Source: Candidatus Zhuqueibacterota bacterium | Lineage (GTDB): Bacteria; Zhuqueibacterota; Zhuqueibacteria; Zhuqueibacterales; Geothermadaptataceae | DNA: 41,977 nucleotides | Assembly (NCBI GenBank): GCA_030950365.1 | Contig: JAUZRQ010000093.1 | Span: 1-41,977 of the forward strand | Reading direction: 5' to 3' | In this document: positions 1-41,977 of the stretch, piece by piece | Position numbering within the stretch: the stretch's first letter is position 1 | Layout of the letters: every line of letters begins with the position of its first letter | Program-made: the position numbers and the translations under genes | Notes under the pieces: generated by a model | Seen by the model: only the letters and a program-made list of their open reading frames with translations | Database searches by the model: none | What the model was told of the DNA's origin: nothing

Positions 1-156
1 GCGCATGGCCTGAAATTTCCCGAGACCAAACAGCGCTACCACAGCCAAGAATTGGCGGGCATCACGCCCCGCCTCGCCAACCAGCCCATCTCCATCACCG
101 CCAGCGTGGATGCCGTGCTTCAGGCGGTGGAGGAGAGAATCCAACATCACCAATGA
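1..156 (+). CDS. C-terminal fragment, probable threonine synthase
   Basis: The frame is open from base 1 and ends at TGA 154-156, giving the last 51 residues of a protein whose start lies outside the window. It begins AHGLKFPETKQRYH and ends in a probable helix before EERIQHHQ. The phrase T/S-AHGLKF followed by xxYH and a later R-x-A-N-x-P is, from memory, how the C-terminus of one clade of PLP-dependent threonine synthases reads. That enzyme converts O-phosphohomoserine to threonine. No PLP lysine or substrate site lies in the visible part, so the call rests on this tail alone and is tentative. Confidence 0.4.
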   Translation, partial: AHGLKFPETKQRYHSQELAGITPRLANQPISITASVDAVLQAVEERIQHHQ

Positions 157-270
157 GAATCCATCGACTGCAGTTTCCATCTTATCCATAATCATAATTC
201 AATTGATCATAATTCACTTGATTAGGACCAAAAACTGGTTTATTTTTGACCAAATGTAAAGAGCGTTTTC

Positions 271-287
271 AAATAGTTATACTATTT
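271..287. promoter_or_regulatory. AT-rich inverted repeat upstream of the AAA ATPase gene
   Basis: AAATAG (271-276) and CTATTT (282-287) form a perfect 6-bp inverted repeat around TTATA. It lies 16 bp upstream of the ATG at 304, in a strongly AT-rich leader, and could be an operator or overlap a -10 element (TATACT). This is position and symmetry only; short AT-rich palindromes arise easily by chance. Confidence 0.2.
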
Positions 288-303
288 AAAAATAGGGTTG
301 CAT

Positions 304-1452
304 ATGGTAAAAAGACGGTTTTGGATCAATCGGATCGAATCGGCATGGGAACATCGAAATGTTATTTGGTTATCTGGTGTCCGACGAGTCGGCAAAACCT
401 TTTTATGCCAGAGTCTGGATGACATTGAATACTTTGATTGCGAACGCCCTCGGGTCCGAATGATGTTGGAAGACCCGGAAGGATTTTTGGAAAGGCACCG
501 AGGTAAGCGGATTGTTCTCGATGAGATTCACCGGCTGGCCAATCCTTCAGAACTGCTGAAACTCGCAGCGGATTATTTCCCGGATACGCGCATTATTGCT
601 ACGGGTTCATCAACACTTGGCGCTTCTGCCAAATTCAGGGATACGCTGACCGGAAGAAAAGTGGAATTATGGCTGACTCCCATGATGAGTCAGGATACGG
701 TGGATTTTGGAAATTCGGATTTGCAGCACCGAATGCATTTTGGAGGCTTGCCGCCATTTTTTATGGCAGGGGCATTGCCGGATGATGATTTCAAAGAGTG
801 GATTGATGCATATTGGGCCAAAGATATTCAGGATTTATTTAAAGTCGAAAAACGATTTTCGTTTATTCGATTTTTTGAGTTGCTGATGATGCAAAGTGGC
901 GGGATTTTCGAAGCGACCAAATTTGCCGCTCCCTGCGAGGTGAGTCGCCCAACGATCAACAACTATTTGCAGGTTCTGGAAAGTACCTTTATCGTCCATG
1001 TGGTAAGGCCTTTCAGCTCACGCAGGCAAAGAGAAATCATTGCCGCCCCAAAAGTCTATGCATTTGATACTGGATTTATTTGTTACTTTCGGCAATGGGA
1101 CCATTTGCGACCGGATGATTTGGGATACTTATGGGAACACATTGTTTTAAATGAACTGCATGCTCAATTGCAAACGCGAGAAATTCGTTACTGGCGTGAT
1201 AAACAGGGGCATGAAGTGGATTTCATTATACAGCTTCGCGGCAAACCAAAATCAGCGATAGAGTGTAAATGGTCAGCAAACGAGTTCAATGCAAAAAATT
1301 TGATATCTTTTTCTAAGTTGTATCCTGATTATGAACTGATGGTTGTGGCGAATGATGTTGAACAACCTTTTTTTCGGCGATATAATGCGACCATGATCAA
1401 TTTTGTGAATCTTTCTCACCTTATAGAATTTTTGCTCGGCAAAGAAAAATAA
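304..1452 (+). CDS. AAA-family ATPase with C-terminal DUF4143 domain
   Basis: 382 residues. The N-terminal P-loop domain has Walker A GVRRVGKT (residues 25-32) and Walker B RIVLDEIH (69-76), followed by a sensor-like ATGSS (99-103). The C-terminal DUF4143 part contains EVDFII (D306) and IECKW (E320-x-K322), the D...ExK spacing of a PD-(D/E)xK nuclease-like fold. This family is often present in several copies per genome and its function is not established. I prefer ATG 304 over the upstream TTG 298 because AGGG at 294-297 is 6 nt before it. The gene is more AT-rich than its neighbours and has no operon partner, which suggests an accessory gene. Its stop is only 2 bp from the convergent plsC stop. 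Confidence 0.85.
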   Translation: MVKRRFWINRIESAWEHRNVIWLSGVRRVGKTFLCQSLDDIEYFDCERPRVRMMLEDPEGFLERHRGKRIVLDEIHRLANPSELLKLAADYFPDTRIIATGSSTLGASAKFRDTLTGRKVELWLTPMMSQDTVDFGNSDLQHRMHFGGLPPFFMAGALPDDDFKEWIDAYWAKDIQDLFKVEKRFSFIRFFELLMMQSGGIFEATKFAAPCEVSRPTINNYLQVLESTFIVHVVRPFSSRRQREIIAAPKVYAFDTGFICYFRQWDHLRPDDLGYLWEHIVLNELHAQLQTREIRYWRDKQGHEVDFIIQLRGKPKSAIECKWSANEFNAKNLISFSKLYPDYELMVVANDVEQPFFRRYNATMINFVNLSHLIEFLLGKEK

Positions 1453-1454
1453 CA

Positions 1455-2162
1455 TCAGGGAAACTCCACAAGCCTCTCAATCTCCTGGCGGACGCGATCG
1501 CGAAGGGCTTCCACGCTCAGGGAGCGGATGGTCTCGGCGGGAATGGGTTTGCCGAACCGGATGGCTAACGGATGTGGCTGAATGTGCCAGTGGCCTTTGC
1601 GCTTGAGGGTGTATAGCCCTGAAAGCCCCACCGGAATAATGTCCACATCGGCCTGTTTGGCCAAATGAAAAGGCAGCTTTTTGAACGGCCGCAGCCGGCC
1701 ATCGAGGGTGCGGTGGCCTTCCGGCAGCACGATGAGCGATCGGCCGGAGCGCAGGTAATCCAGCGCCCGGCGCATGCTGCGGATGGATGCGTGCACGTTC
1801 TCCCGCTCAATGGGAATATTGCCCATGCGGCGGATGACCGGGCCGAACAGCGGCCACCGGAATTGCTCCGCCGCTTCTACGCCGCGCACGAATTGCGGCA
1901 CAAATCCCTGCAGCAATGGAATGTCGAAGATGCTGACATGGTTGGCCATGTACAGATAGGGGCGGTTGGGCGCAATGTGTTCGACGCCTTTGACTCGCAC
2001 CGGGACGCGCAAGAGCCGAAATAGTCCGCGCATGGCCGCTTTGAGCCAGGGATCGATTTTCTCGATCGGCAGGATAAAGGACAGCAGCAACACCAGGGAA
2101 AACACCGTGGCGATATATGCGCCGCCGACGGTCCACAGCCAGAGCGAACGCAACGCCTTCAT
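1455..2162 (-). CDS. plsC: 1-acyl-sn-glycerol-3-phosphate acyltransferase (PlsC family)
   Basis: 235 residues. It should transfer a fatty acyl chain to the sn-2 position of lysophosphatidic acid to make phosphatidic acid at the inner membrane. An N-terminal hydrophobic segment (about residues 10-32) is followed by the HxxxxD catalytic box NHVSIFD (74-80) and by the PEG box in LPEGHRTLDG (about 145-155), which binds glycerol phosphate. Length is normal for the family. The start ATG at 2162 overlaps the stop of the upstream lipid kinase gene by 4 bp (ATGA), so the two are translationally coupled and probably act in one phospholipid pathway. Exact acyl-acceptor specificity cannot be read from the sequence. 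Confidence 0.9.
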   Translation of the reverse strand: MKALRSLWLWTVGGAYIATVFSLVLLLSFILPIEKIDPWLKAAMRGLFRLLRVPVRVKGVEHIAPNRPYLYMANHVSIFDIPLLQGFVPQFVRGVEAAEQFRWPLFGPVIRRMGNIPIERENVHASIRSMRRALDYLRSGRSLIVLPEGHRTLDGRLRPFKKLPFHLAKQADVDIIPVGLSGLYTLKRKGHWHIQPHPLAIRFGKPIPAETIRSLSVEALRDRVRQEIERLVEFP

Positions 2163-3049
2163 TTCCAGAACACCTCAACCGCTCCGGGCAGGCATTCGAT
2201 GTCCACCGGCGTGATGCCAGCGAGCTCCCCATCCGGGGCGAGCACTTTGGGCTCCTCCGCTTCGATGCGGATTTGGCGTACCTGATAGGTTTCCACCTGA
2301 GGCAAATGGACATGTTCACCGGTGAACACCTTCGGAAACGAGCGCAGCAGTTGAACTCGCGACATGCGGTTCAGCACCACGACATCCAAAAGCCCATCGT
2401 CGATGCGGGCGTCGGGCGCAATAAAAAAATTGGATGTGTAGCGCGTATTGGAAATTTCGACAAAAATGCACTCGCGGTCAAGCGTCTGGCCGTCGAGTTG
2501 GATGTACAGCCGGCTGGTTTTGAGCCGGATCATGCGGTGAAACACACCGATGGTGTAAGCAATGTTGCCCAGTCGCTTCAATTTAGCGGCCGTTTCGGTA
2601 ACATCCGCCACGAAACCGAGCCCGATGATGTTGAGGAAATAATAGGTCTGGCCATGGCATCGAAACCGGCCGACATCCACCTTGCGCGGCTTGTTGGCGG
2701 CAATGATGGCCACCGCTTCTGGCCAGCGGCTCGAATCGAGATCGAGATCGCGCGCAAAGGCATTGCCCGTGCCAATGGGCAGCACGCCAATGGGAATGCG
2801 CCGGGGCGATGGATTCTGAAAATAGCCGTTGATCACTTCATACAGAGTGCCATCGCCGCCGGCCGCCACGATGCCATCATACTGGCTGAAATCCGCCTCT
2901 CGCACTCTCTCGATGGCATGCTCGGGGTAATCCGTGAGCGCCAGATCGAATTCAATGCCGTGGCGGACAAAGGTGGTTTCCACCTCCGGCAGGATTTTCC
3001 GGGCGCGCCGGTGGCCCGCCTGTGGATTATAAATAAGCAACAGTTTCAT
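2159..3049 (-). CDS. Diacylglycerol/lipid kinase (DAGK catalytic domain, YegS/DgkB-like)
   Basis: 296 residues with the DAGK-catalytic fold. It has an N-terminal nucleotide-binding part with YNPQAG (7-12), the GGDGT loop (64-68) that binds ATP phosphates, and PIGTGNAFARDL, the second family signature. The C-terminal half is the beta-sandwich typical of YegS/DgkB/LCB5 proteins. It probably phosphorylates diacylglycerol or a related lipid, making phosphatidic acid. That fits its position as first gene of an operon with plsC, overlapping it by 4 bp. ATG 3049 is preceded by AAGGAAG at a suitable distance. The lipid substrate is inferred, because this family also includes sphingoid-base and phosphatidylglycerol kinases. 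Confidence 0.88.
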   Translation of the reverse strand: MKLLLIYNPQAGHRRARKILPEVETTFVRHGIEFDLALTDYPEHAIERVREADFSQYDGIVAAGGDGTLYEVINGYFQNPSPRRIPIGVLPIGTGNAFARDLDLDSSRWPEAVAIIAANKPRKVDVGRFRCHGQTYYFLNIIGLGFVADVTETAAKLKRLGNIAYTIGVFHRMIRLKTSRLYIQLDGQTLDRECIFVEISNTRYTSNFFIAPDARIDDGLLDVVVLNRMSRVQLLRSFPKVFTGEHVHLPQVETYQVRQIRIEAEEPKVLAPDGELAGITPVDIECLPGAVEVFWK

Positions 3050-3295
3050 GATGGGCTTCCTTAATTTTGAACGCTACCGCGGTGCCGCATTTGGGCGCGG
3101 TTGAATCCAGGTCAGGCGAGAATATGCCGAAATATAGCCAATTTGATGGCGAATTCAAGCCTTTCTGACCCGGTAGCCTCTCACGAAAAAACGTTGGAAT
3201 TTACAGGGATTTGCCGTAAAATATGAAGTTGTGGCATGGAATGGGCATGGTGGCCTTGAATGCGCCACCGCATTATGAATAGGAGATGAACAATC

Positions 3296-4390
3296 ATGGG
3301 ATTCAAATGTGGTCTGGTTGGCCTTCCCAATGTGGGCAAGTCCACCATTTTCAACGCACTGACCAAAATGGCTGTGCCAGCGGAAAATTATCCGTTTTGT
3401 ACGGTGGAGCCCAATGTCGGCGTGGTGCCGCTCGAGGATGAGCGCCTCGAAAAGATCGCCCGGATGGTCGGCTCGAAAAAAGTGACGCCCACGGTGCTGG
3501 AGTTTGTGGATATTGCCGGGCTGGTGCAGGGCGCCAATCAGGGTGAGGGGCTGGGCAATCAATTTTTGAGCCACATTCAGCGCGTGGATGCGATCGTGCA
3601 TATCGTGCGTTGTTTCGAAGACGAAAATGTGGCGCACCATACCGGTGCACTGGATCCGGTCCGGGACGTGCAAATTGTGACCCAGGAACTGATTCTAAAA
3701 GACCTGGAATGGATAGAAAATCGGATGCAAAAAACGCGCACGGCCGCGCGTACCGGTGACAAAACCGCGCGTGAAGAGTATGCAGCTCTGGAGCAAATGC
3801 GCGAACATCTGCTGGCGGAAAAAGAGCTGCGCAGCCTCCAATTGGACGAGACCGGCCGGCGGCTGGTGCGGGAATTGAACCTGCTCACGGCCAAACCCGT
3901 GCTGTTTGTCGCCAATGTGGATGAGGCGCATTTACAGGATAACCCCTATCGCAATGCGCTGTTTCAATATGCGGCCCGGCAGGGCACCATTGGCATCGAG
4001 CTGGCGGGCAAAGCCCTGGCGGAAATTGTCGAATTGGATCCCGAGGACCAGGAGATTTTCATGCAGGAACTTGGCCTGAAAGAGAGTGGCTTGCAGACAC
4101 TGGTTCGAGCTGGTTATGAAGTATTGCATCTGATTACATTTTTTACCGCGAATGAAACTGAAGCCCGCGCCTGGACGCTGAAACAAGGTACCCCGGTGAT
4201 CGAAGCGGCCGGGCTGGTGCACTCGGATTTCAAGGATCATTTTATCCGGGCCGAAGTAGTGCGGCCGGAAGACCTGTTCGCTGCCGGTTCGGAAGCCAAA
4301 TTGCGCGAGCAGGGCAAAGTGCAAATCCATGGCCGGGATTACATCGTGCAGGATGGCGATTTGATCTTCTTCCGCGCCGGGAAGGGTTGA
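3296..4390 (+). CDS. ychF: Redox-regulated ATPase YchF (OLA1 family)
   Basis: 364 residues, the family's usual length. The G1 loop GLPNVGKS (8-16) and the switch-II sequence DIAGLVQGA are followed by NVDE in place of the GTPase NKxD. That substitution is why YchF/OLA1 proteins prefer ATP over GTP. The C-terminus is a TGS-like domain ending near DGDLIFFRAGKG. YchF is a conserved, ribosome-associated translation and stress factor. ATG 3296 has AGGAG at 3281-3285. It is divergent from the lipid kinase gene, with a 246-bp promoter region between them, and appears to be monocistronic. Confidence 0.96.
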   Translation: MGFKCGLVGLPNVGKSTIFNALTKMAVPAENYPFCTVEPNVGVVPLEDERLEKIARMVGSKKVTPTVLEFVDIAGLVQGANQGEGLGNQFLSHIQRVDAIVHIVRCFEDENVAHHTGALDPVRDVQIVTQELILKDLEWIENRMQKTRTAARTGDKTAREEYAALEQMREHLLAEKELRSLQLDETGRRLVRELNLLTAKPVLFVANVDEAHLQDNPYRNALFQYAARQGTIGIELAGKALAEIVELDPEDQEIFMQELGLKESGLQTLVRAGYEVLHLITFFTANETEARAWTLKQGTPVIEAAGLVHSDFKDHFIRAEVVRPEDLFAAGSEAKLREQGKVQIHGRDYIVQDGDLIFFRAGKG

Positions 4391-4415
4391 TTGGAGTCGG
4401 ACGGAGCTTATATGA

Positions 4416-4566
4416 GCCACGGATTGGCGCGGATGGAACGCGGATGACGGTCAGCCTGGTTCTGGAATGCGCTAATGCCATTGAGCGGTTCTAAAAACAT
4501 AGGAGCATGTATGAATTGTCTGGATAGTCCATCCTTTCTCTGCGAACTCGGCGCCTCCGCGAAAGC
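4416..4566. repeat. Dispersed intergenic repeat, copy 1 (degenerate)
   Basis: The 238-bp gap between the convergent ychF and protease genes has two blocks of a repeat seen elsewhere in the window. Block 1 (4416-4447) is built of cacgGATt / gcGGATg / cgCGGATGa words. Block 2 (4534-4566) reads CTCTGCGAA...GGCGCCTCCGCGAAA. The same block order occurs at 10191-10336, 36536-36650, 36757-36874 and 36968-37084. No gene is seen in this gap. Confidence 0.6.
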
Positions 4567-4628
4567 TTATTTTTCGATTCTTCGTCATTCCTTTTAAAAT
4601 GAACTTCTCCGGCAATTGCTTCGCTTAA

Positions 4629-5459
4629 TCATTTCCCCCGGGTTTCGTGCGAATAAGGCAAGGGAATGTATTGCACCGCTGGCGTGCGTCGTTGCATGGG
4701 CTGGGGGAACAGATTCATGAACTGGTAAATCTCCTCTGGCATGTCGGTCGATACCGGCAGGCCCAGCTCCTTCGCTTCATCCACCATAATAGGATAATCG
4801 TGCGTCCAGGTACCTCTGGATAGCAATTCGGCCAGTTGTTCGGCTTTCTTGTTCTCCATTTTCCCGGATAAAATTTCGAGAACCGTGGCTTTGATTTGCC
4901 GGATTGCCTTTTCGGCCACATCGCCGAGAATCAGAGTTTCGTCATCCACGTTTTCCGGTTTTTTCTTGTCGATGGCCGCCAGAATGGAGGCCGCCGGAAA
5001 TTTGCCCAGTTGCGGATCGACCGGCCCGAGCACGGCATTGGGGTCCATGACGATTTCATCCGCGGCCAGCGCAATGAGCGTGCCGCCGGACATGGCATAA
5101 TGCGGCACAAACACCGTCACTTTGGCCGGGTGGTTTTTCAGCGCCATGGCAATTTGCTTCGATGCCAGCACCAGTCCTCCCGGCGTATGGATGATCAAAT
5201 CAATCGGCACGTCTTTATCGGTGAGTTTGATTGCCCGCAAAATCTCTTCCGAATCTTCGATGTTGATAAAGCGCATTAGCGGAAAGCCCAGCAAACTCAT
5301 GGTTTCCTGCCGGTGAATCAGGGCGATGAGCCGGCTGTTGCGCATTTTCTCGATTTTTTGCATCAGTTTCATCCGCGCCGTCACCAGCATGCGCTGCCGG
5401 ATGACCGGCTGCAGGGCGGAAATCATAAAAAAGAGCCAGAAGAGATCGAGCATGTTCAT
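4629..5459 (-). CDS. Membrane-anchored ClpP-fold serine protease (SDH/serine dehydrogenase proteinase family)
   Basis: 276 residues. A short N-terminal hydrophobic segment (about 4-20) precedes a crotonase/ClpP-like domain. It contains HTPGG (91-95), which forms the oxyanion region, the nucleophile motif YAMSGGT with Ser124, and DEIVMDPNAVLGPVDPQ (134-150) carrying acidic residues expected near the site. This is the SDH_sah family, related to SppA and ClpP. Its members are probably membrane-bound peptidases, and their substrates are unknown. AGGAG 7 nt upstream supports ATG 5459. The rhomboid gene ends 25 bp upstream on the same strand, so the two proteases probably form one operon acting on membrane proteins. 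Confidence 0.87.
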   Translation of the reverse strand: MNMLDLFWLFFMISALQPVIRQRMLVTARMKLMQKIEKMRNSRLIALIHRQETMSLLGFPLMRFINIEDSEEILRAIKLTDKDVPIDLIIHTPGGLVLASKQIAMALKNHPAKVTVFVPHYAMSGGTLIALAADEIVMDPNAVLGPVDPQLGKFPAASILAAIDKKKPENVDDETLILGDVAEKAIRQIKATVLEILSGKMENKKAEQLAELLSRGTWTHDYPIMVDEAKELGLPVSTDMPEEIYQFMNLFPQPMQRRTPAVQYIPLPYSHETRGK

Positions 5460-5484
5460 GATTCAACTCCTGAATTGATGAGTC

Positions 5485-6198
5485 CTACCACGGAAAATAT
5501 TGATCCGGATACATACGCGGCAGGGTTTTGCGCCGCTTTCGGAACAGAAACACCAGCACGGCTCCGGCGACGAATCCACCGAAGTGCGCCCACCAGGCCA
5601 CGCCACCGGTATTGGCCGGCGCAGCCAGCGCCAGCGTTCCCTGGAAAAGCTGCAAAATGACCCAGAAAGCCAGATAGAAAAAGGCCGGAATTTCGATGAT
5701 ATCCACAATGAAGAAAATGGGCACCAGCGTGATCACCCGCGAATGCGGAAACAGAATGAAATATGCGCCCATAACGCCGGCAATGGCGCCGCTGGCGCCC
5801 ACTGTGGGCACGCCAGAGGCGGGATTCATGTAAATGTGCGTGAAGGCCGCCGCCACCCCGCACAGGAGGTAAAAGAAAAAGTAGCGCACATGCCCCATGC
5901 GCTCTTCCACATTATCGCCGAATATCCACAGATACCACATGTTGCCGAGAATGTGCATCCATCCACCGTGCAGGAACATGGAGGTGAACAGCGGGTAGTA
6001 GCGTTCGAACCAGTTCCATGGCTCGTGTTCGGACAGCCAGAGATATTTGGCTGGAATCACGCCGAAGGTGAAAATAAATTCCTCGAGCCGTGGTCCCAGA
6101 GAAAGCTCAATGAAAAACACAAACGCATTGACTCCGATCAGAATCACGTTGACGATCGGGAAAGTACGCGAGGGAATGGTGTCTTTTAACGGGATCAT
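5485..6198 (-). CDS. Rhomboid-family intramembrane serine protease
   Basis: 237 residues with about six membrane segments. The rhomboid signature is complete: HGGWMHILGNM (His82 and Asn86 of HxxxN), GASGAIAGVMG with the nucleophile Ser136, and WWAHFGGFVAG with His205 as the dyad partner. Rhomboids cleave transmembrane substrates within the bilayer. There is no extra cytosolic domain apart from a basic C-terminal tail (FRKRRK). It is the first gene of a two-gene operon with the ClpP-fold protease 25 bp downstream. No strong Shine-Dalgarno sequence is visible before ATG 6198, so the start is set mainly by the length of the N-terminus. Confidence 0.95.
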   Translation of the reverse strand: MIPLKDTIPSRTFPIVNVILIGVNAFVFFIELSLGPRLEEFIFTFGVIPAKYLWLSEHEPWNWFERYYPLFTSMFLHGGWMHILGNMWYLWIFGDNVEERMGHVRYFFFYLLCGVAAAFTHIYMNPASGVPTVGASGAIAGVMGAYFILFPHSRVITLVPIFFIVDIIEIPAFFYLAFWVILQLFQGTLALAAPANTGGVAWWAHFGGFVAGAVLVFLFRKRRKTLPRMYPDQYFPW

Positions 6199-6510
6199 CG
6201 TTTTGACGCTGTCTTCGGTGGATTTTTAATGGCAAATTTATGTGTGAAATCAGAAAAAGCAAGCGAAACCGTATCGGTAGGAGCGGATATTTCTGAAATT
6301 TCACAAAATATCGATGATATCAGGCAGGCGGCCGCAATGCCCTCCCGTGGCAGGTGCGAAGCTCCGAACCCTGATTTTCCTGCATGCAACCGGCGCGGAC
6401 ATGAGGGCACACCGTCCGATGCAGACCGTTTCGGCAGATCGGTATCCGCCTGCCATTCTGGTTTGTCGTGTTTGCATCTAAATCGCGTAGAAAATGCCTG
6501 GCTCCGGAGA
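6199..6510. other. 312-bp gap without a recognisable gene
   Basis: This lies between the CocE-like gene (upstream, ending at 6511 on the minus strand) and the rhomboid start. It presumably contains the promoter for the rhomboid operon. Open frames cross it on both strands but have no recognisable domain, and the plus-strand one runs into the CocE gene as an antisense frame. I see no RNA gene or repeat here. Confidence 0.4.
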
Positions 6511-8151
6511 TTATTCGATGATCCGCACAGGCAGTTCAAGAAACGAGGCTTTTTTGCCGCCGTAATAAATGGTGTTTACGGCGATACGATTGCGCTTATG
6601 CCGGCGGAACCCCAGCGGGGAATTGGGGTTGGGTTCGAATTTCGGACTGTTGCTACTGGTGATGGCCAGCCGGATGCGATGGCCCGCCTGAAATACCACG
6701 GCCGTGTTGCCGAGATCAATCCAGAAGGTTTCCACGCCTTTGCGCGACAGCAGCTTTTCGCGCTGCAGGCCGCGGCGGTAGCGGGCCCGCGCGATGCCAT
6801 CAGCAATGAGGAAAGAACGACCATCGGGATACACATCCGTGAGCCGGGCGACGAAATCGGTATCGTACTCGGAACTACTGGCATAGATTTTCACCCGCAC
6901 GCGACCGGTGACAGTGATCGGCTCTTCCAGAGGGCGAGTGGTGAAAATCAGCACATCCTGACGTAGCTCATTGGTGGTCTGGTCATATGGCCCGCGCTCG
7001 ATGGCAAAATTGTCGCCGCCCAGTGTCGGCATGGGGTCCTCTGGATCGTATCGGTAGCCTTCGGCCACTTCCACTTTTTCGCGCTGTTCAAAGCCCAACA
7101 GGCCATCGCTCTGCAGGTAAAACCGTGTCGGGGTGTGCTCCGGCGGCCAGGAGGCGGCCGTGTTCCACACATTGCCCGGCGCGATGTCGTTCTTCACGTC
7201 GCCCATGAGGTAATATTTTACCGGCGGCTCGATGAGTAGCCCTGTATCGATGGCTTTGAGCCACTGATTGAACCAGCGGATGGCATCCTGCAGCAGGTCG
7301 AACTCGGCATTCGCGGGAAAAATGAGCTCGCCCTGTTCGCGGCCCGTGCCCTCGGGCAGGCGCGTCCACGGCCCAATGACAAGCCGCTGATGATGCCGGG
7401 CGAATTTGCTGGAATATTTCTGATACAGTCGGAAGGCCATAATGGCGCCTTCCTTGAACGGATCGAACCAGCCGGTGACGTGGCTGACAGGAATGGCGAT
7501 TTTAGCCCCCTTCCGCCAGGCAATGAATGGCCGCCAAAACCGGTCCAGGCGGTAGTGCTCCATCCAAAAATCGTCGTAGTTGGCCGAGCTGAGCTGCGGC
7601 AGCCAGTGCTCCATCAGTTCTTTGCGAAACGCGCCTGCCGGAAACGCCGTGTGCTGGTAAAAATCGAACGGTGCGGAGACGATGTACTGGGTTTTCAACG
7701 CCGGCGGCGCTTCCAGCGCGAGCATGTATTGCACATAGCCGGCATCGTTATAGCCGAATGTCCCGATTTTGCCGTCGCTCCAGGGCTGGCCAGTAATCCA
7801 TTGCAGCGTTTCCCGGCCGTCCTGAATGATATTGCGCAGCGGGTCCGCAAACAGAGAATCCGGGCCCTCGCTGCCGAAGCGTCCGCGCAGACTCTGAACG
7901 ACTACGTTATAGTCATGCGCCACGAATTGCAAAGCGGCATCTCTGTAGCGCTGCCGATCGACAGCTGTGCGGATGAGGATGGTGGCGCGCGGTAGCGAGT
8001 CGGCCGACAGGTACACCTCGGTGGCGAGATGCACGCTATCGGACATCATCACCGGGATAGTTTTGTTGATGAAATCGTTGTCTTGCGAAAATACCGGGGA
8101 ACCAGCCAGAAGTCCAGCACAAATCAGGCTTAGGTACAGCGTCCTTTTCAT
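6511..8151 (-). CDS. Secreted CocE/NonD-family hydrolase homologue with catalytic Ser and His replaced
   Basis: 546 residues. A signal peptide (about 1-22, ending ...SPVFSQ) precedes an X-Pro dipeptidyl-peptidase/CocE alpha-beta hydrolase domain (about 30-310) and a C-terminal jelly-roll (about 340-546). Family members are serine esterases or peptidases. At the nucleophile elbow, where GGSYxGYTQ is usual, this protein has GYNDAGYVQ, placing Asn135 where Ser belongs. At the catalytic His, where GPWTH or GPWSH is usual, it has GPWTR with Arg264. The Asp motif GWFDPF (Asp230) is kept. Both changes can come from single-base substitutions (AGC to AAC, CAC to CGC). The reading frame is intact, so it is likely a maintained pseudoenzyme. 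ATG 8151 is preferred over TTG 8160 because GAGG lies 9 nt upstream. Confidence 0.85.
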   Translation of the reverse strand: MKRTLYLSLICAGLLAGSPVFSQDNDFINKTIPVMMSDSVHLATEVYLSADSLPRATILIRTAVDRQRYRDAALQFVAHDYNVVVQSLRGRFGSEGPDSLFADPLRNIIQDGRETLQWITGQPWSDGKIGTFGYNDAGYVQYMLALEAPPALKTQYIVSAPFDFYQHTAFPAGAFRKELMEHWLPQLSSANYDDFWMEHYRLDRFWRPFIAWRKGAKIAIPVSHVTGWFDPFKEGAIMAFRLYQKYSSKFARHHQRLVIGPWTRLPEGTGREQGELIFPANAEFDLLQDAIRWFNQWLKAIDTGLLIEPPVKYYLMGDVKNDIAPGNVWNTAASWPPEHTPTRFYLQSDGLLGFEQREKVEVAEGYRYDPEDPMPTLGGDNFAIERGPYDQTTNELRQDVLIFTTRPLEEPITVTGRVRVKIYASSSEYDTDFVARLTDVYPDGRSFLIADGIARARYRRGLQREKLLSRKGVETFWIDLGNTAVVFQAGHRIRLAITSSNSPKFEPNPNSPLGFRRHKRNRIAVNTIYYGGKKASFLELPVRIIE

Positions 8152-8347
8152 GCAGCGCAACCTCAGAAATACGTTTCGAAATCCGTTTCTTCAAATCGAA
8201 ATAAAAAATAGGAAATATTTTGCAAAGAAAGAAGCTGAAAAATGGCAAATTTGGTGCGAAGGCGGCATCCGATGGGGATGGTCTGGTCAGCAAATCAAAA
8301 TTTTGTTGGGACGGGGGATGTGTCACGGAGTGGAAACAGGCAAGCCA

Positions 8348-9190
8348 TTAACGGCTTGCCGGAGCGGTTATATTGGTTTTATCCGCGGATTGCACAAACG
8401 GCAGATTGCCCGGGACGTACTCTGCGAGCCGGATTCTCATTTTGCCAAGCATGAAGCGCAACTCACCGTCCACGGGGATGACTTTTTGATCGGCCGATAT
8501 GACGAATTTAATCAGATCGCGGATGCCGGCGATGCCTTTGAATTTGAGCTTCAGGTCCAGCGGAAAAACCAGCAGCTCCTGCTTCACCAGGCGAACTTTC
8601 TTCATCTGATGCCGCGGTCTCACTTCCACTCGCCGCGATTTGCCGTTGGCAAACACCTGCAATTTGAGCCGTTCGTAGCTCATCACATTTTTGAGAAACG
8701 TGCGGATGTAATAAAACAAGGTGAGTGGATCAAAGATGGCATCCTCGAGCGGTGCTTCATATTTGCCACGCAGCTTTTCCTCGAATCCTTTCTGGCGGTA
8801 TTCCCAACCGGTGATGGTGCCGGTCTCCTGGTCGAAGCGGTACTGCAGCCGAAAGGCATAGTTGCGCCGCTGTCCTTTGCCGATGTGCAAATAAGGGCGG
8901 CACTCCATGTCGAAATAGGCATCGTACTGGTCGCGTACAAAAATCAGCGGCACCCGTGTGTTGGATTGAATGATCGCCCGAGCGTGAAACAGGGTGGTGT
9001 TCAGCGTGTCGATGATTCCCACAATCTGAAACTCGACTCTGGCCACTTCCATGGACATGTATTCGGCCACATACACGATGCGTTCACCGGGGTAAAAAGG
9101 CGCCTGATATACTTTGCCTGCGGATTCGGCCTGGCTCACTCCCATCCATCCTTGAATGAGCAGCAGTACCGTTGCAAATATTCTATACAT
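8348..9190 (-). CDS. DUF3108 domain-containing secreted protein
   Basis: 280 residues. An N-terminal signal peptide (MYRIFATVLLLIQGWMGVSQA) is followed by a beta-rich domain beginning near YPGERIVYVAEYMSMEVARVEF. That reads like the start of DUF3108, a periplasmic or outer-membrane-associated family without an assigned function. Typical DUF3108 features follow: a YDAYFDME segment, then an FDPLTLFYYIRTF segment in the middle, then a strand-rich C-terminus. AGGAG (9198-9202), 7 nt upstream, fixes ATG 9190 over a longer in-frame start at 9232. It is 196 bp upstream of the CocE-like gene on the same strand, so co-transcription is possible but not compelling. Confidence 0.8.
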   Translation of the reverse strand: MYRIFATVLLLIQGWMGVSQAESAGKVYQAPFYPGERIVYVAEYMSMEVARVEFQIVGIIDTLNTTLFHARAIIQSNTRVPLIFVRDQYDAYFDMECRPYLHIGKGQRRNYAFRLQYRFDQETGTITGWEYRQKGFEEKLRGKYEAPLEDAIFDPLTLFYYIRTFLKNVMSYERLKLQVFANGKSRRVEVRPRHQMKKVRLVKQELLVFPLDLKLKFKGIAGIRDLIKFVISADQKVIPVDGELRFMLGKMRIRLAEYVPGNLPFVQSADKTNITAPASR

Positions 9191-9663
9191 AGGGATTCTC
9201 CTGACATGCGAGCGGAATTGTAACCAAATCACAATTATAGAATCGCCACCTCTGAAATTTTCATGACTTTTTTATTGCAGAAATTAAAGATTCGGGGTAG
9301 CCGTTCTGCGGTTTCTGCTTTTTAAATTTTTGAATGGCATCGCGGCTTTTCGCGTTTGCGTGAATGCGGGATGGCGACAAATGCCGGAAGTTATTTTTAC
9401 GGGACGATCGGGATTTGAGATTCCGGTATTTCAGAGGCTCGTACCCGATCGCCGCTGAACTCCGAAATGACAAATCGCGGCACGAACCGAATCGTTACCC
9501 TTCGTGAGGCGGCAAAACGGCGGCAAGAACATGACAAATGCAGCGGCCAATTCAAGGTCGGAAGCGGGGGAGCGTCCGAGCGGTGGCGAGAGCGAGTGGA
9601 AAATGTAAAAAAATTACAACTTGCTTTTTTATACAGGTCTTTATACCTTCTGCGCAATTTAAT
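9191..9663. other. Intergenic stretch without a recognisable gene
   Basis: About 470 bp separate the divergent DUF3108 and winged-helix genes. The DUF3108 promoter must lie near 9200-9300. Short open frames here have no Shine-Dalgarno sequence or recognisable domain. I see no tRNA, array or clear inverted repeat. Confidence 0.4.
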
Positions 9664-9693
9664 TTGAACCTTGTGTCAATGAAGCCTTACTAT
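9664..9693 (+). promoter_or_regulatory. Putative sigma70-type promoter for the winged-helix gene
   Basis: TTGAAC (9664-9669) and TACTAT (9688-9693) are separated by 18 bp and end 35 bp before ATG 9729. This is a motif match by eye only. A lineage with unusual promoter consensus could use something else. Confidence 0.35.
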
Positions 9694-9728
9694 TTTTCAT
9701 ATCATGCAACCGTATGGAGGTTTTACCC

Positions 9729-9932
9729 ATGAATCACGAGATTGGATTTACGGCAGGAAAAGTCTGGCACGCACTGAAGGATAATGGTGCGGCCAGCGTC
9801 AACAAGCTGAAGAATCAATTGAAGGTAGATGCCTTTGCCCTGAACGCCGCCATTGGCTGGCTTGCTCGTGAAGATAAGGTGGTGGTAGAGAAATCTGGGA
9901 AAAGCTATAAAGTGGCATTGAAGAGCGAATAA
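9729..9932 (+). CDS. Small winged helix-turn-helix protein (DUF2582-like)
   Basis: 67 residues, essentially one winged-helix domain: an N-terminal helix (IGFTAGKVWHALKDNG), the helix-turn-helix (SVNKLKNQLKVDAFALNAAIGWLAREDKV) and a beta-wing (VVVEKSGKSYKVAL). This matches the wHTH_10 / DUF2582 family of small stand-alone proteins, whose DNA or protein targets are unknown. GGAGG (9716-9720), 8 nt upstream, sets ATG 9729, although the frame stays open to 9714. It is isolated, with long non-coding stretches on either side. Confidence 0.82.
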   Translation: MNHEIGFTAGKVWHALKDNGAASVNKLKNQLKVDAFALNAAIGWLAREDKVVVEKSGKSYKVALKSE

Positions 9933-10190
9933 ACCGGGCCGGGGCCGGGGGCTGTCCGACGTCGATGCCTGCCTGAGTATTTTGATATCGAATACGGCTT
10001 TTTGTTTTTGCCACTACATTTAGTGGCCTGTTCATTTGATGGCCATTCCGTCCCGCTTTATGGTTTCATGGTTGGGACAGCCCCATGGATTTTTTGTAAC
10101 TATTCAGCACAAACCGGGCACTGCCATTTTGAATCACTATTAAATGCCTTGCTAATGAATATGGATATCGACACCAAAAAGACCTTCGAT

Positions 10191-10336
10191 TTCACAGATT
10201 GGCACTGATTTTCGGGGAGCCACGAATGCACACAGATTGACACGGATGGTCTCCCTGAAATCTTGAAATGATGAATTCGCGATTCCGAAATCTTTACAAA
10301 TTAAACCTCGGCGATCTCAACGCCACTGCGAGAGGC
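10191..10336. repeat. Dispersed intergenic repeat, copy 2 (degenerate)
   Basis: Block 1 (10191-10250) reads TTCACAGATTGGCACTGATTT ... CACGAATGCACACAGATT ... CACGGATGG. Block 2 (10306-10336) reads CCTCGGCGATCTCAACGCC...TGCGAGAGG. Both blocks match, in the same order, the array at 36536-37084 and the partial copy at 4416-4566. This copy is the only one seen near the signalling cluster. Confidence 0.6.
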
Positions 10337-10480
10337 TTGCTTTTCTTTCTTACGCCTATTTCACCATTCGTTGAATAGTTACGATTTTTTTCTGGGTTAT
10401 GCCATCTATCAGCTCCGCTGTTTAACTCCCGCAAAGTATCAATCGTTACTTTTCAGTTGTTCCCGTTTGATGAAATCTTG

Positions 10481-10553
10481 CCCGTCATCGCGAATAGCCG
10501 CCGCAAGGCGGGTGCGCCTGTCCGACTGCTGGCGGAGACGACGCGATGACGGG
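10481..10553. repeat. 73-bp palindromic element with 12-bp perfect terminal inverted repeats
   Basis: CCCGTCATCGCG (10481-10492) and its exact complement CGCGATGACGGG (10542-10553) bound the unit. Inside, CCGCC-GCAA-GGCGG makes a small hairpin with a GNRA-type loop. The unit resembles, from memory, the CCCGTCATTGCGAG...-type intergenic palindromes found in many bacterial genomes. It encodes no protein, so it would be a non-autonomous element or a structured RNA. Confidence 0.65.
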
Positions 10554-10958
10554 TAGGAGCCTGAACAGCTACTATCAATCAATGATCCATCTTCATTGAA
10601 TAGCAGTATCCGCATTCTTCCTTTTCTGTGCTATCCTACTCATACAAGCACATTTTCCACTTTTTCCAGCACAAGTCAAAATCCGTGCCCCTGACGCTGA
10701 GCAAGCAGGAGAGGTGAGTTGAGAAAAGCAAAATCGCTTCTGTACACGCGGACGCCATGTCCAATTTGCCAGTGGACTGGCATCGATAGCGTAGACCTTG
10801 TTCGTCCTGACTGTTAACTTTTTTAGCAGATTGAAAAAAAATGGAAACTTTGCCGCCAGGTTGTTAATAAAATGAATTGTATTTTAATGAGTTGATTTTC
10901 CTTTGGTTAAGCCTCAGAATACAATCCAGCCTGAATTTTTGTTTTTCTGGAGCCTTGA

Positions 10959-12489
<1,531 letters not shown>

Positions 12490-12512
<23 letters not shown>

Positions 12513-13986
12513 CCTGGTCATCGTCCTGGAAATCATCATCATGATCACGGTGGTCGGGGTGCTGGCCTTCCGGCAATCGCAGAACGAGATTCAGTCGCTG
12601 GCCCGGGACTTGCTCAAAGCGCGGACCGAGTATGCCTTCACCCTGTGCGAACTGTACAACGACGCCATCGGCTACCCGAGCGATGAGTTGAAACAGCGCA
12701 TCCGCAGTGTGCGCATTGCGCACGATGGCTACATCGCTGTGATCAGCAACGACGCTAATCACAAAGGCGAGCTGATTATTCACCCCACGCGCGAAGGGCT
12801 GAATATCAACAATCCGGATTTTCCGCACATCCAGCGCATTCTGGAAGAGGTGGATGCCTCTGGCGGCGCCAACCGGGTGAGCAATTTCATTCGCTATTTT
12901 CAGGGCACCGATGCCCGCGGCCGTCAGGGCGAGCGCAAAATCGGCTATTACATGTATTTCGCTCCATGGAAATGGGTGCTGCTATCCACCGGCTATGAGC
13001 GCGACGTGTATGCCAGCACCCATATTGTGCGCAAGAGGGTGTTCGAGGCGATTCTGTTCGTGGGCTTTTTGTCGTTGGTGCTGCTGAACATCACCCTGAT
13101 CCGCATGTTGAAACCCATGCGGCATTTGATTGAAGCGACCAAACAGGTGGCGGCGGGCAATTTGCACACCAAAATCGAGGTGCAATCGAAGGACGAGATC
13201 GGCGGGCTGGCGCGGCATTTCGACCGTATGTTGCAAAGCCTGCGCGAAAATACGCGCATCTGGCAGGAGCTGGAGATTGCGCGTCGGCTGCAGCAGGAAA
13301 TGTTGCCAACCGACACGCCGCACCTGCCCGGAGTGCAAATCGAAACGTTTTCCATGCCCGCCACTGAGGTGGGCGGTGATTTTTATGATTTCATTCCGGT
13401 GGATGATAATCGTTTTGCGATCCTCATCGGTGATGTGTCTGGCAAGGGCATGTCCGGCGCCATTGGCATGAGCTGCTCGGTGAGCTCGCTGCGGTTCGCC
13501 GTGGACGAGCGCCAGCATACGGATGAAGTCCTGGCCCTGGCCAACCGCCGGCTGCTCAAAGACATCCAGCGCTTCATGTTCGTGGCCGTGTTCCTCGGCA
13601 TTTACGACCGTGTCAAAAAGACCCTGACCTACACCAATGCCGGCCAGACCATGCCGATTTTGTGTCGCGACGGGCGGGCCGATTTTTTGCCACAAACCGA
13701 CGCCGACCGGTTCCCGCTGGGCATTCGGCCCGAAGTCCAGTACGCGGAATCGAAAATTCAACTCCGCCCAAACGATCTATTGATCTTTTATACCGACGGT
13801 ATCGTGGAGCTGTTCAACGGCCAAAAAGAGGTTTACGGCTTCGACCGGCTGTGCGGCGTCATTTGCAACCATGCTGGCCAACCGCTGTCCGAACTGGCCC
13901 GGGCCATTGTGGAAGATGCGCGCGCATTCATCGGCAATGGCGCTTTCCCGGACGATATCACTCTGGTGCTGTTGAGAGTCCTATGA
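12490..13986 (+). CDS. Membrane PP2C/SpoIIE-type phosphatase with Cache-like sensor and HAMP domain
   Basis: 498 residues. A membrane segment (about 7-27) precedes an extracytoplasmic Cache-like domain (about 40-178, with GYIAVIS...IIHPTREG and APWKWVLLSTGYE). A second membrane segment (about 186-206), a HAMP domain (about 207-255) and a PP2C phosphatase domain (about 265-498) follow. The phosphatase metal motifs are present: GGDFYD (295-300), GDVSGKG (314-320) and a late PDD before ITLVLL. The layout is that of RsbU/RsbP-type phosphatases, which dephosphorylate a STAS anti-anti-sigma factor in response to a ligand. GGAGG 6 nt upstream sets ATG 12490, inside the end of the AAA+ gene. It overlaps the following anti-sigma-type gene by 4 bp. 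Confidence 0.93.
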
Positions 13987-14447
13987 AACCCATGGCGACG
14001 GAAAAACAGAAAACTCCTGATAACCTCACAACGATGACCATCGAGCTGTCGATTCCTTCGGCGTATGGATGTGAGAAAATTGCCATGGACACGGCACGCG
14101 CCGTGGCCCGGTGGATCGGCCTGTCCGAAGAACGGACCGAGGACCTGCGGACCGCGGTCTCCGAGGCCTGCTTGAATGCCATTCAGCACGGAAACCGGCT
14201 GAACGCGGACCGGCCGGTGCGGCTGGTGTTTGCACTGTCGCAAAAAAAACTCAGTGTGGATGTGATCGATTCGGGCATGGGCATCCGGCGCCGGCCCAAA
14301 ACCCCGGACCTGGAAGCCATTCTGGCGAAAAATGTTCCGTCCCGGGGATGGGGATTGTATCTGATCGAGCATCTGGTGGATGCGGTCGAGTACCACCGGT
14401 CAAAAAAACATGGACATGTAACCCGCCTGATTGTTAATTTAGCGTGA
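13983..14447 (+). CDS. RsbW-like ATP-binding protein (anti-sigma/serine kinase type)
   Basis: 154 residues with a GHKL/HATPase_c fold. It shows the N-box EACLNAIQHGN, the G1 box VIDSGMGI and the G2 box SRGWGLYLI. Proteins of this type phosphorylate a STAS partner on serine and bind a target (a sigma factor or other output) when the partner is phosphorylated. The start ATG overlaps the phosphatase stop (ATGA, 13983-13986), so the two are co-translated. A preceding stretch of about 20 residues before the domain is not conserved in the family as I know it. No sigma factor gene lies in the window, so the output target is unknown; it could be the adjacent AAA+ regulator. Confidence 0.9.
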   Translation: MKPMATEKQKTPDNLTTMTIELSIPSAYGCEKIAMDTARAVARWIGLSEERTEDLRTAVSEACLNAIQHGNRLNADRPVRLVFALSQKKLSVDVIDSGMGIRRRPKTPDLEAILAKNVPSRGWGLYLIEHLVDAVEYHRSKKHGHVTRLIVNLA

Positions 14448-14636
14448 TGGCAATTCCGTCTTTTGGGTGCCGAAAAGGCGAATCGAACGTAGCGATTCAG
14501 ACGCACCAGCAATTTCGAAATTTATTTGTCATTTGGCTATTTTTATCATTCCGTGCATGAAGAATGAGCCAAAGCTGAGCAGGTTGAGTCGGTACAACCG
14601 AGCTGATCAACATCAAACGCATGGAGTCCGGTTGTT

Positions 14637-14984
14637 GTGGATGATTTTAAAGTGAATTTGCAATTGGAAAAATCGGTTGCCAGGCTGTCGATGAGTGGTG
14701 ATCTGACGCATCTGGCCGAAGAGCGCATGGCCACCATCTTCGAAAAAATCCAATCCAGCGGCGCCCGTTTCTTGGTGCTGGATTTCCGCCGCGTGGAGTA
14801 CATCAATTCCGCTGGCATGTCGGTACTCATCACCCTGCTGACGCGTTCGCAAAAGGCCGGATTGGAACTGCGCGCATTCGGACTCTCCCCCCATTATCAA
14901 AAGATTTTTGACATGGTCGGGTTGTTGAAATACATTCCTCATTTTGATTCCGAGGAATCGGCATTCAAGGGCCTGCCTTCGTAA
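14637..14984 (+). CDS. STAS-domain protein (RsbV/SpoIIAA-like anti-sigma factor antagonist)
   Basis: 115 residues, a single STAS domain. The phosphoacceptor loop is YINSAGM, with the Ser expected to be phosphorylated by an RsbW-type kinase and dephosphorylated by the PP2C protein. Start GTG 14637 follows GGAG (14623-14626) by 10 nt; the frame has no good ATG. A 189-bp gap separates it from the RsbW-like gene, longer than elsewhere in the cluster, so it may have its own promoter or be processed. With the three genes upstream it completes a partner-switching set: sensor phosphatase, kinase and antagonist. Confidence 0.9.
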   Translation: MDDFKVNLQLEKSVARLSMSGDLTHLAEERMATIFEKIQSSGARFLVLDFRRVEYINSAGMSVLITLLTRSQKAGLELRAFGLSPHYQKIFDMVGLLKYIPHFDSEESAFKGLPS

Positions 14985-15108
14985 TTCCCGATGATTTAGC
15001 CCGGTGGCGGCGGGCTGATGAGGATGATTATGCACTGATGCGCTGCCAGGCCGGCCCCGGGTGGATACCGAATCCTGCGGGAAAGGGCCACGCAGGTACA
15101 GGAGCCAT

Positions 15109-16065
15109 ATGTTGCGCCATATGCAAAAAGACGACCTCCGTGAGGTCAACTCGGTTTTGTCGCGCGCGTTCACGCATGCGCGCTGGGAGCAGGGGCTGCA
15201 GGCCTATCGCGTGCCGCCATGCTGTATGCGATTTCTGGAAATGTATCTGCAGCGCTTTCCGCAGGGTAGCTTCGTGTTGCATGACCGGCGTCGCATTCGT
15301 GGTTTCATTTTCGCGCATCTGTGGGGCAAAATCGGCTGGGTGGGGCCGTTGGCCGTGCTGCCGGACTGGCAGGGCCGCGGTTACGGTCGTGATTTATTGG
15401 AAGCCAGCCTGCAAACGCTGATTGACGCCGGCGCCGCCACGCTCGGACTCGAATCGGCACCGCTGAGTTTTCGCAACATCGGCTTTTACGGTCGCAAGCG
15501 CTTTTTCCCGGGCTATCTCACCGTGGATTTGTCGTCTGAAGTGAAGCGCAGTCAATTGATTCGGCTATCCGCTGGTTACCGCGCCGAGGCGCTGCGGGAG
15601 CTGAGTGGCGATGCGCAGAACCGCGCCATGAGCACGCTGGACCGGCTGGCCAACCGGCTCGATCCAAATCTGCGTCTGACCCGGGAGGTGGCGCTGCTGC
15701 ACCGCTTTGATTATGGCGACGCGTGGGTCCTGTATCGTGGCGAAGAGCCGGTGGGATTTGCCGTCGGCCATACGGAACGGTACTACGAAGAAGAAAAGCG
15801 CCGGTTTTTGAAGGTGTATCTGGGCGGTTTGACGGCCAGCGATTGGCAGCGCGATCTCGACGCCTATCTCAATATGCTGGCGCAATGGACCCGCCAGGCG
15901 AAATTGAAATACATGATTGTGCGGATTTCCACGCGGCAACGGCAGGCTTTTCAGGCGCTGCTGGGCAAAGGGTTCAAACCCATTCATGGCGATTTGCGTT
16001 TCGTCCTCGAAGGCTTCGAAGAACAGAGTCGTCCGGATGATTTTTACTTAAACAAATGGGAGTGA
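15109..16065 (+). CDS. GNAT-family N-acetyltransferase, two-domain length
   Basis: 318 residues. The N-terminal half is a GNAT domain with the acetyl-CoA loop QGRGYG (88-93) after VGPLAVLPDW and a following helix. The C-terminal half (about 150-318) has a second weak GNAT-like pattern without a clear Q/RxxGxG loop. Substrate is unknown. ATG 15109 has AGGAG 4 nt upstream, while other in-frame starts at 15061 and 15121 fit less well. The stop (16063-16065) lies just 2 bp before the ATG of the NagZ fusion gene, so the two are probably co-transcribed. Confidence 0.85.
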   Translation: MLRHMQKDDLREVNSVLSRAFTHARWEQGLQAYRVPPCCMRFLEMYLQRFPQGSFVLHDRRRIRGFIFAHLWGKIGWVGPLAVLPDWQGRGYGRDLLEASLQTLIDAGAATLGLESAPLSFRNIGFYGRKRFFPGYLTVDLSSEVKRSQLIRLSAGYRAEALRELSGDAQNRAMSTLDRLANRLDPNLRLTREVALLHRFDYGDAWVLYRGEEPVGFAVGHTERYYEEEKRRFLKVYLGGLTASDWQRDLDAYLNMLAQWTRQAKLKYMIVRISTRQRQAFQALLGKGFKPIHGDLRFVLEGFEEQSRPDDFYLNKWE

Positions 16066-16067
16066 GC

Positions 16068-19043
16068 ATGCGGCGATTTTTACGGAATCACGGAATACGG
16101 TTGGCGTTCTTGTTTATTGTGGGGAGTTCGCTGGCGCTGCAGTGGAGCTGCAGCCATACGGAATCTGTAACGAAACATTCGAGTGAATCCATGAAGGCAT
16201 ACGATTGGGTCGAAAGCACGTTGCGGCAGCTCAGTCTGAAGCAAAAGGTCGGACAAATGTTTTTTGCCGCGTTTTCGGGTGATCATTTTGCGCTGGGCAC
16301 GCCCGAGCGCCAACGCCTTGAATCGCTGGTAAAAGAGTGGCAAATCGGTGGCTTTCATATCTGGCGCGGCGAGCCATACGCCTTTGTGCATCTGGCCAAT
16401 GCGCTGCAGAAGTTGTCGAGGGTGCCGCTGCTTTTCGAAGCGGATTTCGAGCACGGCACCGGCTGGCGGTTCCCGGGCGGGGTGGATTTCCCCCCGGCCA
16501 TGGCCATCAGTGCCACCGGCGATACCACGCTGGCCTACGAGATGGGCCGGATCACCGGTATCGAGGCGCGGGCCATGGGCATCCATCTTACTTTTTCGCC
16601 AGTGGTGGATGTCAACAGCAACCCGGCGAATCCGATCATCAACACGCGTTCGTTTGGTGAAACGCCCGAACAGGTGGAACGCTTCGCCACGGCGTTTATT
16701 CGCGGTGCGCATGCAGCCCATTTGCTAACCACGGCAAAGCATTTCCCGGGCCATGGCGATACCGGCATGGATTCGCACCTGTCGCTTGCCACCATCGATG
16801 CCGATTCGGCGCGGCTGTACGATGTCGAATTGCGGCCGTTCCGGGCGGCCATTGCAGCCGGAACGGATGCGATCATGAGCGCGCACATCAGCCTCACCCG
16901 GTGGCCCATGCCGCCATACACCCCGGCCACCCTTTCGCCGGAGATTCTCACCGGCCTGTTGCGCAAACAACTCGGCTTCGATGGCCTGATTTTCACCGAC
17001 GCCATGGGCATGTACGCGGTGCACAAGAATTTTACCGAAGGCTATGCGACCATTGCTGCCATCAAGGCCGGAGCGGATATTATTCTGGTGTCTCCGAAAT
17101 TGCCGGAAGCCATCGAGGCGGTGGTGGCGGCGGTGAATCGCGGCGACCTTTCCGAAGCGCGCATCGATGCGTCGGTGCGCCGAATTTTGCGCGCCAAGGC
17201 GCGACTGGGCCTGCACCGCCAGCGCTTCGTCGATGCCGACCGGCTTCCGGAACGGCTCGGAACCTCGGGCGCGGTGGAGATCGCCAGCAGAGCGGCGCAA
17301 AAGGCCATGACCCTACTCCGCAACCGTGATGATGTGGTGCCGATTGCAGTCGACCTCCAGCAGAAGACCGTGCACGTGGTGATGGCCTCCCGCCAGCCGA
17401 TCGTGGATCTGGGCCGGGCGTTTCTCGATAAGCTGCGCCCGGTTTTCCCGCATTTGCAGGTGGATTATTTGAACGATACGGTTTCCAGCGCCTGCTTCGA
17501 GGCGGTCCTCGAACGTGCAAAGTCGGCTGATCTGCTCATCCTGCCGCTGTTTGCATTCGTTCAGGCCTATCGGGATGGCACGGAATTTTCGCCGGAAGTG
17601 TGGGACATGCTGGATCGGCTCCTCGACTTGCCATCGCCGGCGATCGCCATCGCCTTCGGATCGCCCTATCTTTTGCCCAGACTCGAAAAAGTCGAGGCCT
17701 ACCTTTGCACCTACGGGCCGACTAACATCCTGCAGGAAGCGGCGGCCAATGCCATCCTTGGGCGGGCGCCGATCACGGGCCGTATTCCGGTATCGCTGCC
17801 CGGATCGTTCCGCCGTGGCGATGGCATTCAGGTGCAACCGCAATCCGCCTTGAAGCCACTGGCCGCGGACGCGCCGGCGCCGCGCGTGCGGATTGGCCTG
17901 CCGGAAGAGGCCGGCTTTAAGCGCCAGGGCCTCGCCGGCGTGGATTCCATGATGCAGCGCGCCGTGCGCGATTCCGTGTTTCCGGGCGCGGTGTTGCTGG
18001 TGGCCCGAAATGGGGTGATTGCGCACTTTAAAGCCTATGGCAAAATGGGCTATGGCAAGTGGGACCGGCCGGTGCCGCTGAACGCCATTTATGATCTAGC
18101 TTCGCTGACCAAGGTCATCGCTACTACCACGGCGGCCATGCTGATGGTGCAGTCCGGTCAGCTCGATCTGGATGCGGCGGTGCAGGGCTACCTGCCGAGA
18201 TTTGTCGGAGAAAATAAGGGGAAGGTTACCGTCCGCCACCTGCTGACGCACAGTTCCGGTTTGCCGCCATTCAAGCGCTATTTTCTCGAAAATCTGCCGC
18301 CGGGTGAGATCATCGAGCGGATTTTGAAAGAGCCGCTGGAATACGAGCCCGGCACCGAGACGCGCTACAGCGATCTCGGCATCATCCTGCTGGGCAAGAT
18401 GATCGAAAAGCTGTCCGGCAAGCCGCTGGATCAGTTTTGCCGGGACCGCATTTTTGAACCGCTGGGGATGACGGAAACGTTCTTTAACCCGACCGCCGAA
18501 TTTCTGGATCGGATTCCGCCGACCGAGAACGATCCGTGGCGCGGACGCATTGTGCACGGTGTGGTCCATGATGAAAATGCGTTTGCGCTGGGCGGCGTTT
18601 CTGGCCATGCCGGCCTGTTCAGCAGCGCCCACGATTTAGCTATTTTCGCACAGATGCTGCTCAACGGCGGCCGCTATGACGAGATGCGGTTGTTGAAAAA
18701 GGAGATCGTCGATGCGTTCACGCGGCGGCAGGAGCTGGTGCCGGGCAGCACGCGCGCCCTGGGCTGGGATACCCCGGGTCCCAACAGTAGCGGCGGCCAT
18801 TATCTGAGCCGGCGCGCCTTCGGTCACACCGGCTTCACCGGTACCTCCATCTGGATCGACCCTGAGCGCAAACTGTTTGTGATTTTGCTCAGCAACCGCG
18901 TGCACCCGACGCGCAAAAACCGCAAACTGTACCGCTTCCGCCCGCAACTGCATGATGCGATCCTTCGGGCATTGCAGCACAAGGGAGGAACGGATGCGGG
19001 CCAGAGCCGATCGCAATCCCCGGAGTTTCCGCTTGACTTTTGA
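16068..19043 (+). CDS. NagZ-type glycoside hydrolase family 3 fused to a beta-lactamase-family serine hydrolase
   Basis: 991 residues. A signal sequence ends near Cys28 (ALQWSC), a possible but imperfect lipobox. The GH3 domain (about 45-390) has KHFPGHGDTGMDSH (224-237) with the NagZ Asp235-His237 dyad and nucleophile Asp311 in FTDAMG. It should remove beta-N-acetylglucosamine units from muropeptides. A GH3 C-terminal-like domain (about 400-580) follows. The last part (about 610-980) is a class C beta-lactamase/penicillin-binding-type serine hydrolase with Ser679-x-x-Lys682, Tyr767-S-D and His920-T-G. The fusion suggests two-step peptidoglycan trimming in the periplasm. ATG 16068 with GGGAG at 16058-16062 is preferred over the overlapping ATG 16056. 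This architecture is known in Bacteroidota-like genomes. Confidence 0.92.
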   Translation: MRRFLRNHGIRLAFLFIVGSSLALQWSCSHTESVTKHSSESMKAYDWVESTLRQLSLKQKVGQMFFAAFSGDHFALGTPERQRLESLVKEWQIGGFHIWRGEPYAFVHLANALQKLSRVPLLFEADFEHGTGWRFPGGVDFPPAMAISATGDTTLAYEMGRITGIEARAMGIHLTFSPVVDVNSNPANPIINTRSFGETPEQVERFATAFIRGAHAAHLLTTAKHFPGHGDTGMDSHLSLATIDADSARLYDVELRPFRAAIAAGTDAIMSAHISLTRWPMPPYTPATLSPEILTGLLRKQLGFDGLIFTDAMGMYAVHKNFTEGYATIAAIKAGADIILVSPKLPEAIEAVVAAVNRGDLSEARIDASVRRILRAKARLGLHRQRFVDADRLPERLGTSGAVEIASRAAQKAMTLLRNRDDVVPIAVDLQQKTVHVVMASRQPIVDLGRAFLDKLRPVFPHLQVDYLNDTVSSACFEAVLERAKSADLLILPLFAFVQAYRDGTEFSPEVWDMLDRLLDLPSPAIAIAFGSPYLLPRLEKVEAYLCTYGPTNILQEAAANAILGRAPITGRIPVSLPGSFRRGDGIQVQPQSALKPLAADAPAPRVRIGLPEEAGFKRQGLAGVDSMMQRAVRDSVFPGAVLLVARNGVIAHFKAYGKMGYGKWDRPVPLNAIYDLASLTKVIATTTAAMLMVQSGQLDLDAAVQGYLPRFVGENKGKVTVRHLLTHSSGLPPFKRYFLENLPPGEIIERILKEPLEYEPGTETRYSDLGIILLGKMIEKLSGKPLDQFCRDRIFEPLGMTETFFNPTAEFLDRIPPTENDPWRGRIVHGVVHDENAFALGGVSGHAGLFSSAHDLAIFAQMLLNGGRYDEMRLLKKEIVDAFTRRQELVPGSTRALGWDTPGPNSSGGHYLSRRAFGHTGFTGTSIWIDPERKLFVILLSNRVHPTRKNRKLYRFRPQLHDAILRALQHKGGTDAGQSRSQSPEFPLDF

Positions 19044-19059
19044 GGTGCAATTTTATAAT
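19033..19059 (+). promoter_or_regulatory. Putative promoter for the TPR lipoprotein gene
   Basis: TTGACT (19033-19038) and a perfect TATAAT (19054-19059) lie at the end of the NagZ-fusion gene. The 15-bp spacer is shorter than the usual 17. The start codon at 19107 is 47 bp downstream. Identified by eye only. Confidence 0.35.
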
Positions 19060-19106
19060 TTAGAGTCTGCAACGAGAGGTCTTCATTCAGGAAAGGACAA
19101 AGAAGG

Positions 19107-20066
19107 TTGAAATCCCGATTTCATTTTTATATATTTAGCGGTAGTTTATTGCTCTTTCTCATCGCATGCGGGCCACAGAAAAAACAGAGCCGGAAAGCCT
19201 ATGAGGCGGGTGATTATGCTGCTGCGATCGCTTATTTGAAAGCCGAGCTGGCCGCCGATTCGACCGACGTACACGGATGGTATTTGCTTGGCAGTAGCTA
19301 TGAAAAGGTTGAGAAAGCCGACAGCGCGATCTGGGCTTATGAAAATGGGCACGCGGTCAATCCGGGACGTGGCGATATAAAAAAGGCGCTAGTTCGCCTG
19401 TATATCTGGAAAGCCCGGGCCTTGCGAGATGAAAAAGATTACGGTCGCGCGATAAAGATTCTGGAAAAAGCGCAGGAGCTGGCCCCCAAGCAGTTCGACG
19501 TTTTCTTCGAAAAAGGCGAAACCTATCTGGCGGCCGGATATCTCGAAAAAGCCAGAAACGAATTTAGCAAGGCGCACGAGCTATCGTCGAAGGATCCGCG
19601 ACCCGAGCAGCGCTTACAGGACATTGCCCGAAGAGAAACCAAAGCCGAAGAATGGTTTAAAAAAGGCAAAGCGCAGTACGATAAACGGCGCTGGGATCGG
19701 GCGATACGGATTCTGGAAAAGGCGGTTGCCAACAACGCGGAGAACAAAGAGGCCAAATATTATTTGCATATGGCCCGCGGACGGCGGCTGTACAAAAAAG
19801 GCAGTGTAAATGCACTGTGGGACGCGATTACCGAGTTTGGGTATGCGACGAATATTCATCCGGAATCGCCGGAGCCGCTGTACTACATGGGGCTGGCCTA
19901 TGAAAAGAAAGACCGCAACGATTTTACGATGCCGATAGAGGTATATCAGAAAGCGATTGATCTGGAGCCGGAAAGCGAGTTTGCGAAGAAAGCGAAAAAA
20001 CGCATTCGCTATTTGACCAATTTGAAAAGAAAATTGGAAAAATTCTGGGGAAAAAAGCGTAAGTAA
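19107..20066 (+). CDS. TPR-repeat lipoprotein
   Basis: 319 residues. A signal sequence with lipobox LIAC places the lipidated residue at Cys21. About five tetratricopeptide-like repeats follow: AYEAGDYAAAIAYLKAEL, GWYLLGSSYEKVEKADSAI, RDEKDYGRAIKILEKAQEL, KRRWDRAIRILEKAVA and YYMGLAYEKKD. Such proteins are protein-interaction scaffolds, probably in the periplasm or on the outer membrane. The only start that keeps the signal peptide is TTG 19107, with GAAAGGA about 9 nt upstream. The stop is 8 bp before a tRNA gene, so the tRNA shares its transcript or starts within this ORF. Specific partners are unknown. Confidence 0.88.
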   Translation: MKSRFHFYIFSGSLLLFLIACGPQKKQSRKAYEAGDYAAAIAYLKAELAADSTDVHGWYLLGSSYEKVEKADSAIWAYENGHAVNPGRGDIKKALVRLYIWKARALRDEKDYGRAIKILEKAQELAPKQFDVFFEKGETYLAAGYLEKARNEFSKAHELSSKDPRPEQRLQDIARRETKAEEWFKKGKAQYDKRRWDRAIRILEKAVANNAENKEAKYYLHMARGRRLYKKGSVNALWDAITEFGYATNIHPESPEPLYYMGLAYEKKDRNDFTMPIEVYQKAIDLEPESEFAKKAKKRIRYLTNLKRKLEKFWGKKRK

Positions 20067-20074
20067 TAAAAGAT

Positions 20075-20152
20075 GGGCGATTAGCTCAGTTGGTTTAGAG
20101 CGCTGTCTTCACACGGCAGAGGTCACTGGTTCGAATCCAGTATCGCCCACCA
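20075..20152 (+). tRNA. tRNA-Val (anticodon CAC)
   Basis: The 78-nt sequence folds as a complete cloverleaf. Acceptor stem GGGCGAT pairs with ATCGCCC, and the D-stem is GCTC/GAGC. The anticodon stem CTGTC/GGCAG closes the loop TTCACAC, so the anticodon is CAC, reading GUG. The T-arm is ACTGG-TTCGAAT-CCAGT. The 3' CCA (20150-20152) is encoded. It begins 8 bp after the TPR lipoprotein stop and is followed 3 nt later by a terminator. Confidence 0.97.
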
Positions 20153-20154
20153 TC

Positions 20155-20188
20155 AAAAGCCGACACTTTGCCTGTCGGCTTTTTTTTT
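20155..20188 (+). terminator. Rho-independent terminator after tRNA-Val
   Basis: AGCCGACA and TGTCGGCT form an 8-bp GC-rich stem with a 7-nt loop (CTTTGCC), with an A-run before and at least eight Ts after (20181-20188). It ends transcription of the TPR-tRNA unit. The T-run runs straight into GGAGGAAG, upstream of the next gene. Confidence 0.92.
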
Positions 20189-20219
20189 GGAGGAAGCGTT
20201 TTGCCAAACTCGAAAAGGA

Positions 20220-21644
20220 ATGATGGCTCAGGACAATAAGGACAGTGCAATTCAGGATTCATCGCCGCGCGCCACGATTCTGGTCGTGGATGATGACGCT
20301 AATGTGCGCCAAGTGCTGGTGACGCAGTTGAAGGATGCCGGGTTTCAGGTGGAAGAGGCCCAGAGCGGCCACGAAGCCAAGCGCCTGATTGACCGGCGCG
20401 CGTACGACGTCATCATTTGCGATCTGGTGATGGAAAGTGTATCGGGAATCGACGTGCTGATGCACAGCAAACGCGTCAACTCCGATGCTGAAGTCATCAT
20501 GCTGACGGCGTTCGGTAGCGTCGAGACCGCAGTGCAGGCATTGCAGAGTGGCGCTTTCCATTACATCACCAAGCCGCACAATCGCGAAGAGCTCATTGTC
20601 ACCGTGCAGCGAGCCCTGGAACAGAACCGCCTGCGATTGCGCTTGCGTGCATTGGAGCGACAGATGCGCGAGCAGTTCGGGGTCGAAAACATCGTCACGG
20701 TTAATCCGAAAATGCAGCAGCTCATCAAAACGGCGATTTCGGTGGCGCACACCGAAAGCAACGTAATGATTACAGGCGAAAGCGGCACTGGCAAAGAGTT
20801 GATCGCCGGCCTGATTCACAGCATGAGCAGGGTCGCTGACAAACCGTTCGTGGCGGTGAATTGTGGCGGTATTCCGGAATCGTTGCTGGAAAGCGAGCTG
20901 TTCGGCCATGTTAAAGGCGCGTTTACAGGAGCCATCAGCACCAAACGCGGACTGGTGGAAGAAGCCGACGGTGGCACGCTTTTTCTTGATGAAGTGGCGG
21001 AGATGAATACCACCCTGCAGGTGAAACTGCTACGATTTATTCAGGGCGGCGAATTCCGGCGTGTCGGCGAAAATGAAGTACGCCGGGTGAAGGTGCGCAT
21101 TATAGCGGCTACCAACAAGGATTTGAAGCAAGCCATGGAAATGGGGGAATTTCGAGAGGATCTCTACTACCGGCTCAGCGTCATACCGCTACATATCCCG
21201 CCGTTGCGGGAGCGGCGCGAAGATATTTCCTTGTTGGCGCAGCATTTTCTGAAGATGTTCGCTACCCGTCTGGATAAACCAGTGCGCCAATTTTCCAAAG
21301 ATGCGCTGAACGCGCTGATGCAGTACCACTGGCCAGGCAATGTGCGTGAGCTGATGAATGCCATCGAACACGGGGTGGCCCTGAGCAGCGGTGACACGCT
21401 TGAGCTCAAAGACTTACCGCCGAACATCGCCCATCCGATGACGGAAGAGGGAATGCCGCTGGCCGAATCCAGAGGGACGCTGGAAGATATCGAAAAAAGT
21501 TACATTCTGAAAGTGTTGCAGGAAACTGGCTGGAATCAAAAGCAGGCCTGCCGCATTCTTGGGCTTTCCAAGGCAACGCTATACCGGCGGCTCAAAAAAT
21601 ATGGCATCCGCGCCAAGCTCATGACTGCTTCGCTGTCCTCTTGA
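20220..21644 (+). CDS. NtrC-family sigma54-dependent response regulator
   Basis: 474 residues. An N-terminal receiver domain (about 18-135) has the acidic pocket DDD (24-26), phosphoacceptor Asp68 in IICDLVM and Lys119 in ITKP. The sigma54 AAA+ domain (about 155-390) carries Walker A GESGTGKE (187-194), the canonical sigma54-contact loop GAFTGA (234-239) and Walker B LFLDEV (255-260). The C-terminus is a Fis-type helix-turn-helix. No cognate histidine kinase is in the window. The start is uncertain: ATG 20220 and 20223 are both possible with AGGA very close, and GGAGGAAG at 20189 has no good in-frame start codon after it. Downstream genes are 1 kb away. Confidence 0.93.
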   Translation: MMAQDNKDSAIQDSSPRATILVVDDDANVRQVLVTQLKDAGFQVEEAQSGHEAKRLIDRRAYDVIICDLVMESVSGIDVLMHSKRVNSDAEVIMLTAFGSVETAVQALQSGAFHYITKPHNREELIVTVQRALEQNRLRLRLRALERQMREQFGVENIVTVNPKMQQLIKTAISVAHTESNVMITGESGTGKELIAGLIHSMSRVADKPFVAVNCGGIPESLLESELFGHVKGAFTGAISTKRGLVEEADGGTLFLDEVAEMNTTLQVKLLRFIQGGEFRRVGENEVRRVKVRIIAATNKDLKQAMEMGEFREDLYYRLSVIPLHIPPLRERREDISLLAQHFLKMFATRLDKPVRQFSKDALNALMQYHWPGNVRELMNAIEHGVALSSGDTLELKDLPPNIAHPMTEEGMPLAESRGTLEDIEKSYILKVLQETGWNQKQACRILGLSKATLYRRLKKYGIRAKLMTASLSS

Positions 21645-22156
21645 GCTGAAATAGCAGGGGAATTGCCATTCATTGATCCATCCTTTATGTCTTCCGCGAC
21701 GTGGAATTAATCGTCAAGCAATCCAAAGCCACAAATGCCATCGGAAACGCAGAAGTCAATGAAACGGTGGATTTTAGTGAGTGGATAGTTTGGCTCGTTT
21801 GTACCATGTTTTGCCGGCAATGCATGGTCGTCCCAACACCGCGGAACCATTTGGAATCTTCTATATCAAAAACAACCGGGTAGAAAAAACATGCACTCCG
21901 GCTCGGAGTTCTCTTGCTGTTGCTTCCTGGAACCTGTTATGATAAAAGACGGTTTTTGGTTAAAGCATAAGGCTTATAAATCACGATTCGGCGCCTTAAA
22001 AAGCTGCCACTAAACCGATCATCGCGAGCATTCGGATCGAAGCGGTAGGGTCGTGATTGATATCGATGTGAACCAGGAAAATTGCACCGCGTGGAAATTA
22101 ACCTGCATTCGATCGTTTGCTTTAAGATCAATCACTCCAAGATTGGGCTTGAGTTT
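21645..22156. other. Intergenic stretch without a recognisable gene
   Basis: About 510 bp downstream of the NtrC-type gene. Short frames exist on both strands but have no Shine-Dalgarno sequence, domain or coding-like composition. I see no T-run hairpin clear enough to call a terminator. Confidence 0.4.
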
Positions 22157-22459
22157 ATGCCCAATCCGGTCGAAACATTTTTGGAACAGCTTTTTCAGTT
22201 TTTTAACATTTGTTATCATGATGCAAGCGCGACGGAGACGGAAATGAAACGATGGATGCGACAGGCGGCGAGCGTGATTCCGCTTAAGAAACGCAAGGGA
22301 TTTTTCTTCAGAACCGAGGTTGTGCGCGTACCATTTAATACAGATAAGCCGCAGATGTTTCATACCGATCATTTTTATAGCATTCTCCCAAAGCTATACT
22401 TGCTTTCACCAGATTGGGATGTGGATGAAACGTTGCCTCCATGCAAAATGGGTAAATAA
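22157..22459 (+). CDS. Possible small hypothetical protein
   Basis: 100 residues beginning MPNPVETFLEQLFQFF. I do not recognise it. The codon choice looks mildly coding-like and the composition is balanced (amphipathic helix at the start, a basic LKKRKGFFFRTE stretch, an acidic DWDVDETL tail). The frame is open further upstream to 22082. An overlapping minus-strand frame of similar length exists, no Shine-Dalgarno sequence is evident, and no neighbour supports a role. It may equally be non-coding. Confidence 0.25.
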   Translation: MPNPVETFLEQLFQFFNICYHDASATETEMKRWMRQAASVIPLKKRKGFFFRTEVVRVPFNTDKPQMFHTDHFYSILPKLYLLSPDWDVDETLPPCKMGK

Positions 22460-22627
22460 TATTTTTCGAATTTCGAATAAAAATATTGAATCTCACCAAA
22501 ATAGATTGTACATTTTTGGCTGTTTCCTCGGGCACACTTTCTAATTGTGTCAGCAGCGTTGGGCGGACAGCAATCGTGGGGCCCCTTAGAAAAAAATGCC
22601 AGTCGGAGAATCATTCAACAGTCATCC

Positions 22628-23551
22628 ATGAAATATTCGGATAAACGGATTCGCGTGCAAATCTTTTCGACGACTCGCAGCCAATACCGTGAAGTGGAAC
22701 TGAGCTGGAGCAAGCTCCTCATCATCACTTCGATCGCTGGTTTGCTATTGGCCTTGTTGATTGTAGGTGCCACCATCCTGGTGAATTCCATCTACAAAGA
22801 TTTGAATTTGCAGGCACAGAAAAATGAAAATTCGCTTCTGCATGATCAAATCAGTCAGATGGAGTCGCGCTTCAAGGTGATTTCACGCAAGGTGCGCAAA
22901 CTGGAAAACAACGCCCGCGATCTGTCCATCATGGCCAATTTGCCAGATACGTTACGGAATGGCCTTTCTTCGGCGGTCATTGAACCGTCGGAAGACATTT
23001 ATCTGGCCTATGCCGGCAATCTATCCGAATACGACAGCCTGCGCATCGAATCGATGATCGACAATCTCGAACAGCGGCTGGATGAAACCCTGGAGCTGCA
23101 GGAGATCGTGCGCAAGCGGTTCGAAGATATTGAAGAAGAGCTGGAACACCTGCCGACGATCCGCCCGCTGGCGCGCGGCCGCATTTCCGATCTGTTCGGC
23201 AAGCGCGTTGATCCGTTCATTCGCAAGGTCCGGCACCACAACGGCATCGATATCTCGGCGCCCCGGGGCACCGATGTGTACGCTCCGGCCGCGGGCGTGG
23301 TTGAGCTGGCCAAAACCCGCTATCGCATTAACCGTGGTTACGGTCGTGTGGTAATTATCAATCACGGGCGCGGTATCAAAACCCTCTATGGCCATCTATG
23401 GAAGGTTTTTGTTAAACCCGGCCAGAAGGTGGAGCGCTGGGATGTGATCGGCCAGGTGGGCGATACCGGACGCGCAACTGGCCCCCATTTGCACTACGAG
23501 GTCTGGTACAAGGGCCGCGCGATCGACCCAATGGAGTACATTCTGAATTAG
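22628..23551 (+). CDS. Membrane-anchored M23-family metallopeptidase (LytM/DipM type)
   Basis: 307 residues: a short cytoplasmic N-terminus, one membrane segment (about 29-53), a coiled coil (about 60-175) and a C-terminal M23 peptidase domain. Zinc ligands are visible as His204 and Asp208 in HNGID and His289 in HLHYE; His256 in YGHL is the catalytic base. It should cut peptide cross-links in peptidoglycan, or act as an activator of amidases if degenerate, but all key residues are present. ATG 22628 is chosen because the family typically starts just before the membrane segment; the longer frame to 22547 has no support. It is followed by a 225-bp gap. Confidence 0.92.
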   Translation: MKYSDKRIRVQIFSTTRSQYREVELSWSKLLIITSIAGLLLALLIVGATILVNSIYKDLNLQAQKNENSLLHDQISQMESRFKVISRKVRKLENNARDLSIMANLPDTLRNGLSSAVIEPSEDIYLAYAGNLSEYDSLRIESMIDNLEQRLDETLELQEIVRKRFEDIEEELEHLPTIRPLARGRISDLFGKRVDPFIRKVRHHNGIDISAPRGTDVYAPAAGVVELAKTRYRINRGYGRVVIINHGRGIKTLYGHLWKVFVKPGQKVERWDVIGQVGDTGRATGPHLHYEVWYKGRAIDPMEYILN

Positions 23552-23776
23552 CCTGATGCACAACAACCATTGCATCCGACTTTTCACTTTCCATACATCC
23601 TGCCCGACAGTATACGCATTTCCTCTGCCTGTCCTTAAGATTCGATTCCGGTAAATCAACCGGCAATCAGCCGTTTTGAACGGCGGATCACATTTGTATT
23701 TGATTTTCAATCATATTTTCATTATTATCATAATTTGACCTGGGAACAATCTGCCATCAGGATGAGGAAAGGATCC

Positions 23777-26368
23777 ATGGAATCGCGGTTATTGCATATT
23801 TGGCCGAAAGTCCGCCGCGGAATCGCTTTGTTCGGAGGGATTCTGCTGCTCGCGGCTTTGGCCGCCAGCGCGCCAGCGCGGCCGCAGAACGCAGATACGC
23901 TGCAGTGGCGCGCCATTTCGCCCACGCGCAGTGTGGCGTCACTCTCCGGAACCTGGCAGATGCAGTCGAAACAAGTGCAGGGAACGCAACCTGTTACCGT
24001 GCCCGGCTTTCTGACCGGAATGGATAATGCGCATTTTTTTAGGGATTTTTATCTGCCTGCGGATTTATCGAGCAAAGCATTCAAATTGCGTGCCGAAGGC
24101 ATTCATTACGATTGCAAAATCTGGATCAATGACCATTTCGTCGGAGGGCATCGTGGCGGCTACAGTCGGTTTGAAATGTTTCTCAATCCCTCCTGGCTTC
24201 AGTTTGGTGCCAGCAATCGCATTCGCATTGAAGCCGACAGGCGGTTGAATGCCTTTTATTCGCTGCCGCCCAAGCATCGGCCGTTTGGTACACCAAATCC
24301 GCTGGGCATTCACCGCGATTTGTCCCTGGAAGCCATGCCTCCATTGATCATCGATGATGTGCAGGCGGCGTATTCGTTTTCGCCTGATTATCAGCAGGCC
24401 GAGATGGTGCTGCAGGTGGGTGTTCGCCAGTTCAAAGATGATGCGGCGAGTTCGGGCGAACCGCAGGAGTGGTCGATTTTCGCCGAGCTGCGCACCACGG
24501 GGCCGCAAAGCCGGGTGGTGGCCATCAGTCAGCGGGTGCCGTTCCGAATGCCGCATGTGACTCTGAAAATCGAGGACATTCGGCTGGCTATCAAAGCGCC
24601 ACGGCTGTGGAGCCCGGAAAACCCGGAACTGTACCAGTTGACCGTTTTTCTTAGCGCCACCAATGCGATTGTGGACATGACGCAGTTCCGGGTGGGCCTG
24701 CGCGAGGTTGCCGTGCGCAACCATGAATTCTACCTCAACGGCCGACCGTTTATTGTAAAAGCGGTGGATTGGATCGAGAATCTGTCCGGACTGAGCGGAG
24801 ATTCGCTTGCTGCAAGAATCGACCGCACACTCAGCGCCGCAAAAGCACTGGGCGCTAACGCGATCCGCGTGCTCGGCCGGCAGGCGCATCCGGCGTTGGT
24901 AGAGCGCTGTTCGGAACGAGGGATATTCGTTCTGGAAGAATTACCAGTGTATTACACCAATGCACGGCAGCTCGCCCGGGAACAGGTGTTGAAAATGGCG
25001 CTGAACCAGCTTGAGGAGATGATTCAGCGCGACAAATTCCAGCCATCGGTGTTGGCCTGGGGGCTCGGCGGCTATTTGCAGGAAAACGATCCGCGCACTG
25101 AGCAGTTTGTCGATCGCATGATCGTGAGGGCTCGGCAATTGGATGCCCGTCCGCTATATCTGGTCACCCGCCATGTCGGTAACACACCGGTGAATCTGGC
25201 CACCGATTTCCTGTTGTTTGACGTATTCGAGAAATCAGCCGAGCAGGTGCGCGCGTTCGATCGCGATGCGCGGCCGGTTTTGCCGGTGATCGGCTATATG
25301 ATCAATCTGGATCTGGCCAAACACACGCAAATGGATGAAGCGCGCACCTTGATCGAAATGGAAGAGGTGCAAGCGGAACGACTACAGCAGGCGCTGGAAT
25401 TTTTGACCACGTCCTGGCCAAACTACGCCGGCCATGTGGTGCATGCCCTGTACGACTGGCAGAGCGAGAGGCCTTCGCTGCTCATCAGCCGCTTTAAGCC
25501 GCCGTATGTGTGTCCCGCCGGTCTGATTGCGATGGATAGCCGCCGGCGCATCGGCTATCAGATGGTCGCCGCCTATCATTTGCAAGACCGGCCGCCACCC
25601 ATCTCACCGACGCCGAATCTGGCCATTCGCTCTCCGGTGTTCACCGTGGTTGGCGTGGCGATCATTCTGATTTTTCTGTTTTTCCTGCGTCGCGACAAAA
25701 GGCTGCGCGGCCACCTGCGCCGGATTTTCGTGCATCCACATGGCTTTTACATGGATATTCGCGAAAACCGTAAGGTGCCGGCGTTTTTGACGTTGCTGCT
25801 GGGTATTCTCGAGGGCGCCATCTGGGGCTGCATCGTGGCGGGGCTGATCTGGTCGCTACGTAATCAGCTCATTTTTAATGAAATTGTTGATTTGCTGACG
25901 CCGTCGGTGGCCGCTAAAGAAATGATCGTCTGGCTGGCCTGGCATCCGGGCGTGCTCATTGCGGTGGTGGCGGCAACGTTTCTGCTACTGATGACACTGC
26001 TGGCGATTGCCCTGCGCGTGATCTCCATGTTCCGTCGGGAATCGCTGCCCATGATCCAGTATATGACGTTAATGTTTTGGACCGGCAGCAATTACATCGT
26101 GCTGTCGCCCATTGCGCCGATTTATTACCGCCTGGTGGAGCAGCCCGGCTTTTTCAACATTGGCCTGGCGATCGTTGGGCTGTTTTTTATCTGGCACATG
26201 CTACGCCTTTACCGGGGCGTGCGGGTGTTGTACCTGATGCCGGCGCCGCGGGCCGCGCTGATTCTGCTGGTGCTGCTGGTGCTCATTTTTGGCAGCCTGA
26301 TCTGGTATTTCCAGCAATCCCAGGCGGTTCTGGATTATTTCGCTTATTACCGGGATGTATTGAATTAA
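23777..26368 (+). CDS. GH2-like glycosidase homologue with lost catalytic acids, fused to a multi-pass membrane domain
   Basis: 863 residues. An N-terminal signal or anchor segment (about 15-33) is followed by a GH2 sugar-binding jelly-roll (about 55-190), an immunoglobulin-like domain (about 195-310) and a TIM-barrel-like domain (about 315-600). The C-terminal 250 residues hold about six membrane segments (about 620-636, 668-692, 718-748, 765-782, 792-810, 826-845), reminiscent of Yip1-type domains. In active GH2 enzymes the acid/base sits in WxxGNE; here it is WGLGGY (428-433), Tyr in place of Glu. Around 499-507, where PxxxSEYG-type sequence carries the nucleophile Glu, this protein reads RPVLPVIGY. 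It is therefore probably a non-catalytic sugar-binding or sensing membrane protein. ATG 23777 has GAGG 8 nt upstream. smc follows 19 bp later. Confidence 0.8.
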   Translation: MESRLLHIWPKVRRGIALFGGILLLAALAASAPARPQNADTLQWRAISPTRSVASLSGTWQMQSKQVQGTQPVTVPGFLTGMDNAHFFRDFYLPADLSSKAFKLRAEGIHYDCKIWINDHFVGGHRGGYSRFEMFLNPSWLQFGASNRIRIEADRRLNAFYSLPPKHRPFGTPNPLGIHRDLSLEAMPPLIIDDVQAAYSFSPDYQQAEMVLQVGVRQFKDDAASSGEPQEWSIFAELRTTGPQSRVVAISQRVPFRMPHVTLKIEDIRLAIKAPRLWSPENPELYQLTVFLSATNAIVDMTQFRVGLREVAVRNHEFYLNGRPFIVKAVDWIENLSGLSGDSLAARIDRTLSAAKALGANAIRVLGRQAHPALVERCSERGIFVLEELPVYYTNARQLAREQVLKMALNQLEEMIQRDKFQPSVLAWGLGGYLQENDPRTEQFVDRMIVRARQLDARPLYLVTRHVGNTPVNLATDFLLFDVFEKSAEQVRAFDRDARPVLPVIGYMINLDLAKHTQMDEARTLIEMEEVQAERLQQALEFLTTSWPNYAGHVVHALYDWQSERPSLLISRFKPPYVCPAGLIAMDSRRRIGYQMVAAYHLQDRPPPISPTPNLAIRSPVFTVVGVAIILIFLFFLRRDKRLRGHLRRIFVHPHGFYMDIRENRKVPAFLTLLLGILEGAIWGCIVAGLIWSLRNQLIFNEIVDLLTPSVAAKEMIVWLAWHPGVLIAVVAATFLLLMTLLAIALRVISMFRRESLPMIQYMTLMFWTGSNYIVLSPIAPIYYRLVEQPGFFNIGLAIVGLFFIWHMLRLYRGVRVLYLMPAPRAALILLVLLVLIFGSLIWYFQQSQAVLDYFAYYRDVLN

Positions 26369-26387
26369 AATATAAACGGGAGGGACT

Positions 26388-29300
26388 GTGTACCTTTCAC
26401 GGCTGGAACTTTTCGGTTTTAAGTCGTTTGCGCAAAAAACGGAGATTCAATTTCACGATGGCATCACCGCCATTGTCGGCCCAAACGGTTGCGGCAAGAG
26501 CAACATCGTGGACGCCATCCGCTGGGTGCTCGGCGAGCAGAAGGCCGGCGTGCTGCGCTCTGATTCCATGCAGAATGTGATTTTCAACGGCACGCGCAAT
26601 CATAAACCGCTGGGTATGGCGGAAGTATCCATTACCATTCAAAATAACCGCAACGTCCTCCCTATCGAATATTCCGAGGTGGTCATTACCCGCCGGCTGT
26701 TCCGCAGCGGCGAAAGCCAGTACCTGCTCAACAATTCTGTGTGCCGGTTGAAGGACATCCTCGACCTGTTCATGGACACCGGTGTTGGCCCCAACGCTTA
26801 TTCGGTGATCGAGCTGAACATGGTGGAAAAGATTCTCAACGGCCGCCCGGAAGAACGGCGGCAGATTTTCGAAGAGGCGGCCGGGGTGACCAAGTACAAA
26901 CTGCGCCGGCGCGCGGCTTTCCGCAAGCTGGAGGCCACGGAGCAGGACCTAATCCGGCTGTCGGATATCATCAGCGAGGTGGAGAAGACCGTCAACAGTC
27001 TGCGGCGGCAGGTGCTGAAAGCCCGGCGCTACAAAGACATGAGCGAGGAACTGCGCCAGCTCGAGCTGGATTATTCGGCCTATCATCTGGCCAAAATTCA
27101 CGAAGAGCTTGGGCCGTTGCAGGAGAATTTCAAGCAGATGCGCAAGCAGCGTGAAGAAGTGGCCAGCCAGCTCGCCGGCGAAGAGGCGCAGATCGAAGAA
27201 TGGCAGGTGCAGTTGCTGGAGATCGAGCGCCAGTTGAACGCGCGCCGCAACGATCTCAATGCCAACAGCCAGCGGGTGCAGCAAAAAGAAGAAGAAATTC
27301 TGGTGAGCCAGGAGCGGGTGAAGGCGGCTGAGCAGGCCCGGATGCGCGCCCGCCGGGATATCGAGGAGCTGCAGCAGCGCAAGGAAACCCTGGATGAGGA
27401 AAAGGAGCAGTTGCATCAAAATTTAGCCGAGGCCGAGCAAAAGCTGAAAGAGGTGGAGGCGGAGTTTCAAAAGGCCCAGGCCGCGCTGGATGAGGTCAAG
27501 CAGCGGTATACCGCCAGGCGGCAGGAAGGCCAGAAGCTGGAAGAAGCGCGCCTGCAGCGGCTGGAGTCCATTGGCGATGCGCAAAAGGAACACGAAAAAC
27601 TGATCACGCAGATTGAATACATCGACCGGCAACTGGAGAGCTTTGCGGAAGAGGCGCAAAACCTGCAGGAGCGGCAGAACCGCACGGAAGACAAAATCCG
27701 TGAGCTCGAAACGCAGAAGCAAAACCTGCAGGATGCCCTGTTCGAAATCGACGAATCGCGGGCGGTCATCGAACGGGACATCGAGCGCATTCGCAACGAT
27801 ATCGAGGCACAGCGCACTCGGGTGCTGGACGTCAAGGGCCAGATCCAATCGCGCCGCGATCGCGCCAACCTGCTGCGCAAATTCGTAGAGACGTACGAGG
27901 ATTATCCCGAGGGCGTTCGGCATTTGCTGCTGGAAAAGCGTCTTGGCGATGATTGCCACGGCACGGTCGGCGATTTGATCGGCGTGGATGATGCCTACCG
28001 CAAGGCCATCGAGGTGGCGCTGGGCGAGGCTGCTGTGGCGCTGGTGGTGCAGGGCTCGGAGCAGGCCGTGCAAGCCATCGAATTGCTGAAAACCGAAGGC
28101 AAAGGCGCGGTGACCTTCCTGCCGCTGGAGCGCATCCGGCAAAACGGCGAGGCCGATCGGCCGTTGCTGGAGGCCGTGCAATCGCATCCTGGATTTGTGG
28201 GCCGCGCCGCCGATCTGGTCACGGTGTCCGAGGCGTTCCGTCCGGTGTTGCAAACGTTGCTGCGTCACGTGTTTGTTGCCCGCGATCTGAACGCGGCGAT
28301 GGACATCGCCAGTCGGCTTCCCGACAGCCATGTGGCGGTGGTTACCCTCAATGGTGAGGTGGCCTACTCGTGGGGTGCCATCCGCGGCGGCGACAGCGAG
28401 GAAGCCGAGGCCAGCCTGGTCGGGCGCAAGGCCATCATCGAGTCGCTGGAAAACGAAATTACCGATCTCGAAAACGATCTGACCGAGCTGCAAGATCAGT
28501 TGCGCAGCAATGAGCAGCGACTGAAGGAACTGCAAGAGCAAAACCGCGCGCTTGAAGGAGAAAAACAGAAGAAAGCGCGACTCCTGCAGGACGCCGAGGT
28601 GGCGCTGGGCGAAGCGCGCGTGGAAAAGCAGCGTTCCGAAGAACGGCTCGAGGCCATCCGCGGCGAAAGCGATATCCTGAGGGAACAAAAAGAAGAATTT
28701 GCCGCCAAACTCGATGAACTGCAGCCGCTGTTTGAGCAGTTTGAAGCGAAAAAGCAGGAAATCGAGGCCGATTATGCGGCGTACCGGAACGATCTCGAGG
28801 CACTGGAAACCGAATTGCGCCAGGCCGAAGATCGGGTGCAGAAAATGCATCTGGAGTTGGCCACCCGCAAAGCCGAGATGCGCAACGATCAGCAGACGCT
28901 GGAGCGAGTGCTGAAAACCGAGCGTGAAATCGAGGAAACCATCAGGCGGCGTGAGGAAGAGATCCGCAACGCCGAGGAGATCATCGGGACCCTGAATGAG
29001 CGCATCGCCGAATTGCGCGACCTGCTGCAGGACGATTTCGCCGAGCGCAAGGAGCTGGAAGAGGTGATCGCGGAAATCGAGCGCGAATACCGGCAGCGCA
29101 AGGAGCATCTTGAGGAACGCGACAAGGCGCTACGCAAGGTGCGCGTCGAACGCGACGAGATTTCCGAGCGCGTGCACGAGATGGAGCTGCGCATTTCGAA
29201 ACTGCAGATGGATGAAACGAATCTGCTCGATCACATCCGCGAAGCGTACGAAGTCAATCTGAAAGAGCACCCGGCGCCGGAGCAGATCGATGTGGAGTGG

Positions 29301-29978
29301 GCCGGCCAGCGGATCAATGAGCTGAAACAAAAAATTCGCACCATGGGCCCTGTGAACATGCTGGCATTGAAGGATTATGAAACCGAAAAAGAACGGCTCG
29401 ACTTTTTACTGTCGCAGAAAGACGATTTGCTGAAAGCGGAAGAAAACCTCAAGGAAACCATCCGGGTCATCAACAACACGGCCTACGAGCGGTTCAGTAG
29501 CGTGTTCTCCAAAGTGCGCGAGAATTTTATCCAGGTGTTCAAGAGTTTCTTTGAAAACGGTAGCGCTGATCTGCGCATGGCTGGAGACGATCCGCTCGAA
29601 GCGGAAATCGTGATTGAGGCCAATCCCAAAGGTAAGAAAGTCGGTTCGCTGGCACTGCTCTCCGGCGGTGAAAAGGCGTTGACCGCCATTTCGTTGCTGT
29701 TCGCGCTGTATCTGGTCAAACCCAGCCCGTTTTGCATCCTCGATGAGGTGGATGCACCGCTCGACGATGCCAACATTCGGCGATTCACCGGCGCGCTGAA
29801 AAAATTCTCCGACCGCACCCAGTTCATCGTGGTGACGCACAACAAGCTCACCATGAGCGCGGCCAATCAGCTTTACGGCATCACCATGGAAGAACCCGGC
29901 ATTTCCAAAGTGGTGTCGGTGAAATTCGAGGGGCAGGCCGAAGAGACACAGGAAAAACCCGAGGGGGCGAATATTTGA
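26388..29978 (+). CDS. smc: Chromosome segregation protein SMC
   Basis: 1196 residues, full length. N-terminal Walker A is GPNGCGKS (31-38) after [12 protein letters not shown]. Two long coiled coils (about 170-500 and 670-1010) flank the hinge (about 510-660, starting near [17 protein letters not shown]). The C-terminal head has the ABC signature LSGGEKAL and Walker [19 protein letters not shown] extrudes DNA loops and helps chromosome segregation with ScpA and ScpB, which are not in the window. Start is GTG 26388, backed by GGGAGGG upstream. The GH2-like gene ends 19 bp before it, so they may be co-transcribed. An AT-rich restriction-modification pair follows. Confidence 0.97.
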
Positions 29979-29980
29979 TG

Positions 29981-30009
29981 TTGCAATATGTATATTTTAA
30001 ATCTAATTT
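29981..30009 (+). promoter_or_regulatory. Putative promoter of the restriction-modification operon
   Basis: TTGCAA (29981-29986) and TAATTT (30004-30009) are separated by 17 bp in an AT-rich leader just after the smc stop. ATG 30057 lies 47 bp downstream. GCAATAT occurs at 29983 and again at about 30016, which might mark a binding site. Identified by eye. Confidence 0.3.
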
Positions 30010-30056
30010 TAGTAGGCAATATTAGGTTTCATGAATCCTAAACGTTCGCTTTGAAA

Positions 30057-31019
30057 ATGAGCAAGCTATCTATAGCTTCGCAATTCGATCCAGAGGCTGA
30101 CGCAATTTTGTTTGAAGGGGATACACTGCAATTGTTGTCTCAAATACCGTCCGAATTCGTTCAACTGGTTGTAACGTCCCCCCCCTATAATCTTAAAAAA
30201 GAGTATGAGACCAAATTAAATCTTGAAGAATATTTAAGACAACAAAAGGAAGTTATCGCGCAGTGTGTCCGTGTCCTGAAGCCAACGGGCAGTATTTGCT
30301 GGCAAGTTGGCAATTATGTGGACAATGGAGAGATTATTCCTCTGGATATTATTCTTTATCCAATTTTCAGAGAATTTGGATTGCAATTGCGCAATCGCAT
30401 TGTTTGGCATTTCGGTCATGGGCTACATGCTACCAAACGGTTTTCTGGCCGCTATGAAGTGATTCTCTGGTTTACAAAAGGAAAGGAATATGTCTTTAAT
30501 TTGGATGCTGTGCGTGTACCCCAAAAATATCCTAATAAAAAGCATTTTAAAGGCCCGAACAAAGGCAAGTTGTCAGGCCATCCATTAGGCAAAAACCCAA
30601 GTGATGTCTGGGAAATACCAAACGTCAAATCCAATCATGTGGAGAAAACCATTCATCCTTGCCAATTTCCGGTTGAGCTCATTGAAAGATTGGTTCTTGC
30701 GCTTAGCAATGAGGGGGATTGGGTATTCGATCCATTTTTAGGAGTGGGTACGACGGCGATCGCTTCGCTAATGCACAATCGTCGCGCAATCGGTTCAGAA
30801 ATCATGCATCAATATGTAGAAGTAGCAAGGGATCGACTTCAACAAGCCGAACAGGGGCTGCTAAGAATACGACCAATGGAAAGAGCCGTTTATGATCCCA
30901 ATGGAACTGGAAGATCAATTCCACCCAAATTTGTCCAAATTAAGTCTCCTACGAAGCAATTAGAACTTTTTAAGCGGTCAGATCAGATGGAGTTCTTAAA
31001 TCAAGAGGGCAACCAATAG
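30057..31019 (+). CDS. Site-specific DNA methyltransferase of a Type II system (beta class, probably N4-cytosine)
   Basis: 320 residues. The catalytic motif IV TSPPYN (40-45) comes before the S-adenosylmethionine motif I DPFLGVGTT (225-233), the beta-class order. SPPY is common in N4-methylcytosine enzymes, though some N6-adenine enzymes also have it. The middle (about 120-200, basic, GKLSGHPLGKNPSDVWEIP) is family-typical. Its TAG is immediately followed by the ATG of the nuclease gene. It protects the host sites from the BglII-type nuclease; M.BglII-type enzymes are, from memory, N4-cytosine methylases. ATG 30057 is preferred to the TTG at 30051. The gene is clearly more AT-rich than smc, which suggests transfer. 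Confidence 0.92.
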   Translation: MSKLSIASQFDPEADAILFEGDTLQLLSQIPSEFVQLVVTSPPYNLKKEYETKLNLEEYLRQQKEVIAQCVRVLKPTGSICWQVGNYVDNGEIIPLDIILYPIFREFGLQLRNRIVWHFGHGLHATKRFSGRYEVILWFTKGKEYVFNLDAVRVPQKYPNKKHFKGPNKGKLSGHPLGKNPSDVWEIPNVKSNHVEKTIHPCQFPVELIERLVLALSNEGDWVFDPFLGVGTTAIASLMHNRRAIGSEIMHQYVEVARDRLQQAEQGLLRIRPMERAVYDPNGTGRSIPPKFVQIKSPTKQLELFKRSDQMEFLNQEGNQ

Positions 31020-31565
31020 ATGAAAATTGTCTATGAATATTCTCATTTGGGTGGGGCTGAAATTTTATCCGTTCGATATCCTGAGCATGAGAAGGAAATT
31101 TATGAAATTATAGAGCACGTCACAGCCCAAAAGACAAAGATCAGCGAAGAAAAATCCATGATGGGAAGAAAGTTGTATTCCCCCAAAGACCTTAATATGC
31201 AATTCAAAACATTGTTTACTGAGCGCGGATACCAGGAATTGAAGGATCGCTATACCATTACAATACCAAATAGTGAAATACAAATAACTGGAGCGTTTAA
31301 GCAGATTGATTTTGTGAAAGACCGGGTGTTAGTTGAAGTGCAATTCGGAAAATATGCATTCATGTTTTATGACATGGCCAAATTCCAGTATTTTTATAAT
31401 GAAAATAAAGCAGAGGTCGGTGTAGAGATTGTCCCCTGCCATGCCTTGCATAAAAATATGTCAACCGGCGTATCGTATGGTGAACAACTTGTGTATGACA
31501 TCGAACGATTAAAACGGCATTTCCCTGCCGTCCCAGTTAAAATTATTCTAATCGATATTGATTAA
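31020..31565 (+). CDS. Type II restriction endonuclease, BglII/BstYI-like
   Basis: 181 residues. The core is QIDFVKDRVLVEVQFGKY, with Asp97, Glu106 and Gln108. The D-x8-E-x-Q spacing equals that of the BglII active site as I remember it (Asp84, Glu93, Gln95). The following YDMAKFQYFYNEN helix is also family-like. By homology the target would be AGATCT or the related RGATCY. It starts directly after the methyltransferase stop, so both come from one transcript and the methylase is made first. No controller (C) protein gene is seen. AT-rich composition marks it as acquired. Specificity is an inference. Confidence 0.85.
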   Translation: MKIVYEYSHLGGAEILSVRYPEHEKEIYEIIEHVTAQKTKISEEKSMMGRKLYSPKDLNMQFKTLFTERGYQELKDRYTITIPNSEIQITGAFKQIDFVKDRVLVEVQFGKYAFMFYDMAKFQYFYNENKAEVGVEIVPCHALHKNMSTGVSYGEQLVYDIERLKRHFPAVPVKIILIDID

Positions 31566-31580
31566 ATTGAGCATGTAGTG

Positions 31581-32996
31581 ATGAACGTATTTAATCCGAA
31601 AATATATTACAAATTGCTTTTGATTATTTTTTGTTTGAATTTGTTTTTGCACACGCCGTTAACTTCCCAAACCCTCACCCCGCCTCCGAAAAAAATCGGC
31701 TACTATGTGGACATGGCGCAGTTTCGTGTCAATGATTCCATTAGTCTGGCGGAGATCTATTTCGCCATTCCACGCAATCAGTTCACCTTTGCCGCCAGCG
31801 ATTCGGCGCTAAGAGCAGATCTCAACCTGGCGATCGATATTTACAAAAACGACCAGCACGTGCTGCGGCGCGCCTGGCAGGCCACCAGCTATGCCAGCGA
31901 TGTTCAGGATGCCCGGTCCGCCAAGATGCTGTTTTCTGTGGCCAGTTTTCAAATGAAAAAAGGCGTTTATCAGATCGTCGCCTCGATTACCGATGCGCAT
32001 AATCAGGTAAAAGGCGAGGCGGCGTTTGAGTTGCAAATAGCGCCCTATGTGGGTGAAAGTTTGATGCTGAGCGACCTCGAGCTGGCCTCGGAAATCAAAC
32101 GCGACCGTATGAAATCCGTGTACTACAAAAACGGTTATCGTATTATTCCCAACCCCAGCGGCATTTATGGCGACGGCCTGCCGATTCTGATGGTGTATTC
32201 GGAAATATACAATCTGAAATACCCTTCGGACACCACCTACACCGTCCATTACCGGGTTTACGATTCGTCCGGCAATGTGGTGAAGGACCTGCCGCCGAAA
32301 GTACGCAAGATTACGGGCTCGTCTCTGGTCGAGGTCGGGGGCTTTAATGTCATTTCGCTGTTTTCGGGCACGTATGTGCTGGAGATCGAGGTGAAGGACA
32401 ACGGCACCGGACTGGTAGCGCGGCGCACGAAAAAGTTTTTCATCTACCGGCAGAAAGATCAGACCGCCGAGGTGATGCCGGATATCGGCAAAGCGCGCAT
32501 GGAGGCATTGAGCTATTTTTACCGGGATATGTCCGAAAAGCAAATGGATGAGGAATTCGATGCCGCGCGCTGGATCGCCACGAAAGAAGAAAAACAAATT
32601 TTTAAGTCACTGGACGAAACCGGCAAACGCGAGTTTCTGGCCCAGTTCTGGCAAAAGCGCGATACCGATACCACCACCGTGCGCAATGAGTTCCGGGAAG
32701 AATATCTGGAGCGGGCGCGCTATGCCCGGGATAATTTCAGTGGCTTCAAACCAGGCTGGCGCACGGATCGCGGTCGGGTGTTGCTGACCTATGGCAGGCC
32801 GGACGAAATCGAGCGGTTTCCCAGTAACAACAATACCCGCGCCTACGAAATCTGGCATTATTATCATCTCGAAGGCGGCATCAAATTCATTTTTGTGGAT
32901 ATTCGCGGCTGGGGCGAGTTTAGTCTGGTTCACTCCACTGCGCGTGGCGAGGTGCGGGACCCGGACTGGACCCGATGGCTGCGGCCGGTGCGATGA
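31581..32996 (+). CDS. GWxTD domain-containing secreted protein
   Basis: 471 residues. A signal peptide (about 9-30, ending near HTPLTSQ) precedes beta-rich domains (about 40-290), an acidic helical linker and the C-terminal GWxTD domain. The signature here is PGWRTDRGRVLLTYGRPDEIE, followed by YEIWHYY. This family is confined, as far as I know, to FCB-group and related phyla, and its function is unknown. A linker helix contains RDMSEKQMDEEFDAARWIAT, as in relatives. ATG 31581 is preferred to the overlapping GTG at 31578. It heads a three-gene operon: the cupin gene starts 9 bp after its stop and the acetyltransferase gene overlaps the cupin. Confidence 0.88.
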   Translation: MNVFNPKIYYKLLLIIFCLNLFLHTPLTSQTLTPPPKKIGYYVDMAQFRVNDSISLAEIYFAIPRNQFTFAASDSALRADLNLAIDIYKNDQHVLRRAWQATSYASDVQDARSAKMLFSVASFQMKKGVYQIVASITDAHNQVKGEAAFELQIAPYVGESLMLSDLELASEIKRDRMKSVYYKNGYRIIPNPSGIYGDGLPILMVYSEIYNLKYPSDTTYTVHYRVYDSSGNVVKDLPPKVRKITGSSLVEVGGFNVISLFSGTYVLEIEVKDNGTGLVARRTKKFFIYRQKDQTAEVMPDIGKARMEALSYFYRDMSEKQMDEEFDAARWIATKEEKQIFKSLDETGKREFLAQFWQKRDTDTTTVRNEFREEYLERARYARDNFSGFKPGWRTDRGRVLLTYGRPDEIERFPSNNNTRAYEIWHYYHLEGGIKFIFVDIRGWGEFSLVHSTARGEVRDPDWTRWLRPVR

Positions 32997-33005
32997 GGGG
33001 AATCT

Positions 33006-33392
33006 GTGGCCGTGGAACACCACATGAAAATCACGCGCATATACACCGATGCTGATGGGGAAACCCACTTTGATGAGCTTCATGTGCCGTTGCTGGATGC
33101 CGGGGTGATCGGGTATCTTTCCGAAACCGTGCCGGCCCGCGGGGTGATTTTTCGTGAAAATCCGGCGGATTATTTTTACGACTGGCATCCGGCCCCGAAC
33201 CGGCAGTTCATCGTTATGCTGGATGGGGAAATCGAAATCGAGGTCAGCGACGGCGAGGCGCGGCGCTTTCGCGGAGGCGATGTGCTGCTTGTGGAAGACA
33301 CTCACGGCCGGGGACATAAAACGCGCAATGTCGGCGGCATGCCGCGGCGGTCTATTTTTATTCTTTTAGAGGAAAAAGGGGAATCAGGATGA
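33006..33392 (+). CDS. Cupin-domain protein
   Basis: 128 residues, a single small beta-barrel. The first cupin motif area is DYFYDWHPAPNRQFIVMLDGEIEIEV and the second FRGGDVLLVEDTHGRGHKTR. His and Glu residues that could bind a metal are present, but the motif is divergent and no substrate can be named. GTG 33006 has GAGGGG 5 nt upstream, better than the internal ATG at 33024. It sits between the GWxTD gene (9-bp gap) and a GNAT gene that overlaps its stop by 4 bp. Confidence 0.85.
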   Translation: MAVEHHMKITRIYTDADGETHFDELHVPLLDAGVIGYLSETVPARGVIFRENPADYFYDWHPAPNRQFIVMLDGEIEIEVSDGEARRFRGGDVLLVEDTHGRGHKTRNVGGMPRRSIFILLEEKGESG

Positions 33393-33943
33393 AGACGTCC
33401 ATTGTAATCCCCGTGAATGGGGATCTGGTCATTCGCAGCTATAAAGATGAAGACCAGGAGCCGCTGGTCAAATACATCAATAATCGGAAAATCTGGCTCA
33501 ATCTAACCGACTCGGTGCCTCACCCGTACACGCGCAAAGATGCGGAGAACTGGATTGCCCACGCCATGTCGGAACATCCACCGCAAAATTTTGCCATTGC
33601 CAATGGAACAGAACTCATCGGTGGCATTGGACTGAAATTTAAAAAAGATGTCAAGCGGCATTCGGCCGCGGTGGGATACTGGCTGGGCGAACCGTTCTGG
33701 GGGAAGGGCATCATGACGCGCGTGGTTCGGGCTTTCATCCTGTGGGCGTTTCGCACTTATCCTCTGAAGCGCATTTCGGCCGGTGTGTATGAAAGCAATC
33801 CGGCTTCGGGACGGGTTCTTGAAAAAGCTGGATTTATCCTCGAAGGCCGCTTGCGCAAAGCGATACTAAAAAACGACCAGTTTTTGGATATGTACCTTTA
33901 TTCCATCCTGCGCGAAGAGGTGCTCTCGCAGCGTCCGGAATAA
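33389..33943 (+). CDS. GNAT-family acetyltransferase, RimJ/RimL type
   Basis: 184 residues. It matches the RimJ/RimL-type layout: LVIRSYKDEDQEPLVKYINN at the start, GYWLGEPFWGKGIMTRVVRAF with the acetyl-CoA loop, and YESNPASGRVLEKAGFILEGRLRKAI near the end. It is likely to acetylate a protein N-terminus or a small molecule. The ATG overlaps the cupin stop (ATGA at 33389-33392), so it is the last gene of the GWxTD-cupin-GNAT operon. Confidence 0.92.
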   Translation: MKTSIVIPVNGDLVIRSYKDEDQEPLVKYINNRKIWLNLTDSVPHPYTRKDAENWIAHAMSEHPPQNFAIANGTELIGGIGLKFKKDVKRHSAAVGYWLGEPFWGKGIMTRVVRAFILWAFRTYPLKRISAGVYESNPASGRVLEKAGFILEGRLRKAILKNDQFLDMYLYSILREEVLSQRPE

Positions 33944-34017
33944 ACGATCTCATTCGGTATGCCTTCCTGTGCAATCGTTGCTGGCGGCGTCGTACAGGCA
34001 ATATTTTTGGTATGTCT

Positions 34018-34058
34018 GTAATATATTACTTGAATGTGTAAGTACAATCTTCTATTTT
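34018..34058 (+). promoter_or_regulatory. Putative promoter and operator of the hydroxyproline genes
   Basis: TTGAAT (34030-34035) and TATTTT (34053-34058) are 17 bp apart. Directly upstream, GTAATATATTAC (34018-34029) is a perfect 12-bp palindrome abutting the -35 element. That is a fitting place for an operator, perhaps for the GntR/FCD protein encoded at 37151. The first gene starts at 34142. Found by eye; AT-rich palindromes also occur by chance. Confidence 0.35.
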
Positions 34059-34141
34059 AAGCCGTCTGCGGACTCTCCATTTCTTGCCTCCGGGCCGATG
34101 TGAATCAGAAAATCAAATTATAATTGATTGGAGACCCATTC

Positions 34142-35059
34142 ATGCAATCCGACTGGCAGGGCGTTTTTCCGGCCATCACCACACCGTTTATGGAAAATGG
34201 CCACATCGATTTTGATTTTTTTCAAAACCATGTGCAAACGTTGCTGGAGGCTGGCGTGCATGGCATGGTGGTATGCGGCACCCTCGGCGAGGCCAGCACG
34301 CTCTCGCATGCGGAAAAGCTGGACCTGATCCGCCACGCAAAACGCGTGTGCCGGGAGCGCGTGCCGGTGCTCGCCGGCGTGGCGGAGAACAGCACAACCG
34401 CGGCGCAAGAGTTTGTGGGACAGGCAGCCGAGGCCGGCGCCGATGGCATCATGTTGCTGCCGCCCATGCAATACGCCCCGGGCGCTCGCGAGACCGAAAT
34501 TTACCTGCGGTCGGTGGCAGAGGTCTCGCCGGTGCCGATCATGCTGTACAACAATCCGGTGACCTACAAAACCGATATCTCGCCGGAGATGTTCGCCCGG
34601 CTCGCCGATGAACCGAAATTTGTGGCCATCAAAGAATCTTCGGATGACGTACGCCGCATCACCGACATTCGCAACCTGACCGGAAAGCGGTATCGGCTGT
34701 TCATCGGCGTGGATGACCTGGCGCTGGAGGCGCTCGCTGCCGGCGCCGATGGCTGGGTGGCCGGGCTGGTGTGCGCCTTTCCGCGGGAGACCGTGGCGCT
34801 GTATGAACTGGCCCGCGCCGGTCGCCTCGAACAAGCGCGCGAGCTGTACCGCTGGTTCATGCCGCTGTTGCACCTGGATGCCTCGGCGAAGCTGGTGCAG
34901 AACATCAAGCTGGCGCAGGCGATGGTGGGACTGGGCAGCGAAACCGTGCGACCGCCGCGGCTGTCACTGACCGACGCGGAGCGCGAGCGCGTTCGCGCCA
35001 CTATCTCGCAGGCACTGGCCAATCGGCCTGATTTGAGCCGGTGGGGCTTCAAACCATAA
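34142..35059 (+). CDS. DHDPS/NAL-family lyase, probable 1-pyrroline-4-hydroxy-2-carboxylate deaminase
   Basis: 305 residues, a TIM-barrel of the DapA/NanA superfamily. Schiff-base Lys164 is in FVAIKESSDD, Tyr136 in LYNNP, and the GTLGEAS loop (46-52) stands in the GTTGE position. In this setting it is more likely the deaminase of 4-hydroxyproline breakdown than dihydrodipicolinate synthase: the genes beside it encode the aldehyde dehydrogenase, epimerase and FAD dehydrogenase of that route. The reaction would turn 1-pyrroline-4-hydroxy-2-carboxylate into 2-oxoglutarate semialdehyde and ammonia. ATG 34142 has GGAG 8 nt upstream. The next gene starts 17 bp after its stop. Confidence 0.85.
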   Translation: MQSDWQGVFPAITTPFMENGHIDFDFFQNHVQTLLEAGVHGMVVCGTLGEASTLSHAEKLDLIRHAKRVCRERVPVLAGVAENSTTAAQEFVGQAAEAGADGIMLLPPMQYAPGARETEIYLRSVAEVSPVPIMLYNNPVTYKTDISPEMFARLADEPKFVAIKESSDDVRRITDIRNLTGKRYRLFIGVDDLALEALAAGADGWVAGLVCAFPRETVALYELARAGRLEQARELYRWFMPLLHLDASAKLVQNIKLAQAMVGLGSETVRPPRLSLTDAERERVRATISQALANRPDLSRWGFKP

Positions 35060-35076
35060 GCGATGCGGAGGAGGGC

Positions 35077-36516
35077 ATGCAACAATACGACAACTTCATT
35101 GGTGGCGAATGGGTGAAAGGCTCGTCTTATTTCCAGAACGTCAATCCGTCCGATGTCACGGATGTGGTGGGCGACTATGCCGAGGCCAGCGCAGAGGACG
35201 TGGCCGCAGCCGTGAAAGCCGCGGTTGAGGCGCTGCCGGAGTGGGCCAGTAGCACACCACAGCAGCGGTTTCAGGTGCTGGATGCCGTCGGCGCGGAAAT
35301 CCTGGCACGCAAAGAGGAGCTCGGCCGGTTGCTGTCCCGTGAGGAAGGCAAAATCCTGGCCGAAGGCATGGGCGAGGTGGTTCGCGCGGGGCAGATTTTC
35401 AAGTTTTTTGCCGGCGAGGCGCTGCGGCTGGCGGGTGAGCACGTGCCCTCAGTTCGGCCCGGAGTGGAAGTGAATGTACTGCGTGAGCCGGTGGGCGTGG
35501 TTGGGCTGATCACCCCGTGGAATTTTCCGATCGCCATTCCGGCGTGGAAGATTGCGCCGGCGCTGGCTTATGGCAACACCGTGGTGCTCAAGCCCTCGGA
35601 GAAGGCGCCGGCCAGCGCCTGGGCGCTGACGGAAATGCTGTCCCGGGCGGACCTGCCTGCGGGTGCGTTCAACCTGGTGATGGGCCAGGGACAGAAGGTC
35701 GGCGAACCGCTGGTGACGCACCCGGACGTGGCGGCGGTCAGCTTCACCGGTTCCTTTGCCGTCGGCCAGCGCGTGGCCGCGGCGTGCGTGCAGCGGCAGG
35801 CGCGCGTACAACTGGAAATGGGCGGCAAGAATCCGCTGGTGGTGTTGGACGACGCCGATCTCGACGTGGCGGTGGCCTGCGCCATCAACGGCGCGTTTTA
35901 CTCCACCGGCCAGCGCTGTACGGCCTCGAGCCGGCTGATCGTCACCGAAAGCATTCACGATCGGTTCGTCGAGCGCATGGTGGCGCACATGCAAAGGTTG
36001 CGCGTCGGCGATGCGCTGGATGAAACGACCGACATCGGGCCGGTGATCGACGAAGCGCAGATGAGCAAAAATATGCATTACATCGAGCTGGCCGAAAAAG
36101 AGGGCGCGCGGCGGGTGTTCGGCGGCGGGCGACTGCAACTGGATAAAAATGGATACTACATGTCACCGGCGCTGTTTGTGGATACGACCAACGACATGCG
36201 CATCAACCGTGAGGAGGTGTTCGGGCCGGTGGCCTGCGTGATCCGGGTGCGCGATTACGAAGAGGCGCTGGCGGTGGCCAACGATACCCGTTTCGGGCTG
36301 TCTGCCGGCATTTGCACCACCTCGCTGAAACACGCGCACGATTTCCGCCAGCGCGTCCGGGCGGGACTGGTGATGGTCAACCTGCCCACCGCCGGGGTGG
36401 ATTACCATGTGCCGTTCGGCGGTATGAAGGGCTCCAGTTACGGACCGCGCGAGCAGGGCGCCCATGCGCGGGAGTTTTATACGCAGATCAAGACGTGCTA
36501 TACCAAATTCGCTTGA
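35077..36516 (+). CDS. Aldehyde dehydrogenase, probable 2-oxoglutarate semialdehyde dehydrogenase
   Basis: 479 residues, full length. It has the NAD(P)-binding TPWNFP (146-151), FTGS (223-226), catalytic Glu247 in LEMGGKNP and nucleophile Cys281 in TGQRCTASS. It should oxidise the semialdehyde formed by the upstream lyase to 2-oxoglutarate, the last step of 4-hydroxyproline breakdown. That substrate is inferred from the cluster. GGAGGAGGG just before ATG 35077 sets the start. It is the last gene of the first transcription unit; a 634-bp repeat-bearing gap follows before the regulator. Confidence 0.92.
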   Translation: MQQYDNFIGGEWVKGSSYFQNVNPSDVTDVVGDYAEASAEDVAAAVKAAVEALPEWASSTPQQRFQVLDAVGAEILARKEELGRLLSREEGKILAEGMGEVVRAGQIFKFFAGEALRLAGEHVPSVRPGVEVNVLREPVGVVGLITPWNFPIAIPAWKIAPALAYGNTVVLKPSEKAPASAWALTEMLSRADLPAGAFNLVMGQGQKVGEPLVTHPDVAAVSFTGSFAVGQRVAAACVQRQARVQLEMGGKNPLVVLDDADLDVAVACAINGAFYSTGQRCTASSRLIVTESIHDRFVERMVAHMQRLRVGDALDETTDIGPVIDEAQMSKNMHYIELAEKEGARRVFGGGRLQLDKNGYYMSPALFVDTTNDMRINREEVFGPVACVIRVRDYEEALAVANDTRFGLSAGICTTSLKHAHDFRQRVRAGLVMVNLPTAGVDYHVPFGGMKGSSYGPREQGAHAREFYTQIKTCYTKFA

Positions 36517-36535
36517 GCGAACAAAAGTGGTTGAA

Positions 36536-36650
36536 CCACTGACTTCACAGATTATCACGGATTGATTGGGCCACGGATAGACGCGGATGAAACACGGATG
36601 GACTTCGGAATTGCTCTGCGATCCCAGCGATCTCTGCGAGGTATTTTTTA
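36536..36650. repeat. Dispersed intergenic repeat, copy 3 (tandem unit A)
   Basis: It reads CCACTGACTTCACAG-ATTATCACGG-ATTGATTGGG-CCACGG, then GACGCGGATGAAACACGG, then CTCTGCGATCCCAGCGATC-TCTGCGAGG and a T-run. The start is nearly identical to unit C at 36968. The unit spacing A to B is 221 bp and B to C 211 bp. The 634-bp gap 36517-37150 holds these three units and no gene. Confidence 0.8.
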
Positions 36651-36706
36651 AACTCGCTTTGTGATGGCTGAATTGTTGCTTTTGTGAATATAAGCCTCAC
36701 AGATCC

Positions 36707-36729
36707 AACACCGTCTGCGACGGTGTTTT
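36707..36729 (+). terminator. Possible terminator hairpin between repeat units A and B
   Basis: AACACCGTC-TGC-GACGGTGTT is a perfect 9-bp stem with a 3-nt loop, followed by two more Ts. It lies 190 bp after the aldehyde dehydrogenase stop. GACGGTGTTT recurs at about 36943-36952 in the next unit without its partner arm, so the hairpin is part of unit A of the repeat. The short T-run makes it a weak terminator. Confidence 0.4.
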
Positions 36730-36756
36730 GAAACGCAGGGTTGCGGCTATTGGGAA

Positions 36757-36874
36757 CCACTGATTACACAGATTGGCACTGATTTTTTAAAGGCACGAAT
36801 TATCGCGGATGAAACGCGGATGAATTACGCATTTCCTCTGCGGTCGTCGCGGTTTCTGCGGTGCAGGTTTTTTA
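36757..36874. repeat. Dispersed intergenic repeat, copy 4 (tandem unit B)
   Basis: It reads CCACTGATTACACAG-ATTGGCACTG-ATTTTTTAAA, then CGCGGATGAAACGCGGATGA, then CCTCTGCGGTCGTCGCGG-TTTCTGCGG and a T-run. It is the most diverged of the three tandem units. Its tail (GGCTGAAATTTTGGCTTT) matches the tail of unit A (GGCTGAATTGTTGCTTTT), so the repeat extends beyond the core. Confidence 0.75.
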
Positions 36875-36967
36875 ACGGTATAGCGAAAGGCTGAAATTTT
36901 GGCTTTGCGGGGTTGGGCACTATAGTTTGGATACTTTCTCTGACGGTGTTTAGAGTAGATATACAAA

Positions 36968-37084
36968 CCACTGATTTCACAGATCATCACGGATTGATTG
37001 GGCCACGGATGGACGCGGATGAAACATGGATGATCTCTGAATTATCCCTGCGAACACGGCGATCTCTGCGAGATATTTATTTAA
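36968..37084. repeat. Dispersed intergenic repeat, copy 5 (tandem unit C)
   Basis: It reads CCACTGATTTCACAG-ATCATCACGG-ATTGATTGGG-CCACGG, then GACGCGGATGAAACATGG, then CCTGCGAACACGGCGATC-TCTGCGAG and an AT-rich end. Over its first 60 bp it differs from unit A at only a few positions, so A and C share a recent origin. It ends 66 bp before the GntR start, and the palindrome CTACATGTAG (37086-37095) follows. Confidence 0.8.
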
Positions 37085-37150
37085 TCTACATGTAGGTTCG
37101 AATCTCCGCATTTGAGTTCTAATAAATTTCAATTACAGGCTTAAAGACTG

Positions 37151-37813
37151 ATGAACGTAACCCTTTCCAAACACTCCCGACCCAGCCTGAAAGAACAGGC
37201 CTATGAGCGCATCGAAGAGATGATCGTGACGCTGGAGCTGCCGCCGGGGACGCTGCTGTCGGAATACGAACTGAGCCGGCAGATCGGCATCGGCCGGACG
37301 CCGGTGCGCGAGGCGTTGCAGCGGCTCGCCGCCGAGCGGCTGGTCACCCCGCTGCCCCGGCGCGGCATCGTGGTGGCGGAGATCAATCTCACCGATATGC
37401 TGGCGATTCTCGAAACCCGGCGTGCGCTCGATCGGCTTCTGGCCTCGCGGGCGGCAGAGCGCGGCAGTGACGCCGAACGCCAGGCGTTGCGCGCCTGCGC
37501 TGTGGATATGCAAAAGGCTGCGGCTTCCGGCGATCTGCGGGGTTTCATGCGCGAAGATCGCCGCTTCGATCGCATTGCCGGTGAGGCGAGCCGGAACCGG
37601 TTTGCCGCCGAGGCCAGTGCGCCGCTACACACCCACTGCCGCCGGTTCTGGTTCCGCTATCGCGACAACGGCGATCTGCAGCAATCCGCCGCGCGCCACA
37701 TCGCCGTCATGCAGGCCATCGCGGCCGGCGACGCCGAAAAGGCGGGCGATGCTACCGAGCGGTTGATTGACTATCTCGAAACCTTCACCCGCAGCACCAT
37801 CGACGTGTATTGA
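37151..37813 (+). CDS. GntR-family transcriptional regulator, FadR/FCD subfamily
   Basis: 220 residues. The N-terminal winged helix (about 12-75) has LKEQAYERIEEMIVTLELPPG, then LSRQIGIGRTPVREALQRLAAERLV, a classic GntR recognition helix. The C-terminal helical FCD domain (about 85-215) binds a small carboxylic acid in relatives. It is encoded inside the hydroxyproline cluster, so it most likely represses or controls that pathway, with a pathway intermediate as effector; both are inference. The epimerase gene follows 14 bp after the stop, so they are co-transcribed. Confidence 0.92.
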   Translation: MNVTLSKHSRPSLKEQAYERIEEMIVTLELPPGTLLSEYELSRQIGIGRTPVREALQRLAAERLVTPLPRRGIVVAEINLTDMLAILETRRALDRLLASRAAERGSDAERQALRACAVDMQKAAASGDLRGFMREDRRFDRIAGEASRNRFAAEASAPLHTHCRRFWFRYRDNGDLQQSAARHIAVMQAIAAGDAEKAGDATERLIDYLETFTRSTIDVY

Positions 37814-37827
37814 ATTGGAGGGCGGAC

Positions 37828-38829
37828 ATGGCCAGTCACACCTTCTTTTGTATCGATGCGCACACCTGCGGCAATCCGGTGCGTGTGGTGGTGGGCGGCG
37901 GCCCGCCGCTGCAGGGCAAAACCATGAGCGAACGCCGGCAGCATTTTCTTGCCGAATTCGACTGGATCCGCACCGGCCTGATGTTCGAGCCACGCGGTCA
38001 CGACATGATGTCCGGTAGCATTCCCTATCCCCCCACCCGCGACGATTGCGATGTGGCGTTGCTGTTCATCGAAACCAGCGGCTGTCTGCCCATGTGCGGC
38101 CACGGCGCCATCGGCACGGTGACGGTGCTCATCGAGCGCGGACTGGCGCGGCCGCAAACGCCCGGCGTGCTGCGGTTGGATACTCCCGCCGGCCGCGTGG
38201 ATGCGCATTACACCATGAAAAACGGTCGCGTCGAAGCCGTGCGCATCATCAACGTCCCGTCGTTTTTGCACTCCGAGGGATTGCAGGTGGAATGCCCGGA
38301 GCTCGGGCCGCTCACCGTGGATGTGGCCTACGGCGGCAATTTTTACGCGATCGTCGAGTCGCAGGCGAATTTTCGCGACATGGAGGATTTCTCGGCGCTC
38401 GATCTCATCCGCATCAGTCCAAAGCTGCGCCGCGTGCTGAATGAGCAGTTCGAGTTCGTGCACCCGGAAGACGCGACCATCCGCGGGCTGAGCCACATCA
38501 TGTGGACCGGCCGGCCGAAACACCCCGAAGCGGACGCCCGCAACGCGGTCTTCTACGGCGATAAAGCCATCGACCGTTCGCCCTGCGGCACGGGTACCTC
38601 GGCCCGCATGGCGCAGCGGTTGGCAAAAGGCCTGCTCCGTGTTGGTGACAACTTTGTGCACGAATCGATCATCGGCAGCCTGTTCCGCGGCCGGGTGGAG
38701 CGCGAAGCGCAGGTCGGCCCCTATCGCGGCATCGTGCCCGGAATCGAAGGTTGGGCCAAAATCACTGGCTTCAACACCATCTTCATCGATGACGATGATC
38801 CTTTTGCGCACGGGTTTCAGGTGCTGTGA
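37828..38829 (+). CDS. Proline racemase-family protein, probable 4-hydroxyproline 2-epimerase
   Basis: 333 residues. Both catalytic cysteines are present: Cys90 in MCGHG and Cys253 in DRSPCGTGTSA. This argues for racemase/epimerase activity and against the trans-3-hydroxyproline dehydratases, which have Thr at one of these sites. IDAHTCGNPVRVV near the start is typical of the family. It should convert trans-4-hydroxy-L-proline to cis-4-hydroxy-D-proline, the first step of the pathway; proline racemase is the alternative. GGAGGG (37817-37822), 5 nt upstream, sets ATG 37828. The FAD dehydrogenase gene follows after 81 bp. Confidence 0.9.
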   Translation: MASHTFFCIDAHTCGNPVRVVVGGGPPLQGKTMSERRQHFLAEFDWIRTGLMFEPRGHDMMSGSIPYPPTRDDCDVALLFIETSGCLPMCGHGAIGTVTVLIERGLARPQTPGVLRLDTPAGRVDAHYTMKNGRVEAVRIINVPSFLHSEGLQVECPELGPLTVDVAYGGNFYAIVESQANFRDMEDFSALDLIRISPKLRRVLNEQFEFVHPEDATIRGLSHIMWTGRPKHPEADARNAVFYGDKAIDRSPCGTGTSARMAQRLAKGLLRVGDNFVHESIIGSLFRGRVEREAQVGPYRGIVPGIEGWAKITGFNTIFIDDDDPFAHGFQVL

Positions 38830-38910
38830 ACCGCCGAAGTGATCGTGATTGAATGACAAGCGGGCCAATGCGGCTATCAGAAGCCAATTGTCAAATTGAG
38901 GCATCCAATC

Positions 38911-40197
38911 ATGTCTGATCGATCCGACGTGCTGATCATCGGCGGGGGCGTGGTCGGCCTCTGCTGTGCTTATTTTTTGGAAAAAGCAGGTTGTTCCGTG
39001 CGCGTGGTGACGCGCGAGCGCGTGGGAGCGGGCGCCTCCAGCATCAATGCCGGCATGATCGTCCCCAGCCACTTTGTGCCGCTGGCTTCGCCTGGAATGC
39101 TGTCCAGAGGGCTGGAGTGGCTGCTGAAACCGGAGAGCCCATTTTACATCTCGCCCATCCCTCGACCAGAACTCGTTCTCTGGTTGAATGAATTTCGTCT
39201 TTATTGTAACATGAAGCATCTCCGTTATGCCATACCCATCCTGAAAAATCTCACCTCTTTGGGAAAGATATGGCTTCGGAACATGATCCAGGAGGAAGCG
39301 CTGGATTGTGACTGGCGGGAGCGTGGGTTGCTCATGCTGTACCGAAGCGACCACGGCCAGAAAGAGGCGGAGCGTCTGGTTGCGTTGGCGGAGCAGGCGG
39401 GCGTAGAGGCGCGATTTTTGGCCGCGGCGCAACTCGACACCGTGGATGCGCATCTGCAGTGCAACGCCATCTGTGGCGTCTTTTTTCCGGAAGATGCTCA
39501 GGTGCAACCAGAGGCATTCATCGGGGCTTTGCAGTTGCGACTACGGGAACGAGGGGTGGAGTTTTGGGAACAAACGGAAGTGCATTCGCTGGTGGTTCAG
39601 GATACGCGCGTGGAACGCGTCAAAACCGACCGGGGCGACTTTACCGCCGATCACGTGGTGGTGGCCGCGGGCGCGTGGTCAGGCCGGCTGTTGCGGCCCA
39701 TCGGGGTGCGAGTGTTGCTGCAACCGGGCAAAGGATACAGCCTCACCTATCCGCGGATGAAAGCGCCCTTTTCCGTTCCCGTCATTCTGGATGAGGACCG
39801 GGTGGCGATCACACCGTTTCGGGACGGCCTGCGTATCGGCGGTATGATGGAAATCAACAGTTTTCGCCCATGGCCCAACGAGCGACGTATGCAAATGATG
39901 TTGCGAGCGGCAGCCCGGAGTTTCCCGACGCTGTCCGCCCTCAGGCTGAAACAGGCGCGGCCGGGTGTCGGTTTCCGGCCGCTCACCCCGGACGGCCTGC
40001 CGGTGATCGAACGGAATCCGCGATACACCAATTTGTATCTGGCTACCGGCCACGGCATGCTGGGTATGACGCTGGCCGCCATCACCGGCAAGCTGATCAG
40101 CGAACTGGTGAAGGGAGAGCCGACCACGGTGGATATGCGACCGTTTGGCTGCGAGCGGTTCTGGCAGAGAATCAGGTTACGACAGCGTTGGATATGA
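38911..40197 (+). CDS. FAD-dependent D-amino acid oxidoreductase (DadA-like), probable D-hydroxyproline dehydrogenase
   Basis: 428 residues. The N-terminal FAD-binding Rossmann motif is IIGGGVVGLCCAYFLEKAG (GGGVVG, 11-16). The DAO-type fold continues with GAGASSINAGMIVPSHFVPLASPGM, a signature of DadA/glycine-oxidase relatives. It ends with GFRPLTPDGLPVIERNP...LYLATGHGMLGMTLA. It would oxidise cis-4-hydroxy-D-proline to 1-pyrroline-4-hydroxy-2-carboxylate, feeding the DHDPS-family lyase. It is the single-subunit type; no iron-sulfur or small-subunit genes accompany it. TTGAGG (38896-38901), 9 nt upstream, sets ATG 38911. Electron acceptor is unknown. Confidence 0.9.
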   Translation: MSDRSDVLIIGGGVVGLCCAYFLEKAGCSVRVVTRERVGAGASSINAGMIVPSHFVPLASPGMLSRGLEWLLKPESPFYISPIPRPELVLWLNEFRLYCNMKHLRYAIPILKNLTSLGKIWLRNMIQEEALDCDWRERGLLMLYRSDHGQKEAERLVALAEQAGVEARFLAAAQLDTVDAHLQCNAICGVFFPEDAQVQPEAFIGALQLRLRERGVEFWEQTEVHSLVVQDTRVERVKTDRGDFTADHVVVAAGAWSGRLLRPIGVRVLLQPGKGYSLTYPRMKAPFSVPVILDEDRVAITPFRDGLRIGGMMEINSFRPWPNERRMQMMLRAAARSFPTLSALRLKQARPGVGFRPLTPDGLPVIERNPRYTNLYLATGHGMLGMTLAAITGKLISELVKGEPTTVDMRPFGCERFWQRIRLRQRWI

Positions 40198-40281
40198 AGT
40201 GCAGCAAGTTCCTGCTTCCACAGGCAGGTGTCACCGAGTTTATCGTGTCTTTTGTATTCAAACGAGCTGAATGCAGAACTA

Positions 40282-40309
40282 TTGACCAAGCAAGCACGTA
40301 TGCTATAGA
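40282..40309 (+). promoter_or_regulatory. Putative promoter of the GPP34 gene
   Basis: TTGACC (40282-40287) and TATAGA (40304-40309) are 16 bp apart, ending 45 bp before the preferred start 40355. It is one of the better sigma70-like matches in the window. It would separate the GPP34 gene from the hydroxyproline operon. Confidence 0.45.
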
Positions 40310-40354
40310 GTAAGCAAATCGGGGTGAATGTCCGAAAAGCGAAAGGAAGTCGAA

Positions 40355-41032
40355 ATGTTGATGCTACCCGAAAAATTGATGCTCCTGGCCCTGCACGACG
40401 AAAAAGGCGCGGTGGTATTTTCCTCCTCCACGGCGTTGCCGTTCGCGCTGGCGGGGGGAGTTCTATTGGAGTTGTTTTTTCGCAAGAAAATCACCATGGC
40501 CGACAACAAAGTGCGGTTCCTGGATGCCAAAAACACCGGCGAACTGGTGCTGGACCGGACGCTGCGCTTGATGCAGGAAAGCGCCAGACCACGCGACGTG
40601 AAACACTGGGTGACTCGCATTCGACGCAGCATGAAGAACCTGAAAAAGGAAATCATTCGGAGTCTGGTGCGAAAGGGGATATTGAAACAGGAAGTGCGGC
40701 GCATTTTATGGGTATTCAAGCTGCATCGTTATCCCGCCCGGGATCGGGTGCCGGAGATGGAGATTCGGCAGCATATCCGCAACGTTGTGCTGCACGGCCA
40801 CCCGCCCACAGAAGAGGATGTGGCCTTGTTGAGTCTGATCAACGCCTGCAATCTGGTAGGCGAAGTCTTCCCGAAAAACGAGCGCAAGCAGGCCAAACAG
40901 CGCCTCAAAGAGCTGACCCGCGATGAGGCGATCGGAAAGGCGGTATCTGCGGCAGTTGCGGAGATGACGGCCGCCGTCTCCGCCGCTGTGGCCGTCAACA
41001 TGGCGGTGACCGCCGGAGCGGGTTCGAGATAA
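40355..41032 (+). CDS. GPP34-family (GOLPH3-like) protein
   Basis: 225 residues. The start LMLPEKLMLLALHDEKG and the following helix-rich body (ALPFALAGGVLLELFFRKKI, LVLDRTLRLM, VRRILWVFKLHRYPARD) match the GPP34 family. Its eukaryotic member GOLPH3 binds phosphatidylinositol-4-phosphate at the Golgi; bacterial members are of unknown role and are best known in Actinobacteria and some other phyla. AAAGGAAG (40342-40349), 5 nt upstream, favours ATG 40355 over ATG 40328. The C-terminus is Ala/Val-rich. It is a single gene, convergent with the PIN toxin gene, with a 49-bp gap. Confidence 0.85.
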   Translation: MLMLPEKLMLLALHDEKGAVVFSSSTALPFALAGGVLLELFFRKKITMADNKVRFLDAKNTGELVLDRTLRLMQESARPRDVKHWVTRIRRSMKNLKKEIIRSLVRKGILKQEVRRILWVFKLHRYPARDRVPEMEIRQHIRNVVLHGHPPTEEDVALLSLINACNLVGEVFPKNERKQAKQRLKELTRDEAIGKAVSAAVAEMTAAVSAAVAVNMAVTAGAGSR

Positions 41033-41081
41033 AGCAAAACTCAGTTAAAACATAGAGACTGGATCAAAAAGGAACGGATCA

Positions 41082-41486
41082 TTATTCAGTAAGCATGAAC
41101 CGAATGAGTCCCTCAATGTATTCGAAATGGGGGTCACGCGTTAGCAGCGTGGCGGAGTGGCGTAAGCAGGAGGCGGCTATCCAGATATCATTGGTAGGAA
41201 TGGGCGTGCCGTTTTTTAGTAACTGGGCCAAAACACGGGCATAGTAGAGTGCGGTATCAAAATCGATGTCCACAACTTCGACTCGAGGTGAGTCGAGGAA
41301 ACGGTAGAAAACTTGCCAGTTTTTCTGCTTCTTAGTCCCGGCTTCAAAGCTGTAGGCCAGTTCCCCGACGACGATCTGGGGGATAAAAATCTGACCGGCC
41401 AGTTGCACCGCCTCGACGGCGCGTGGTTCTCCCCGCATAAAAGCAGAATGAGCAGACGTGTCCAAAATGATTTTGCTCAGGACCAT
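41082..41486 (-). CDS. PIN-domain ribonuclease toxin (VapC-like)
   Basis: 134 residues, the usual VapC length. The four PIN acidic residues are all present: Asp9 (IILDTS), Glu42 (GEL), Asp100 (TNDIWIAA) and Asp118 (RDPHF). It should be a magnesium-dependent RNase that blocks translation when its antitoxin is absent. The start ATG lies inside the end of the antitoxin frame (CTATGGTCCTGA), the usual coupling. The antitoxin gene upstream is broken, so the toxin must be inactive, silent or neutralised in trans if the break is real. Confidence 0.9.
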   Translation of the reverse strand: MVLSKIILDTSAHSAFMRGEPRAVEAVQLAGQIFIPQIVVGELAYSFEAGTKKQKNWQVFYRFLDSPRVEVVDIDFDTALYYARVLAQLLKNGTPIPTNDIWIAASCLRHSATLLTRDPHFEYIEGLIRFMLTE

Positions 41487-41742
41487 AGTTCCTCATCGAT
41501 TTGACGCTGCTGTTTCAGCACCCGTTCAAACGCCTGTGCTTCCTGCTCAAACCATGTTCCGGCCAGTTCATCCAGATCATGATGAGGGATTTACCCCGGG
41601 ATTTTTTTCTTTTAAGCAGTCAGGAGAGCTTGCTTTAAATTTTGATGATGAATTTGTTCATGCTTAGATTTTCTTTTTGCGCAAGCTCTTTAATTTTTTT
41701 GAGCAAATCCGGGTCAATATTTCGAAGTATGATTTGACGCAT
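41477..41742 (-). pseudogene. Antitoxin gene of the PIN toxin, broken by frameshifts
   Basis: From ATG 41742 (GGAGAG 5 nt upstream) the frame reads MRQIILRNIDPDLLKKIKEL..., a ribbon-helix-helix DNA-binding start, and stops after 35 codons at TAA. Shifting frame restores LKQALLT, another shift restores LKEKNPGVNP, and a third gives HDLDELAGTWFEQEAQ and then QIDEELWS, the C-terminal toxin-binding tail typical of VapB/FitA-like antitoxins. So at least three frame changes separate pieces of what was an antitoxin of about 88 residues. The C-terminal piece still overlaps the toxin start. The first shift lies in a TTT run, so assembly error is a possible cause for that one. Confidence 0.8.
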
Positions 41743-41776
41743 GTCGCTCTCCGCCCTAAAAGCATTTGATTGCTGA

Positions 41777-41810
41777 TACTGCATGCATTTTGCAGGCAAA
41801 ATATGCAGTA
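41777..41810. promoter_or_regulatory. Inverted repeat upstream of the toxin-antitoxin pair
   Basis: TACTGCAT (41777-41784) and ATGCAGTA (41803-41810) are perfect inverted arms. Partial symmetry continues inwards (GCATTTTGC against GCAAAAT). ATGCAGTA occurs a third time at 41872-41879. It lies 35-68 bp upstream of the antitoxin start, where such pairs place their autoregulatory operator. Protein binding is inferred. Confidence 0.45.
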
Positions 41811-41883
41811 ATTGCGTTGAATTCAAGTGTTTTTGCCTTTCCTTCAGGGAATAACAAACTTGATTGCTAACATGCAGTATGCT

Positions 41884-41977
41884 TTACTTTCCCACCTGCC
41901 ACACCAGAAAGCTCAACCAGTTGGTCATGTCTTCGGGGTATCTGCTGAGGGGGTATGTTTTCAAAACGAAGGCGTTA
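41884..41977 (-). CDS. C-terminal fragment of an unidentified protein
   Basis: The frame is open from the right edge to TAA 41884-41886, giving the last 30 residues (NAFVLKTYPLSRYPEDMTNW..., ending FLVWQVGK). The start is outside the window. The hydrophobic WLSFLVWQ stretch suggests a membrane or membrane-facing tail, but I cannot name the family. This short reading could also be chance. Confidence 0.3.
   Translation of the reverse strand, partial: NAFVLKTYPLSRYPEDMTNWLSFLVWQVGK

What the first reader, a model, noticed from the sequence alone, without database searches (positions are those of the whole stretch)
23777..26368. GH2-like protein with neither catalytic glutamate, fused to a six-pass membrane domain
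The fold order is GH2 (sugar-binding, immunoglobulin-like, barrel), but the acid/base site reads WGLGGY and the nucleophile region reads RPVLPVIGY. A C-terminal membrane domain of about 250 residues is appended. A membrane protein with an external dead glycosidase looks like a sugar sensor, a transporter accessory or a scaffold. It lies 19 bp upstream of smc, an odd partner.
Basis: partly seen in the sequence, partly recalled or inferred. Interest (0 to 1): 0.6.

Follow-up and report, generated by a model that had tools for sequence, protein, structure and literature searches.

The report
Dead glycosidase fused to membrane domain
This gene encodes a sugar-cutting enzyme that has lost both its cutting residues and is permanently fused to a six-pass membrane domain; it is kept across a whole uncultured bacterial phylum (KSB1) and in scattered others, usually just before the chromosome gene smc, and it most likely acts as an envelope scaffold or assembly factor rather than as an enzyme.

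Summary
Window 23777-26368 encodes an 863-aa protein: signal peptide, GH2 sugar-binding, Ig-like and TIM-barrel domains, then six hydrophobic segments. The positions of both GH2 catalytic glutamates are occupied by other residues. The gene ends 19 bp before smc, same strand. This is neither a pseudogene nor an artefact. At least 50 of 82 held genomes of the phylum (candidate division KSB1) carry the same fusion, usually once per genome, and 11 genomes of other phyla carry it too. Of 43 full-length KSB1 orthologues and 7 from other phyla, none keeps both glutamates. Active-site columns vary about as much as the rest of the barrel, while fold-defining residues and the membrane half are conserved. 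The membrane half was never found without the GH2 half except where contigs end or frames break. Ten of 34 full-length members match Pfam Yip1. In 35 of 45 informative KSB1 genomes smc follows on the same strand, as in three families of other phyla. But four near-complete genomes have the fusion and no SMC. I propose an extracytoplasmic pseudo-glycosidase used as a binding scaffold, held by a Yip1-like membrane domain. A sugar sensor using the canonical pocket, and a direct SMC partnership, are less likely. The function itself is inference.

The parts
23777..26368 (+). whole gene, 863 aa: extracytoplasmic dead GH2 plus six-TM Yip1-like membrane domain
23777..23878 (+). signal peptide / N-terminal hydrophobic segment (residues 1-34, hydrophobic 16-34)
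   Evidence: hydropathy; cleavage inferred from ASAPA motif, not tested
23906..24235 (+). GH2 N-terminal sugar-binding (jelly-roll) domain, residues 44-153
   Evidence: PF02837, E=1.2e-8
24350..24703 (+). GH2 immunoglobulin-like domain, residues 192-309
   Evidence: PF00703, E=1.1e-10
24707..25591 (+). GH2 TIM barrel (residues 311-605) lacking both catalytic Glu
   Evidence: PF02836 E=4.2e-10 over 311-465; profile alignment to 6ncy to residue ~595
25073..25075 (+). Y433, aligned to acid/base E413 of E. coli UidA (motif WGLGGY)
25286..25291 (+). V504/I505, aligned to nucleophile E504 of UidA (motif RPVLPVIGY)
25631..25687 (+). TM1 (residues 619-637), linking ectodomain to the membrane domain
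25688..25792 (+). positively charged, presumably cytoplasmic loop (residues 638-672), the most conserved region: RRDKRLRGHLRRIFVHPHGFYMDIRENRKVP
   Evidence: entropy 1.76 against 2.3-2.95 elsewhere; 8.2 K/R on average; alignment A2
25721..26305 (+). Yip1-like domain, residues 649-843 (TM2-TM6)
   Evidence: PF04893 E=2.3e-4 for the window's membrane half, below the curated cut-off; best member 2.8e-8
26388..29978 (+). smc, 19 bp downstream; conserved neighbour, not shown to be a functional partner
   Evidence: PF02463 and PF06470; linkage

Best explanation
It is a membrane-anchored pseudo-glycosidase. A GH2 protein lost both catalytic glutamates and, judging by the variable active site, its canonical sugar site, but kept the three-domain fold on the outer face of the cytoplasmic membrane as a binding scaffold. 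TM1 carries the chain inside to a conserved basic loop, and five more helices form a Yip1-like domain. The most likely role is an assembly or tethering factor for an envelope complex (transport, glycan or cell-wall machinery): the ectodomain docks partners outside, the Yip1-like part docks membrane partners, as the Yip1 protein YknW does for the YknXYZ transporter. Shown: domain order, missing Glu pair, conserved fusion, purifying selection, smc synteny. Inferred: topology, loss of catalysis, scaffold role. Not known: the partners.
For: No member with both Glu among 43 KSB1 orthologues and 7 from other phyla; single relic Glu in L071, L087, L089 and L117. Fused members lie on one side of one 99*-supported branch (SH-aLRT, quick tree), all Glu-bearing GH2s and paralogues on the other. 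Active-site columns have entropy 1.7-3.5 (most 2.9-3.5) against a barrel median of 2.88; the conserved barrel columns are mostly ones that active GH2s share. Every hit of the membrane-half profile lies in a frame long enough to hold the GH2 half, unless cut by a contig end or frame break. Ten of 34 full-length members match Yip1 at E <= 0.01, best 2.1e-7; 16 of 36 membrane halves do, best 2.8e-8. Charge pattern puts the ectodomain outside and the Yip1 N-terminus inside, as in Yip1 proteins (PMC6682643). dN/dS about 0.13 for the ectodomain and 0.09 for the membrane half (from dN 0.251/dS 1.907 and 0.112/1.309). YknW is a Yip1 protein that modulates YknXYZ assembly (PMC4887032).
Against: No partner gene recurs right next to it except smc (and the GWxTD gene behind smc). 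The ectodomain changes fast (65-66% identity to its nearest relative where SMC has 92%), which fits a scaffold but also weak constraint. The Yip1 match of the window protein alone is below Pfam's cut-off. No structure could be modelled (pLDDT 35.6). About a third of the phylum's genomes lack the gene, so it is not essential everywhere.
Confidence: 0.45

Rival explanations
1. The Yip1-like domain is itself a channel, transporter or flippase, and the dead GH2 domain is its external receptor or gate, comparable in architecture to heteromeric amino-acid transporters with 4F2hc/rBAT ectodomains.
For: Yip1 proteins have been proposed to be channels, transporters or receptors (PMC6682643). Conserved charged or aromatic residues lie in and next to the membrane segments (R649, R665, W768, R785, R810).
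Against: No function is reported for bacterial Yip1 domains in the review read (PMC6682643); no transporter gene recurs as a same-strand neighbour. An antiporter-like gene (assignment by eye) lies upstream, usually on the opposite strand, in about 20 loci.
Confidence: 0.2
2. Sugar or glycan sensor: the dead barrel still binds a glycan and signals through the membrane domain.
For: The GH2 sugar-binding domain and barrel folds are kept; membrane linkage places the most conserved loop in the cytoplasm.
Against: Columns aligned to UidA active-site residues (N412, E413, Y468, Y472, E504, W549, R562, N566, K568) are not conserved within the family. Binding elsewhere on the ectodomain is not excluded.
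Confidence: 0.12
3. An enzyme with relocated catalytic residues or a new chemistry.
For: D560 is invariant and E388 nearly so in the barrel.
Against: Both positions are D/N or E/D in active GH2s and UidA too, so they reflect the fold. No acidic residue specific to this family is invariant in the barrel.
Confidence: 0.08
4. Functional partner of SMC, for instance an envelope anchor for chromosome organisation.
For: Same-strand smc within 12-2,032 bp in 35 of 45 informative KSB1 genomes, and in three families of other phyla. 19 bp gap and an RBS in the window.
Against: Four near-complete genomes with the fusion have no SMC hinge domain. Ten KSB1 genomes have the gene without smc in at least 3 kb downstream; in seven of them smc was found elsewhere. 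KSB1 genomes lacking the gene keep smc, with no homologue upstream. The bulk of the protein is outside the cytoplasm.
Confidence: 0.07
5. A decaying pseudogene or assembly fusion.
For: Fast-evolving ectodomain; a few relatives with a broken frame or stop, such as G007.
Against: Dozens of independent genomes with an intact fused frame, and purifying selection.
Confidence: 0.01

Closest known systems
Glycoside hydrolase family 2 (Pfam PF02837/PF00703/PF02836; E. coli UidA, 6ncy beta-glucuronidase)
   Same: domain order, fold residues, significant profile match over the whole ectodomain
   Different: no catalytic Glu pair, active-site columns not conserved, C-terminal membrane domain
Yip1 domain (Pfam PF04893); bacterial member YknW of the YknWXYZ transporter
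   Same: length, five TMs after a cytoplasmic N-terminus, near full-length profile match in many members
   Different: an extra TM and a 600-residue GH2 ectodomain in front; divergent, and the window protein scores below the curated cut-off
4F2hc/rBAT (SLC3) pseudo-glycosidase ectodomains
   Same: a glycosidase-fold ectodomain on a membrane anchor, serving a membrane complex
   Different: alpha-amylase (GH13) family, one TM, partner is a separate SLC7 subunit; resemblance of logic only (PMC8537225, abstract only)
Glu-bearing GH2 plus ~six-TM proteins of another small phylum (L119, L147, L148)
   Same: GH2 ectodomain followed by a membrane half of about 240 aa; L119 is the nearest Glu-bearing branch in the tree
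   Different: both catalytic Glu intact; membrane halves not detectably homologous by hhalign (probability 0.4%); no smc hit on the fetched stretches

Membership tests
Glycoside hydrolase family 2 (sequence family) | sugar-binding, Ig-like and TIM-barrel domains in order | tested here: met
Glycoside hydrolase family 2 (as a working hydrolase) | acid/base Glu (UidA E413) | tested here: not met
   Y433 in the window; 1 Glu in 43 KSB1 orthologues and 1 in 7 from other phyla
Glycoside hydrolase family 2 (as a working hydrolase) | nucleophile Glu (UidA E504) | tested here: not met
   V504/I505 in the window; 2 Glu in 43 orthologues, none together with the acid/base Glu
Yip1 domain family PF04893 | profile match over its length above the curated cut-off | tested here: inconclusive
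   window E=2.3e-4, 21.5 bits against cut-off 28.6, profile 2-172 of 173; other members down to 2.8e-8
Yip1 domain family PF04893 | five TMs, N-terminus cytoplasmic | tested here: met
   hydropathy and charge pattern only; topology after PMC6682643
YknW-like transporter assembly factor | association with an ABC transporter and membrane fusion protein | tested here: not met
   no such gene recurs in the clustered neighbourhoods, from the cluster listing and reading of representatives
GH2 pseudo-glycosidase | no hydrolysis measured | not testable with these tools
   needs biochemistry

The most novel reading that the evidence does not exclude
A trans-membrane coupling device in which an external pseudo-glycosidase reads the state of the envelope and, through the Yip1-like domain and its highly conserved cytoplasmic loop, influences chromosome organisation or the cell cycle via the co-encoded SMC.
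Probability: 0.05. Interest if true: 0.85.

Novelty: new variant of a known kind. Interest (0 to 1): 0.52.

Why it matters
An enzyme fold has been kept by a phylum as an apparent non-enzyme, permanently fused to a membrane domain of the Yip1 type, for which the review read here reports no function in prokaryotes and for which I found one studied bacterial case (YknW). Automatic annotation would call these genes beta-galactosidase or glycoside hydrolase, which would inflate the predicted sugar-degrading ability of KSB1 and its relatives. The Glu-bearing GH2 plus six-TM proteins in another small phylum offer a natural comparison for asking how such an enzyme becomes a scaffold, and the conserved smc linkage gives a testable question.

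Tried and rejected
AlphaFold2 on the window protein with the one relative from the search for related loci gave pLDDT 35.6 and no usable fold; no fold search was run on it. Loci from the genome search and the fetch from genomes were not handed to the predictor because its stated rule does not list them. Profile comparison of the membrane half with that of the Glu-bearing L119 family showed no detectable homology, so common origin of the two fusions is not claimed. The careful tree did not finish; the quick one was used, and its long branches are unsure. Literature searches for a Yip1-glycosyl hydrolase fusion, for GH2 pseudoenzymes on membranes, for inactive glycoside hydrolase scaffolds and for GWxTD gave nothing relevant. 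SMC as obligate partner was considered and lowered.

Full report
Observation. ATG 23777 is preceded by a purine-rich stretch, the stop ends at 26368, and smc begins at 26388 after 19 bp that hold a GGGAGG ribosome-binding site. Pfam finds the GH2 sugar-binding, Ig-like and barrel domains above cut-off; phmmer finds GH2 enzymes of solved structure. The barrel's Pfam match stops at profile position 163 of 302, but a profile of the family aligns to 6ncy, a beta-glucuronidase, to residue ~595, through both catalytic sites.

Catalytic residues. With E. coli UidA as yardstick (E413 acid/base, E504 nucleophile, known from the literature on that enzyme; sequence), the window has Y433 and V504 (or I505 without gaps). 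Among 43 full-length KSB1 sequences (the window included) one has Glu at the first site and two at the second; among seven homologues from other phyla one has Glu at the first. None has both. Four more homologues from other phyla also lack the pair at the aligned motifs. As control, L119, L120, L121 and UidA have both. Of 14 GH2 paralogues from the window's family, 8 have Glu at the first site and 5 at the second; several are fragments or align poorly.

Is the pocket kept for binding? No sign of it. Columns aligned to UidA active-site residues have entropies of 1.7-3.5, most of them 2.9-3.5, with a barrel median of 2.88. The well conserved barrel columns (N361, G382, E388, D477, G552, D560, G582, R591) are mostly ones that active GH2s also share. 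So what is preserved is the fold, not the sugar site. Binding elsewhere on the ectodomain is not excluded.

Membrane half. Hydropathy averaged over the family gives six C-terminal segments. The loop after TM1 carries on average eight K/R, which by the positive-inside rule puts the ectodomain outside. That loop is the most conserved part of the protein (entropy 1.76). The five following segments match Pfam Yip1 nearly end to end: window membrane half E=2.3e-4, below Pfam's cut-off; 16 of 36 members at E <= 0.01, best 2.8e-8. The topology agrees with that of Yip1 proteins, N-terminus cytoplasmic and five TMs (PMC6682643). I regard it as a divergent Yip1 domain with moderate confidence. Bacterial Yip1 proteins are little studied; YknW modulates assembly of the YknXYZ transporter (PMC4887032).

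Distribution. The window's phylum is candidate division KSB1, judged from the title of the nearest relative. With the single protein as query, 50 of 82 held genomes of the phylum match at E <= 1e-30. The membrane-half profile, run on 388 genomes, rang in 63: 52 of the phylum and 11 of other phyla. All hits lie in frames long enough for the GH2 half, except where contigs end or frames break. Hence the fusion is not an assembly artefact, and the halves are not separate genes in relatives. On the quick tree all fused members lie on one side of one branch (99*) and all Glu-bearing GH2s and paralogues on the other. Between the window and the same-genus genome G006, dN/dS is about 0.13 for the ectodomain and 0.09 for the membrane half; SMC has about 0.06 (dS high, so rough).

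Neighbourhood. smc follows on the same strand in 35 KSB1 genomes, at 12-2,032 bp. Ten further genomes with at least 3 kb of downstream sequence have no smc there (counted by me from the listing); in seven of those smc lies elsewhere. smc also follows the gene in G082, G135, G154 and G295, three families of other phyla. Behind smc a GWxTD-domain gene is common (cluster in 22 loci). Upstream genes vary. In the window the smc-GWxTD pair is split by a BglII-type restriction-modification pair. Four near-complete genomes (G088, G161, G276, G302) carry the fusion but have no SMC hinge domain, while the search finds it in 10 of 14 control genomes and in the other four carriers tested. In KSB1 genomes without the gene, smc is present with no homologue upstream, so the gene has been lost or was never there. 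The linkage is therefore old and conserved, but not obligatory.

A parallel. In another small phylum all three held genomes (G121, G266, G388) have a GH2 with both Glu intact, fused to a membrane half of about 240 residues with five or six hydrophobic segments. L119 branches nearest to the dead family on the quick tree. The two membrane halves are not detectably homologous, so this is either deep divergence or a second fusion. It is a lead for how the dead family arose, not evidence of ancestry.

Mechanism. Best reading: an extracytoplasmic pseudo-glycosidase that serves as scaffold or docking module, tied to the membrane by a Yip1-like domain that assembles or tethers an envelope complex. The architecture, the missing residues, the selection and the synteny are shown; the function is inferred from these and from YknW. 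Rivals in order: transporter or channel with a receptor ectodomain, sugar sensor, altered enzyme, SMC partner.

Novelty. No paper found in the held library describes a GH2-Yip1 fusion. The kind, a membrane-tethered dead glycosidase, has known examples elsewhere, such as 4F2hc and rBAT (PMC8537225, abstract only), so I call this a new variant of a known kind.

Noticed in passing
window 30051-31565: A BglII-type restriction-modification pair (N6_N4_Mtase PF01555 and Endonuc-BglII PF09195) sits between smc and the GWxTD-domain gene; in relatives smc is usually followed directly by the GWxTD gene, so it looks like an insertion.
   Followed up: partly
L119 6092-8626, L147 1471-4092, L148 967-3588: GH2 proteins with both catalytic Glu intact and a C-terminal membrane half of about 240 aa, in all three held genomes of another small phylum.
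   Followed up: partly
window 31578-32996: GWxTD-domain protein (PF20094) downstream of smc; its homologues recur in 22 of the compared loci, mostly right behind smc. No paper with this name was found in the library.
   Followed up: no
L132, L137, L145 upstream of smc: In KSB1 genomes without the fusion gene, proteins resembling (by eye) the ~680-aa uncharacterised protein found upstream of the fusion in L083-L088 lie upstream of smc with a different gene in between.
   Followed up: partly
G088, G161, G276, G302: Four genomes of 94-100% completeness in which no SMC hinge domain was found.
   Followed up: no
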